This document shows positions 1 to 47,638 of a DNA stretch of 47,638 bases, in pieces; position 1 is the stretch's first letter, and each line of letters opens with the position of its first letter. A program made the position numbers and the translations under genes. The DNA comes from a virus. Where the stretch lies: positions 1 through 47,638 of the IMG/VR virus record IMGVR_UViG_3300049043_000184; one strand, given 5' to 3'. Under the pieces are notes generated by a model. The model was given only the letters and a program-made list of their open reading frames with translations, made no database searches and was not told the DNA's origin.

Positions 1-80
1 GTATTGCTCCTACCACCTATCCGAATGTAATTACGGGGAGAAAAAAAATAATAGGTGTGTAGGTAGCAAAGTATCGGGGG

Positions 81-101
81 CTGCGCATCCGTGTAACGCA
101 G
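81..101 (+). promoter_or_regulatory. C-family RNA hairpin, copy 1
   Basis: Stem CTGCG/CGCAG encloses the loop CATCCGTGTAA. The loop resembles that of the hairpin at 9575-9602 (CATCCGT, then GTAA), whose stem is CTGGG/CCCAG. The G/C swap on one arm is matched by a swap on the other. It lies 22 bases before the start codon of the next gene. The role as a leader element is inferred. Confidence 0.4.
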
Positions 102-122
102 AGTACCATTGCATTAAGTACC

Positions 123-407
123 ATGCAAGTTCAAGCTTGGAAGTATAGCTGGCACCAACGTGTTGGCACGCGTCCGACTGAGCAGAATGCAGAAGTTTTC
201 CGCAGTTATGTGGAAGACGCATATGCATGTTTAGAGGAGAATAATCCTCTTCAACCTGCAACATACATTTATAGCGAAGTGCGTAAGCTGTGTCATCCAG
301 CGTATTTCTTCCAAGTTGTAAGCGAAATGCGAAGCGAAAAGCTGAGCATGCGCGTTTACACAAACGAGGAAGGACTGAAGCTTATTGTTATTCATAAGGT
401 GAGCTGA
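123..407 (+). CDS. hypothetical protein, 94 aa
   Basis: I do not recognise this protein. It is a soluble, mixed-charge polypeptide beginning MQVQAWKYSWHQRVG, rich in Glu and Tyr in the middle, with no membrane segment. The ATG follows AAGTACC rather than a purine-rich ribosome binding site, a start context shared with most early genes here. A strong terminator follows 13 bases after the stop, so it probably ends a short transcript entering from the left edge. Confidence 0.65.
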   Translation: MQVQAWKYSWHQRVGTRPTEQNAEVFRSYVEDAYACLEENNPLQPATYIYSEVRKLCHPAYFFQVVSEMRSEKLSMRVYTNEEGLKLIVIHKVS

Positions 408-419
408 AGGTTACCTCTT

Positions 420-441
420 CCCCTGGACAACCAGGGGTTTT
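420..441 (+). terminator. Rho-independent terminator
   Basis: Perfect 7-bp stem CCCCTGG/CCAGGGG with an ACAA tetraloop, followed by TTTTAT. Confidence 0.75.
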
Positions 442-565
442 ATGTAGCCCTCAATACATATTAATAATGCTTATATAAATGTATATCGCGCCCAAATCCG
501 GGTAACCCCTTCCAGCGCAGTACTTCTCAAACTAAGACTGTTGTCTGGAAGGTTTTGAGTATTCG

Positions 566-590
566 TCTAGCTGATGGACGTTAAACCGTA
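566..590 (+). promoter_or_regulatory. F-family RNA hairpin, copy 1 (divergent)
   Basis: Carries the conserved core GACGTTAAAC after a CGTC box. The flanking arms AGCTGATGG and CCGTAGCT can pair with one bulge and wobble pairs. This is the most divergent of the six copies that have some pairing. It sits directly before the CAGCGGAGAT leader of the gene at 635. Confidence 0.5.
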
Positions 591-594
591 GCTG

Positions 595-618
595 CTTCAG
601 CGGAGATAAGCACCGCAC
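595..618 (+). repeat. L-family leader repeat, copy 1
   Basis: Sequence of the form CTTCAGCGGAGAT-A-AGCACCGCAC, ending 16 bases before the ATG at 635. Near-identical copies lie at 1134-1157 and 1389-1412, each 14 bases before an ATG. GCGG and CCGC inside the repeat can form a small hairpin. Confidence 0.7.
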
Positions 619-634
619 CAATCCAACTTAACAC

Positions 635-847
635 ATGTCAATGATTAAGAACTGTACCGTTGTGGTCTCCAACGGCAATGTCGTTGGTATGCATCCAACT
701 GAAGAATTGGCTAACGCACAAGCTTTACAACTGGCTGAAGAATGGCAGGCTCATGCAGACTGCGGTTCTGAGGTGCCAGCACCAATGATTGCTGTGTTGT
801 CATTCAATTCGTGGATGCAACTGAAAGACATGGCGCTGGAATTTTGA
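635..847 (+). CDS. hypothetical protein, 70 aa
   Basis: Unrecognised small soluble protein starting MSMIKNCTVVVSNG; an alternative ATG lies two codons downstream. It is preceded by an F-family hairpin and the L-family leader, which mark it as a separately regulated early gene. It is followed at once by the first of three terminator-switch elements. No catalytic motif is visible. Confidence 0.65.
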   Translation: MSMIKNCTVVVSNGNVVGMHPTEELANAQALQLAEEWQAHADCGSEVPAPMIAVLSFNSWMQLKDMALEF

Positions 848-849
848 TT

Positions 850-899
850 CTTGCACTTTCCCTTGGGTAACCAAGGGTTTCTGCAGGATTCATTCCTGC
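850..899 (+). terminator. T-family terminator with alternative helix, copy 1
   Basis: Segment A (CTTGCA, 850-855) can pair with segment B (TGCAGG, 882-887). Between them is the hairpin CCCTTGG-GTAA-CCAAGGG followed by TTT. Segment B (as GCAGGA) can instead pair with segment C (TCCTGC, 894-899). A:B and B:C exclude each other. Copies at 1999-2068 and 2524-2595 share this architecture. Confidence 0.65.
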
Positions 900-917
900 T
901 TGTTTATTACATTCAAC

Positions 918-1091
918 ATGACTGCACTTCACATTCGCCGTAATTTACTTGAGCTGCTGTCTTTAACAGGCAATGCGGTTAATCAAGTTCAATTACCTGG
1001 AGGCAACACAGTTGCTGACAAAGTTCTTGAGTATCGCATTCGAGCAGCAGCGTTACTAATTCCTAAGGGATCATCGATCCACGTTGAATAA
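918..1091 (+). CDS. hypothetical protein, 57 aa
   Basis: Unrecognised; starts MTALHIRRNLLELL. This internal ATG was preferred over an upstream TTG in the same frame because ATTCAACATG matches the usual start context here. The protein is short and amphipathic with no recognised motif. It follows the T-family element and precedes a G/C-rich hairpin and the second L-family leader. Confidence 0.55.
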   Translation: MTALHIRRNLLELLSLTGNAVNQVQLPGGNTVADKVLEYRIRAAALLIPKGSSIHVE

Positions 1092-1104
1092 CAGGCGTGC
1101 TGCC

Positions 1105-1121
1105 GGGGGATTTGATCCCCC
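1105..1121 (+). promoter_or_regulatory. Hairpin preceding L-family leader 2
   Basis: Perfect 7-bp stem GGGGGAT/ATCCCCC with a TTG loop, 12 bases before the leader repeat. No T-run follows, so it is not a standard terminator. Confidence 0.5.
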
Positions 1122-1133
1122 ATTCAACATTGC

Positions 1134-1157
1134 CTTCAGCGGAGATAGGCACCGCAC
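1134..1157 (+). repeat. L-family leader repeat, copy 2
   Basis: CTTCAGCGGAGAT-A-GGCACCGCAC followed by ACTCAGCACC and the ATG at 1172. See the copies at 595 and 1389. Confidence 0.75.
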
Positions 1158-1171
1158 TACAACTCAGCACC

Positions 1172-1342
1172 ATGAACATTACCTACGGTCAATTGTTTGA
1201 ATTCATGGCTACCTTTACAAACCAACAACTTGATGATGCTCAAATCATCGCATATAACCTTCACGACAAACTAGGAAGAACGTACAACCAATGTCTGGTT
1301 GACATTCTTGTTGAAATACGCAAGGAAGAATTAGCAAGCTAA
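1172..1342 (+). CDS. hypothetical protein, 56 aa
   Basis: Unrecognised acidic small protein starting MNITYGQLFEFMATF. The start was set by the conserved leader, which ends in AGCACC immediately before this ATG. The same leader precedes the next gene, suggesting co-regulation of the 635, 1172 and 1427 genes. Confidence 0.65.
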   Translation: MNITYGQLFEFMATFTNQQLDDAQIIAYNLHDKLGRTYNQCLVDILVEIRKEELAS

Positions 1343-1357
1343 TCCGTACAAGCGGGT

Positions 1358-1378
1358 GACCAGGTGCAAACCCTGGTC
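1358..1378 (+). promoter_or_regulatory. Hairpin preceding L-family leader 3
   Basis: Stem GACCAGG/CCTGGTC (7 bp, perfect) with a loop containing TGCAA. The element at 1685-1705 has the same loop and flanks (AAGCGGG upstream, CAGTTATTGCC downstream) but stem GGCAGG/CCTGCC, a clear case of stem covariation. Confidence 0.65.
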
Positions 1379-1388
1379 CAGTTATTGC

Positions 1389-1412
1389 CTCCAGCGGAGA
1401 TGGGCACCGCAC
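1389..1412 (+). repeat. L-family leader repeat, copy 3
   Basis: CTCCAGCGGAGAT-G-GGCACCGCAC followed by ACTCAACACC and the ATG at 1427. Confidence 0.75.
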
Positions 1413-1426
1413 TGCAACTCAACACC

Positions 1427-1648
1427 ATGCTTGAACTTACTTGGACAGAAGCTGACTTCCTCATGCATTGCATTGAGGTGTTTGCTAATGGTGACAAAGA
1501 ATATTCTTTCAATTCTGCTGCTGATGACAAAGAACTTTCTTTGAATATGCAACAAATTGATAGTTTATTTCTACGTATTCAAGATGCTCGTTCTTATGCA
1601 AAGAACGTGGATTATGAACAGTGGTTAGAAACAAACGGTTTTAATTGA
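1427..1648 (+). CDS. hypothetical protein, 73 aa
   Basis: Unrecognised acidic protein starting MLELTWTEADFLMH, predicted mostly helical, with no cysteine cluster or membrane segment. The start is defined by the L-family leader. A second hairpin of the same loop type follows the stop and belongs to the next gene. Confidence 0.65.
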   Translation: MLELTWTEADFLMHCIEVFANGDKEYSFNSAADDKELSLNMQQIDSLFLRIQDARSYAKNVDYEQWLETNGFN

Positions 1649-1684
1649 TTGTTATAACTAACAAACTGATCCGTCAAAGCGGGA

Positions 1685-1705
1685 GGCAGGGTGCAATCTC
1701 CTGCC
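1685..1705 (+). promoter_or_regulatory. Hairpin with TGCAA loop, covarying copy
   Basis: Stem GGCAGG/CCTGCC, loop containing GTGCAATCT, followed by CAGTTATTGCC as at 1379-1389. Downstream, instead of the CAGCGGAGAT repeat, a different small hairpin (TGCCAG/CTGGCA) precedes the gene at 1757. Confidence 0.6.
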
Positions 1706-1756
1706 CAGTTATTGCCAGGTAACACTGGCATTAATCCACACCATCAGGACTCAACC

Positions 1757-1996
1757 ATGACTCCTAAAGCTGTTGAACATTTGTTGACACAAGATGCTCG
1801 TCTGCTTGCCAGACGAGATTCCCCTGTCATTGATCAAGAACTTGAAGAGCAGCGTCAAGCTGCGTTAGAAGTGTTCTTCAAATGGCAAGATCATGCTTGT
1901 CAATTTCAAGACGTTCTGCCGTTCTGTGTTGTACTCCAACGAAAAGTAGAACTCAACCGAGATCTGCTTCGTTGGGAAGAACAGAACGCTGTCTGA
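1757..1996 (+). CDS. hypothetical protein, 79 aa
   Basis: Unrecognised, highly charged helical protein starting MTPKAVEHLLTQDAR with a Glu/Arg/Gln-rich middle. The start follows ACTCAACC. The second T-family terminator element begins just after the stop. Confidence 0.65.
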   Translation: MTPKAVEHLLTQDARLLARRDSPVIDQELEEQRQAALEVFFKWQDHACQFQDVLPFCVVLQRKVELNRDLLRWEEQNAV

Positions 1997-1998
1997 TT

Positions 1999-2068
1999 CC
2001 TGCACTCAACCCTTCCGTTGATACAAATTTGTATCGAGCGGTGGGTTTTCTGCAGGATTCACTCCTGC
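1999..2068 (+). terminator. T-family terminator with alternative helix, copy 2
   Basis: A = CCTGCA (1999-2004), B = TGCAGGA (2051-2057), C = TCCTGC (2063-2068). The central stem stacks AACCC/GGGTT, CCG/CGG and the palindrome GATACAAATTTGTATC, then TTTT. The frame around the inner stem (CACTCAACCCTTCCG, then GGTGGGTTTTC) is identical to copy 3, but the inner stem differs. Confidence 0.7.
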
Positions 2069-2094
2069 TAGTCCCCTACTTTACATCAAAGCCC

Positions 2095-2505
2095 ATGGCT
2101 TACGCTGATTTTCAGACCATCACCCTCCTTGGTCGCATTGCCGACCTCAAGTCTTTTGAGACTACGGACGGACGGACTTGCTTGGCTGTTACCTTGTACC
2201 ACCGCATTTCTGAAAATGCTGTTGTCACTGTCAAGTTTCTAAACAGCAACGGATTGTTAACTGCTTTTGTCAACGACAATCTTGTTGTTGGTCAAGAGTT
2301 GACAGTCACCGGTAAGATCCAAGGAATTCGAGCGTTCTACACGAATGACGATGAGCTTGTCCCTCTCAAGCAACCGGAGTTTCAACTGCGGGTAATAGAT
2401 TATGCCTTTGGTTCCAAGCCTCAACCCAAGGCTGAACCCAAAGCAGAAACCAAGACGGCTACTAAGAAGAAGGCAACGCCTGATCTTGAGCTGGTTGAAG
2501 TCTGA
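2095..2505 (+). CDS. OB-fold single-stranded-DNA-binding-like protein
   Basis: 136 aa. Residues 1-105 look like a single OB fold: an opening strand TITLLGRIADLK, a loop with ETTDGR, then NLVVGQELTVTGKI, as in phage and bacterial SSB-like proteins. Residues 108-136 form a Lys/Ala/Pro/Glu-rich tail ending LELVEV, without the DDDVPF-type tip seen in the true SSB at 16483. It may bind ssDNA or RNA, and its position inside the RNA-element region makes RNA binding worth considering. The family assignment is by pattern only. Confidence 0.6.
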   Translation: MAYADFQTITLLGRIADLKSFETTDGRTCLAVTLYHRISENAVVTVKFLNSNGLLTAFVNDNLVVGQELTVTGKIQGIRAFYTNDDELVPLKQPEFQLRVIDYAFGSKPQPKAEPKAETKTATKKKATPDLELVEV

Positions 2506-2523
2506 TTACAGACACAGGTAACT

Positions 2524-2595
2524 CCTGCACTCAACCCTTCCGCAAAGTACTTATGTACTACTGCGGTGGGTTTTCTGCAGGACTTAACATCCTGC
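2524..2595 (+). terminator. T-family terminator with alternative helix, copy 3
   Basis: A = CCTGCA (2524-2529), B = TGCAGGA (2576-2582), C = TCCTGC (2590-2595). The stem stacks AACCC/GGGTT, CCGCA/TGCGG and AGTAC/GTACT with a TTAT loop, followed by TTTT. The inner stem is unrelated to that of copy 2 but pairs equally well. Confidence 0.7.
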
Positions 2596-2623
2596 ACACC
2601 ACTGTTTACATCTAACATTTCAC

Positions 2624-2818
2624 ATGAAACGAATTGTCAAACTTGGTGCTAACAAGTTTATTCAACTTGATTCTTATGGGTCTCAACATGAGACGCCCGT
2701 AGCCAACTTCTTTGTTGGTTTATTTGTTATCGCCATTGCTGCAATCACAATTGGCGGTGCATTAGGCGTCGACATCACCAAGATCAACACTACGCAACCT
2801 CAACATGAAACGCGCTGA
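2624..2818 (+). CDS. small single-pass membrane protein, 64 aa
   Basis: Starts MKRIVKLGANKF. Residues 26-49 (beginning NFFVGLFVIAIAAITIGG) form one clear membrane helix. The N-terminal part is polar and basic and the C-terminal part short and polar. It overlaps the next gene by 14 bases, so the two are probably translated together. Function is unknown; it is too polar at both ends to call a holin. Confidence 0.65.
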   Translation: MKRIVKLGANKFIQLDSYGSQHETPVANFFVGLFVIAIAAITIGGALGVDITKINTTQPQHETR

Positions 2819-3161
2819 AAAAACACAGCTCATCGAAGATCGGGTCGCCGGTCTTATCGATGCGCTGGAAAAGAACTTTCGCAAGCAGCATCCACAACGT
2901 GAAGAATGTCCTGACTACTTGAGCCACGAGCTTGTTCGTGGTACCAAGTATTACAAGATCGTTCAGCTTACGAACTCTGGTGCTGGGCATGTCGGACGTT
3001 CAGTCCATGCATTTGTCTCACGTGAGACAGGTGCAGTATACAAGCCCGCCAGTTGGAAGGCGCCAGCTCAACACGTTCGTTATCAACTGCTGGACGATAC
3101 CTCTTACGAAGCCTGTGTCGACAACGCTGATTGGGCGGGTACTTATCTTTATATGAGGTAA
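2805..3161 (+). CDS. conserved phage hypothetical protein, 118 aa
   Basis: Begins MKRAEKTQLIEDRVAG. The C-terminal half carries HAFVSRETGAVYKPASW followed by APAQHVRY and DWAGTYLY, a combination I recall from many tailed-phage hypothetical proteins of unknown role. No catalytic residues can be assigned. The start lies within the end of the preceding membrane protein gene, implying coupled translation. Confidence 0.7.
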   Translation: MKRAEKTQLIEDRVAGLIDALEKNFRKQHPQREECPDYLSHELVRGTKYYKIVQLTNSGAGHVGRSVHAFVSRETGAVYKPASWKAPAQHVRYQLLDDTSYEACVDNADWAGTYLYMR

Positions 3162-3257
3162 CGCTACATCTAGTGCTTTGTTCAAAGCCCTGTCCACATC
3201 TGGGACTTGCGCATCGTTTTGACCAGGCTATGATCCATTCGCTACCTATTCAATCCC

Positions 3258-3683
3258 ATGGAAGCACTCTCTCAACTTGATGTCCAAAACCCAGACCATG
3301 TCTCCGTCATTACTCGTGACGGCAAGCTGACGGTCTCCGTAATCAAGGATGGCGCCTCAGTCACCCTTGGTTTCCCCGTCAAGATGCCATGGTCTTCTAC
3401 TTCCCCCAAACCCCTGCAACAGCAGTCGCTACCAGAGACCAAGGCTGTTCAGGTTCCAGGTAATGTCCGTTTGCTGACCAAGAAGGTTCGCCGTTCACCC
3501 ATTGGAAATGCAAAGCTAACCTTTGCCTTCGCCAAGGAAATCAAAGCAATGCTTGCAGATCCAACGGTGATGACAGCCTTCAGAAGCAAACAACAAGCCT
3601 ATGAAACGATTGGCAAAAAGTTCAACGTTTCGTACCATACAATCTCCAACATTCACAAAGGATTGGCATGGAGAACAGCTTAG
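3258..3683 (+). CDS. putative DNA-binding protein with C-terminal HTH block
   Basis: 141 aa. The N-terminal 75 residues are variable and beta-rich. The C-terminal block (about 88-140) reads EIKAMLADP, then a helix-turn-helix QAYETIGKKFNVSYHTIS, and ends IHKGLAWR. Two other genes here (9062-9570 and 10406-10750) share this ending: a helix, a VS/LS turn, an I-x-x-I helix and a terminal Trp. Such blocks occur in phage regulators and beside HNH homing endonucleases, but no nuclease motif is present. A palindromic site lies just downstream at 3759-3796. Confidence 0.6.
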   Translation: MEALSQLDVQNPDHVSVITRDGKLTVSVIKDGASVTLGFPVKMPWSSTSPKPLQQQSLPETKAVQVPGNVRLLTKKVRRSPIGNAKLTFAFAKEIKAMLADPTVMTAFRSKQQAYETIGKKFNVSYHTISNIHKGLAWRTA

Positions 3684-3711
3684 TCCATTAGTACATCAGT
3701 ACTTTAATTAA

Positions 3712-3752
3712 CCTGGGCAGCACCGACGCCAACTAGGTGCGTAAGTCCCAGG
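3712..3752 (+). promoter_or_regulatory. C-family RNA hairpin, copy 2
   Basis: Outer stem CCTGGG/CCCAGG and inner stem GCACC/GGTGC, then GTAAGT before the closing arm. The GTAAGTCCCAG side matches copy 3 at 9575-9602. Confidence 0.55.
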
Positions 3753-3758
3753 CTTTAC

Positions 3759-3796
3759 TACTCATACCTTGAGTGGTACCACTCACATCCTGAGTA
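3759..3796 (+). promoter_or_regulatory. Nested palindrome, operator-like
   Basis: A perfect 14-bp palindrome GAGTGGTACCACTC (3771-3784) sits centrally between the arms TACTCA (3759-3764) and TGAGTA (3791-3796), which are also inverted repeats. This resembles a dimeric repressor operator or a cruciform. It lies between a putative HTH protein gene and the gene at 3815. Confidence 0.5.
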
Positions 3797-3814
3797 CCTA
3801 CACCAATTCAAACC

Positions 3815-3994
3815 ATGACTCAACTCGACAACAACTACAACGCTGACTTGCTTGATTTCATGGCTGACATGGCCTATGAACAAGAGCAAGCCATGCGTGA
3901 ATCAGATCAATCTGAATGGGCTCTCATAGAACATGATGGTGCATTCATTGGATTCAACGTAACCAACGCTGAGGAATACGATGACGAAAGCTAA
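3815..3994 (+). CDS. hypothetical acidic protein, 59 aa
   Basis: Starts MTQLDNNYNADLLDFMADM; strongly acidic with no basic patch, of a type often seen among phage early inhibitors, although no target can be named. The ATG follows AAACC. The last codons overlap the ATG of the next gene at 3981. It directly follows the nested palindrome. Confidence 0.6.
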   Translation: MTQLDNNYNADLLDFMADMAYEQEQAMRESDQSEWALIEHDGAFIGFNVTNAEEYDDES

Positions 3995-4397
3995 GCAAGA
4001 CTATGACATCATCATTGTCATTATCACATTCACTTCAATCCTTACTACGGAACTAATCTCATGCTTCATCCAGAAACCCAAGCCATTGCCAAAGCCTTTG
4101 GCTACACACCGTTTTCGGAAGCCGACTTACAGGAACAATTCCAAGCCGAAGTCAACTACGACGGCAAGCAAGGCGAACGTCCGAAGAACGGCAGTGTCTT
4201 ACCGCAACAAGCAAGGTATCCTCCGGTGCTACTGGATTCCAAAGTATGGCGACAAAGAACTAATGGGATGGTACGATGTCCCATCCAACGAAGACATTGA
4301 AGAATGGGCGTTCGACTCAGTCGCGTTCACACCGGACGACGAGGAGGTAGAACCAGACCATCCTGATTCTTGGCTCAGAATCCTTGGCATGATTTGA
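3981..4397 (+). CDS. putative membrane-anchored protein, 138 aa
   Basis: Residues 8-30 (beginning DIIIVIITFTSILTTELIS) form a membrane helix. A long Lys/Arg/Pro-rich segment (31-68) follows, then a C-terminal domain with GILRCYWIP, LMGWYDVP and a strongly acidic stretch. A shorter ATG frame at 4061 overlaps it; the long frame was preferred because its C-terminal domain looks protein-like and because the ATG overlaps the previous stop. Function unknown. Confidence 0.5.
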   Translation: MTKAKQDYDIIIVIITFTSILTTELISCFIQKPKPLPKPLATHRFRKPTYRNNSKPKSTTTASKANVRRTAVSYRNKQGILRCYWIPKYGDKELMGWYDVPSNEDIEEWAFDSVAFTPDDEEVEPDHPDSWLRILGMI

Positions 4398-4464
4398 AGT
4401 ATTGTCTAAGGTTTCAAAACAGCCAATACTACAAACGTATTGATTGTTTTTCTAATACAGCAAC

Positions 4465-4713
4465 ATGCAAGTCGACAATTCAGCACCGCTTAGCCTCAGC
4501 ATTAATCAACGCAATCTTTACTTGTACTATTTGAATCATAGGAAGAAACACAAGAACGTTCCTTGTTTTGTTCCAAAGATTCCAGTCCAAGGGAATCGAA
4601 TGGCTGATTACATGCGTACTATCGAAAGCTTGGAGGAGAAACAACTTATTCGTGTGGATCGCAGCAGCGATAACTACACGGGCTGGATCATCCTTGATCC
4701 TAAGTCCACATAA
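4465..4713 (+). CDS. putative winged-helix-like protein, 82 aa
   Basis: Basic N-terminal helix (LSINQRNLYLYYLNHRKKH), a middle segment NRMADYMRTIESLEEKQLI resembling a recognition helix, and a final hairpin RVDRSSDNYTGWIIL resembling a wing. The pattern suggests a small winged-helix DNA-binding protein, but this is inferred from secondary-structure look only. The ATG follows CAGCAAC. Confidence 0.5.
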   Translation: MQVDNSAPLSLSINQRNLYLYYLNHRKKHKNVPCFVPKIPVQGNRMADYMRTIESLEEKQLIRVDRSSDNYTGWIILDPKST

Positions 4714-4732
4714 GTTTTGCTTATGTTTACAT

Positions 4733-4764
4733 AGCTTATTCCTCCATAACTAGGAGGCTAAGCT
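4733..4764 (+). promoter_or_regulatory. Strong hairpin sequestering GGAGG
   Basis: Stem AGCTTA/TAAGCT plus CCTCC/GGAGG around the loop ATAACTA. The right arm is the only clear Shine-Dalgarno-like sequence near the following start. No T-run follows, so translational masking fits better than termination. Confidence 0.45.
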
Positions 4765-4803
4765 TATCAATCAACCCACACAATACCATGGAACAAAACG
4801 AGT

Positions 4804-4998
4804 ATGCCTCACGTACACCAAGCCTTGACTATCCTTCAAGATGTTATGGCACGTGAAGCGAAGCGGCACCAAGTGGACCAGCATCTTACGCCGTCCATCT
4901 CTTGTTTACTTGAAGAGGAAATTATTCCAATGCTTGTAAACTACCTTGATGCTGACTTTGATTTAGATGCAGCTAACAACGGAACACGCAAGGATTAG
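4804..4998 (+). CDS. hypothetical protein, 64 aa
   Basis: Starts MPHVHQALTILQDVM, helical and acidic at the C-terminus (DADFDLDAANN). A competing ATG frame at 4789 gives only about 22 residues. The upstream hairpin masks a GGAGG sequence. No known family is recognised. Confidence 0.5.
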   Translation: MPHVHQALTILQDVMAREAKRHQVDQHLTPSISCLLEEEIIPMLVNYLDADFDLDAANNGTRKD

Positions 4999-5068
4999 TA
5001 GCAATACAACCATCCTTTAGCCAGTGTTTTAAATCTTTAATCGTTTCATTGAACTAACACGCAACACC

Positions 5069-5395
5069 ATGTCACAAACCGAACTTCACTTTGAACCAAC
5101 TGTGTACCAACGCCCAGATGGTAATCAAATAACTTTTGAAATGCGCGAAGAACGTCGCATTGATCTAATCCTTAAGGAACTCAGTGCCATTTACCAGCGC
5201 GAAGACAAGCGCGACTGGCCTGACAAGACACTTCCTTATGAAGCTCCAGAGCTGATCTTGGAAGCTATCGGCTTGCTCGAGCGAGCAACTGAGTGGGGCG
5301 AACCAACGGACGATGAGTTGGGTGGGGAACCACCACTGACTGCTGATGAGATGCACACTGCTGCATGGAAAGAACATCAGGAAGCTCATCGTTAA
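5069..5395 (+). CDS. hypothetical protein, 108 aa
   Basis: Starts MSQTELHFEPTVYQRP; acidic, helical, no cysteine cluster or membrane helix, with a C-terminal GEPTDDELGGEPPLTADEM segment. The ATG follows CGCAACACC, the common start context here. Unrecognised. Confidence 0.65.
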   Translation: MSQTELHFEPTVYQRPDGNQITFEMREERRIDLILKELSAIYQREDKRDWPDKTLPYEAPELILEAIGLLERATEWGEPTDDELGGEPPLTADEMHTAAWKEHQEAHR

Positions 5396-5520
5396 CACTT
5401 CCCTGACAGACACACCGCAGAGGAGTACCAGGGGGGAACCTTATCTTCTATCTAGATCAAACTAATGTTTATTCCTTTTCATTCCCTGCTACACTTCACT
5501 GTCTACTCCATTCAATCCCA

Positions 5521-5727
5521 ATGACTGACAACACTCCTCGCATTCCAGACTCCATTGACCTTGAACGTTTATCCGCTATGCAACTCGTAGCAAAAATGAA
5601 GGAATCAGCCGACAAGCTTGGCATCGGCTTCGTTGGTGGATTCATTGCACCCAACGGAGAAAAGTTCATGATGTCCAACATGTCTGATGAAGACACTCAA
5701 ATGCTTTTGCCTGAGGATCTCAAATGA
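5521..5727 (+). CDS. hypothetical protein, 68 aa
   Basis: Starts MTDNTPRIPDSIDLERL; residues 38-58 contain GFVGGFIAPNGEKFMMSN, a small beta hairpin. The stop overlaps the next ATG (ATGA), so it belongs to a coupled four-gene run 5521-6383. Confidence 0.6.
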   Translation: MTDNTPRIPDSIDLERLSAMQLVAKMKESADKLGIGFVGGFIAPNGEKFMMSNMSDEDTQMLLPEDLK

Positions 5728-6023
5728 CTGATGATCGTGAGTCAATGATTGACGAAGTCATTGACAAGTTTAAATTTGAGCGTGTCCTTATTGCCATGAC
5801 AGCACTTGACTGGCAGTGGCAAACAACCGAAGGTAATGGGCACGCAGTACCAACCTTGGTGAAGCTCAAAGCAATGGCACGCCACTTGCTAAGAGAATCC
5901 ATCAACAACAAAGTAGTTGGCTCTGGTGGATTCGAAGCTCGTTACCATCCCAAGGTTGATGATGAACCTGAGTACTTTGTATTGAAATTCATTCTTGATC
6001 ACGCAGATTCCTACGATGACTAA
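5724..6023 (+). CDS. hypothetical protein, 99 aa
   Basis: Starts MTDDRESMIDEVIDK. The central part has ALDWQWQTTEGNGHAVPT then a helix with KLKAMARHLLRE, a pattern found in phage hypothetical proteins of unknown role. It overlaps its neighbours at both ends (ATGA upstream, 8 bases downstream), supporting translational coupling. Confidence 0.65.
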   Translation: MTDDRESMIDEVIDKFKFERVLIAMTALDWQWQTTEGNGHAVPTLVKLKAMARHLLRESINNKVVGSGGFEARYHPKVDDEPEYFVLKFILDHADSYDD

Positions 6024-6189
6024 ACAAATCATTTACAAAGAAATCATTCAAATTAATGGACGTGAATACACAGTAACAACCTGTGATTATTCTGATTCTG
6101 TTAATGAATTGATTCAAAATCAAATTATTGAAAACAACAATCAAGAAATTATCAATCACATCGTTGATGACATTGTTAATTCACAATGA
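6016..6189 (+). CDS. hypothetical protein, 57 aa
   Basis: Starts MTKQIIYKEIIQINGREY; Asn/Gln/Ile-rich with a polar, probably flexible C-terminal half. The internal ATG was chosen over an upstream one because it lies at the preceding stop codon. Overlaps the next gene by 4 bases. Confidence 0.55.
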   Translation: MTKQIIYKEIIQINGREYTVTTCDYSDSVNELIQNQIIENNNQEIINHIVDDIVNSQ

Positions 6190-6383
6190 CTAAACGCTCA
6201 GCCTTTAACTTTGACAAGACCATTGCTGGGTTCAACATTACAGAACGCGGCATTAAATCGTTTACCAAATCAATTAGGCTTGGTCCTATCCAGCTAACGT
6301 TCAACGGACGTGAGTCTGGTGTGCGTGGATCAATTAGTATTCCAGGCACAGGATTAAGCAAACGAAATATTAAATTATTCTGA
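6186..6383 (+). CDS. DUF4236-like small protein, 65 aa
   Basis: The C-terminal half reads KSIRLGPIQLTF, then ESGVRGSISIPGTGLS, which resembles the DUF4236 pattern (K-x-IKLGP, SGxGxSxGxPGTGLS). The N-terminal extension is different. DUF4236 has no assigned function. The gene ends the coupled run and is followed by an F-family RNA hairpin. Confidence 0.5.
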   Translation: MTKRSAFNFDKTIAGFNITERGIKSFTKSIRLGPIQLTFNGRESGVRGSISIPGTGLSKRNIKLF

Positions 6384-6389
6384 AGATTC

Positions 6390-6415
6390 GTCCTGGGTAT
6401 GACGTTAAACTGCCT
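6390..6415 (+). promoter_or_regulatory. F-family RNA hairpin, copy 2
   Basis: CGTCC box, stem GGGTA/TGCCT (5 bp with wobble pairs), loop TGACGTTAAAC at 6400-6410. It lies 22 bases upstream of the ATG at 6438. Confidence 0.7.
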
Positions 6416-6437
6416 ACGTTCTATTGCAATTCAATTC

Positions 6438-6635
6438 ATGAATCAAGCTCAGCTCACTACCATGATCTGCCTCATGCAGTCCCATGGTGGTTCATTTGTT
6501 AATGCTGTTGCACAAGCATTGCGCGTTGCAGATCCAGTGAATCGTCAACGTTTGCTTGACGCATTCCCTGATCTTGTAAAGAAGTATGGTCCTACGTCTG
6601 AATTCATGAAACCCAGACAACTCACGGAGGTTTGA
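6438..6635 (+). CDS. hypothetical protein, 65 aa
   Basis: Starts MNQAQLTTMICLMQSHGG. An upstream ATG in the same frame (6399) falls inside the conserved hairpin loop and is rejected as the start. The protein is helical with PDLVKKYGPTSEF near the end. Unrecognised. Spacing to the next gene is 3 bases. Confidence 0.6.
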   Translation: MNQAQLTTMICLMQSHGGSFVNAVAQALRVADPVNRQRLLDAFPDLVKKYGPTSEFMKPRQLTEV

Positions 6636-6638
6636 TCC

Positions 6639-6896
6639 ATGTCTGTTGTTGTTATTGAAGACACATTCATTGACGGTACCAATGTCACAGTTACAGCAGT
6701 GGTGGAGGACATGCGCCTCCTTTATCGAGCAACACATTTCGAACCTGAAGAGTGGTGTCCTGCACTTTGCCAGACAACTTTCTCAGTGGATCCAGATGAA
6801 CAAATCCCTACTGATGAAGATGGGTTCTGTTCTTATCTTGATTCACTCGATCTTGACTGGCAACTCGTCGACACCTCTGACTACGCTGTAGACTAA
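6639..6896 (+). CDS. hypothetical acidic protein, 85 aa
   Basis: Starts MSVVVIEDTFIDGTNVTV; beta-rich N-terminus and very acidic C-terminal half ending TSDYAVD. The start follows GGAGGTTTGATCC, one of the few clear Shine-Dalgarno sequences in this part of the window. Unrecognised. Confidence 0.65.
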   Translation: MSVVVIEDTFIDGTNVTVTAVVEDMRLLYRATHFEPEEWCPALCQTTFSVDPDEQIPTDEDGFCSYLDSLDLDWQLVDTSDYAVD

Positions 6897-6902
6897 CCAA
6901 CC

Positions 6903-6928
6903 GTCCTGAGCATGACGTTAAACTGCTC
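6903..6928 (+). promoter_or_regulatory. F-family RNA hairpin, copy 3
   Basis: CGTCC box, perfect stem GAGCA/TGCTC, loop TGACGTTAAAC at 6913-6923. It lies 29 bases upstream of the PcfJ-like gene. Confidence 0.75.
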
Positions 6929-6957
6929 ATTACTACGAACTCAACTCCAAACTAATC

Positions 6958-8679
6958 ATGCAGTTTCAATTACCATCCAACCTGCAGACTGAGCTGATTG
7001 CGTATGACCCACAGCTCAAAGCATTGGCTCGTCAACAACGTGCTGACAAACCAAACACCAAGAAATCCAAGCATCCACTTGGTAACATTCCGCACTTGAT
7101 TCCGTACAACATTGTGCGTGAATCACTGCAGCAAGATGCAATCGACAACATCAATTCCAACACAGCACGTTATCGATTCCAGAAATTTACGACGCCTGTG
7201 GATGTGGCAACTCCGCAGGCACGTCTTGCAATTAAAGCTATTCTCTATCACTACGAACAATGTTGGTACGCCGCATGGCTACCAAACAAAAACGAAAACT
7301 ATGTGTATGGTTACGCTATTGCATTCAAAGACAATGCAACCACGCGCAAAGTTCTAGCTCGTAACATTCTCAACAAGATTGAGGAATGTTCAGAAGTTAG
7401 CGTTGGTCGTACCAAGTATTACATCTATCGCAAAGAAGTAACCAAGCAAGACATTGTTGCTGGCATGACTGATCATCATTGGCGTGCATATCATCTTGCC
7501 AGTTACTACGAAAAGAGTCGGGACATCGCTCCAGTGGTGGATGAATTTCGCACTGAACTGCAGCGATCCATTCCCGTCTGGGATGATCACCGCGAACTAT
7601 TCTCTCGTTTGCGTTGCACAGAAATCTGGCAAGCATTGGAAATCAACAAAGACTTGATTCCAGAACACAAACGTGTGGGCTGGGAACTAACTGTTGATAA
7701 CTTGCTGGAAGCAATCAACAGACGCGTTGAAGTTTACGGTGATCCAGCTACCTATCGAGATCTTGAACTTTCATACATCGTTAAACATTCACGTGTATTC
7801 AATACACCATTCTTCCGTAAGTGGATGCAACAAGAACTCAATACTTGTATTGCTCATTACAACGATCCAAACAATCGTCGACACAAAGATGTCATACGCG
7901 GTCTAAGGCGTATCGTCAAACTTGCTCAGTCCATTCGTTATGTTGAACTCATTTGGCCTGATTGCCCAATTGATTATTACCAAAGCAACATTGAACTATT
8001 GTTGATGGTTCGGTTAAATAATTATCCAAGCGAACGCTGCACTGAATGGCTGCGTCAACACATGCCCGTTGCTTCTTTCTTCCACATTCTTAACAAGTAC
8101 GCTGAAGAAAATGCAAGCGATCCACGGGAGCGTATGCGTGGCATCAGTGAAGACACCGGTCTTAACGTACTGTGGTTCACAGAATGGAACGACACACTAT
8201 CAATGCTGATCCGCATTCTTAATGCAGGCAATACCATTGATCCACCTAAGCGTTGGCGTTTGGTTGAGTTCCATGATTATGTACAAGCTGAATCATGGAA
8301 GATTCAGAATCCCAACGAGAAGTTGCCACAGGATTTGTTTCCAGAACCAATCAAGCTGCAACACAACAACAAGTCATGGTCATTCTTCCAGCCGCATGAC
8401 ACCCATCAGCTAGCCATGTGGGGTCAAGCCGTACGCAATTGCGTTGGCTCTGCCTCTGGTTATGCTGAGGGTGTACGCAAGAAACAACACTTCATTGTGT
8501 TGTGCATGCTGGATGGTAAGCCTCAGTTCACCATCCAACTCAAGGTGAGTAATGGCATGATGTCCGTTGATCAAATCAAAGGACTGTGCAATTCCAATCT
8601 GACGATGGATCAGAAGGATGAATACACGGAAGTGTTCCGTCTTGCTTTGCAAGCACGGGAAGAAACGCTAAAGTCGTAG
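6958..8679 (+). CDS. PcfJ-like protein, 573 aa
   Basis: Largest gene in the early region. The C-terminal 130 residues match the PcfJ domain pattern: AVRNCVGSASGYAEGVRK, then a strand, PQFTIQLKV, and DQIKGLCN near the end. PcfJ is named from Enterococcus conjugative plasmid pCF10 and also occurs in phages; its biochemical role is not established. The N-terminal 430 residues are helical with many charged residues and no motif I can name. Its own F-family hairpin lies upstream and a strong terminator downstream, so it is probably transcribed as a single unit. Confidence 0.7.
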   Translation: MQFQLPSNLQTELIAYDPQLKALARQQRADKPNTKKSKHPLGNIPHLIPYNIVRESLQQDAIDNINSNTARYRFQKFTTPVDVATPQARLAIKAILYHYEQCWYAAWLPNKNENYVYGYAIAFKDNATTRKVLARNILNKIEECSEVSVGRTKYYIYRKEVTKQDIVAGMTDHHWRAYHLASYYEKSRDIAPVVDEFRTELQRSIPVWDDHRELFSRLRCTEIWQALEINKDLIPEHKRVGWELTVDNLLEAINRRVEVYGDPATYRDLELSYIVKHSRVFNTPFFRKWMQQELNTCIAHYNDPNNRRHKDVIRGLRRIVKLAQSIRYVELIWPDCPIDYYQSNIELLLMVRLNNYPSERCTEWLRQHMPVASFFHILNKYAEENASDPRERMRGISEDTGLNVLWFTEWNDTLSMLIRILNAGNTIDPPKRWRLVEFHDYVQAESWKIQNPNEKLPQDLFPEPIKLQHNNKSWSFFQPHDTHQLAMWGQAVRNCVGSASGYAEGVRKKQHFIVLCMLDGKPQFTIQLKVSNGMMSVDQIKGLCNSNLTMDQKDEYTEVFRLALQAREETLKS

Positions 8680-8694
8680 CGCCGAGCCCAGGTT

Positions 8695-8730
8695 GACCAG
8701 CCTTAGCCTCGATACTAGGGCTGGTCTTTT
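8695..8730 (+). terminator. Rho-independent terminator
   Basis: Stem GACCAGCC/GGCTGGTC (8 bp, perfect) with a 16-base loop, followed by TTTT. It ends 4 bases before the next ATG. Confidence 0.65.
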
Positions 8731-8733
8731 ACC

Positions 8734-8955
8734 ATGACAAACGACTACACCGATGATCAACTCCTGGCCATGGCCATGGCAAACATTGGTGAATTTATTC
8801 ATGACAATTCACCACACTACGTTTTAATTGAAGAAGATCCTCGCAATGAGGATGATTACGACACGTGGGATTATGGTTGTGAACCATTGCCTCACGATCA
8901 CACTTGGCATTCAACTTCCATTGAAGTTGATGTAAGTCCAAGTGCGCCCGAGTAG
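8734..8955 (+). CDS. hypothetical acidic protein, 73 aa
   Basis: Starts MTNDYTDDQLLAMAMANI; highly acidic with a His-rich segment PHDHTWHS near the C-terminus. The last codons overlap the candidate tRNA at 8946. Unrecognised. Confidence 0.6.
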   Translation: MTNDYTDDQLLAMAMANIGEFIHDNSPHYVLIEEDPRNEDDYDTWDYGCEPLPHDHTWHSTSIEVDVSPSAPE

Positions 8956-9024
8956 CCCAGCGGCAGTAGGCAAACGACTTAAAATCGATTCCAGCGTGAG
9001 TTCGCATCTCACCTTCTGGTACCA
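8946..9024 (+). tRNA. tRNA-Leu(UAA) candidate
   Basis: D arm GCC/GGC, anticodon loop CTTAAAA giving UAA, perfect 5-bp T stem GTGAG/CTCAC with loop TTCGCAT, and an encoded CCA end. The acceptor pairs GCCCGAG with the 3' side only if one extra T (about 9015) is bulged and one mismatch is allowed, so either the gene is degenerate or there is a one-base error. The variable loop is short (class I), unlike bacterial tRNA-Leu; phage tRNAs are sometimes reduced in this way. Confidence 0.55.
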
Positions 9025-9061
9025 ATTCAATCCGCTGTTCACCACCACCCAATTTATTCCG

Positions 9062-9570
9062 ATGCAACCCGTAGCAACTTACCAAAACGCTCAAACAGTT
9101 TCTGTTTTTCAAACTCAAGAATACTTTGAAGTTGCAGTCGAAGACTGCTATGGCATTACACAATCAATTAAATTACCTCGCAACGTATTGTTATCAAAGA
9201 AAACAAACAGTGTACCACCAGAAACAAAAGAAGAGCCATTGGCAGTATCAACAGAACTAAAGCCTAAGCAGTCAATTGTTCGTATTGATAGAACTGAAGA
9301 CGGCCGTCAAATTGAAATTAGAAACGAACCAAAGTTACCCGTCTTCCAAGGGCTGAGCCGTCGGGTAGAAAAAAGCCTTTGATGCGTGGCTTTGAAGCAA
9401 AGCTAACAAAATCTCAAGTGATAGAGATTAAAGCTTTGTTAAACGATCCAAAGTTTATGTCTACATATTCATCTTGTTACAAAGCGTATAAAGATTTGGG
9501 GTAAGCCTACAAGGTTACTTACATGTGTATCCAGTTAATCCATAAAGGTGTTACCTGGAAACACGTTTGA
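9062..9570 (+). CDS. putative DNA-binding protein with C-terminal HTH block, frame interrupted
   Basis: Paralogue of the 3258-3683 gene. The first frame (MQPVATYQNAQTVSVF onward) stops at 9382. Adding one A to the run near 9368-9373 continues it as KKPLMRGFEAKLTKSQ, then VIEIKALLNDP, matching EIKAMLADP of the paralogue. A TAA at 9502 then interrupts DLG-AYKVTY, where the paralogue has IGKKFNVSY; shortening one G run and lengthening the next would restore DLGKAYK. The end is IHKGVTWKHV. Either a decayed copy or a gene with three homopolymer errors. Confidence 0.5.
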
Positions 9571-9574
9571 TTGG

Positions 9575-9602
9575 CTGGGCATCCGTAAGGTGTAAGTCCC
9601 AG
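9575..9602 (+). promoter_or_regulatory. C-family RNA hairpin, copy 3
   Basis: Outer stem CTGGG/CCCAG, inner stem CATC/GGTG, then TAAGT before the closing arm. It lies 33 bases before the ATG at 9635. Confidence 0.55.
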
Positions 9603-9634
9603 TTGTTCACTTGTTAACTTATTTACTCAACACC

Positions 9635-9997
9635 ATGCAACTCTTTGCTGCTTTCAAGTCAATCATTCCTGAATTTCATGCGTTCTCCGATGACGAAAGT
9701 CGTTACAACCTTGGTGCAACCTGGACTGCACCCGATGGCCTCAAGGATTACCACAACTTGGAACTCCGCTACGTTCACAACTCTGAACGACTTGCGCTCC
9801 AGGGTGATCCGCAGCCAGATGGCAGTTGGAAGTACACCGAACCCAATGGTCGTGTTCACACCATTACCCCTGAACGTGCTCAACACTTCATGGAGCAAAC
9901 CCATCAGCATGCCACGATCATGTGCGCCATGCTTGACAAGCTCAAAGATGCTGGCGTTATGGAGCCGGTGGTAGACACGCAGGCTCAAACGGTCTAA
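9635..9997 (+). CDS. hypothetical protein, 120 aa
   Basis: Starts MQLFAAFKSIIPEFHAF. The middle carries GSWKYTEPNGRVHTITPERA and the end is helical (MCAMLDKLKDAGVMEP). The internal ATG was chosen because CAACACC precedes it. It is preceded by a C-family hairpin and followed by a strong terminator, so it is probably a single-gene transcript. Unrecognised. Confidence 0.65.
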   Translation: MQLFAAFKSIIPEFHAFSDDESRYNLGATWTAPDGLKDYHNLELRYVHNSERLALQGDPQPDGSWKYTEPNGRVHTITPERAQHFMEQTHQHATIMCAMLDKLKDAGVMEPVVDTQAQTV

Positions 9998-10017
9998 GCT
10001 ACGGTCGGAGTGCAGTG

Positions 10018-10042
10018 AGCCCCTGGTTATCCGGGGGCTTTT
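10018..10042 (+). terminator. Rho-independent terminator
   Basis: 9-bp stem AGCCCCTGG/CCGGGGGCT with one wobble pair and a TTAT loop, followed by TTTT. It ends 5 bases before the next ATG. Confidence 0.75.
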
Positions 10043-10046
10043 CCCT

Positions 10047-10409
10047 ATGGTTTCTCAAACTCAAAACAACTTAATTGATCTGGAACTTGTTGATCAAGTT
10101 ATGAAACACATTCCTGCCATAACTTGGCCCAGTGTTATTAATGCTGTTGTTACTAACATTGTTGATAACATGCCATCAACAGTGGTTGAAAAACTAACAG
10201 GATCAATGGATGACTTTAATCGTGCTGAACAAATCCTTTTGGATTATTACAGAACAACAGTAGACAACAAAGAACTTATTGTTGATGCCTTTAAGATCAT
10301 GGGCCCAGAAAATACTGTGTATCTTTTAGACGCTCTTCAATTAGATAAACTTGAGGAAACATTAAACAAATCTATTGATAGTGCACCTTGCTCACTTAAT
10401 TCAAAATGA
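10047..10409 (+). CDS. hypothetical protein, 120 aa
   Basis: Starts MVSQTQNNLIDLELVDQV; mostly helical, acidic, no recognised motif. The ATG is only a few bases beyond a terminator, so translation may rely on read-through or on a promoter inside the hairpin region. The stop overlaps the next ATG by 4 bases. Confidence 0.6.
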   Translation: MVSQTQNNLIDLELVDQVMKHIPAITWPSVINAVVTNIVDNMPSTVVEKLTGSMDDFNRAEQILLDYYRTTVDNKELIVDAFKIMGPENTVYLLDALQLDKLEETLNKSIDSAPCSLNSK

Positions 10410-10750
10410 TTTGTCCAGCTTGTTCAAGCAAGCACACACGTGTTACTTGCACGAATCATTTCAAGGGCATGACAAAACGTTACTGTCGTTGTTTGTCATG
10501 CCACATTAAATACAGAACAGTTGAAAAGTATGAAGCAGCTAAACCGGGACCGCCAAAGGGAAAGCCTCGTCCAGGTAATATTTCCCGTGGCGAAAACCAT
10601 GGCTCAGCTATCTTGACTAATAAGAACGTACTGCACATGCGAAGGATGTACGCCTGGGGCCATACGCTCCAGGTAATCTCCCAACGTTATGGTTTAAGTA
10701 CGTCTTACACCTCACGCATTGTTAATCGCAAAGTCTGGACTCACATCTAA
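10406..10750 (+). CDS. zinc-ribbon and HTH protein
   Basis: 114 aa. Residues 3-35 carry paired cysteines (CPAC, then CRCLSC) forming a zinc ribbon like that of NrdR or transposase-type proteins. Residues 65-114 form the same C-terminal block as the 3258 and 9062 genes: a helix with VLHMRRMYAWG, the turn helix VISQRYGLSTSYTSRI, and a terminal VWTHI. This suggests a DNA-binding regulator or the remnant of a homing-endonuclease recognition domain. Overlaps both neighbours (ATGA upstream, 1 base downstream). Confidence 0.6.
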   Translation: MICPACSSKHTRVTCTNHFKGMTKRYCRCLSCHIKYRTVEKYEAAKPGPPKGKPRPGNISRGENHGSAILTNKNVLHMRRMYAWGHTLQVISQRYGLSTSYTSRIVNRKVWTHI

Positions 10751-11052
10751 TGCCAACTTCCAAATCACAATTCACTTACGTCATTGGTGATCGTGTTGCT
10801 GAACGTCCTAAATCCCATGGCTTACTTGCCGTGCGTAAAGAAACGCAAGAACGGATTGCTCAGTATAGAAGCCAACGCTATGGTACCGTGCTTGGCGTTA
10901 CTGAAAAGCAACAACGCGACGGACGTTCAATTAAGTTTTTAATTATTCAATGGGATCATTTGCATTCACCTACGGAGCATGCACAAATGCGTATTTGTCC
11001 TGTTCGAGAACTTGATCGGTTAACCAAACAAACTGTTGTACAAGGAGAATAG
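10750..11052 (+). CDS. conserved phage hypothetical protein, 100 aa
   Basis: Residues 10-55 (VIGDRVAERP, then RYGTVLGV) and FLIIQWDHLHSPTEHAQ read like a small beta-barrel domain of the SH3/KOW kind common in phage hypothetical proteins. Role unknown. The stop and the next start are 3 bases apart, within a coupled run from 10047 to 11273. Confidence 0.6.
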   Translation: MPTSKSQFTYVIGDRVAERPKSHGLLAVRKETQERIAQYRSQRYGTVLGVTEKQQRDGRSIKFLIIQWDHLHSPTEHAQMRICPVRELDRLTKQTVVQGE

Positions 11053-11054
11053 CT

Positions 11055-11273
11055 TTGGATCAGCGTACGCGTATGGTAGTTCAAGGTGTTTACTTGGGAC
11101 TTGGTTTTGTTGCATTCTTTATGTTGCTTTTTGCAATATTTTTTATGCCAACAGAAACTGAAGTAGATAAAGCTGAGCGATTTAAGATTGTTGATTCTTA
11201 TAACAATTGTGATGTTGTTAGGTATACAGATCCATGGGGTTCCAGGTATCATTACTTTCTTCATTGCAAATGA
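11055..11273 (+). CDS. small single-pass membrane protein, 72 aa
   Basis: Starts at TTG (MDQRTRMVVQGVY) after AGGAGAATAGC, a good ribosome binding site. Residues 11-31 (GVYLGLGFVAFFMLLFAIFF) form a membrane helix; the tail is polar with two Cys. Role unknown. Confidence 0.55.
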   Translation: MDQRTRMVVQGVYLGLGFVAFFMLLFAIFFMPTETEVDKAERFKIVDSYNNCDVVRYTDPWGSRYHYFLHCK

Positions 11274-11276
11274 TTC

Positions 11277-11423
11277 ATGAACGTTGAACTAATTTCGGTT
11301 ACGCCCAAAGCAGAAGAGTTGATTGTATACATGGCACGCGTTAGTGCACCATGCAATCAAGACAATATGGAGACAGCTCCAAAGTTGTTACAGTATTTAA
11401 TTAGGCACGGTCACTGGTTATGA
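11277..11423 (+). pseudogene. truncated N-terminus of a second thyX
   Basis: 48 codons beginning MNVELISVTPKAEEL, containing MARVSAP, ETAPKLLQYLIRHGHW and then a stop. The same segment occurs in the full thyX at 11853 ([23 protein letters not shown] followed by SPYEM), so this copy ends exactly where the second continues with SPYEM. Nucleotide identity between the two is modest, so this is a divergent allele and not a recent tandem duplication. The endonuclease ATG overlaps its stop. Confidence 0.7.
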
Positions 11424-11941
11424 ACAAAATTTGTACCGGATGCAACCAATCAAAACCTATTAATCTTTTTCCTTTTGTATCTAAAACAAATAGGAAACCT
11501 CGTTCAAAATGTAAACAGTGTTGCTCGGATGAACAACGAAAAAACTATGCAAAAAAGCCCGAACAATATCGTAACTACAATAGAAAACGACGCGTTAAAT
11601 ATAACAATATACACAAAAGAATAGCAAATCTTAAAACATTTGGCTTAACAATTGAAGACTATGACACAATGCTAAAAGCACAAAACAAACAGTGTGCCAT
11701 TTGTGGTACCATGCAATGCACGTCTGGTAAACGAATGGCCATTGATCATTGCCATTTAACTGGTAGGATACGTGGACTTCTTTGCTTAAGATGCAACCAA
11801 GCGATTGGTAAGTTTAACGACAACTACTTTCTTTTACAACAAGCAGCAGACTATGTCTCAGGTCAGATTAGTGTGGGCCACCTCGAACGCAGAAAACCTA
11901 ATAGTGGAAATGGCACGCGTGTCAAATCCCAAAAATGCTAA
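11420..11941 (+). CDS. endonuclease VII-like HNH homing endonuclease
   Basis: 173 aa. The N-terminal zinc motif CTGCNQSKP, then CKQCC, is common in free-standing phage HNH genes. Residues 89-136 carry CAICG, then [19 protein letters not shown], the signature of the recombination endonuclease VII (T4 gp49) family, with DH as the catalytic pair. The ATG overlaps the stop of the thyX fragment, and its last 30 codons overlap the N-terminus of the intact-frame thyX. No intron features are visible, so it looks like a free-standing mobile endonuclease placed in thyX. Confidence 0.8.
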
Positions 11942-12625
11942 GAACACTGAGACTGCTTCAAAACTTTTAAGATATCTTATTAAGCATAAACATTTTTCAC
12001 CGTACGAGATGGCTAACATGTGCATAGAAATTGAAACAACTCGTTCAATTTCTGCACAGATTATTCGACATCGTTCATTTAGTTTTCAAGAATTTAGCCA
12101 ACGTTATGCAAATGTTAACGAGCTTAGGCTCTGCAGTTAATTCCACATTTACGTCAGACAAGATTATTTGAATCGGCAAAACAGCATTGATGATTTGATT
12201 GATACCAGTTAGGATACTGGCAAACTTATTATCGCCGTATCAGCCAACTCTTTGAAGATGCTGAGCATTTGTATAAAGAAATGGTCAGTCAGGGAATCGC
12301 CAAAGAGTGCGCCAGGAATGTCTTGCCGCTTGGCACACAGACTAAACTCTATATGAACGGCTCAATCCGTTCGTGGATCCATTACTTACAACTTCGTTGT
12401 GACCCAGGAACACAATTCGAACATCGACAAATTGCAGAATGGATCAAACAAATCTTCTGTAAAGAATTCCCTATTATTGGGGAAGCTGTCTTCCAACAAG
12501 GAACCCCAGTTAAACCGGAGGTTAATGAGTGGCAGATCAGAAAGTCACGGTCGTTTGTTTTTTTAATTCACTTAAGGCATGCTTGGATTCAATATCTTTG
12601 CGTGCCAGTTTCTTTTTGTTGTTAA
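11853..12625 (+). CDS. thyX: flavin-dependent thymidylate synthase ThyX, frame interrupted
   Basis: ThyX methylates dUMP to dTMP using FAD and methylene-tetrahydrofolate. The signature [13 protein letters not shown] matches RHRxxSx4SxR exactly. The frame breaks near 12130 (after ANVNEL), again around 12155, and at a T run near 12211. Reading on in shifted frames gives [40 protein letters not shown] and [15 protein letters not shown], all typical ThyX segments. The true stop is probably near 12550, before the low-complexity tail. Three or more indels in 100 bases mean either a pseudogene or poor base calling. The gene follows a duplicated N-terminus and an endonuclease gene. Confidence 0.75.
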
Positions 12626-12653
12626 CCAAATACACAATTAATGCTGGTTTCAT
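12537..12653 (-). CDS. possible small basic protein, 38 aa
   Basis: Minus-strand frame [20 protein letters not shown] and onward, Lys-rich and protein-like, opposite the uncertain end of thyX. If real, it is the only minus-strand gene in the first 18 kb. Support is limited to composition. Confidence 0.3.
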
Positions 12654-12788
12654 TTGATTTGTTTTCCAACTAGATACGGAAACTATACGACAACTCATGT
12701 ATATGATGTTGTTCAGCTTGTAACACCGGACCTGGAATGTCCTTAAACTTATCCATAAGCCGCGCTTATCTTTACACCACACAACACC

Positions 12789-13550
12789 ATGAAACTCCTC
12801 AAGTTTTCTACCGGTAACGGTAAACTCAAGAATCGTTTGATCTTTAGCCTGCCATCGGGATACGCTTGTCCCAACGCAGGTGTTTGCAAAACATTTGCTG
12901 ATCGAACCACTGGTCTTATTACTGATTTGCCACAACTCACAGGCACTGTTGCAGATGAGTTCCGTTGCTTTTCTGCCATGGCAGAAGTGCGTCCTAACGT
13001 ACGGGAAGCACGTTGGCACAACTGGGATTTACTTAAAGAAGTTATGCACCAAGGTGGTGACCAAGCTGTGTTAATGCACCGCTTAATTGATATGTCACTA
13101 ACAATGCAACCACCCAGAGAATTGGTTCGTGTCCACGAAGCAGGTGACTTCTGGACAGAGAATTATATGAAGGCTTGGTTGATGGCTGCCACTGCAAGAC
13201 CTAAACAAAAGTTTTACGCTTACACCAAGTCACTTGGTATGTGGCTTAATCTTGTGGATCAAATCCCAAGCAACTTTTATCTCACCGCTTCTTACGGTGG
13301 CACGCTTGATTATTTGATTCCAAAACATTCCAATGTGTTTCAACGAATTGCCTACGTTGTTTACACGGAAGAAGAAGCGGCTAAGCGTGGTCTTGAAATT
13401 GATCATGACGACAGTCACTGTTTGGGCAACAAGCCGTTTGCACTGCTGGTACACGGCAGTCAACGCGCTGGATCTGCAGCCAGCCAAGCGTTGTCGCAAC
13501 GTAAAAAAGAAAATGGATTTATTGGATACGGCAAAACAAACAAGAAATAA
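12789..13550 (+). CDS. GP88-like phage protein, 253 aa
   Basis: The N-terminus has GNGKLKNRLIFSLPSGYACP followed by Cys residues, and the middle has RVHEAGDFWTENYMKAW and FYAYTKS, matching the gene-product-88 family found in actinophages and cyanophages. The AGDF motif and clustered Cys/His suggest a metal-binding fold; the function is not established. The ATG follows CACAACACC. A small hairpin ATAAG/CTTAT lies just upstream (about 12755). A 13-bp inverted repeat follows the stop. Confidence 0.7.
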   Translation: MKLLKFSTGNGKLKNRLIFSLPSGYACPNAGVCKTFADRTTGLITDLPQLTGTVADEFRCFSAMAEVRPNVREARWHNWDLLKEVMHQGGDQAVLMHRLIDMSLTMQPPRELVRVHEAGDFWTENYMKAWLMAATARPKQKFYAYTKSLGMWLNLVDQIPSNFYLTASYGGTLDYLIPKHSNVFQRIAYVVYTEEEAAKRGLEIDHDDSHCLGNKPFALLVHGSQRAGSAASQALSQRKKENGFIGYGKTNKK

Positions 13551-13566
13551 TTCTGTAGGTACTTGC

Positions 13567-13612
13567 GGGTTGTTTGGAATTGGATAGCATTTATTCGTCT
13601 TCCAAACAACCC
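13567..13612 (+). promoter_or_regulatory. 13-bp perfect inverted repeat before a start codon
   Basis: GGGTTGTTTGGAA (13567-13579) and TTCCAAACAACCC (13600-13612) pair perfectly around a 20-base loop. The stem ends 1 base before the ATG at 13614, so the folded RNA would hinder ribosome loading. No T-run follows. Confidence 0.65.
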
Positions 13613-13613
13613 A

Positions 13614-13846
13614 ATGTCCTATGTAATTGCCTGCTGGAAAAATGACCAGCCTTTTGCCATCACTGCTGATGTAAAGTCCAAGCAATTCCTGTTGATTCCG
13701 TTAGAGTCGGAAGTAGCTTTAAACAAGATTTTTCTCATCCTTATCGGGCTGGGGCACAACAAGTCTTGGAATGGATCAACAAGAACAATGCAGAACTATC
13801 CGGTCAAGAACTCTCAATTCAAGATGAAGCCCGCTTCCGCAGGTGA
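13614..13846 (+). CDS. hypothetical protein, about 77 aa, one frameshift
   Basis: Begins MSYVIACWKNDQPFAITAD. One base is missing in the T run 13729-13733; with it the protein continues FSHPYRAGAQQVLEWINKNN and ends QDEARFRR at a TGA inside the start of polA. The continuous frame without correction runs into polA with an unlikely hydrophobic linker. Translation would be coupled to polA through a 23-base overlap. Unrecognised. Confidence 0.5.
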
Positions 13847-16429
13847 AACGTTTTTAATTTTTGATTTAGAAACCAATGGTCTTTACGATCAGGTTACGCA
13901 AGTCTTTTGTGTTGTCATCCATGACGTCAACAAACAACAAACTTTTACTTACGGGCCTGATCGCATTGATGCTGCTATTGCTCATCTGGCAACCGCTGAT
14001 TTTCTTATTGGTCACAACATAATTTTTTATGACCTTCCAGTTCTACAAAAACTACATTCATTTGACACCAAATCATGCATCATCGATACGCTTGTTTGTT
14101 CTCGTTTGATCTGGCCCAAAGAAGTTTTGGAGTCTTTGGACAATGAACAACATACGCAGGTTCCAACGTACTTACGTGGATCCCCATCACTTAAGGCTTG
14201 GGGATGGCGCTTGGCCGATCATAAGATCGACTTCAAAGACTTCGCTCAGTATTCCCAAGAGATGTTGGAATACTGTATTCAGGACGTTGAAGTTACTAAA
14301 AAACTTTGGTTACACATTTACAAACAACACTATCCGGAACCCGCGCTCAAGCTGGAACATGACTTTGCTTGGACAATTAACAAACAAATTAGATCAGGTG
14401 TTCCTTTTGATTTTGATGCAGCTCTTAATTTTGTGGATGTACTACGCGCAAAACAACAAGAACTTGAAAACGAATTAAAAAGAATCTTTCCACCTATTCG
14501 ACACAGCACTTGGTTTACACCCAAGGTCAATAACAAAACGCGTGGTTATGTTAAAGGAGTTCCCTTTGAAAAAGTCTGCGTTGAAGAATTCAATCCAGGA
14601 TCTCGTGACCAGATTGCTGATCGACTTAAACAAAAGTACGGATGGAAACCAGAGAAGACAACTGAAAAAGGAAATCCAATTCTTAATGATGAAGTATTAG
14701 AAACACTGCCATACCCAGAGGCTAAACTGTTGGCAGAATACATGTTGGTTAAAAAACGTCTTGGTCAAATTACAGAAGGTAAAAATGCTTGGCTCAAACT
14801 CTACAACAATGACACTGGTTGTATCCACGGCGACGTCATTACTAACGGTTGCATTACTGGGCGCTGTGCACACCGTAATCCAAACATGGGCCAAGTCCCT
14901 GCTTCTTACTCCCCATATGGAAAAGAATGTCGTTCTTTATTCCATGCTCCTTACGGGTGGGACCTCATTGGCATTGACGCTAAAGCACTTGAGCTACGTT
15001 GCCTCGCTGGGTATTTGGCACTCTGGGATGACGGAGAGTATGCCTCTCTTGTTGTAAACCCAGACGTTGATATTCATACTTACAACCAAGAACAGTTTGG
15101 TGTTGCAACCAGGGACATTAGTAAACGTTTGTTGTATGCATGTGTTCCATCAGATATTACAACCCTGCTGACAAAAGAAGGATGGAAAAGATACGAAGAT
15201 CTTAAGGTAGGTCAATTGGTATTGACATATAACGAAGAAAAACAAATTAAAGAATGGAAACCTATTCTTGAAATAATTCAAGAACACGAAGACGAAGTGT
15301 TTCAATTAGAGCATAATCATTCTTTTAAGGTTCAAGCAACAGCCGATCATCGGTGGTACGTAAAGAAACGTAAGCGCAATAAAAACACACAATGTGGTTG
15401 GGTTACAGGTAAAAACTATATGGTTCCCATGGTTGAAACAACTGTTGATATCAATACTGAATCAAACATTATTGTTAATGCGCCATTGGTTGAAGAATAT
15501 TCAGAAGGCATTGAGATTGATTGGTCTTGGAAAAAGTATGGCACTAACTGGTCTGAGATAGTTTTAAAAATGAACTCAAGACAACGCAGGGCTTGGTTGT
15601 CTGGTTTTATGATTGCTGATGGTTTTCAATCTTGCAAACCTGAACCAAAAGAAAAATGGCACTGGACTCAAATACGCAATGAGCATTTTGAAGCTGCTTT
15701 ACTTGCTTCTTATTTGGAATTTCCTGGAGTTATTCACGTTGCAAAACCCCGCCAAAATAATAGTGGCACAATTCAAATGCATGTAAGTATTGCTAATAAA
15801 GGTCATGTGACTGGGCAGAGACTTCAAAGAACTTGCATAGGAAAGAAAAAAGTCTTTTGCATTCGCACAGAGAATAAATCTTTTGTTATGCGCCAGGGGA
15901 TTGCATTACAATTACCGGAAATTGTTTGTATGGCGCGGGCAGTTTAAAAATGGGAACTATTATTGATCCGGATGAAAAAAATGAAGTTGTTTTACGTCAA
16001 CTAGGAAATACTGCAATTAATTTATACATGCGCGGTGTACCTGCATTAAAGAAATTAAAACAGCAAATTGAAGAAACAATTGGAACGCGTGGATACTTGG
16101 TTGGCTTAGATCGCAGGGTGCTTCACTGTCGTTCATCGTTTAAAGGATTGAATGTTTTATTGCAATCAGCAGGTGCAATTCTTATGAAACAAGTTGTTGT
16201 ATTTGTACATAACAACATTAAAGAAAACTTAGGTCTTGAGTATGGCCACCATTGGCAACAACTTTTAATGGTCCATGATGAAATCCAACTTGCTTGTCAT
16301 CCTGATTACACAGACAAAATTAGAGAGCAGGCTATGATGGCTTTCCCACAGGCACAGGAGTTTTTTGGTTTCCGTTGTTTAATTGAAGGAGACTCCCGCG
16401 TTGGTAAAACATGGGCAGAAACCCACTAA
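13824..16429 (+). CDS. polA: family A DNA polymerase (T7-like) interrupted by an intein
   Basis: The start at ATG 13824 (MKPASAGETFLIFDLETNG) places the 3'-5' exonuclease motif I (DLE) at residues 14-16, as in phage T7 polymerase. Exo II is LIGHNIIFYD and Exo III is EYCIQDVEVT. Polymerase motif A is IGIDAKALELRCLA, motif B is RDISKRLLYA joined to CLYGAGSLKMG, and motif C is MVHDEIQLA. Motif B is split by an intein (15141-15922). There is no 5'-3' exonuclease domain. A one-base loss in the G run at 15896-15899 breaks the frame inside the intein, so the two parts appear separate. Excised length is about 607 aa. Confidence 0.9.
15141..15922 (+). other. intein with DOD (LAGLIDADG-type) endonuclease remnant in PolA motif B
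   Basis: Begins at Cys1 (CVPSDITTLLTKEGW, splicing block A), with block B ATADHRWYV and an endonuclease-like block RAWLSGFMIADGFQS. It ends, after restoring one G, with ENKSFVMRQ, then CITITGN, followed by Cys+1 of CLYGAG. The last residue is Asn as required, although the usual penultimate His is Gly. Length is about 261 aa, short for a full homing endonuclease intein, so the nuclease may be reduced. The insertion falls between two residues of the fingers helix that binds the incoming dNTP. Confidence 0.85.
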
Positions 16430-16435
16430 GTTATT

Positions 16436-16462
16436 CGTCCCAGGTATGACGTTAAACTGCCT
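16436..16462 (+). promoter_or_regulatory. F-family RNA hairpin, copy 4
   Basis: CGTCC box, stem AGGTA/TGCCT with one wobble pair, loop TGACGTTAAAC at 16447-16457. It lies 20 bases before the ssb start. Confidence 0.75.
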
Positions 16463-16482
16463 TTCACACTACCTTTTGAACA

Positions 16483-17295
16483 ATGAACTTTGTCAGTATT
16501 TGCGCTCAGCTTGCTGAAGAACCGCGTGAGGTTTACACCAGCGCAACATCTACCAGCTTGCGTTGCAACGTTATCCTTCCTCCGGTTGGAAACAAAACAC
16601 CAACAACCATTGCACTCAACATCTATGGCAAATCAGCCGAGCGTTTTGAACGTTTGAAAGAACGCACAAGTATTTTTATCCACGGCGCCAAGTTGCGTTA
16701 CGACTTGGACACCAGGCAGTTCTCTTTGCATGGTGGAACATTTGTTCCTGTGGAAGCGGATGCTTTTCCAATCTTGAATACAGTTATCCTTAGTGGACGC
16801 TGTGTAAAAGATATTGATCAAGAAGATTCGCGGGCATTTAAAACAACGGCGGGTGGTTTAATGATTTGTAATCAATCCCTTGCTGTTAACACAGGGCGTA
16901 ATCAATCAGATCTTTTTAACTTTTACGCTATTAACTCCGTAGAAGATAAACCAAATTATGCTGAGTTACTTTGTAATTTAACGCATAAAGGTACTGGTCT
17001 TACGATCAGTGGACGTTTGGTTACTGATTCTTGGAAAGACAAAACAACCAATGAACTGTGCACACAAACCAAGATTCAAATGACAGCAATGACTCTTGGT
17101 CCTAAGTCCCAGGATTCGTCCAGGGAAATTAAACCGCAGACAACCATGGCTGCTGACAAACCCAACCAGTCGTTGTGGGGTGGACGCACCATGGATGAAC
17201 AACCTGATCCTTGGAACCAAGCACAGAACAGTCTGCCGGATCTTCCTGGCCAATACGGTGTACCTCCCCAGGTTGACGATGACGTTCCGTTTTGA
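16483..17295 (+). CDS. ssb: single-stranded DNA-binding protein with two OB folds
   Basis: 270 aa, about 1.5 times the usual bacterial SSB. Residues 1-92 and about 95-205 each look like an OB fold (second opening NTVILSGRCVKDIDQ). The rest is a Gln/Pro/Asn-rich flexible linker ending DDDVPF, the acidic tip that recruits replication and repair proteins. It coats ssDNA at the phage replication fork. Its own F-family RNA hairpin lies upstream, and polA is the preceding gene. Confidence 0.8.
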   Translation: MNFVSICAQLAEEPREVYTSATSTSLRCNVILPPVGNKTPTTIALNIYGKSAERFERLKERTSIFIHGAKLRYDLDTRQFSLHGGTFVPVEADAFPILNTVILSGRCVKDIDQEDSRAFKTTAGGLMICNQSLAVNTGRNQSDLFNFYAINSVEDKPNYAELLCNLTHKGTGLTISGRLVTDSWKDKTTNELCTQTKIQMTAMTLGPKSQDSSREIKPQTTMAADKPNQSLWGGRTMDEQPDPWNQAQNSLPDLPGQYGVPPQVDDDVPF

Positions 17296-17332
17296 TCTTT
17301 ACGTTTCTTAAACAAAAACCAAACCATTAACA

Positions 17333-17560
17333 ATGGAAAACAAAAACGATTACATCTTTCTTCATGACGATGGAGAGCGTGAAATCATTGTGAAGTTTGA
17401 CGGTTGTTTTACGGATTCAATTCTCCGTAACTTTGTTGATTTCTTGAGGGCTTGTGGTCATTACGACAAGTTTATTTATGGTTGCATGCAAGCCATCGTG
17501 GATGAAAATGAAACTTATGTTAAGAGCAGCCAACCGGCTGAGGAGACAGACGTAGACTGA
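17333..17560 (+). CDS. hypothetical acidic protein, 75 aa
   Basis: Starts MENKNDYIFLHDDGER and ends QPAEETDVD. The middle (FVDFLRACGHYDKFIYGCM) is a hydrophobic helix pair. The ATG follows ATTAACA. Small acidic proteins with this pattern occur beside ssb in cyanophages, but I cannot name a family. Confidence 0.6.
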   Translation: MENKNDYIFLHDDGEREIIVKFDGCFTDSILRNFVDFLRACGHYDKFIYGCMQAIVDENETYVKSSQPAEETDVD

Positions 17561-17565
17561 TGTTC

Positions 17566-17590
17566 CGTCCTCAGGATGACGTTAAAAGCA
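17566..17590 (+). promoter_or_regulatory. F-family RNA element, copy 5 (variant)
   Basis: CGTCC box and the core TGACGTTAAA, but the expected closing arm is replaced by AGCATC, so the 5-bp stem is lost or altered. It lies about 48 bases upstream of the gene at 17638. Confidence 0.5.
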
Positions 17591-17637
17591 TCTACTGTTT
17601 TACTACACACTTACCTGTGACAACAACTCCAATTGAC

Positions 17638-18717
17638 ATGATGGGTGATGCTTGGATGGATAACATCGAAGCTGAAACTCAAACCAAACCCCCTCTGAAA
17701 ACTTCTACGACCATGACCGTTAAGAAAACCTCTGCTCTTGCTACTCGCAGCCTTGATTCGTTTAAACTTTTCCAAGACAAAAAGTTTGTATCCGGCTATC
17801 AGAATCTTGTCACCATCCAACCCCTTAACAAGTCCAAGACACGAGGTTGGTTTGTGCGGAAGTCAGATCTTGGCACTTGCGGATGGAGTGCCACTGAAGA
17901 TCAATTTGCTAAAGGTTCTGTTATCTGGAACTACAAGCAAACGTTTGGCATGGCCCCCAACACCTCAGTAGAAGAAGGACTCAATTTTGTTGAGCCTCGA
18001 ATTCAAATCCTTTTACGTTCTCCCCTCATGGTTGAAGAAACGACTGGGATGAAACAAACGATTGGAACTTTTGATGATCCAGAAGTTAAGGAATTGTTTG
18101 AAGCTGATAAGATTGCTTACGATTTAGCCATCAGCAAAAATGAAATGTATACGCGCAAGTACGGTGTTCGCACTAAATACTTAATTTATGTTCTAACTGA
18201 AGACAATAAACGCGCTCATAAAATCCCCATGGTTCTTACTATTAAAGCTTTGAATGGCGTTGATGTGTCTGAAAAACTTAAGGTGTATGAAAAAGAAATG
18301 TCCAAATGCCTAAGCAAAGCATTGGATTCTGAAATACCTCTTGCATTTAATGAAAAGTTTTATGCCACTACCGTATTTGCTCCAGTACTTGCCAATGAAA
18401 TGCGTGGCATCAACAACGTTGAGATCTGCGCAATTGAATCTTTTGACATCCCTGATTACAGCAGCCAGGAAGCCGCAGTTGAATCCTTGAATCGTCTTTC
18501 GATTCCTGATGAAGACCGTGAATCTACCTGGAAGTTTCAAGAGATGTTTAGTGATTACATCAACCAGCATTCACGTCAAGATGCGGAGAAGCTTGGTGGT
18601 GCCTACGGAATCAAAGAAGGTATTGAGATTCTCCCAGTGTCGAGGACTGCGGAGGCTGAGGTCAAAGCTCTGCCTGCCCGTGATCCGATGACGGGTGAAG
18701 ATGATTCACTCTTTTGA
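17638..18717 (+). CDS. hypothetical protein with SSB-like acidic tip, 359 aa
   Basis: The start is taken at the ATG pair 17638/17641 (MMGDAWMDN); an earlier ATG lies before the RNA element and is rejected. Residues about 30-150 contain NLVTIQPLNKSKTRGWFV and TCGWSATEDQF, reminiscent of cyanobacterial and phage DUF5895-type proteins. The C-terminus TGEDDSLF resembles an SSB interaction tip. With ssb just upstream, a role in ssDNA binding or recombination is plausible but inferred. Confidence 0.55.
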   Translation: MMGDAWMDNIEAETQTKPPLKTSTTMTVKKTSALATRSLDSFKLFQDKKFVSGYQNLVTIQPLNKSKTRGWFVRKSDLGTCGWSATEDQFAKGSVIWNYKQTFGMAPNTSVEEGLNFVEPRIQILLRSPLMVEETTGMKQTIGTFDDPEVKELFEADKIAYDLAISKNEMYTRKYGVRTKYLIYVLTEDNKRAHKIPMVLTIKALNGVDVSEKLKVYEKEMSKCLSKALDSEIPLAFNEKFYATTVFAPVLANEMRGINNVEICAIESFDIPDYSSQEAAVESLNRLSIPDEDRESTWKFQEMFSDYINQHSRQDAEKLGGAYGIKEGIEILPVSRTAEAEVKALPARDPMTGEDDSLF

Positions 18718-18969
18718 TTTGATTGCTGGGTTGGCAATGTCATCTTGATTAATGGATACATTATTAAAGATGAACATGTCCTGAACCAGGCCACGAATCA
18801 CCCCTTGACGTTGCGTAGCGACTCTCGCCAAGAGGGTCGCTATTTCTTTTAAGGTGTTAACCGAGTTGCATTCATCAACCATTCGTTTGATTTTTTCTTC
18901 CCAAAACTTATCGTCCAATGAAGGTTCAATTTGAAATTTATTTAACGATACGTATTTAATTTCATCCAT
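18706..18969 (-). CDS. hypothetical helical protein, 87 aa
   Basis: Isolated minus-strand gene among plus-strand genes. Starts MDEIKYVSLNKFQIEPS; the middle NTLKEIATLLARVATQRQGVIRGLVQD is a long amphipathic helix. I recall similar sequences as short cyanophage hypotheticals, without a function. Its end overlaps the 3' end of the convergent gene by 12 bases. Confidence 0.6.
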   Translation of the reverse strand: MDEIKYVSLNKFQIEPSLDDKFWEEKIKRMVDECNSVNTLKEIATLLARVATQRQGVIRGLVQDMFIFNNVSINQDDIANPAIKSKE

Positions 18970-19049
18970 GAATCTGTATTCAATGGTTAGAAAAAGTCTA
19001 CTCGGATAATCGATAAATGTAATTTATTTGTACTCTCGCTAAAACAAAC
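18970..19049. promoter_or_regulatory. A/T-rich divergent intergenic region
   Basis: 80 bases between divergent starts at 18969 (minus) and 19050 (plus). Promoters for both are expected here; I see A/T-rich hexamer-like stretches but no clear -35/-10 pair. Confidence 0.3.
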
Positions 19050-20222
19050 ATGAAACCAGAACACAAAGCTGTTATTAAAACGGCTGGTCCCCTTGGTCTT
19101 ATTGGTGCAGGACTTCTGTTAACCGTTGGTAATCCGGTCGCCTGGGCTGCACTTGCTTACGGTACATACCGAGTTGGGCGTGCGGCTTACCGCAATGCCA
19201 AGCCTTGTGCTACGCTTGATCCGTCAACAAAAGATCCTGAATCTTTTTGTTTGACTTACACCACACTACACAACTTCATGGCTACTCAACTTCTTGAACT
19301 TAACGAAGCACAAACGTTGGTGTACACACGTACCAACATTCGACGTGCCTTTGATGATTTTGATGACACGGATGTTGCAGGCATCTATCTTCTCGATGAT
19401 GTTTGCCGTGTCATTTATCGTGATGGCGCGGAGGTTGATTATCCGCGTCAACAAATAAAAGATGCGTTTGTTTCTTTTTCTTCCAGGTTAAAGGACTTCT
19501 TTTCTTACCTTGGTCCCAACTACCGTGGTCCAAGTGTCTGGCACCAAAATGCGTATATTATGTTTAAAGGTTGGAGCTATGTTCATGCCCTTGGACACAC
19601 TACGGTCAACGCTAAGCTCCAGGCTCAGTGGGCTGACAAGTTCATTCACATTACAAACCAAGACAGCCTCAAAGCCTTACTTCAGTCTGACCAGACCGAC
19701 CTTGGATATTTGGTTGCGCCGGACGGAATGCGGCTTGCGGATCGGCCCATTGACATGGACGCTGACCTGGATGATGGCGCCGAACAACGGTCTGTCCTTA
19801 GCGAACCTGTATGCACGTGTGGGTCCTTTCAACGTCAGCTCAATCATCTTGCTGGACTCCAAGAAGAAATTTCTGGATACCAACCTGCCTGCATCCACTT
19901 GACTTGGTTCAACAAGTACAGGGAATTGTTGTGTAAACGCACGGAAGTAAGGAATGCTTGCCCTGCGTATGCTCCGGATAAGTGTGTTGCCTGGTGGTAC
20001 GCACCACCAACGGATGCAATCGGTGATGGAAGATTTGTTTTGCTTCACACAAAATATGGGGCACAGGCGCCACTAACTCACTGGCGTACCTACAAACAAA
20101 AGGAAATCTTTACGCAGGATGACGCCTGGACTTTATTTGATAACATGCTGGAGTCAGGCTATGTTCCTTTCCCAGGCTTAGCTCTGCCTCAACTTAAAAC
20201 AGCAATCAAACATGACCAATGA
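19050..20222 (+). CDS. membrane-associated protein with SWIM-type zinc finger, 390 aa
   Basis: Residues 8-45 (ending VAWAALAYGTYRVGRAAY) are hydrophobic and may form one or two membrane helices. Near residues 252-284, CTC-GSFQRQLNHLAG and then CIH fit the SWIM pattern CxCx(n)CxH, a zinc finger that binds DNA or protein. The rest is unrecognised. It overlaps the next gene by 11 bases. Confidence 0.55.
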   Translation: MKPEHKAVIKTAGPLGLIGAGLLLTVGNPVAWAALAYGTYRVGRAAYRNAKPCATLDPSTKDPESFCLTYTTLHNFMATQLLELNEAQTLVYTRTNIRRAFDDFDDTDVAGIYLLDDVCRVIYRDGAEVDYPRQQIKDAFVSFSSRLKDFFSYLGPNYRGPSVWHQNAYIMFKGWSYVHALGHTTVNAKLQAQWADKFIHITNQDSLKALLQSDQTDLGYLVAPDGMRLADRPIDMDADLDDGAEQRSVLSEPVCTCGSFQRQLNHLAGLQEEISGYQPACIHLTWFNKYRELLCKRTEVRNACPAYAPDKCVAWWYAPPTDAIGDGRFVLLHTKYGAQAPLTHWRTYKQKEIFTQDDAWTLFDNMLESGYVPFPGLALPQLKTAIKHDQ

Positions 20223-20439
20223 CATTCTTGAATATGCTCGTCAACTTGCAACACAACCAACCGTTAATTTCATGAGCAACTACCAACGCTACGATCTTGA
20301 GGTCCCAGAAGATACCCATTGGGAGCTTGTTAAACTTGCTGCAGACCTTAAGATGCATCATGAAGACTACGCACAAAACATTCTGATTAACCATGTCGAA
20401 CAACAGTTGGATCAACAAGCTGCAACTGGAAGTCGTTGA
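20212..20439 (+). CDS. hypothetical protein, 75 aa
   Basis: Starts MTNDILEYARQLATQP; helical and acidic with two histidines (KMHHEDYAQN). Overlaps both neighbours, within the coupled run 19050-20999. Unrecognised. Confidence 0.6.
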   Translation: MTNDILEYARQLATQPTVNFMSNYQRYDLEVPEDTHWELVKLAADLKMHHEDYAQNILINHVEQQLDQQAATGSR

Positions 20440-20593
20440 ACCTGAGGATGGTGTCTGCATAATCGTTATTCAATGGGATGATGAAGATCCTGAGTTAGCG
20501 GAATGGACTAGCTGGGGAGAACAAGGTCAACGCGACTTTATTATCAATTCCCTTTACAATGCCCTTGAATGCTTTATTGATGATGACCATTGA
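20393..20593 (+). CDS. hypothetical acidic protein, 66 aa
   Basis: Starts MSNNSWINKLQLEVVEP; a beta hairpin GVCIIVIQWDDEDPELAEW is followed by a helix ending ECFIDDDH. The 47-base overlap with the preceding gene is long, but both frames look coding. Unrecognised. Confidence 0.5.
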   Translation: MSNNSWINKLQLEVVEPEDGVCIIVIQWDDEDPELAEWTSWGEQGQRDFIINSLYNALECFIDDDH

Positions 20594-20999
20594 CACTTAC
20601 GGCCTTGAGTTTGATCGCTACAAGGATCTGTTCTTGCAAGAATCAGCACACTTGCTGTACTTGTACTTTGAATTTGACAAAGCTGTTGAAAAATGTGCAG
20701 AGGACTTTGGTTATTCCAAGCCTTCTGAAAAAACAAAACACGATTTGTTTGTTGATGCTCTTTATGCAACAAATGATGACGCTCGCAAGCTTCAACGTAA
20801 AGAAAACCCTGGTGTTTTTAAAGAAGAGACGCTTGATTTTATCTCGCCAAGTCGCGAAGAACTGGCAGAAAAACTAGACTCTGTAAACGCCAAAGTTGAA
20901 GCGTTGACAGATTACATTGCTAACCTTGTAACCATTACCAAGGTTGGCTTGACAGACCTGGTAGACTGCTTCGACGACTCGGCGGAAACGTCAGCGTGA
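20583..20999 (+). CDS. hypothetical helical protein, 138 aa
   Basis: Start MTIDTYGLEFDRYKD chosen at the ATG overlapping the previous stop. The protein is mostly helical with SREELAEKLDSVNAKVEALT, a likely coiled coil near residues 95-120, and an acidic end. Unrecognised. Followed by an F-family hairpin. Confidence 0.6.
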   Translation: MTIDTYGLEFDRYKDLFLQESAHLLYLYFEFDKAVEKCAEDFGYSKPSEKTKHDLFVDALYATNDDARKLQRKENPGVFKEETLDFISPSREELAEKLDSVNAKVEALTDYIANLVTITKVGLTDLVDCFDDSAETSA

Positions 21000-21004
21000 G
21001 TTTC

Positions 21005-21031
21005 CGTCCTGGTCATGACGTTAAACTGACC
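21005..21031 (+). promoter_or_regulatory. F-family RNA hairpin, copy 6
   Basis: CGTCC box, perfect stem GGTCA/TGACC, loop TGACGTTAAAC at 21016-21026. It lies 21 bases before the ATG at 21053. Confidence 0.75.
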
Positions 21032-21052
21032 GCAACTCAACTACACACCATC

Positions 21053-21172
21053 ATGTTTGAATCAATTCTTGCTGCCGTACTTCCGGTTATTAAAGATCTT
21101 CTTTGGACAGCAGCCGCAGCGCTGCTGGCCTATGCACTCAACAAACTTCAATCCCACTTCCAACACATCTGA
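21053..21172 (+). CDS. very small membrane or amphipathic peptide, 39 aa
   Basis: Starts MFESILAAVLPVIKDLLW; almost the whole peptide is one hydrophobic helix (DLLWTAAAALLAYALNKL) with a short polar end. Peptides of this kind occur in phages as holin-like or small membrane peptides, but the position in the early region argues against lysis. It has its own F-family hairpin. The stop is 3 bases before the next ATG. Confidence 0.55.
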   Translation: MFESILAAVLPVIKDLLWTAAAALLAYALNKLQSHFQHI

Positions 21173-21175
21173 GCC

Positions 21176-21898
21176 ATGACTCAAATCACTGCAACTAAAC
21201 TTAAAGAGCTAAACATCATTCAGCTTTACGAGCACTATGGTGCCCTGGAACGCTCTCTTCCTTTGCTCACTCCTGAGTCTTTGGAACTGGCACAAGCAGA
21301 GCTGGAAAGTTGCGCTTACTTGCGGTCAGAAAAAGTTGATCGTATCTACTATGCTTTGGCGCACCATGAAGACATTCTGGAGCGTATTAAAAAGGAAGCT
21401 GAGCTTTTAAGTAAAGCAAAGAAGCACCATGAATCCAATGTTGCTGGATTAAAGAGGCTTCTTAATTATTTGCGACGTGTGTTGCCAGTTGATACCAATA
21501 AAATCAACGGCCGCAACTATCAGTTCACAATGGTTAAGAAGAAGGACGCAACGGTTGAAATTAAAACCGACCCAGAGTTTTGGTCTTCTGAAGAACGTCA
21601 AAATTATTGCGTTGAAGAAGAGGTCACCACAATCAAGAAAATTGTGTTACGGTCAATGTCAGGAGAAATTATCTCCGAACAGAGCACTCCAAAACTCTCT
21701 CGCCAAGTTGTACCTAATCTCGATGCAATCCGCAACGCCCATCAAAACGGAAAAGCTTTGCCGAACGGAGTTAAAGTCTTCCAAGAATACAACATTCGCT
21801 CAAGCAGAATCTATGGGAAACAACGACTGGAACTGGAAACATCCGAGTATCCAGGAGAGCTTTTACCAGAAGATTCCGGCGCCTGCGACGAAGGATGA
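21176..21898 (+). CDS. siphovirus Gp157-like protein, 240 aa
   Basis: Residues 1-105 form a long helical region: LYEHYGALERSLPLL, then KVDRIYYALAHHEDILERI and KKHHESNVAGLKRLLNYL. This is the layout of the Gp157 family (about 160-200 aa), followed by a beta segment with INGRNYQFTMVKKKDATVE. The family is linked to resistance to phage when expressed in Streptococcus; its molecular role is unclear. It overlaps the next gene by 86 bases. Confidence 0.65.
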   Translation: MTQITATKLKELNIIQLYEHYGALERSLPLLTPESLELAQAELESCAYLRSEKVDRIYYALAHHEDILERIKKEAELLSKAKKHHESNVAGLKRLLNYLRRVLPVDTNKINGRNYQFTMVKKKDATVEIKTDPEFWSSEERQNYCVEEEVTTIKKIVLRSMSGEIISEQSTPKLSRQVVPNLDAIRNAHQNGKALPNGVKVFQEYNIRSSRIYGKQRLELETSEYPGELLPEDSGACDEG

Positions 21899-22130
21899 TG
21901 CGCGGATTCGCATGAATTGTCATCAGCATGCCATCAAAGATTTTGATTTACAAATTGAAATGAATCAGCTAGAGATGGACATTTTGATGGACAACGGTGA
22001 AGTTCTTCCTTATAACGAACAGTTAATGGATGAGCTGCAGCAGAAGAAGTTAAAGCTGTTGGTAGGTAAACGGTTTCACCAAAATGCATCCAACGCATAT
22101 TGGTATCATCTTGAAAAGATGGCCAAATAA
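21813..22130 (+). CDS. hypothetical protein, 105 aa
   Basis: Starts MGNNDWNWKHPSIQESFYQK; two helices around DFDLQIEMNQLEMDILMDNG and QQKKLKLLVGKRF. The long overlap with the Gp157-like gene is supported by the protein-like composition of this frame throughout. Unrecognised. Confidence 0.55.
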   Translation: MGNNDWNWKHPSIQESFYQKIPAPATKDDARIRMNCHQHAIKDFDLQIEMNQLEMDILMDNGEVLPYNEQLMDELQQKKLKLLVGKRFHQNASNAYWYHLEKMAK

Positions 22131-22166
22131 ACCTGCCATACAATAAAGAAACTTCAAGGGGGTTCC

Positions 22167-22420
22167 ATGGTTGACGACAACCTAGTCAAATTATTGGCTG
22201 CGTTTACAAGCGATGGGACTCCTTTCTTGCAACCGTTGGCTCTAAGTTGGAGTGGGGTGTCACCATCTTGACCGCAGCAATGCTGGCCAACGAAACACTG
22301 TCGGCTCAAATGACGGCAGAAGAAATGGTTGATGGTGCAATTAACTATTACAACTTAATTCAAGAGCGTCTTGGTTATTACCAAAAACATCAAGCGCATT
22401 CATTAGAGCGTCTTCTTTGA
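22167..22420 (+). CDS. hypothetical protein, about 84 aa, one frameshift
   Basis: A strong ribosome binding site AAGGGGG precedes the ATG. The frame MVDDNLVKLL must shift near 22195 (one G lost in TTGGCTG) to continue as CVYKRWDSFLATVGSKLEWG and MLANETLSAQMTAEEM, ending HSLERLL. Predicted helical. Unrecognised. Confidence 0.5.
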
Positions 22421-22448
22421 TAAAGTAAGTACGTCATTCCTTTGTTTA

Positions 22449-22647
22449 ATGGAACCTGTTGTTGTTCCCAAAGCTAACCGTGTCGTTTGCTGTTGATCTT
22501 GAAGTTGAGTACAATTCTTTTGGCGGCAAGACGGCCGATGAGATTGCCGATGCCTTGCAGGATGAACTAGACGATTTATTGTTTGAAGTTCATCCCAGCG
22601 TTCAGGGTGTGTTTGCCACCGTTACTGCAGTCGGCTTCAATGACTAA
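22449..22647 (+). CDS. hypothetical protein, about 65 aa, one frameshift
   Basis: ATG frame MEPVVVPK; removing one A of the AAA run near 22470 continues as LTVSFAVDLEVEYNSFGGKT and ADEIADALQDELDDLLFEV. The alternation of strand and helix resembles small phage proteins of unknown role. Overlaps the next gene by 8 bases. Confidence 0.5.
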
Positions 22648-22897
22648 TCAATTTGATTGGCAAGCTGTCCTTGATAGCTGGAATGTTTCCCGGGAGCAGC
22701 AGAAGGCTGACTTCATGGAGCACATGTACCAATGTTCAGGCAGGCAAGATTCAACCCATCCTTTACACGGTCTTTACACAGGACTCTGGCAAGACTTTTG
22801 CATCAAAGAAGCTGGGCCAATCATGCGAGACCGTTACTTTGAAATGATGGAAGCCCTGCGTTTGTTTGAAGAGGGAAGACTTCCTGAAATTGCTTGA
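22640..22897 (+). CDS. hypothetical protein, 85 aa
   Basis: Starts MTNQFDWQAVLDSWNVSRE; contains STHPLHGLYTGLWQDFC and a C-terminal helix. Unrecognised. The ATG overlaps the preceding stop. Confidence 0.65.
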   Translation: MTNQFDWQAVLDSWNVSREQQKADFMEHMYQCSGRQDSTHPLHGLYTGLWQDFCIKEAGPIMRDRYFEMMEALRLFEEGRLPEIA

Positions 22898-22956
22898 TTT
22901 TTTTCTGGTGAACTCGGTACACTATTGGGGTGAGCCGTAAGGGCGAACCCTTTTCT

Positions 22957-23307
22957 ATGTCAAACCCAATGAATTCCATCGACGAGTGGCAAAAATGGTA
23001 CAAGCAAAACAAAGTTGTTGCTGAGCTAGACGAACCAATGGTAACTAAATCTTCTCGTGAAAAACTGCACGACACAACCAATACCAAAACTTCTTTGGCA
23101 GACATGGTTTGTGAGGTGGCAATGCAAAAAGCAACGGGATATTTTGGAGATACTTTGGCTGAATTTTCCAGTGACCTTAGTGCTCAACAACTATTTCAAG
23201 CTTTGCTAAACGCTGCTCACGACAACTATGAAGCCATAAAAAAAGAACACGATCACGCTAAAGAATTTCTTAACCTGTTAACTTCTAAAAACAATGAAGA
23301 GAACTAA
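22957..23307 (+). CDS. hypothetical helical protein, 116 aa
   Basis: Starts MSNPMNSIDEWQKWYKQ; helical, with KEHDHAKEFLNLLTSK near the end. An upstream GTG at 22930 is possible, but this ATG has better spacing. Overlaps the next ATG by 14 bases. Unrecognised. Confidence 0.6.
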   Translation: MSNPMNSIDEWQKWYKQNKVVAELDEPMVTKSSREKLHDTTNTKTSLADMVCEVAMQKATGYFGDTLAEFSSDLSAQQLFQALLNAAHDNYEAIKKEHDHAKEFLNLLTSKNNEEN

Positions 23308-23577
23308 GCCCTATCCTGTTTGGGTTTGTAATGATTGCGGGAGTTAAGTCACGGTTCTTGGTACCAGGGGGGATCGTACTCTGGCCCCAAGAACCACTGT
23401 TCAACCTGTCATTACGATAGTTGTGACGTATGCGGAAAGAACGATGTGGTTGTAACAGAGCCAAGGGATTATGGTCACTTGGTTGCTGGCTGGAACACTC
23501 GTAATCAAGACGAGGCGCCAAGGCTAAATAAAACAGTGGCATCCGTACCACCCGTTTCTGATACAAAAATTGGTTGA
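23294..23577 (+). CDS. small zinc-binding protein, one frameshift
   Basis: MKRTKPYPVWVCNDCG, then a frame break at GGGAGTTAAG (one G lost), then ELSHGSWYQGGSYSG, CSTCHYDSCDVCG and VVVTEPRDYGHL. Three Cys pairs suggest one or two zinc ribbons. Proteins with this WVCNDCG...DYGHL layout occur in many cyanophages. Its end overlaps the convergent gene by 73 bases, so the true C-terminus may be earlier. Confidence 0.6.
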
Positions 23578-23845
23578 ACGTATTTAACCGGATGGTTGGC
23601 TACGTTAAAGTGGCTGGTGCCGTTGGTTGTAATGGTGTTGTTTGCAATAATTTTTGACCAGTTGGTGCCATCGATAGAGCCGTTTAAGAGCAACAACAAC
23701 GTTGGTATTGATGCCAGCGACCGTAGCAAAAAGAGTGTAGTTGTGTGTTGCTAAGTCTGGATAAAGCTGAACCAGTGTGCTGTCTCCTGATGCAGGGTGC
23801 ACTTAAGGTTGCATACGTAATAAAAAGATTGTTATTTGCTGCCAT
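23505..23845 (-). CDS. putative small structural protein, about 112 aa, two frameshifts
   Basis: Minus-strand reading MAANNNLFITYATLSAPASG, then LATHNYTLFATVAGINTNVV, then LNGSIDGTNWSKI and VKYVQPIFVSETGGTDATV. The frame breaks at a CCC run near 23799 and an AAA run near 23687, each off by one base. The repeated beta strands and the GSIDGTNW motif are typical of small virion or decoration proteins. The split makes it easy to miss. Confidence 0.6.
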
Positions 23846-23908
23846 GGTTTTAGTCTTTATTTTTTATTTTAAAACACACTATTAAACGTAGTAAACTAAA
23901 ATAAAAGA
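23846..23908. promoter_or_regulatory. A/T-rich divergent promoter region
   Basis: Strongly A/T-rich spacer between divergent starts at 23845 (minus) and 23909 (plus), flanked by the inverted heptamers TTTTAGT (23848-23854) and ACTAAAA (23895-23901). Confidence 0.35.
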
Positions 23909-24451
23909 ATGTTAAAGACTATGTATACTCCTGCTCCTCCGGTAGCCCAACAGCCACAGCCTGTACAAACTCAGGCTGCTCCTCAGCCCCAGGACAAGCC
24001 CAAGGCCCCTGGTAAATCAAAGAATGGTGATGTCGGGGCCTTCATTCAGCAGTGCATTTCCCTTACCGCTTACCTCAAGGAACTTGAGACACAATCCCAT
24101 CTCATTCACCTGAACTACTGAGGGGTCGAACTTCCTCGGGGTGCATGGGTTCCTTGAGGACCAATACGAAGCTCATCTCGAACAGTTTGATACGTTAGCT
24201 GAGTTCATCCGCTCCATGGACTATCTGATCTGCCGATGTGTGCCCGTGGGCTGGCGGATTCAGGCCCTGGTATTCAACACGTTACCAGCTACAAGGGAAC
24301 AGAACAACTCGCTGTGTATTACAAAAACTTGGAAGAGCTGGGCATGAAAGCCAAGAAGCTTGAACCCGTTGCACAAAAGGTCGGTGCTATTGATATTGCT
24401 AATTATCTTGCTGACCTTGTTGGTCAAGCTTTAAAGCTGCTTGGTTTGTAA
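23909..24451 (+). CDS. Dps-like ferritin, frame interrupted
   Basis: After a Pro/Gln-rich N-terminal tail (residues 8-40) comes AYLKELETQSHLIHLNY, then in shifted frame EGSNFLGVHGFLEDQYEAH, then EQFDTLAEFIRSMDYL, then GIQHVTSYKGTEQLA and a final helix. The H-x-N-Y, VHxFL, FD and AEFI positions correspond to the inter-subunit ferroxidase ligands of Dps (two His, Asp, Glu). Breaks occur near 24118 (one extra base) and 24228 (one missing). Dps stores iron, removes peroxide and shields DNA; a phage copy could protect against oxidative stress under high light. Confidence 0.65.
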
Positions 24452-24487
24452 AAGCTACTTTAAGGAATAATTAATCAAACCAGGTAA

Positions 24488-24754
24488 TTAAAACACGGTG
24501 CGTTTGTTTTTGATCGGTTCTTGAAGACTGTGTTCAACTCGATGACAGTTTGCACACAACACGGAGCACTTCTTGATCTCTGCTTCAATTTTGCTCCAAG
24601 CAAATTTACTACTGACAAGGGAAGCCACTGTCTGTTCTTTGTCGCGTAAATGGTGGAATTCAAGAACACGATAATCATTGTTACCGCACTTCTCGCAACA
24701 CAAGCTACGTTTGTAATCCAAGAATCTGCGCTTTGTTGGGTGCAAAGTAAACAA
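24488..24754 (-). CDS. HNH endonuclease, 88 aa
   Basis: CCEKCG and CSVLCANCHR provide two zinc-binding Cys pairs. LEFHHL carries the first catalytic His and CHRVEHS the last one, a standard compact HNH fold of the homing endonuclease type. It lies on the minus strand between the dps-like gene and tRNA-Thr, a usual place for a mobile endonuclease. The start is uncertain: MFTLHPTKRR is the first in-frame ATG. Confidence 0.75.
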   Translation of the reverse strand: MFTLHPTKRRFLDYKRSLCCEKCGNNDYRVLEFHHLRDKEQTVASLVSSKFAWSKIEAEIKKCSVLCANCHRVEHSLQEPIKNKRTVF

Positions 24755-24786
24755 AAACTGCTTTGCGTAATATAGCTGTTAATTTA

Positions 24787-24858
24787 AGCTGGATAACAGA
24801 TTTGAACTGTTGACCTGAAATTTACAAAATTCCTGCTCTACCACTGAGCTAATCCAGC
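24787..24858 (-). tRNA. tRNA-Thr(UGU)
   Basis: Full cloverleaf on the minus strand: acceptor GCTGGAT/ATCCAGC (7 bp, perfect), D arm GCTC/GAGC, anticodon loop TTTGTAA giving UGU, T arm AACAG/CTGTT with loop TTCAAAT, discriminator T, no encoded CCA. 72 bases. Confidence 0.9.
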
Positions 24859-24884
24859 GAGTAGGGCGAGAGTATCTGCCTACG

Positions 24885-25013
24885 ATTAGCGACTAGGCGA
24901 CTTATGCTGAAGCAAGTTTCGCTAATTTACGATGCAGCTTAGGGGACTCTTCATTTAATACAACGTGCCTTGTTGTACCCCTTGGCTTCCTTCCGGGCTA
25001 TCTGCCTGAAGAG
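24885..25013 (-). ncRNA. Possible structured RNA or processing region
   Basis: Gene-free stretch with two long-range helices, ATTAGCGA/TCGCTAAT (24885-24892 and 24919-24926) and CTCTTCA/TGAAGAG (24947-24953 and 25007-25013). The latter encloses the hairpin ACAAC/GTTGT. It lies between tRNA-Thr and the minus-strand gene ending at 25026. No known RNA family is recognised. Confidence 0.35.
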
Positions 25014-25025
25014 TAACCAAATAAA

Positions 25026-25698
25026 TTATACAGTTTCAGTTGGCGTCTTCCAGAAATAATCATCTGTGTCGCCAAGCCTGCCCCACTTGTGGGATGCTTC
25101 AACATCAAAGTAACGCGTTGACACCTTGAAGTCTGGGGTTTTGAGGTTGTGATTGGTCAGTGATGGGTCGCACATGCGACAACGATTATTGGGATAAGCG
25201 CCAATTTGACCGTTGTCCAAAGCAACGATGTTATGAGATTTGTGTTCATCAGGAAATTCTGCAAAATAAAAGTCGGGTTCATTCCGGTGTGCATGATAGT
25301 TGTCAATCGTAAATAAGTACGTGCCGCCGATTACACCAGAGCTTCTTGTCATGACTTCAAAACGCATATTGAAGATCAGGTTCTTTTCGATCACAGTCAG
25401 GCCGTGGTCGAATCCGTTCCAGAACTGGAGGTCTGTCAGTTCCAGATCAGGTGTGGGCGGTTGAGGCTTATTGGGATTATCTGAGTCCCATGATAGGAAT
25501 GCGCTGATCGGCAGCTTGTCAGTACAACGCCCCGTACTCAGTAAGGTACGTTTCAAAATACAGAGCACGGCCCGTAAGTGATTTGCAGGTCACCCAATAG
25601 CCGGGTGTGTATTCGCCATGGCCATCGCGTAGGTCACGCAAGTATTCACGTCTGACCCAAACCCTGACGGGTGGTACGTTGGCAACAAGTGTCGTCAC
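25026..25698 (-). CDS. conserved hypothetical phage protein, about 224 aa, one frameshift
   Basis: GTG start at 25698 (MTTLVANVPPVRVWVRRE), continuing GEYTPGYWVTCKSLTGRALY. Near 25541 one extra base separates YLTEYGALY from DKLPISAFLSWDSDN. The rest has TYLFTIDNYHAH, NNRCRMCDPSL and HKWGRLGDTDDYFW. The Tyr/Trp content and a short Cys pair suggest a virion-associated or enzyme-like beta protein, but no family can be assigned. A minus-strand terminator abuts the start. Confidence 0.55.
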
Positions 25699-25725
25699 AA
25701 AAAATCCCGGCTGTTATACCGGGAT
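25699..25725 (-). terminator. Rho-independent terminator, minus strand
   Basis: Stem ATCCCGG/CCGGGAT with an 8-base loop, followed on the minus strand by six T. It closes the transcript arriving from the genes above 25.8 kb. Confidence 0.75.
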
Positions 25726-25822
25726 CATAGCTTCCTTCCTTACCCTTTCGGGCTCTACGTTTGTAACGTGGAAAGGGATGCGACTATTTCCCTTAAGGCG
25801 GAATTGCCTCAGGGTTAAAATA

Positions 25823-25972
25823 TCACTTTTTCTTTTTGGCTGCAGCTTCTTTTTCTTGGCAATCATCTCTTTGAACTTGTCGCGTGCAGCAGCTTGTTTG
25901 TCGGTCCCCGCAGCTCTTGCCTTTTGCAGGGGCAGCAGCCTTCTTGGGGGGAACAGCTTTCTTTTTTTCCAT
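25823..25972 (-). CDS. Lys/Ala-rich small basic protein, 49 aa
   Basis: Starts MEKKKAVPPKKAAAPAKGK and ends EAAAKKKK. The middle reads oddly (several Cys); a pair of compensating one-base shifts would give a more uniform AAGTDKQAAARDKFKEM instead. Probably a nucleic-acid-binding, histone-like tail protein. First of three consecutive very basic small proteins. Confidence 0.5.
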   Translation of the reverse strand: MEKKKAVPPKKAAAPAKGKSCGDRQTSCCTRQVQRDDCQEKEAAAKKKK

Positions 25973-26005
25973 GATAATTAGGAATCTTTATTAAGTATAA
26001 GTGAC

Positions 26006-26212
26006 TTATTTATTTTTGTAACGTTTGGCTGCACGTGCCGCACGTCCTGCTTTTTCAGCAGCTTCTGTGTTTTTTATAAATTGTTTTCCCTGTTTGCTAC
26101 CAGCTCTTTTCTTTTGGTCTGTCTTTTCTCGCTCTTCTTTAGACAGTGCGGCCCAAGCAGACTCCGGCAAGTAACGCTTTGTATATCCCTTTTGTATAGC
26201 CTTGTCTGCCAT
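26006..26212 (-). CDS. small basic protein, 68 aa
   Basis: Starts MADKAIQKGYTKRYLPESAW, continuing LSKEEREKTDQKKRAGSK and a Lys/Ala/Arg tail. This resembles the module next to DUF5872 in large phages and algal viruses. Its ATG shares one base with the preceding stop, so it is coupled to the next entry. DNA binding is likely from its charge. Confidence 0.6.
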   Translation of the reverse strand: MADKAIQKGYTKRYLPESAWAALSKEEREKTDQKKRAGSKQGKQFIKNTEAAEKAGRAARAAKRYKNK

Positions 26213-26496
26213 TATTTATTCTCTTTATACTTCTTGGCAGCAGCTTTAGCTTTACTGCGTTTTTCATATTCATCTTTAGTCATCCACTTTTCTTTTCCCC
26301 ACTTCTCTAGATCTTTTTGTTTTTCTCCTTTGCCACCTTTGTATCCACCACCAGCGTCTTCATATTTTTGAGCAACAAGCTGAGCTTTGCGTGCACTCCA
26401 CTGGCCCGGCTTGCCGCCCTTGGACCCAGCCATTACGCTATCTTTAATCCGTTCGCGTAATTCTGGTTTTGTATATTTACTATTGTCCTGAGCCAT
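26212..26496 (-). CDS. DUF5872-like basic protein, 94 aa
   Basis: KPELRERIKDSVMAGSKGGK, then PGQWSARKAQLVAQKYEDAG and KWGKEKWMTKDEY match the DUF5872 pattern found in phages and giant viruses. Function unknown; the family is basic and may bind nucleic acid. One-base overlap with the following gene. Confidence 0.65.
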   Translation of the reverse strand: MAQDNSKYTKPELRERIKDSVMAGSKGGKPGQWSARKAQLVAQKYEDAGGGYKGGKGEKQKDLEKWGKEKWMTKDEYEKRSKAKAAAKKYKENK

Positions 26497-26510
26497 CTTA
26501 GAAACACTGA

Positions 26511-26663
26511 TTAAAATTCCTTTTCTTTTTGCTTCTTTTCTTCCAACATTTTAGCCCACCTACATGGACGCGCTAACTTTTCCCAATCCTTAGGTGGATT
26601 AGGAATTAAACTTTGCAGGTGTCGAAAGTATTCGTCGAGCCGTTCTTGTTCAGTCTTGCCCAA
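26511..26663 (-). CDS. hypothetical protein, 50 aa
   Basis: TTG-initiated frame LGKTEQERLDEYFRHLQSL, continuing IPNPPKDWEKLARPCRWAK, with a Lys/Glu-rich end. It overlaps the previous gene by 14 bases. It is protein-like in composition, but the start is uncertain. Confidence 0.5.
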   Translation of the reverse strand: MGKTEQERLDEYFRHLQSLIPNPPKDWEKLARPCRWAKMLEEKKQKEKEF

Positions 26664-26844
26664 GATTCATTGGCAAATCAGTTGGCCTACCAAAACGACG
26701 CATCACATCTTCCATTTGTTCTAAAGATTCCAGGCGCACAAGAATTTCGGTAATGCTACTGATTACTACCGGATGTTCGGTTCGTGCTGCAAATGCAAGT
26801 GCTTCGCGCAATGTGTAGGCGGCATCATTGACCGCTTGTTTCAC
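26650..26844 (-). CDS. hypothetical helical protein, 64 aa
   Basis: Starts MKQAVNDAAYTLREALAFAA; a two-helix protein with SITEILVRLESLEQMEDVM in the second helix. Overlaps its upstream neighbour by 4 bases (ATGA). Unrecognised. Confidence 0.6.
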   Translation of the reverse strand: MKQAVNDAAYTLREALAFAARTEHPVVISSITEILVRLESLEQMEDVMRRFGRPTDLPMNLGQD

Positions 26845-27008
26845 TTGATTCGATCAGGGCCATTTCCGATTCCTTCGGGTTGCGGATTAGGGGAATTGTT
26901 ACCAGCATTGTGGCGCGAAAGAAGCAAACTTTGCAATAGCTGGTTATGGTTGTCGAGGAATTGTTGACCCTCGTTCATAACCTCATAATACTGTGTCAGC
27001 TTTTCCAT
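26841..27008 (-). CDS. hypothetical protein, 55 aa
   Basis: Start at MEKLTQYYEVMNEGQQF, preferred over an upstream in-frame ATG at 27032 because of its better spacing to rmlB. Helical N-terminus, Asn/Pro-rich C-terminus. Unrecognised. Confidence 0.55.
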   Translation of the reverse strand: MEKLTQYYEVMNEGQQFLDNHNQLLQSLLLSRHNAGNNSPNPQPEGIGNGPDRIK

Positions 27009-27056
27009 GGGAAGACAATGTGGTATACCCAATACTAGCAGTTAAGTTAACCGTAA

Positions 27057-28031
27057 TTATTGCAGGTAGGTAAGAATAGTTTCTCGTAATCCATCTTCAA
27101 AGTCATAGTCTGGACGCCAACCAAGTTCTTGAATTTTGCGTGGATCAATTGCGTACCGCAAATCATTGCCGGGTCGATCTTTGACGTGGGTGATGAAATC
27201 AGAATACGGGCAATAAATGGGTTTTAATTCATCCAGGAGATTGCAAATTGTTTCTACAACTTCAAGGTTGGTTTGTTCTCCAAAGCCACCAATGCAGTAC
27301 TGCTGTCCTAGCTTGCCTTCTTCCATGACAAGCTCCAAAGCTTTGACGTGGTCCTTAACGTGAAGCCAGTCACGAATGTTCTTGCCTTCCCCGTGAATTG
27401 TGATCGGCTTGCCTGCCAATGCACGGGTAATTGTCATTGGAATTAATTTCTCTGGGTATTGGCCCGGTCCATAATTATTGCTGCAATTTGTAATGACGGC
27501 AGGAAAATTGTAGGTGTTGTGCCACGCCATTACTAGGTGATCACTGCTTGCTTTGCTGGCGGAGTACGGTGACCTCGGGTTGTAGCGAGACGTCTCTACA
27601 AAGTAAGTGTCAGTGCTGTCAGGATGCAAACTTCCGTAGACTTCATCGGTGCTGACGTGCAAGAATTTAAATGGCCAGTTGATTTCTTTGCGGCATGCTT
27701 CCAGGAGGTGGAAGGTTCCGATTACATTGCTGTAAATAAACTCACTGGGAGAAGCAATAGAATTATCAACGTGGCTTTCTGCGGCCAAGTGATAAATCTT
27801 TGTGGGTTGTTTATTTTTAAGGGTCCACTGCAATAAATCAGAATCAAGCAGGTCGCCAACCAGAAGTTCATATTGGCTACCTTCAGGATTTACGCCAGGT
27901 AACAAGGCGGCATTGCTGGCATAGCCTAGTTTGTCAAAGTTAATAACACGTGCACTACTCGTCTGCAGTAAGTGCGCAACCAGGTGGCGACCAATGAATC
28001 CGGCACCGCCGGTAACTAAAATTGTTTCCAT
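27057..28031 (-). CDS. rmlB: dTDP-glucose 4,6-dehydratase
   Basis: 324 aa, a normal length for RmlB. NAD-binding TGGAGFIG at residues 7-14, HLAAESHVDNS, the catalytic triad segment STDEVYGS plus YSASK, then NNYGPGQYPEKLIP and a C-terminal DRPGND. It converts dTDP-glucose to dTDP-4-keto-6-deoxyglucose, the common precursor of rhamnose and other deoxysugars. It is the last enzyme gene of the sugar operon and shares one base with rmlC. RmlA and RmlD are absent, so substrate or later steps must come from the host. Confidence 0.92.
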   Translation of the reverse strand: METILVTGGAGFIGRHLVAHLLQTSSARVINFDKLGYASNAALLPGVNPEGSQYELLVGDLLDSDLLQWTLKNKQPTKIYHLAAESHVDNSIASPSEFIYSNVIGTFHLLEACRKEINWPFKFLHVSTDEVYGSLHPDSTDTYFVETSRYNPRSPYSASKASSDHLVMAWHNTYNFPAVITNCSNNYGPGQYPEKLIPMTITRALAGKPITIHGEGKNIRDWLHVKDHVKALELVMEEGKLGQQYCIGGFGEQTNLEVVETICNLLDELKPIYCPYSDFITHVKDRPGNDLRYAIDPRKIQELGWRPDYDFEDGLRETILTYLQ

Positions 28032-28576
28032 TATTCAAATAACGGTGCTTCCGTAAGTCCTTTACCCTTGGAATCTTTTTCAGAAACAATGGGATTTTGT
28101 GGGACATTCCATAAGATATCAATATAGCAATCATTCCACAATAAGCTGTGTTCGTGAGAAGGCGTATAAACTTCAGTAATTTTGTAGAAGACGGTGGCGC
28201 TTTCTGATAAAGATGCGTACCCATGGGCAAACCCAGGGGGAATCCACAGGGCTTCATTGCTTTCAGCGTCCAGGTGTGCGTCTACCCACATGCCAAAAGT
28301 AGGGGATGACATTCGAATATCGACTGCCACATCTTGAATTTGACCTGACAAACAACGTACTAATTTTCCTTGGGCGTAGGGAGGGAGCTGATAGTGAAGC
28401 CCGCGAACAACGTTGGCTCTTGAGGTGACGTAACTATCTTGACGGAAGGTGTGACCATCAACTGCATCTTTGAACTGTTCTTCGTGCCAGTGCACAGTAA
28501 AGCAGCCGCGCTCATCAGGGAAGGCGTCCAGCTTGATCAACTTAACTTCTGGTATTGCAAGCGGTGTAACGTTCAT
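28031..28576 (-). CDS. rmlC: dTDP-4-dehydrorhamnose 3,5-epimerase
   Basis: 181 aa, the usual length. RGLHYQ holds the catalytic His, WIPPGFAHGYASLS is the family cupin motif, and FYKITEVYTP holds the conserved Tyr. It epimerises C3 and C5 of dTDP-4-keto-6-deoxyglucose. The start overlaps the stop of the upstream dehydrase (TGATG). Confidence 0.92.
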   Translation of the reverse strand: MNVTPLAIPEVKLIKLDAFPDERGCFTVHWHEEQFKDAVDGHTFRQDSYVTSRANVVRGLHYQLPPYAQGKLVRCLSGQIQDVAVDIRMSSPTFGMWVDAHLDAESNEALWIPPGFAHGYASLSESATVFYKITEVYTPSHEHSLLWNDCYIDILWNVPQNPIVSEKDSKGKGLTEAPLFE

Positions 28577-29795
28577 CAGTAAGCCGCCTTAAAACCCGTG
28601 ATTATTTTGTCAATATACTCAAAGTTTTCGTCTGTGAGTATTGGTGCAGTACTCATGAAAAAACACACGACTTAAAACGTCGTAACCATTTGGATAGTCC
28701 TTGGCGTCGCCCAGGTGTTTGTAGGCGGGGTGCAGTAAGAGATTGCCAGCAAAGTAATTGCGCGTTTGGATGCCGTTTGCTTCTAAATACAGTTGAAGTT
28801 CTCGTTTGAACGTCTTGTCAGAACAAACAATGGGCACACCAAACCAAGAGGTTTCGGCTGTTGGTTCTTCTTCGACAACACGCAAGTCTTTATTCAGCTT
28901 GCCAAGAAGTTGTTTGGTGCGTTCGTAGTTTTCCCTGCGCTTTGCGTGGATCTCGTTGAACTTGGTTAGTTGCACTTGCCCAATGGCGCCTTGCAAATCA
29001 ATCGGTTTTAAGTTGTAGCCAATCTGGCTAAACACATATTTGTGGTCAACTACGCCGTCGTATCCTTCCAGCCATTGGTCAAAGCGTTTACCACAACTGC
29101 CGTTGATCAACTGATTGCAGGAACCAACGCAATAACAGTCGCGTCCCCACCAAGCAAACTGACGGGCAAGATGGATAATCTCAGGTGTTTTGGAGTGACA
29201 CCATACCGCCTTCCAAGGTGGTGATGTGGTGCGCTGGATAGAACGATGACGAGGCGGCAACGGCGTGCTCAGTTAAATATTCACCTTTCCATTTGGACCC
29301 AAGGGAGTCACAGTTGTCAGCAATGTATTTTAGTGAGTGCTGTTCGCAGAGATCAAGGAGGAGGTCAAGGTCATAAGGATTGCCCAATACAGGACTACTG
29401 AAAACGGCAACTGTTTTTTCATTGATTGCTTCCTTGACTTGTTGCAGACTCCAATTCAAGTCATGCCAGGTAATGTCAACAAATCTGGGGACTAAACCAT
29501 TCTGGAGAATGGGGTTGACTGTAGTGGGAAAACCGACAACGCTGACAATAATCTCGGCGCCATCCGGCCAATCAAAATACTTTTTAAGGGCGGCGACCAT
29601 TACCAGGTTTGCAGAGCTGCCACTATTCACCATCAAGGAAGAATGGAAGTTGAAACGTTTAGAAAACTGCTTTTCAAACTTGTCAACTTCTTCGCCTGCT
29701 GGGTACCAGCTTCCTTCCCTCAGTGCCTTGACTGCTGCTTCAATTTCTTGTCCGTCAAAGTACGGTCCGGAGTACATAACCTTTGACTTAAACAT
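28576..29795 (-). CDS. CDP-4-keto-6-deoxyglucose 3-dehydrase (E1, RfbH type), two frameshifts
   Basis: PLP-fold sugar dehydrase. The motif SSFYPAHHITTLEGGM has His where aminotransferases have the PLP Lys, the hallmark of C3-deoxygenating enzymes. A Cys in ADNCDSLGS plus DCYC and SCGKRF match the Cys pattern of the iron-sulphur E1 enzymes. Frame breaks at an AAAA run (about 29195, one A lost) and a T run (about 28663, one T gained); correction gives a C-terminus SRVFFMSTAPILTD and ITGFKAAY ending at the rmlC start. The reductase partner (E3) is not seen nearby. It implies a 3,6-dideoxyhexose product. Confidence 0.82.
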
Positions 29796-30584
29796 AGGTC
29801 TTGAAGTCCTTCGTCGAGTGAAATGCTTGGGATAAAGCCCAAGTCGTGAAGCTTGGTGCAGTCTAAGCTAAACCTTACAGCTTGAGGATAATCAATCGGT
29901 GTTTCAGTCAGATAAATTTCTGACGTAGATCCAAGGATTTGTTTTGCTTTGTACACGCAATCAAGGAGGCGTGTTTCAATGCCGGTGCCAACGTTGTAAA
30001 TCGTGTTGTACTCACCGTCTGTGCAGATGCGGTGAATGGCGCCGCACACATCAAAGATGTGCATGAAGTCACGGGAAACCTCACGGTCAACCATGACTTC
30101 CGCCCCAATCCTCAGCTTGTTGATTAGAAAGTGCAGAGCATTTCTTTTGTTTGAACCTGAGTCTGGACCGCCGTATACGTTGCCAACTCTGAGGATGCGC
30201 CACTTAATTCCAAAGGTGGTGCAGTATTCCATCATGAGTTTTTCGGCTGTTCGCTTGGTTACCGAATAAAAGCCGTTGGGTTCGCATACGGCAGATTCCA
30301 GGGGTTTGCGATGGTTCGGACCATAGACGAAGTGGCTGCTGATGAAATTAAAGGTGTGTGTGCCATGGGCGCGACAACGGTCCAAGCGTTCCATCAACGC
30401 AACTAAGTTGGTGTTGACGTCGACCAACGGATCTTCGCGATAAGAGAAGTTGTCGGTTGTGCTGATAAGATACAAAACGTCATCACTTTCAGGTGTCAAC
30501 TGGTTTCGTGGGATTAGCCGGGTGGGAAATATTTCGGTAGTAGCTTCCCAGGATTCCCGTGCCGCCGTAAATACTGATGGTCAT
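29720..30584 (-). CDS. NAD-dependent sugar epimerase/reductase (SDR), one frameshift
   Basis: Start MTISIYGGTGILGSYY gives the nucleotide-binding GGTGxxG. One extra A near 30525 (AAA run) breaks the frame before PTRLIPRNQLTPESDD. Then come ISSHFVYGPN, the catalytic FYSVTKR (YxxxK) and LRVGNVYGG. In 3,6-dideoxyhexose pathways the dehydrase is followed by such an SDR (abequose/paratose/tyvelose synthases), so that role is inferred. Its frame overlaps the dehydrase start by 76 bases, unusually long; an undetected frameshift near the end is possible. Confidence 0.75.
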
Positions 30585-30587
30585 GGT

Positions 30588-32098
30588 TCACATCCAGGCT
30601 TGGTCGTAGATACGGTTTGGTCTAAACGGCCAGTAGTCGAGTGGTGCACCTGAATTAAAGGGGGTTGTAAATACTTCCATTCCACGGTCGGCCCCCCATT
30701 TTTCAATGTAGTAAGCAATGTTTTTTTGAAAAGTTACTTTGTTGCGCTCTTCAAATTCAGGGCAACTATGCAACGTACTGCTGATGACGTGATCCGCTTG
30801 AAGCGGTAGGCGGTCCCAGGTAAGGCCAGCAAGTTTCATGCGGTAGCGATGATCGTTATCTTCGCAATAAGCCGGGTAAAAATTCTCATCCATCAAGCCA
30901 ACACGCGACACCATCTCATCGCTCATGACAAAGGCTGAATAGCCGTTAAGGTCTCCACCCTCGCAAAGAATCCCAGTGAAGGAATATTGAAGGCGATTGG
31001 CTAAACGTTGAAGCTCCCCTGGGGCAACATGCCAGTCATCATTGGTGATGAACCAATAGTTGCAGTCGATGTTTTGTTTGATGATTTGGTTGATGGCACC
31101 AGCAAATCCAGCGTTTAGGCGGTTATTGATAACAACTATTTCTTCGACAAATGTGTTGGAACCGTTGCAAATATTTTCGAGTGTACGTGTAACCTCGGGA
31201 AATCGGTGCTCGGAATTATTAACAATGACGTAACGTTCAATTGGATAATCAATCGACGTGTAGTGCTTCCATAAGTTGTCGGCTCCGTTTACGACAACCG
31301 TTGCCATCAACTCAATGGCTTCGTTTGTTTCTTCCATCGCTTCGGGCTGAGTGTTGATCTGTCCAAAATGATGGTAGCCATCTTTGTCCTTAATTAATAG
31401 ATGTTCAGGCGCTAATCCTGCAAATGTGTGGACTTTTTTATTTTCTACCATCACGATGGGCGCCTCCTTTACCTTCATATCTCCGAAGAAATAAGAAGCA
31501 TTAATAATGATTGCGCTTTGGATGCGCTCTGTTAAGTAACCAAGCCAGCGTTGGGGGTAGCCTTCCAGGTGTGCGTACTCATCTTTGTGGGCTTCCCAGA
31601 TGGGCATCATGCAAGAAAAGAGTAAACCAGTAAAACGTTTAACAAAATCTTTGTGGCCGTAGTGCATCAAGATTGGATGCAGTCGATTGCCATTCCAGAA
31701 GTTTTCGAGTATGTCGGCGGGAATGGGAAGTTTGTGTTTTTTGGCGAGGGCCAGGGTTTGGTTTGGGATTTGGTGGGTGGGGGAATGGCAGCCGTACCAG
31801 TGCTCTGCTACAGAGGTGTGCAGGTAAAAACGTTCGGGAATATACAGAACATCGTCGTGTGAGTTGGAGAGGGCCGCATCGGTAAAGCAACGACGATAGT
31901 TGGCGACCCCCGGAATTCGTGGGGGCACTCGAGGGTCATCCATTCCATGCACGTCAGCTCTGACCAGTATGGATTTAAGTCGTTTTTGTAACCATTTGTT
32001 GCATCAAAACGATGGACTGTGGCAACGCTTTGGAATGTGATTGGCTTGTTGTCGTGGGCGACGGCGTACAGATGAATGTCTTTGGGGTCAACCTTCAT
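30588..32098 (-). CDS. bifunctional glycosyltransferase (DUF4422 plus GT2-like), one frameshift
   Basis: The N-terminal domain begins with HLYAVAHDNKPI, then HRFDATNGYKNDLNPYWSEL, and after a break NYRRCFTD, the DUF4422 pattern of capsule and LPS glycosyltransferases. One G is missing in a G run near 31911. The C-terminal half has VVINNRLNAGFAGAINQ, the acidic motif TNDDW, and DENFYPAYCEDNDHRYR, as in GT2 rhamnosyltransferases. About 503 aa in total. It probably transfers the deoxysugar made by the downstream operon to a surface glycan. It starts the operon: glycosyltransferase, SDR, dehydrase, rmlC, rmlB. Confidence 0.7.
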
Positions 32099-32111
32099 GG
32101 TTGAAGACCGT

Positions 32112-32273
32112 TTAAAGATCGACCCTAATGTAAGACACGTTCTGCTCCTTAAGATCCGCTTCAGTTTCGTCGGCTTCCCCGGTGTCTACGTCGATAAACG
32201 CAAGGTTTGTCGTACAGCCTGTGCGACATTCTTCATCGCAGTCCAAATAAAACCGCGTTAATTTAATGGACAT
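32112..32273 (-). CDS. hypothetical small acidic protein, 53 aa
   Basis: MSIKLTRFYLDCDEECRTG, continuing CTTNLAFIDVDTGEADETEA. Three Cys and a strongly acidic middle. The ATG overlaps the end of hli by 11 bases. Unrecognised. Confidence 0.55.
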   Translation of the reverse strand: MSIKLTRFYLDCDEECRTGCTTNLAFIDVDTGEADETEADLKEQNVSYIRVDL

Positions 32274-32511
32274 TTATTAGGTCCCAGATCGATTGGTGTG
32301 AGACCAATTCTAAGATCAGGACAACTGACAGGACAATCATCGCTAGCCGACCATTAACCCGTTCTGCATACCAGATGTGGTCGTCAAAGTTGTGATGCTT
32401 CTGCCAAAAGCTAATTTCGGTACAGTGCTCCAGGAGGAATTCCCACACGACGGAAAACACCCAGCCCAAACACGAGGCGTAGCCTTTAATCCAAAGAAAA
32501 AATTTGTTCAT
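32263..32511 (-). CDS. hli: high-light-inducible protein (Hli)
   Basis: 82 aa. The C-terminal half AERVNGRLAMIVLSVVLIL holds the chlorophyll-binding ExxNGR-AM motif and single membrane helix of Hli/Sc-CAB proteins, followed by the typical polar end HQSIWDLI. The N-terminal 45 residues are phage-specific and hydrophobic. Hli proteins protect photosystem II from excess light and are common cyanophage auxiliary genes. The ATG overlaps the stop of a small upstream frame. Confidence 0.8.
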   Translation of the reverse strand: MNKFFLWIKGYASCLGWVFSVVWEFLLEHCTEISFWQKHHNFDDHIWYAERVNGRLAMIVLSVVLILELVSHQSIWDLINVH

Positions 32512-32611
32512 CGTCGAGATGCAAACTCGTTGAAAAAGACGTAGGCGTCAATACCCACGATAGTAAGTATTGCCCGAGGAGGATGCTGATCGCAACAAAA
32601 AAATCTTTCAT
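32508..32611 (-). CDS. very small membrane peptide, about 34 aa, one frameshift
   Basis: MKDFFVAISILLGQ, then after restoring one A (near 32570) ILTIVGIDAYVFFNEFASRR ending in TGA overlapping the hli ATG. One membrane helix. Without the correction the frame runs into hli. Role unknown; translation would be coupled to hli. Confidence 0.4.
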
Positions 32612-32625
32612 TTCACTTTTGTTAA

Positions 32626-33480
32626 TTGTTGGGTAAGATATTTGTAATATACAAAACTTTGACTGTGGTTACAAAGTGGCGCGACAAGTTGACCCGATTA
32701 AATCAGGGTCCTGCACGAATTACGCTTAACGGTCGACGTCACTATGTCACTCCGCTGCCAACGGGACCGGCGCCTTCGGTTACAACAATCATCTCAGAAA
32801 CCGCATCAGAAGCGAACAAACGCAAGCTGGAGATGTGGTCCAAGAACAATCCGGGTGTTAAGGAGGCTGCCGCAGATCGTGGTACTGCCGTTCACTACGG
32901 CATGGAACAATACCTCAAAGGGAATAAAAATCCAGAAATTCCTGCGGAATACGGGGACTTTTGGGCTGGCATGCCATCGATATTGGACCAGTTCTCGGAG
33001 GTCCTTTGGGCGGAATCGCCATTACTTGACAAGTTTGATTTTACTATTGGCGCCGACGACGTTGCTCGTGTCTGGGGTTGCGATGATCATGGACGTGCCT
33101 GGGCTGGTGCTCCTGACATCATTGGCGTGGTTGGTAACAAGCTTACTCTTGCTGACTTGAAGACCAGCGTCAAACCTTATAGCCGTAAGTGGCCCAAAGA
33201 CTTGGAGAAAGGTTCGCCCGAATGGAGAGACCTCTTGGGCGGCCACCTGAAATTTAAAAAAACTTGCAAGCAACTTGCGGCTTATGACATTGCTATCACC
33301 CAGACTTTGGGTATAAAAGTTCAGCAGGCTGCAATCTTGGTCTCAACGCCAGTACGCACTCAAGTTTTTAAGATTTCTAGGAATTTTTTAAATCTTTTGC
33401 ATGAAGACTGGTACAAAATAGTAGAGGAGTATTACAAACAAATCGAGGAGATTGGTGGGTATGATGCGGACCTTGTTTGA
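32626..33480 (+). CDS. PD-(D/E)XK exonuclease, Cas4/RecB-like
   Basis: About 270-284 aa. RGTAVHYGMEQYLKG, then AGAPDIIGVVGNKLTLADLKT, with the catalytic Asp followed by DxK (DLKT), then CKQLAAYDIAITQTLGI, giving the order expected of RecB-family nucleases used for DNA recombination or host DNA breakdown in cyanophages. No ATG is available at the N-terminus: TTG at 32626 or GTG at 32665 (VVTKWRDKL) are candidates, the latter more likely. It starts the second plus-strand operon. Confidence 0.75.
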   Translation: MLGKIFVIYKTLTVVTKWRDKLTRLNQGPARITLNGRRHYVTPLPTGPAPSVTTIISETASEANKRKLEMWSKNNPGVKEAAADRGTAVHYGMEQYLKGNKNPEIPAEYGDFWAGMPSILDQFSEVLWAESPLLDKFDFTIGADDVARVWGCDDHGRAWAGAPDIIGVVGNKLTLADLKTSVKPYSRKWPKDLEKGSPEWRDLLGGHLKFKKTCKQLAAYDIAITQTLGIKVQQAAILVSTPVRTQVFKISRNFLNLLHEDWYKIVEEYYKQIEEIGGYDADLV

Positions 33481-33748
33481 CGACATCATCAAAGAGCTCG
33501 TCAAGTGGTGGAAGCGGGTTTGGTTTGAGGCCAGGCTGAAGGCTCGTCTTGACATGGTTGAATTTGACAACCGTGTTGCTGCTGAGTTGGAACTAAAAGA
33601 GAAGAATAAGCCGATCTACATTGAACACCCGATCGATCCTGAACTTCAGACCGGTGCCTCTAAAGATTTGGGTGGCGCCATGGAACTTAGGGCTCCGTGG
33701 TACAAGCCGGAGGGGGAGGAGGATAGGAAAAATAATGGTTTCGAATGA
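33461..33748 (+). CDS. hypothetical protein, 95 aa
   Basis: MMRTLFDDIIKELVKWWKRV; amphipathic N-terminal helix, basic middle, acidic C-terminus with EGEEDRKNNGFE. Overlaps the exonuclease by 20 bases. Unrecognised. Confidence 0.55.
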   Translation: MMRTLFDDIIKELVKWWKRVWFEARLKARLDMVEFDNRVAAELELKEKNKPIYIEHPIDPELQTGASKDLGGAMELRAPWYKPEGEEDRKNNGFE

Positions 33749-33836
33749 GTCCAATGAGACTAATTTATCTTAAGGAACGGATAATTACCCCTGAATTTCC
33801 GGCCGTAGGATAAAGAGACGCTCAATTCCAGGACCT

Positions 33837-34016
33837 ATGGACATCCATGTTTCCGTAGGTGAGTGGATAAATAGCCTCATGGTTCGCATGGCCAGTGCGG
33901 ATGATGGGGACTGTTTTTATCTGCCCACCATGATGCATCTCCATGCTTATTCATTGGTGAAAGAGCAGAGTTTTGCTGATAAAAACTTTAAAGTAGAGGT
34001 CCAGGAATCCGCATGA
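33837..34016 (+). CDS. hypothetical small protein, 59 aa
   Basis: MDIHVSVGEWINSLMVRMAS with a Met/His-rich middle (LPTMMHLHAYSLV). The stop overlaps the ATG of the primase-helicase gene (ATGA), implying coupled translation. Unrecognised. Confidence 0.6.
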   Translation: MDIHVSVGEWINSLMVRMASADDGDCFYLPTMMHLHAYSLVKEQSFADKNFKVEVQESA

Positions 34017-36691
34017 AAGACGTGAATCAACAATTGAAGCCTGGTGAAATTCGCCTTGATTACATCCCGTTTGATTGGCCGCTAACTCCGCTGGGAGCAA
34101 AGAAAGATCCTTATGTTGCTGGGTGGCAGAACCGTCCTTTCAGCGTTAGGGAAGTAGAAGAAGAGATTGTTGCGGGTAAGTGCAAGGCCATTGGCTTGCT
34201 TGGTGGTCCTGTCTTTAACCATCCTTATGGTTTGGTGTGGGTTGATGTTGACGGTCCAAGCGTCTACAAGCTGTTAGAAGAGTTGTCGGAGCTGCCGCTG
34301 AAAGATGCGTTGCCTGATACTTTAACAATTCTTAGTGGAAAGAAGGGCGCGAGCGAAAGCTGTACCGCCTTGATCGAGAAAAACACAAGCACTTTGTAAG
34401 GAATAAATACACTTGGCACGGAGAAGAGAATAAAGAAAAACTTGAGATTTTGTGGAGGCGTCACCAAGGTGTGTTAATGGGTCTGCACCCAGAGACGGAC
34501 GGTTACTTCACTGCAGAAGATCAGGGGTTTGAGTGGGGCAATAAATTACCTGAATTTCCGGACTGGCTTCTGGCTGCCATCATCAACAAAAACGTCAAGC
34601 ACGGTGTCCCGGCAAAAGAAACAACACGAATTGTTGGTCCAACGTTCGCAATTAATAGTGTTGTTGATTTGGACCGTGACATCAAGCTAGCTACAGAAGC
34701 AACGTGGGGCATGCCTCCAGAGGTGGCGGATGATTACGACATTTGGATCACAACTGGCCAGGTGTTGCATTCTTTGGATGAATCGTTGCTTGACGTCTGG
34801 GATGAATGGTCTAAGCAGTCCGAAAAATATCAAGAAGGTGAGTGTCACAGAAGATGGTTGTCCTTTACGAAGGGTGGTGGTCGCGGCATTGGTTCTTTAA
34901 TTCACATTGCTAAAGAAAATGGCTGGGTTCCGTCTCGGGATTACATCGCTGAAGGCGTTGATGATGAACAGCTTGATCTTGCTGAGAAATTATTAGAAGA
35001 GCTTGATAAGAACGAACTGGACTTAATTCAAGGACCCGATGATCAACTTCCCATGATTATTAATGAACCAGTGACTAAGCCTGTTGCCCATGCTGTAAAA
35101 ATTCTGCGGGGAAGCGGGGCAAACAAAAACGAGAAGGGGTGAAGAACCATCACCGCGAAATGAACCCGCAGATGTTGTTGCAGAAAGGGTCCTGGCACTG
35201 TACGGGGAAAACTTAAAGTACAGCGACAATCAAGGATCTTTTTATATTTATGAGTATCGCTGCGCGGGTCTTTGGTCTCACTTGTCTGAAGTTGAGATGA
35301 AGAGTTCAATTAAGGACAAGCTTGAACAGGTGAAAGAAACAACGCTGCCCAAGGGGTACAGCATGCACATGATCAACGACGTCCTGGAGCAACTCAAAAT
35401 TTCAACACTGCACGAAGAGTGGTATGAAGGTAATGATTTTCTACTGTTTACCAACGGCATTCTGGATGTGAGCAGGAGGGAGTTGCTTGCGTTTGAACGG
35501 GATATGTTCATGACACAACAACTTCCATACGACTACGATCCCAGCGCAACTTGTGAACCAATTGTTAAGTGGTTGAAGAGTGCACAAGATAATAACTGGG
35601 GAAGGGTCCAGGTTCTGAGGGCTTGGTTGCGGGCAGTACTCTTGAGCCACTCTGAAATACAAAAGTTTGTTGAGATTGTTGGCCCAGGAAAGTCCGGTAA
35701 ATCAACTTATGCCAACCTGGCCCATGCTCTGGTTGGTGATGAGAACGCCATGATCTCATCTTTGGAGCACCTTGAAAAAAACAGATTTGAAACTGCAAAC
35801 CTCTACAAGAAAAAACTGCTGCTGTTCAATGACGTTGAACGGTACGGCGGATCAGTTTCTGTGTTGAAGGCGGTGACTGGTCGTGACCTCATCCGTAAAG
35901 AGCGCAAGTTTCAAGCTGGTTCCCAGAAGCCATTTAAATTTAATGGCTTGGTAATCATCACTGCCAATGAACCCATTCAAACTACTGATCCAACTTCTGG
36001 TCTTGCTCGTCGTCGTCTCACCATTCCTTTTGACCGTCCTTTTACTGGTAACTGTGCAGAGCAGCGAATTCTCATCGACATGGACGACAATGGACGTCCG
36101 TTCGGCGATTTTGCAAGTCTTCTGCCTGGCCTGGTGAACTGGGTGCTCGACATGAGTGAAGCGGAGATGCGTGAATATTTAATGGAGACAACGAAGAAAG
36201 TTGCGTTCTTTGCCAAGCATCACAGTGAGCAGATCCTTAAGTCCAACCAGATCATGGACTGGATGGAACACTGTGTTGTTTTCGATCCGGGAGTGTCTGC
36301 TGCCATTGGCCTGGCAAAACAAGCGCCGTCTGGTTCTACAAACGTTTACGTTTCTTGGAATGAATGGCTCTATGCCAGTTACTGTGAGTTTGCCAGGGCA
36401 TCCAACAGCAACATTCTTGGTCGTAGTCGATTTGAAACTTTGTTGATGGACGTTTGTGTACATCAGTTGCAATTAAATGTTTATAAATTTAAAGAGCAGC
36501 GTCGTGGCTTAAGGATTGTTAATATTGCATGTAGGGCTTCTGATCAGAAATACGCCAAGTATCCATCAATTGTTCAAGTTGGCTTGAATAAAGATGAATG
36601 GCGTATTCACTACGGCAACGTTCTGGACAAGAAGACAACTGAAGTAACTGAACCCGATGGAGAAACTAAGTGGGAAACGGACGCCATTTAA
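34013..36691 (+). CDS. primase-polymerase / SF3 helicase fusion, two frameshifts
   Basis: Read as one protein of about 892 aa. The N-terminal AEP-type primase-polymerase has IGLLGGPVFNHPYGLVWVDV followed by the acidic DVDG motif. One G missing near 34345 interrupts SGKKGRERKLYRL, and one extra G near 35128 interrupts NEKGEEPSPRNEP; frames resume cleanly each time. The C-terminal superfamily 3 helicase has Walker A GPGKSGKST, Walker B LLLFNDVE, motif C VIITANEP and arginine finger ARRRL, with a D5-type N-terminal region (LLFTNGILDV). This fits P4-family primase-helicases. It unwinds DNA and primes replication. Confidence 0.85.
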
Positions 36692-37029
36692 TCCTGGATT
36701 TGTATGAATGCGATCCAGGCGTTCTTGATGACTATGATCTGTTATCGCAAAGCCTGGAAACAGCCTTGTTAATGGCTAACGCAAACATCATCAGGATTTT
36801 TGGTGAGAAATTTAAGCCGCAAGGCGTGACTTTGCTGGCTCTTCTTTCTGAATCCCATGCATCAATACATACGTGGCCCGAGATGGGTTATGCGGCTGTC
36901 GATTTGTATACTTGTGGCGACAAAACAAAAACACATAAGGCCGCTCAGTTTTTAAAACACAAACTTAAAGCTAAAGTTTCAGAAGAAAAAGAGCTTGTAC
37001 GGTCAACCACCCCGCTAGATTGTGTATAG
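36670..37029 (+). CDS. speD: S-adenosylmethionine decarboxylase
   Basis: 119 aa, starting at GTG (MGNGRHLILDLYEC) overlapping the helicase end by 22 bases. LLSESHASIHTWPEMGYAAV contains the Glu-Ser autocleavage site that forms the pyruvoyl cofactor, with the conserved His and Glu, and YTCGD follows. It makes decarboxylated SAM for spermidine synthesis. speD is a known cyanophage auxiliary gene, thought to support polyamine supply during infection. Confidence 0.9.
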   Translation: MGNGRHLILDLYECDPGVLDDYDLLSQSLETALLMANANIIRIFGEKFKPQGVTLLALLSESHASIHTWPEMGYAAVDLYTCGDKTKTHKAAQFLKHKLKAKVSEEKELVRSTTPLDCV

Positions 37030-37054
37030 TAAATCGGAAACAATCCGATTTTAT

Positions 37055-38326
37055 ATGGATAAGAAACCAAAAGTTCTTTGGGTTGGTGACGTTGTTGCCA
37101 TGACGGGTTTTGCCCGTGTTACAGAAAACGTGATTACCCGGCTTGATGACAACTTTGAAATTGTGGTACTAGGAAATAACTGGTGGGGAGACCCAAGCCC
37201 ATGGCAGGGGCGCTTCCGAATGTATCCGTCTTCAAACAGGTATCAAACGGCGCCCTTTGGTGAACAGCGCATCAGAGAAGTTGTTGAGCGAGAACAGCCC
37301 GATATTGTTTTCACCATTAATGACATGTGGATCATTAATGAACAGTATCGACAAATTGAAGACTTTCATAAAGAGGGCAAGTTTAAATTTGTGGGGTATG
37401 CCCCCATGGATTCGTATAACTGGATGGGTTGCCTCTCGGAAACTGCCAATGCTTGGGATGCCATTATTTCTTACACGGAATTTGGTGCGTACGAGTTTGT
37501 AAAGGGCGGTATTAATAAGCCAATTGCTGTGATTCCTCATGGCGTAACACCGGGACAGTTCTATCCCATGGATAAGAAGGAGGCGCGTAAACGGCTGGGG
37601 CTGAAGGATGACATCTTTATCGTGTTTAACGGGAATAGGAATCAGTTCCGTAAACGGCAAGACATTACAATTTCGGCTTTTGCAAAGTTTGCTAAAGATA
37701 AGCCGGAAGCTCAGCTCTACATGCACATGGGTCTGAAGGACCAGGGCTGGGACATCATGTCGGTGTTTGGCAGGGAGATGCAAAAGAACGGTCTTGATCC
37801 AAACGGGCGGATCATCATGACCGCTAATACGCCAAATCCTCCAAACGTAGAGGTGGACCTTCTTAATGCGATCTACAACAGTGCTGACATCGGCGTCAAC
37901 ACTTGCAAAGGTGAGGGCTGGGGGCTTGTCAACTTTGAGCACGCAGCTTGTCGCGTAGCCCAGGTGGTGCCGGATCACACGTCCTGCAAGGAGATTTTTG
38001 ACGGTTACGGCAAGCTGATCCGCTGCGACCACGTTGATGTCGACGTGAACTACGCACGAGAAATGCCGTGTCCCTCCGACGAGCATCTGGCCGAGATTCT
38101 TACGGAACTGTACGAAAACAGGGATGAGCTGGCTTCCGTGGCCCAGGCGTGTTACGAGCGTGCAACCGATGAGCAATTCTCATGGGACACAGTTGCATCT
38201 CAATTTGGCGGCATCTTTGAAGATGTTTTGAAGGGGGTAGACCACAGCGTTGAAGAACCCGTGGTGATTGACAGTGTGAAAAAGCGGCGAACAAAGAAGA
38301 AAAAGAAGGAGTTGGTATCTGCATGA
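37055..38326 (+). CDS. glycosyltransferase family 4
   Basis: 423 aa. N-terminal Rossmann strand KVLWVGDVVAMTGFARV, middle YAPMDSYNWMGCLSE, NKPIAVIPHGVTPGQFYP, FIVFNGNRNQFRKRQDI, and the GT-B C-terminal domain with VNTCKGEGWGLVNFEHAA, where the Glu residues bind the sugar nucleotide. The C-terminal tail is Lys/Arg-rich (KRRTKKKKKE). The start is taken at MDKKPKVLW, not the upstream GTG. It may modify the host surface or phage DNA/virion; its acceptor is unknown. A strong terminator follows. Confidence 0.8.
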   Translation: MDKKPKVLWVGDVVAMTGFARVTENVITRLDDNFEIVVLGNNWWGDPSPWQGRFRMYPSSNRYQTAPFGEQRIREVVEREQPDIVFTINDMWIINEQYRQIEDFHKEGKFKFVGYAPMDSYNWMGCLSETANAWDAIISYTEFGAYEFVKGGINKPIAVIPHGVTPGQFYPMDKKEARKRLGLKDDIFIVFNGNRNQFRKRQDITISAFAKFAKDKPEAQLYMHMGLKDQGWDIMSVFGREMQKNGLDPNGRIIMTANTPNPPNVEVDLLNAIYNSADIGVNTCKGEGWGLVNFEHAACRVAQVVPDHTSCKEIFDGYGKLIRCDHVDVDVNYAREMPCPSDEHLAEILTELYENRDELASVAQACYERATDEQFSWDTVASQFGGIFEDVLKGVDHSVEEPVVIDSVKKRRTKKKKKELVSA

Positions 38327-38359
38327 ACGCATGAAGGCATGAAGGCAGCCCCGTAACCC

Positions 38360-38391
38360 CCCGTCGTTTCCATTGGAGCGGCGGGTTTTTT
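38360..38391 (+). terminator. Rho-independent terminator
   Basis: 8-bp stem CCCGTCGT/GCGGCGGG (two wobble pairs), 10-base loop, six T. It ends the operon 32.6-38.3 kb. Confidence 0.8.
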
Positions 38392-38500
38392 GTACCAAGA
38401 TTGTCTCAGGTTGTGTCTCAAGTAAGTAGGGGGAGCCGGAAATTTGGGCGTTTGTGCAGAAAACACACAATAGAACCAATTTCGTTTATTAGTGGAGCGC

Positions 38501-38597
38501 GGTACATTTTGACGGTTTTGTCGTAACCTATTATCTGTCTCATGAGACTCATTGTAAAAAAGAACAATAGATTACGACAAAACGCCGGAAATGTACC
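38501..38597. repeat. 32-bp inverted repeat with central palindrome
   Basis: Left arm 38501-38532 and right arm 38566-38597 pair in two blocks: GGTACATTT with AAATGTACC, and TTTTGTCGTAA with TTACGACAAAA plus CTATT/AATAG, around a 6-base mismatch zone. The 33-base spacer contains a perfect 12-bp palindrome GTCTCATGAGAC (38537-38548). It lies in a gene-free gap just after a terminator. Candidate roles are a replication origin, a recombination site or a site for a dimeric protein. Confidence 0.65.
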
Positions 38598-38612
38598 GAG
38601 CTTTATAATTAA

Positions 38613-38966
38613 GTGAAATTAATCCTATTGTGTGTTTTGCCTCACAACTACAAACCGCTCCCGCCTCTGTGGTACCTCCAGGAAAAGCTTGAGCTGACAG
38701 ACGAGCACCCAAGTGGGCTGCGCTGGACCCACAAGAATCGTTTTGTGACAAGGCAAGACAAGCAAAGCGGCTTCTATTTGGTTTCCATCGACAACGATGT
38801 CTACCTGGCCCATCGCATCGTCTACTGCCTACGCACGGGTCAGTGCCCCGACAAGCACAGCGTCAAGCATGGCTACACAAACCGAGAGCTGGACAACCGC
38901 TTAGACCTTGAGGTGTGCTACCGGCCAGTTCGTAAACAACGCAAGCCTTCCTGGAGCTGGGACTGA
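38613..38966 (+). CDS. HNH-like / homing endonuclease-type protein, 117 aa
   Basis: GFYLVSIDNDVYLAHRIVYC, then HSVKHGYTNRELDNRLDLEV, resembles the N-terminal fold of HNH_3 homing endonucleases (AHRLVY, VDHxNGNxxDNR), but the catalytic DH is replaced by KH, so it may be inactive. The start is GTG. It shares one base with the next gene. Confidence 0.6.
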   Translation: MKLILLCVLPHNYKPLPPLWYLQEKLELTDEHPSGLRWTHKNRFVTRQDKQSGFYLVSIDNDVYLAHRIVYCLRTGQCPDKHSVKHGYTNRELDNRLDLEVCYRPVRKQRKPSWSWD

Positions 38967-39637
38967 TGGCAAACCTGTCGTTTGAAAACGCCAAATCAAA
39001 TTTCCGTTATGTGCGGGACATCGACTCCCTGGACGATTCTCAACTTAAGTCTCATGGTTATTACAAAGGTTACCCATGCCCTCACCACCACATCATTCGT
39101 GATCTAAACCAGCATTGGTGCTATCACTGCGCCATAAAAATCAAATCAAATATTTGTGGATTCAACATCAACCTGATACATCGTTACTACCATTACAAAT
39201 ACGAACGGCTTTGGAAGAAGGTAGAAATCCTCGATCCAAAAGAGTGTTGGGATTTGAATCTTCCTGGTAGCCGCAGCCCCAAAAGAATCAACTTCCCTTC
39301 TTACCGTGCGTTTTATACGGGCAGGGCGTCGGAAAATGTAACGCCTCACAAACTGATTTACCAGTGTGCGTGGGGGAACGTGGGGGCCATGACTGTGACA
39401 CGGATCTGCGGAAATCCTTGGTGCGGCAACCCGCTTCATATGGTTTCCAACTGGAACATTGGCATGCCTCCCAGTAAAATCACCCCACTCGTTTTAGAGT
39501 TCAAGCCAGAATTCCTGATGTTAATGAATAAGGCCTTGCGCCTTGGGAAAGAACAAGAAGTTATTGAGCGCTATTACAGGCAAACTGTTAGACATCCATT
39601 CTTTGCTCCGGAGCCGCCAGATTACGACGAGGGCTAA
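38966..39637 (+). CDS. putative HNH-type protein, 223 aa
   Basis: The N-terminal zinc motif CPHHH and CYHCA, the middle RIWKKVEILDP-like segment, and RICGNPWCGNPLHMVSNWN near residue 150 resemble the zinc core of phage HNH proteins (CGNPxCxNPxHL). The C-terminus is helical. The nuclease role is inferred from this motif only. Confidence 0.55.
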   Translation: MANLSFENAKSNFRYVRDIDSLDDSQLKSHGYYKGYPCPHHHIIRDLNQHWCYHCAIKIKSNICGFNINLIHRYYHYKYERLWKKVEILDPKECWDLNLPGSRSPKRINFPSYRAFYTGRASENVTPHKLIYQCAWGNVGAMTVTRICGNPWCGNPLHMVSNWNIGMPPSKITPLVLEFKPEFLMLMNKALRLGKEQEVIERYYRQTVRHPFFAPEPPDYDEG

Positions 39638-39681
39638 ATACTGGCCGCTTACAATAAATAAAAGAAGTTAATACTGCTGTA

Positions 39682-40585
39682 GTGACCAATCAGACGCAGC
39701 GTACACAAGCAAATCCCCTGGTGTTGGGCACGTTTGCCACTACACGTTTGCGTCATTTACGCGGAACATTGGGTCCAAAGTACCAGGTGCAAACCAATGG
39801 TTATGGCGGTGGTACGTTTAATCATTGGTATCAGATTAATATTGCCGATCCTGCCTGGATCATTTTAAAAAAGGAGGGCCAAGACCTAAATATATTCAAG
39901 TTTCTGCGTATGATTTAAACAAGACGCCCATTCAGGGTGATCCGATTTTTGATGCTGATTCAATCCGAGACGGTTTGAATAGAGCTGGGGATGTTTATAT
40001 TCCGTACCTTGATACGGTCATGTCCACTGGGTCTGATCTTTACAACACCTTTGATCGTAGACGTCTTGATCTTGGTGATGATCGTTATTACCCCTTGGGT
40101 ACTGGAAGCTATCTTGTTTGCGTTTCGTCTACCCGTAATGAAACGCTTGATTATGAGTTGGGGGTTGTTGTTGAGTTCCCCCAACTGAAGTTTTTATCCA
40201 ATTAGAGGATGAAGATGTTCTTTCCATCCTTGCCACAGAAACAGCAATTGATGATACAAAAACCGTTATCATTTCTTCTCCTGTTTCTGTTAATACAACA
40301 ATTTCTTCTAATATTAATAAGCCAAACGGATTTACTGAAACATCTTGTACAATTAACTCCGGCATAACTGTTACTATTCTGAGCGGATCCACCTGGTTTA
40401 TTGGCGATCAAATCCCGTCTGACCAAGCCGATGAGTTTCAAGTTTTAGCTGAACCCGGGGACGATGCTTATTTTGATACGATCCACGATCATTCCTTGTC
40501 TGATTGGACACAGGCTTGGCAGGACGAACACGGGCCAAATACCGTTCTTCCAGGTATCTTTGATTCGTTGCTAAACAGGTTGTGA
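39682..40585 (+). CDS. probable virion structural protein, about 301 aa, two frameshifts
   Basis: Starts at GTG (MTNQTQRTQANPLVLGTF). One A is missing in the A run at 39866-39871 (restoring KKGGPRPKYIQVSAYDLN) and one C in the C run at 40178-40182 (restoring EFPPTEVFIQLEDEDV). The protein is beta-rich, with TISSNINKPNGFTETS and WFIGDQIPSDQADEF and a C-terminal helix ending LLNRL. Composition suggests a tail or baseplate-associated protein. It is one of few structural candidates in the window. Confidence 0.6.
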
Positions 40586-40703
40586 TTGAAAACTTAAAAA
40601 ATCTTTTGTATTTTATTTTCAAAACACAAAAGAAAACAAAATCATTAGAGTGTTATTGCAAGGAGCAACCTTGGGCGCCGAGCTGTAGAGTTTACGACAA
40701 CTG

Positions 40704-40931
40704 ATGAATAGTGGCAACATACAGACAACAACGGCACAAAAAGATTGGGATGACTTTTTTGCCGGATGGAATGATCCTCAAGATGCGCTTGAAACCTTGG
40801 ATTCATACGAAGAAAGGGTGCGTGTGGCTTGCGAGCTTAGCGGTCGGCAAATCAAAAAGACAGCTAAGCGATTGGATGAATCAAAGAAAGAAACGGTCCG
40901 TGTCACGGTTGAATTTGAATTTGACCGGTAG
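40704..40931 (+). CDS. hypothetical acidic protein, 75 aa
   Basis: MNSGNIQTTTAQKDWDDFFA; helical with a Lys-rich centre and a final strand RVTVEFEFDR. Overlaps the next frame. Unrecognised. Confidence 0.55.
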   Translation: MNSGNIQTTTAQKDWDDFFAGWNDPQDALETLDSYEERVRVACELSGRQIKKTAKRLDESKKETVRVTVEFEFDR

Positions 40932-41151
40932 GTTTGGTCCCAAGACACAAGCGATTGCTATACGGCAAGTTCGTCAGTGGGTTAATGAACTTCCTGCTGG
41001 TGATTCAATTTGCTTACGTTGTGAATCAGCGTTACCCGATAAGCAATTTCGTGTTTGGCAAAAGTGGTTTACAAAACACGAAGACTTGCGTTGGGAAATA
41101 TCAGAAGAACATAAATCTTTTTTCTTTTATAAGTCAAGGTTTGTAGAATAA
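40876..41151 (+). CDS. hypothetical protein, up to 91 aa
   Basis: Contains FGPKTQAIAIRQVRQWVNEL, then CLRCESALPDKQFRVWQKWF and WEISEEHKSFFFYKS. The start is uncertain: the ATG at 40876 lies inside the preceding gene, and a TTG near 40912 is also possible. The Cys pair and basic helix hint at nucleic acid binding. Unrecognised. Confidence 0.5.
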   Translation: MNQRKKRSVSRLNLNLTGRFGPKTQAIAIRQVRQWVNELPAGDSICLRCESALPDKQFRVWQKWFTKHEDLRWEISEEHKSFFFYKSRFVE

Positions 41152-41169
41152 AAGAAATGGATTATACCC

Positions 41170-41334
41170 ATGGAAAAAATTCGTGATTACTTAGAAGTTG
41201 CGTTGGCCATTCACGCCGCTGCTTCTGTCATCTGCGCTTTGACCCCCACGCTCAAGGACGATCAGTTCCTTGGTAAGGCTTATAAAGTGCTGGAGTTTCT
41301 TGCACTGAACATTGGTCGTGCAAAAGATCGCTGA
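41170..41334 (+). CDS. small holin-like membrane protein, 54 aa
   Basis: MEKIRDYLEVALAIHAAASV, continuing ICALTPTLKDDQFLGKAYKV and a C-terminal hydrophobic helix (LEFLALNIG). Two short hydrophobic helices around a charged turn resemble small cyanophage holin-like proteins. It is convergent with the endolysin gene. The lysis role is inferred. Confidence 0.55.
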   Translation: MEKIRDYLEVALAIHAAASVICALTPTLKDDQFLGKAYKVLEFLALNIGRAKDR

Positions 41335-41397
41335 TTAATTGGGCAACGCCTGAAACCAGAACGTTGTCCCTCCCTGTTTTTCTACCCAATCTCTTGT

Positions 41398-41437
41398 TGC
41401 GTAAGCCTGTTCCTTTGACAGGGTTGCGCATTTTTTT
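41398..41437 (+). terminator. Rho-independent terminator between convergent genes
   Basis: Two-part stem TGCG/CGCA and CCTGT/ACAGG, followed by seven T on the plus strand. It stops plus-strand transcription before the endolysin gene. Confidence 0.65.
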
Positions 41438-41494
41438 CGCCGTCAACTTCCCAGCACATATTCACCCTGATGCAGGGTTCTTTGTACTTTTTCA

Positions 41495-42517
41495 CTATGC
41501 GTAATCCCACCTCACGCGTGGTTTCCCAAGCCTCATTCCAAGATGCACAAATCCACGTTCAGCGCCATATCCAAGGGAATACGGCCAGTTCTTATCACAC
41601 CAATCTTGAACAACATGGACATCTACACCTTTGATATAAAAGTCAACGGCGCCCACATCAGGGCCAGAATATAAATGTTCTGAATTTTTTGCGCCACCAA
41701 CCGATTGGTTAACCTTTGGCGGACGGTTGCCACTTGTAATAATGATTGGTTTATTTCCAAATTGCGAACGTGCTTTTTCCAGGAAGCGGCAAATTTCTGT
41801 TGCTGTTTCGCATTGATATTGCTTGGTGAATCGCCGGGACTCTTCGTTGAGTGTCAGTTCGCCATAAGTAATGTGAGGAGTGATCTTGTAACTAAATGGG
41901 CTCCAGGGGGTAAACTTTTGTGCTTGTTCAGGATCCGTTGGTTTGACCGGTGCGCCACTACTGCCTAGCTTTTGATCCATGATTTGGATCAGTTTGGTGC
42001 TGTAGTTGGGATCAGTGGCGTATCCTTCTTTTGTTAAAAGCTGTGCGCATTCATTTCTGCTGTTGGCACGATTGACACCCTTGTATCCTTGGTAGTCCTT
42101 GTACCAACGCTTTACTAAATAATCTACGCATTCATATAGATCGGCAAAACATTTGAACCAGGCTCCAACTGTGACTTCTTTGCCGTTATAAACTTCTTTT
42201 GTTTGGACAAGACAACCGCTTCCCTGCAAGCCTTTGATGCCAAAGTAATTGTGGTTGCAAGATGTGGCGACGCCCCAGCCACTTTCTAATGCCCATTGAG
42301 CCGCCAAGACTTCAGGGTATTTTGCGCCGGCTTTTGTTGCGGCGGCAATTACACCTTCCCAGTCATTATTAAATTCTTCTTTTGGAGCCTCTCGATATTT
42401 ATTTGCAAAGGTCTCCAAGATTTCCAGGGGAATGGTATCTTGCAACCATTTCCAGGCTTCTGATTGATGTGGCAATTCTTTAAAGTGTTTTGCCGCATCT
42501 TTTAATTGGATGGACAT
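41495..42517 (-). CDS. two-domain endolysin: glucosaminidase and M15 peptidase
   Basis: 340 aa. Residues 50-165 form a GH73-like glucosaminidase domain (LAAQWALESGWG with the catalytic Glu, then NHNYFGIKG and FKCFADLYECVDYL). Residues about 215-340 form a peptidase M15 domain with TSGNRPPKVNQSVGGAKNS, EHLYSGPDVGAVDF and GFVHLGMR, whose His and Asp bind zinc. It would cut both glycan and peptide bonds of the host cell wall at lysis. Gram-negative endolysins are usually single-domain. Confidence 0.85.
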   Translation of the reverse strand: MSIQLKDAAKHFKELPHQSEAWKWLQDTIPLEILETFANKYREAPKEEFNNDWEGVIAAATKAGAKYPEVLAAQWALESGWGVATSCNHNYFGIKGLQGSGCLVQTKEVYNGKEVTVGAWFKCFADLYECVDYLVKRWYKDYQGYKGVNRANSRNECAQLLTKEGYATDPNYSTKLIQIMDQKLGSSGAPVKPTDPEQAQKFTPWSPFSYKITPHITYGELTLNEESRRFTKQYQCETATEICRFLEKARSQFGNKPIIITSGNRPPKVNQSVGGAKNSEHLYSGPDVGAVDFYIKGVDVHVVQDWCDKNWPYSLGYGAERGFVHLGMRLGKPRVRWDYA

Positions 42518-42519
42518 GT

Positions 42520-42547
42520 GCCTAAAGCTGATAATCCAACTTTAGGC
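42520..42547 (-). promoter_or_regulatory. Hairpin upstream of endolysin
   Basis: Perfect 8-bp stem GCCTAAAG/CTTTAGGC with a 12-base loop, ending 3 bases before the endolysin start codon on the minus strand. No T-run; it may limit early endolysin translation. Confidence 0.4.
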
Positions 42548-42560
42548 CAAGTCAACTAAA

Positions 42561-42752
42561 TCAAACGTTAGCTGCACGCTCAGCGGCTAGCTCGTCTTCC
42601 GAAACGGGTGTTTCTTCCGGAGCAAATTCAAGAGTATCTACAAGTTGGCCAATCAAACCAGCGGAATAGCCAATCAGATTGCCGTCGCCTGTAGCACGAG
42701 CGGAACCAAATGAATTGATGGCCGAGATCAGCTCAGACTTTTTGCAAGCCAT
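42561..42752 (-). CDS. hypothetical protein, 63 aa
   Basis: MACKKSELISAINSFGSARA, then GNLIGYSAGLIGQLVDTLEF and an acidic end. The pattern is one I recall from small cyanophage proteins near structural genes, with no known role. Confidence 0.65.
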   Translation of the reverse strand: MACKKSELISAINSFGSARATGDGNLIGYSAGLIGQLVDTLEFAPEETPVSEDELAAERAANV

Positions 42753-42786
42753 AACGAAGCAATAACTTCAAAAAGTATAACAAAGA

Positions 42787-43111
42787 TCACCAAGGTACGC
42801 CAGCAGAAGAAGTCGGGTGAATCTTGGTCTGAATTTGATTATGCAGTGCTTCTTCAATGGTAACCACTTGATCAACGCCAAGAGCAGCTAACACCCAATT
42901 AACAACCTGTTCTTTGGTCAAGCTGGAGAACGGGGTAAAAGAAGCTGGGTCGGGCTCACCTAAACCAACGCTGCCGTAGCAACCGGCGCTTTCACCGTCT
43001 TCTGTTCAGAGAAGCCGTCCAGTGAACAGTGTAAACGGCGCCATCGGGACAAGTGTCACCATCGGGCAGGTGACGCTCCATGTTGGCAATATCCCAGGAA
43101 ACTTGAGACAT
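42787..43111 (-). CDS. DUF7936-like phage protein, about 107 aa, one frameshift
   Basis: MSQVSWDIANMERHLPDGD, then TVHWTASL; one extra base near 43011 interrupts it before TEDGESAG-like CYGSVGLGEPDP, then SSLTKEQVVNWVLAAL and a tail ending AGVPW. The layout (beta sandwich, then a V-x-W helix, then GxPW) is common next to tail genes in marine phages. Confidence 0.65.
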
Positions 43112-43134
43112 AACAAAAAATATTTTCTCCTATT

Positions 43135-43989
43135 CTACAACTCTGGCATGTCATATTCTTTGGTTGTGTTGCAGTAATGTTTGAAAATAATTTCTGACGT
43201 ATTCCCGGCCCATAAAGCTACTTGAGGTACGGGAATACCAGCTTTAATCCAACGGCTAATTGCCGTATGCCTACAGTCGTAAGGACGATACATATGAGAA
43301 ATTAATTCGGCTTTGTGGAGCGGCTGTAATTTTTTACGAAAGTAACTTTGAAACGCAAGACGATCCCAAGGGAATATGTATTCTTGCTCCTGCGGAAGTT
43401 TTGTTAGTATTTCCTGACATTTATTGTTCAGCGGTACCCATCTTTTCTTATTGGTTTTGGTGCTATTTTTCAAGCCGTGTGTCAACGTCCAGTTTGAATG
43501 GACCAGGATTTTATTATCTTTAATGTCATCCCAACGTAATGCCCTAACTTCTCCTGTACGCATAGCAGTTTGAATCATGAATTCCGTATACCAAGCCCAA
43601 TTAACTTTTTTGTAAGTCAGCTTTGCTTCCAAAGCGGCAAGCACCAACCCCACTTCATTTCTTGGGATGACAATAATTTCTTCATCCCTTTGAGGAGCCT
43701 TTGGCATTTTGAAACTTGCCAGGGGATTCTTGTCTAGATAGCCCACATCCTCCTGTGCAGCCCACCTAAACATTGTTTTGGTATACATGGCCACGCGCCT
43801 GGAAGAAAGCACTGGCTTTTCTCCCAGCACCCAGATCATGATTTTTCTGGCTTCATTAAAATCTTGAATTGGGCAGCGGGCTAACCACTTACCAACTTGC
43901 TTGTAGTCTGAATCAAGACTGGTGGGACACAAGGAAATAGAACGCTCCTCCATGAAGGCGTCCCATAGTTCCGTCAAGGTGGTTGGCAT
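43135..43989 (-). CDS. int: tyrosine recombinase (phage integrase)
   Basis: 284 aa. Start MPTTLTELWDAFMEE. The catalytic residues are in place: Arg in MRTGEVRALRW, Lys in STKTNKKRWVPL, His-x-x-Arg in RPYDCRHTAISRW, His in FKHYC and the nucleophile Tyr just after (in KEYDMPEL or KHYC). The N-terminal SAM-like core-binding domain spans residues 1-100. It would mediate site-specific integration; the attachment site was not identified. Confidence 0.88.
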   Translation of the reverse strand: MPTTLTELWDAFMEERSISLCPTSLDSDYKQVGKWLARCPIQDFNEARKIMIWVLGEKPVLSSRRVAMYTKTMFRWAAQEDVGYLDKNPLASFKMPKAPQRDEEIIVIPRNEVGLVLAALEAKLTYKKVNWAWYTEFMIQTAMRTGEVRALRWDDIKDNKILVHSNWTLTHGLKNSTKTNKKRWVPLNNKCQEILTKLPQEQEYIFPWDRLAFQSYFRKKLQPLHKAELISHMYRPYDCRHTAISRWIKAGIPVPQVALWAGNTSEIIFKHYCNTTKEYDMPEL

Positions 43990-44067
43990 GAGTTGAAATG
44001 GTTGCGAGGGTGGCACACTAATGCACCACCCGACGCATGTCAACACCAGCGCCAGAGTTGAAGGTGA

Positions 44068-44286
44068 CTAAGGGGTTCTGCCAATTGATCTTTGGTCAGC
44101 AAGAAAGTCTTCCCAGCCTCTTCCTGAGATGTACTCAAGATGATGAGGTTTCATCGTTTGCTTTGCGCGAGGGTAGTCAGGCGGGATGTCCCAGACTGCG
44201 TGAAGCTTCACGAAGTTGCCGTTGCCGTCGCTTTCCACGTCGTAGGTGGGCGAGAAGTCGTTTGGAGTCCAGAGAACTCTTGGCAT
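44068..44286 (-). CDS. hypothetical protein, 72 aa
   Basis: MPRVLWTPNDFSPTYDVES, then GNFVKLHAVWDIPPDYPR and HHLEYISGRGWEDFLAD. A small beta/alpha protein of unknown role between the integrase and the retroelement. Unrecognised. Confidence 0.5.
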   Translation of the reverse strand: MPRVLWTPNDFSPTYDVESDGNGNFVKLHAVWDIPPDYPRAKQTMKPHHLEYISGRGWEDFLADQRSIGRTP

Positions 44287-44346
44287 GGTTTTAGTGGAAG
44301 CGACTTAATCTGAGCAGTGCTTCATCAGCCTGAGCGAGTCAAGTCA

Positions 44347-44519
44347 TCAGTCGATGAAGGCTTCCAGCTCTTCATCGGCGTATCGAACTGACTTTGGTGT
44401 AATGGGACCTTCTTTGTCGTCGGCTGAATAGACTTCTTCCGTTGACTCTCGGCAGCAATGCCGCTGAGTGGGTTTGTGTCTGCTGCCGCAATGTCAGAGA
44501 GGTAATCTTGTTCGGTCAT
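44347..44519 (-). CDS. hypothetical acidic protein, about 57 aa, one frameshift
   Basis: MTEQDYLSDIAAADTNPLSG, then IAAES; a one-base shift near 44445 continues TEEVYSADDKEGPITPK and VRYADEELEAFID, acidic throughout. The uncorrected frame ends at 44325 with a basic, less protein-like tail. Small tail-chaperone-like acidic proteins look similar; no firm family. Confidence 0.45.
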
Positions 44520-44647
44520 GGTTTCTAGGGAACTGTGGCCATGGGGCAGGAGGCGCAAACTCGCTGCCCTACCACATTACAGCAAAAGGCAACCATCCGG
44601 GATTTCGATAGTTGCCCCACGCCTCGAAACGAGTAGGACTTCTGGGC

Positions 44648-44896
44648 TTAGGCCAAAGTTTGCTCGATTGCCTTGCGGTTCGCAAACCCCCAAGCTGCGG
44701 CAGCACCAGCGTTCCATTCCCGGCGGATCACAGGCGCGACATAGCCCTCGTCACCTTCTTGCAGGGTGCGGTCGTAGCCCTCGGGATAGACGGCATCGTC
44801 AAAGGTCACGTAGTCGTTGAGCAGCCCGGTTAAAAACGCGGATTGCTCTTGGCTGCTGGTTGCTGCCTGCAGGTCTTCAATGGTGTTGATCAGCAT
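44648..44896 (-). CDS. hypothetical protein downstream of the DGR reverse transcriptase, 82 aa
   Basis: MLINTIEDLQAATSSQEQSA, then LLNDYVTFDDAVYPEGYDR and YVAPVIRREWNAGAAAAWG. The ATG overlaps the RT stop (ATGCTGA), so it is translationally coupled to the RT. It may be a DGR accessory or an unrelated tail-region gene; no family recognised. Confidence 0.6.
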   Translation of the reverse strand: MLINTIEDLQAATSSQEQSAFLTGLLNDYVTFDDAVYPEGYDRTLQEGDEGYVAPVIRREWNAGAAAAWGFANRKAIEQTLA

Positions 44897-45864
44897 GGGG
44901 AAGCAAGGCCCATGTGGGCCAATCCGTTCTGACCATCAGCATGGCGCACATGGCCCATCCAGGCAATTTGACAGGAGCGCCAACCCTCATAGTCCTCGTG
45001 CGCCAGGAGCAGCCGTAATTTGCGGCGTTGCCGAATCATGCTCTGACGCTTGATCAGCTTGAATTTGCGGCGGATGCGAAAGCCGCAAAAGGTAACGCCG
45101 CGCTCCACTGGGCCCAGGCTCCATTTGCCAATGCGCTGGCCCATCTCTAAATCCACAAACGCGCAAATTTCATCCTTTAAGGCCAAGCCGTCAGCCTTGT
45201 TTGCCACAATGATTACTGCATCGTCCATGTAGCGGACAAAGTTGCCAATCCCTTTGGCTGCAATAAAGCGATCCAGCTTGCCGCCCCAATAGTTGGCAAA
45301 GGTCTGACTGGTCAATGCTCCAATCGGCACGCCTTTTGATTGGACTGACAAAACCTGCTCAATCAGCAGCAGCGTTCGTCGGCATGTGATTTTTTTGCCC
45401 AGATGATTCAGCAGTAGGTCCTGAGGAATTGACGGAAAGAACTTGCTAAAATCCACGTGAAGCACCCAGGCGTCTGGGTTTTGGCGCATCAGCTGTTGCA
45501 TCCGCGTTACGCATTTGTGTGTGCCAAGACCAACCCGGCAGGCAAAGACCTGGGGCATCATGGCGGCATCAAGGATGGGGCCGACCACTTGAATCAAGGC
45601 GTGATGAAGCACGCGGTCGCGGAAGCTCTGACACGCAATCGTCCGCTTTTTAGGGTCAATGATGTCAAACTGAAGCTGTGCATCAGGCCGCCACGCGCCT
45701 TCAATAAGACGAAGCTGCAGCTGCCGAAGATTGGCCAGCGCGTATTCCTTAAAACGCAAGTAGGAACTGCTGTAGGTTTTACCTCGCCGGGCTTCTGCGT
45801 AAGCCGTCAGCAGGTTTTCCCAGGCGTAAATCTGCTGGTAAAGATTGCGAAACTTCTGGCCCAT
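44890..45864 (-). CDS. DGR reverse transcriptase
   Basis: 324 aa, the usual size for DGR RTs. Motifs: FRDRVLHHAL (region 2), LHVDFSKFFPSI (motif A, first Asp), KGVPIGALTSQTFANYW (the DGR-type motif 4 with SQ), FVRYMDDAVII (YMDD active site), then a C-terminal thumb with CGFRIRRKFKLI. It copies the TR RNA with errors at adenines, and the cDNA replaces VR. It lies downstream of TR in the canonical order target-avd-TR-RT. Confidence 0.95.
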   Translation of the reverse strand: MGQKFRNLYQQIYAWENLLTAYAEARRGKTYSSSYLRFKEYALANLRQLQLRLIEGAWRPDAQLQFDIIDPKKRTIACQSFRDRVLHHALIQVVGPILDAAMMPQVFACRVGLGTHKCVTRMQQLMRQNPDAWVLHVDFSKFFPSIPQDLLLNHLGKKITCRRTLLLIEQVLSVQSKGVPIGALTSQTFANYWGGKLDRFIAAKGIGNFVRYMDDAVIIVANKADGLALKDEICAFVDLEMGQRIGKWSLGPVERGVTFCGFRIRRKFKLIKRQSMIRQRRKLRLLLAHEDYEGWRSCQIAWMGHVRHADGQNGLAHMGLASPC

Positions 45865-46019
45865 TGGAAGGTAGCGGCAGGTTTCGATGGACTACTCCCT
45901 GCCATTGCCACCACTCGGCCCTGAGTTTGCCGAAGCTGGTCTTGATGGCTGGCACCTGGTAGGCACCGGCCTGCTGCCCCGTAGAAACAGCAGAGCGTGG
46001 TGGTGTTTGGCAGTGGCCA

Positions 46020-46126
46020 CGGCCGCAAAACGCGCCCCAATGTTGTTGTTGGAGTTCCAGGGAGTGTTGTTCCAGTTGGCGTTACGTGAGCCGGAGTTGG
46101 CCCCGTTGTTCCAGTTGCCCCCCAGG
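46020..46126 (-). repeat. DGR template repeat (TR)
   Basis: 107 bases matching VR (46591-46697) without gaps. The sense strand has 28 adenines in the aligned part, mostly in AAC codons. Its translation would read GGNWNNGANSGS, then NANWNNTPWNSNNNIGARFA, the Asn-rich pattern of DGR templates. The final 21 bases are free of adenine and identical in VR. It lies between avd and the RT gene. Confidence 0.95.
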
Positions 46127-46141
46127 ATGACGGCGCTCCCA

Positions 46142-46546
46142 TCAAGACCGCTCACACCTTGGCACCTTTTTGTGCTCTTGCAGCCGCTTAATCCAGCTGC
46201 CGAGCATGGCGCCAACCTCACCCACCAGGGCCTGACTGGTCTCCAGCTGGTGCTCGGTCATCAGCTTGCGCTTGTGATGCACCATGAAGCGCAGCAGCAA
46301 CCGCAGCTGGCCCAGGCTGCCATCGAGCACGTAGCAGCGGCTGAGCTGGTTGGCCTTGATGGCGTCGTTGAGGTGCTCGGCCACCAAGAAAAGCTGGCGG
46401 ATGAACAGCTCGCGGAAGGTGCCGTGCTTGCGGGGAATGGTTTGAGCGAGCGGGTAGAGGTAGTCGATCACCCGCTCGTACTTCTCGACCATGTAGAGGC
46501 CATGAGCCTCCTTGGAAGGGTCCGCAGAGGCTCGCTTGCTGGTCAT
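46142..46546 (-). CDS. avd: DGR accessory variability determinant (Avd)
   Basis: 134 aa. The core resembles the pentameric four-helix-bundle Avd: KYERVIDYLYPLAQTIPRKH, then FRELFIRQLFLVAEHLNDAI, then RCYVLDGSLGQLRLLLRFM and VGEVGAMLGSWIKRLQEHK. It is basic, as expected for a protein that binds TR RNA and partners with the RT. Only 15 bases separate its stop from TR. The first in-frame ATG (MTSKRASADP) may be upstream of the true start at MVEKYERV. Confidence 0.9.
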   Translation of the reverse strand: MTSKRASADPSKEAHGLYMVEKYERVIDYLYPLAQTIPRKHGTFRELFIRQLFLVAEHLNDAIKANQLSRCYVLDGSLGQLRLLLRFMVHHKRKLMTEHQLETSQALVGEVGAMLGSWIKRLQEHKKVPRCERS

Positions 46547-46554
46547 TGGCAGTC

Positions 46555-46568
46555 GGCGCTGTCGCGCC
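46555..46568 (-). promoter_or_regulatory. DGR post-VR hairpin
   Basis: On the minus strand GGCGC-GACA-GCGCC: a perfect 5-bp G/C stem with a GACA tetraloop, 23 bases beyond the 3' end of VR and between the target stop codon and avd. In BPP-1 a hairpin in this position stimulates cDNA homing to VR. Confidence 0.75.
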
Positions 46569-46570
46569 TC

Positions 46571-47638
46571 CTATCCAAGTACCAAGTGCCCGGCCGCAAA
46601 ACGCGCCCCAATGGAGTTGTCGGAGACCCAGGGAGTGTCGACCCAGTTGGCGATACGTGAGCCGGAGTTGGCCCCGTCGCTCCAGTCGCCCCCCAGGATG
46701 ACGGCGCGGGCATCTGTTGAGTAGACGCTGCCTCGACCCTCTGTGCTCGCTGTCCAGGCCCCGCCAGAGCCGTTGCCGCTGGTGTCTGCACCCCACTGGT
46801 ACATGACACCTGTGGCTTGCGCCAGGCCAAACTTGCTGGCCCGCTCCCAGATCACCGTGCCAGGGTCAGTGCCGCGGCTGCCAGCCTCCGGGGCGCCAAA
46901 GGCAGCGGCAGCAAACTCCGCATAGAACGGAAGACGCTTGCCAAAACTGGCTGCCATCTCCGACGCCTCGTACCAGGTGAAGCTGCCGTAGGTGGTGCTG
47001 CCGTTACCGCCGTACTGGGCGGGCACCAAGGGAGCACTGGACCCGTCTGCAATGGTCAAGCCGATCTTGCTGCTGGGCACCGCAGAGAAGGTGCTGCCGG
47101 CATAGCTGGTCGCGCCTGCCAGATACAGGTCGATCCAGAACGCATCGTTGATGCAAGCCATGCCACGGGGGTCCGGGCAGCTGGGCCGGTAGGTCAGATC
47201 CCAAATGCTGAACTCCAGGATCTCGGCGGAGCCAGTTGGGCTGCCGTTGTTTTCAGCCGTGGGCCGACCGCTGGGAATGTAATGAAAGCCGCCCACGATG
47301 GATCCGCCTGTGGCTCCTGCGGGTGCAGTTATGAAACTTGCATCAGCTACCAATGCACCAGAAGTTGGATGTTGCCAGATGGCGTAGTCGGTGTTGTTGG
47401 TAAAACTGCCGGGCATTGTTACAGCAGTGGCACTACTGTAGAAGTATCCGTTAAATGCTGCATTGGCAACAATGCTAATTGCCGTGCTAGAAGTTTTATA
47501 AAACAATGAACCACGTTGCAACGGTGGTCGCTTATTGAACCCTTTTAGAATGTTGTAACCACCATTAACTTGAAGTAGAGCGTCGCCAGACGCACTAGAC
47601 GTGCCCACTAAGAGCCTGCCGGAACTGTCGATGCGGGC
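46571..47638 (-). CDS. DGR target: tail-fibre-like protein with C-type lectin/FGE-fold end, partial
   Basis: The frame stays open to the right edge (IDSSGRLLVGTSSASG, a motif of phage tail fibres), so the true start is outside. The C-terminal 200 residues carry SFTWYEASEMAASFGKRLPF and GTVIWERASKF, and end in the VR-encoded segment ILGGDWSDGANSGSR, then ANWVDTPWVSDNSIGARF and GHLVLG. This is the formylglycine-generating-enzyme-like C-type lectin fold used by DGR targets, with variable residues on the binding face. It is probably the host-receptor-binding tip. Confidence 0.9.
   Translation of the reverse strand, partial: ARIDSSGRLLVGTSSASGDALLQVNGGYNILKGFNKRPPLQRGSLFYKTSSTAISIVANAAFNGYFYSSATAVTMPGSFTNNTDYAIWQHPTSGALVADASFITAPAGATGGSIVGGFHYIPSGRPTAENNGSPTGSAEILEFSIWDLTYRPSCPDPRGMACINDAFWIDLYLAGATSYAGSTFSAVPSSKIGLTIADGSSAPLVPAQYGGNGSTTYGSFTWYEASEMAASFGKRLPFYAEFAAAAFGAPEAGSRGTDPGTVIWERASKFGLAQATGVMYQWGADTSGNGSGGAWTASTEGRGSVYSTDARAVILGGDWSDGANSGSRIANWVDTPWVSDNSIGARFAAGHLVLG
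46591..46697 (-). repeat. DGR variable repeat (VR)
   Basis: C-terminal end of the target gene, ending 18 bases before its stop codon. It differs from TR at 12 positions, all adenine in TR (A to G seven times, A to T four times, A to C once), changing nine codons (for example AAC to GAC, AGC, ATC, GTC, TCC). No change occurs at any non-adenine position. Confidence 0.95.

Follow-up and report, generated by a model that had tools for sequence, protein, structure and literature searches.

A complete diversity-generating retroelement (DGR) lies on the minus strand at one end of a 47,638-nucleotide viral contig (IMG/VR record IMGVR_UViG_3300049043_000184, the whole of which is called the window here), and it is very probably a functional element of the BPP-1 kind that acts on the tail-fibre gene of a freshwater cyanophage. 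Every defining feature of a DGR that can be tested from sequence is present, the layout is that of Bordetella phage BPP-1, and the hairpin is a variant. While this kind of DGR is already known, the cyanophage biology is new, and less expected are the divergence of near-identical cassettes in VR only, the repeated loss of the machinery, and the probable exchange of the cassette between phage backbones. These results point to hypermutation of the host-binding tip, in the manner known from Bordetella phage, across a broad group of cyanophages, with evidence of activity in nature, and they open host-range switching in viruses of cyanobacteria to direct tests. In the papers searched for cyanophage DGRs, this group is not described; the global DGR survey of Roux et al. 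2021 (PMC8144416) may include these contigs without discussing them.

Anatomy of the cassette

The original prediction, that target, VR, avd, TR and RT form a complete DGR in canonical order, is borne out by matches to Pfam, PHROG, Rfam and solved structures (Table 1). Between positions 44648 and 47638, the order on the minus strand is an Mtd-like target gene with its VR, a hairpin, avd, TR, the Phage_DGR RNA, RT and a small conserved gene. The predicted start at 44890 does lie within the DGR and is slightly too narrow, because the cassette includes the small gene and has its left edge at about 44634. That gene comes after the target in loci with and without a DGR alike. The 5' end of the target is truncated by the end of the contig.

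Table 1. Features of the DGR cassette and its immediate surroundings in the window
Feature	Position	Strand	Evidence
Target, Mtd-like tail fibre / receptor-binding protein, 355 aa, partial	46571..47638	-	Pfam mtd_2nd 1.4e-19; phrog_11262 7.7e-126; structure 1yu4
VR, 117 bp, 3' end of target	46591..46707	-	117-bp match to TR, 12/12 differences at TR adenines
Target-recognition hairpin GGCGC-GACA-GCGCC, flanks GA..GA	46555..46568	-	22 bp past VR; conserved in 38/38 Mtd-group cassettes
avd, accessory variability determinant	46142..46546	-	Pfam bAvd 9.3e-21; BPP-1 Bbp7/Avd structures 4dwl, 8ub7
TR, 117 bp, 28 adenines	46020..46136	-	match to VR
DGR spacer RNA between TR and RT	45870..45996	-	Rfam RF03022 Phage_DGR, 69.9 bits, E 5e-10, full length
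DGR RT, YMDD intact	44890..45864	-	RVT_1 6e-14; phrog_1423 1e-87; 8ub7_A E 1e-67
Small conserved gene after RT, phrog_30757	44648..44896	-	phrog_30757 E 2e-36
Tail-fibre module joint GCCCAGAAGTCCTACTC, 17 nt; homology to L002 ends here	44631..44647	-	joint in 18 other contigs
Tyrosine integrase, separate module of phage backbone	43135..44046	-	Phage_integrase 1.2e-14; S-LBS1 integrase 77.5%

Every Mtd variant of Bordetella phages with a solved structure (chains 1yu0-1yu4) matches the target, 1yu4 best of all (E 5e-55, residues 46-354). By these matches the VR occupies the 3' end of a C-type-lectin-type target, and this part of the gene probably encodes the lectin-type tip known from the BPP-1 Mtd. 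The template-Asn positions of the VR align with the sites that differ among the Mtd variants, as judged by eye from printed alignments. An AlphaFold model of the target built with 22 sequences had a mean pLDDT of 49, with the C-terminus below 40, and was discarded as structural evidence, so that the proposed lectin fold rests on sequence similarity. In different phages (L007, L010, L011, L069 and L025) the Mtd body is joined to several unrelated N-terminal adaptor segments. Avd matches the BPP-1 structures 4dwl (E 8e-30) and 8ub7 (E 5e-29), and the RT, which is 39% identical to BPP-1 Brt, has an intact active site and carries the motifs YMDD and IGALTSQ.

A hairpin of the form GGCSC-GNNA-GSGCC stands about 22 bp past the VR in all 38 cassettes of the Mtd group; none was found past the VR in three distant loci (L058, L093 and L095). 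The stem is GGCGC/GCGCC in 27 cassettes and GGCCC/GGGCC in the other 11, a change that preserves the pairing, and the second base of the loop is free (GACA in 22, GCCA in 7, GGCA in 5, GTCA in 2, GTTA and GAAA in one each). GA..GA flanks the stem in 32 of the 38 and could stack as tandem sheared G-A pairs, which would extend the stem; the flanks in L070 are TA..TA, which pair. Phage DGR hairpins have a GC stem of 7-10 bp (8 bp in BPP-1) and the loop consensus GRNA (Guo et al., PMC3240598), whereas hairpins of this group mostly have 5 Watson-Crick bp plus GA..GA, with the window's loop, GACA, fitting GRNA. The set of variants extends the known target-site rule. The 13 loci where the small gene directly follows the target, and both avd and RT are missing, all lack the hairpin; since it is present with the machinery and absent from these machinery-free loci, the hairpin goes with the machinery.

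If the element works as in BPP-1, the RT with Avd would copy the TR RNA and the downstream spacer, and random bases would be put in opposite template adenines. The mutated cDNA would then replace the VR at the 3' end of the fibre gene and leave the TR unchanged, its homing presumably guided by the identical VR 3' end and the hairpin behind the VR. Altered receptor-binding residues in the C-type lectin tip of Mtd would in turn alter host recognition. Of the predicted change of host range through tail-fibre diversification, the part that stands is a BPP-1-type DGR on an Mtd receptor-binding tip; the effect on host range is expected by analogy with BPP-1.

Diversification of the VR

TR and VR align over 117 bp at an offset of 571, not over the 107 bp first given. 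As had been predicted, all 12 differences fall on the 28 template adenines, a placement unlikely to arise by chance (hypergeometric p = 4e-9), and setting the repeat ends by plain BLAST gave the same result. The TR/VR codons confirm that nine residues near the target C-terminus are altered, with N replaced to give D318, S320, D321, I329, V333, D334, V338, D340 and S342 in the numbering of the partial target; I329 is the only one of the nine that, by eye, faces a constant Mtd position. The VR has 16 adenine-bearing codons, which allow about 8e15 different proteins. An ordinary duplication followed by random or selected substitutions might be entertained, given that the VR lies within the receptor-binding domain, where positive selection is conceivable. 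That reading is refuted by the adenine specificity, seen in every difference in the window and recurring in 41 cassettes, and its probability is negligible.

These cassettes come from scans of viral_contigs, which gave 60 loci through the target and 46 through the RT. Among the 41 with a detectable TR/VR pair, a set that contains a few overlapping or near-duplicate contigs and is thus not fully independent, 602 of 644 mismatches lie at template adenines, a count that may be inflated a little because the search for repeat ends is lenient on adenine mismatches. Adenines make up 1,084 of the 4,724 positions, and the changes are A>G (322), A>T (153) and A>C (127).

The cassette of contig L002 (IMGVR_UViG_3300049043_000256) is 99.6% identical to that of the window across 3 kb, and its TR, avd and RT are identical. 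Over 2,901 aligned bases the VRs differ at 8 of 117 sites, all 8 at template adenines, against 3 of 2,784 outside the VR (about 7% versus 0.1%; Fisher p 8e-10). A second pair, L015 and L019, has 22 differences in the 117 bp of the VR, 19 of them at adenines, and one in 1,280 bases outside it (p 6e-24). The TRs of L002, L003, L005 and L008 match that of the window letter for letter, and the VRs of L003, L005 and L008 differ; comparison of contigs thus reveals a VR that varies while the TR is constant. Two close pairs, L027/L028 and L011/L012, share the same VR. The alignment of TR and VR in related contigs, which had been proposed as a check, therefore gave the expected concentration of VR variation at template adenines, as far as contigs can show. 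A cassette nearly identical to that of L002 and differing from it mainly in the VR indicates activity in nature, either now or recently.

It is very unlikely that the DGR is instead a decayed relic in which the VR differences date from long ago. S-CBS1 and S-CBS3 are among several relatives that have lost the machinery, and the TR of L081 is depleted of adenines, but all genes in the window are intact and a VR that differs from its L002 counterpart at 7% of sites, next to 2,784 flanking bp that differ at 0.1%, argues against old variation. In L081 (9173-9289 and its TR) there are 13 adenines instead of about 27 and many non-adenine mismatches, and this TR looks like a decaying or overwritten template. 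L011 and L012 are two DGR copies 40 kb apart on one 58.6-kb contig, 99.8% alike and with identical VRs; perhaps this genome was assembled around its own end.

Probable exchange between backbones and loss of the machinery

The backbone (about 1-44600) has a GC content of about 45% and S-EIV1-like genes for a primase, speD, a glycosyltransferase and an endolysin. The integrase and speD (36670-37029) named in the original prediction are real; hli was not found, a PF00504 search and an HLIP-motif scan both being empty. The pairing of a DGR with an integrase had been thought uncommon. Of the 16 contigs searched, 8 have a Phage_integrase: L098, and 7 of the 15 that the window's target or RT had picked up. 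The pairing is therefore common in the group. The integrase gene suggests that the phage is temperate; an att site or lysogen was not identified. The integrase module (43137-44070) is 96% identical to that of L098, with flanks that lack a match, and forms a second mosaic block beside the DGR. The genes for DNA polymerase, an aminotransferase and primase (13563-16429, 28619-29795 and 34450-36691) are each split across two frames, and the L002 fibre gene also has frame breaks; both are possibly long-read sequencing errors. A conserved leader at 44501-44606 (minus strand), with a GGGCAG...CTGCCC stem-loop ending in ACAGTTCCCTAGAAACCATGACC, occurs once in the window and in about 20 S-EIV1-like contigs, followed by different small ORFs.

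The L002 contig (71 kb, GC about 60%, lambda-like tail genes) has only the cassette in common with the window, up to position 44634. Cassettes that are 99.6% identical on unrelated backbones point to exchange of the cassette or, with lower probability, to a chimeric contig. At the edge of the cassette, just after the small gene, is the joint GCCCAG[A/T]AGTCCTACTC, which in 18 contigs stands right past the stop, or forms the last codons, of different upstream genes, and of which L002 carries the first 14 nt. As GCCCAGWAGTCCTACTC (44631-44647 and L263-L280), it marks the ends of unrelated tail-fibre-region genes. Fibre modules may recombine at this 17-nt joint. A role of the AGTCCTACTC joint as an att site was rejected, as it is absent from the window's two tRNAs and several contigs have it without this integrase nearby.

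A real DGR in a chimeric contig, with the cassette of an L002-like siphovirus (GC about 60%) fused to an S-EIV1-like backbone during assembly or through a chimeric read, is improbable, though it deserves serious weight. The identity to L002 ends at 44634 without any sharing of the backbone, GC steps at about 44050 from about 45% to the 55-65% of the cassette, none of 80 integrase relatives has the DGR, the exact junction sequence has no match in other viral_contigs, and a single metagenome yielded both L002 and the integrase relative L098. Against a chimera, the joint terminates many different fibre modules in S-EIV1-like phages, and its 17 nt are too few for a usual assembly overlap. The first 14 of them are present in L002 as well, and relatives hold a fibre gene in exactly this slot beside the integrase. 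One such relative is L098, with an integrase 96% identical at the DNA level; the tail fibre in its slot, upstream of the integrase, does not belong to a DGR and ends in an S74-type chaperone (typed by eye). The occurrence of the joint in 18 contigs, the 14 nt in L002 and the fibre slot in L098 thus favour natural module exchange over chimerism, and the cassette most likely reached the fibre slot by recombination at the short joint. The description of the element as the DGR of a temperate phage with speD hangs on one junction near 44634, which no other contig shows in full. Origin of the cassette from a host chromosome was rejected, as no cyanobacterial genome with the window's RT was found in genome_contigs, in a scan that reaches only close relatives.

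Related loci comprise 32 that are complete and 13 that are cleanly without machinery. Others bear scars: L013, L021, S-CBS1 (L050) and S-CBS3 (L097) keep the hairpin together with a piece of avd and/or the RT 3' end, and in L017 the hairpin alone remains. Several of the machinery-less or scarred loci are near-duplicates of one another. The upstream breakpoint lies after the hairpin, at about avd codon 23 or at about avd codon 60, and we read these differing breakpoints as at least three deletions. In a target tree built without the VR, loci with a DGR do not group together, and a switch between presence and absence occurs at least seven times on well supported branches. The scars give the direction as loss; the clean loci could be losses or could never have gained the machinery. 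The last 45 or so codons of the deleted RT persist as a short open reading frame that has an ATG of its own in S-CBS3 (about 6000-6110) and S-CBS1 (about 8700-8812), and the lone 'mtd' genes of these cultured phages are explained as remains of deleted DGRs. There is about an even chance that the cyanophage Mtd module and its DGR move as a unit between unrelated lineages via the short joint, diversify the VR after each move, and are repeatedly silenced by deletion of avd, TR and RT, so that what remains, as in the two S-CBS phages, is a frozen fibre next to a hairpin and an RT scar.

Comparison with known systems

The cassette resembles the BPP-1 DGR (mtd-avd-TR-brt) in gene order, Mtd target, Avd, RT, Phage_DGR RNA, 3' VR and a post-VR hairpin with a 4-nt loop. 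It differs in belonging to a cyanophage, in having cyanophage fibre modules in place of the Mtd N-terminus, and in a hairpin with a 5-bp rather than 8-bp stem, GA..GA flanks and a free second loop base. The mtd loci of Synechococcus phages S-CBS1 and S-CBS3 share an Mtd homologue (63% and 82% identity), the hairpin and the same downstream gene, but have lost avd, TR and all of the RT except the 3' scrap of about 45 residues. L002 shares TR, avd and RT with the window; its VR differs and its siphovirus-type backbone is unrelated. Synechococcus phage S-EIVl (S-EIV1), in contrast, shares the backbone genes primase, speD, glycosyltransferase and lysozyme and has no match to the window's DGR cassette.
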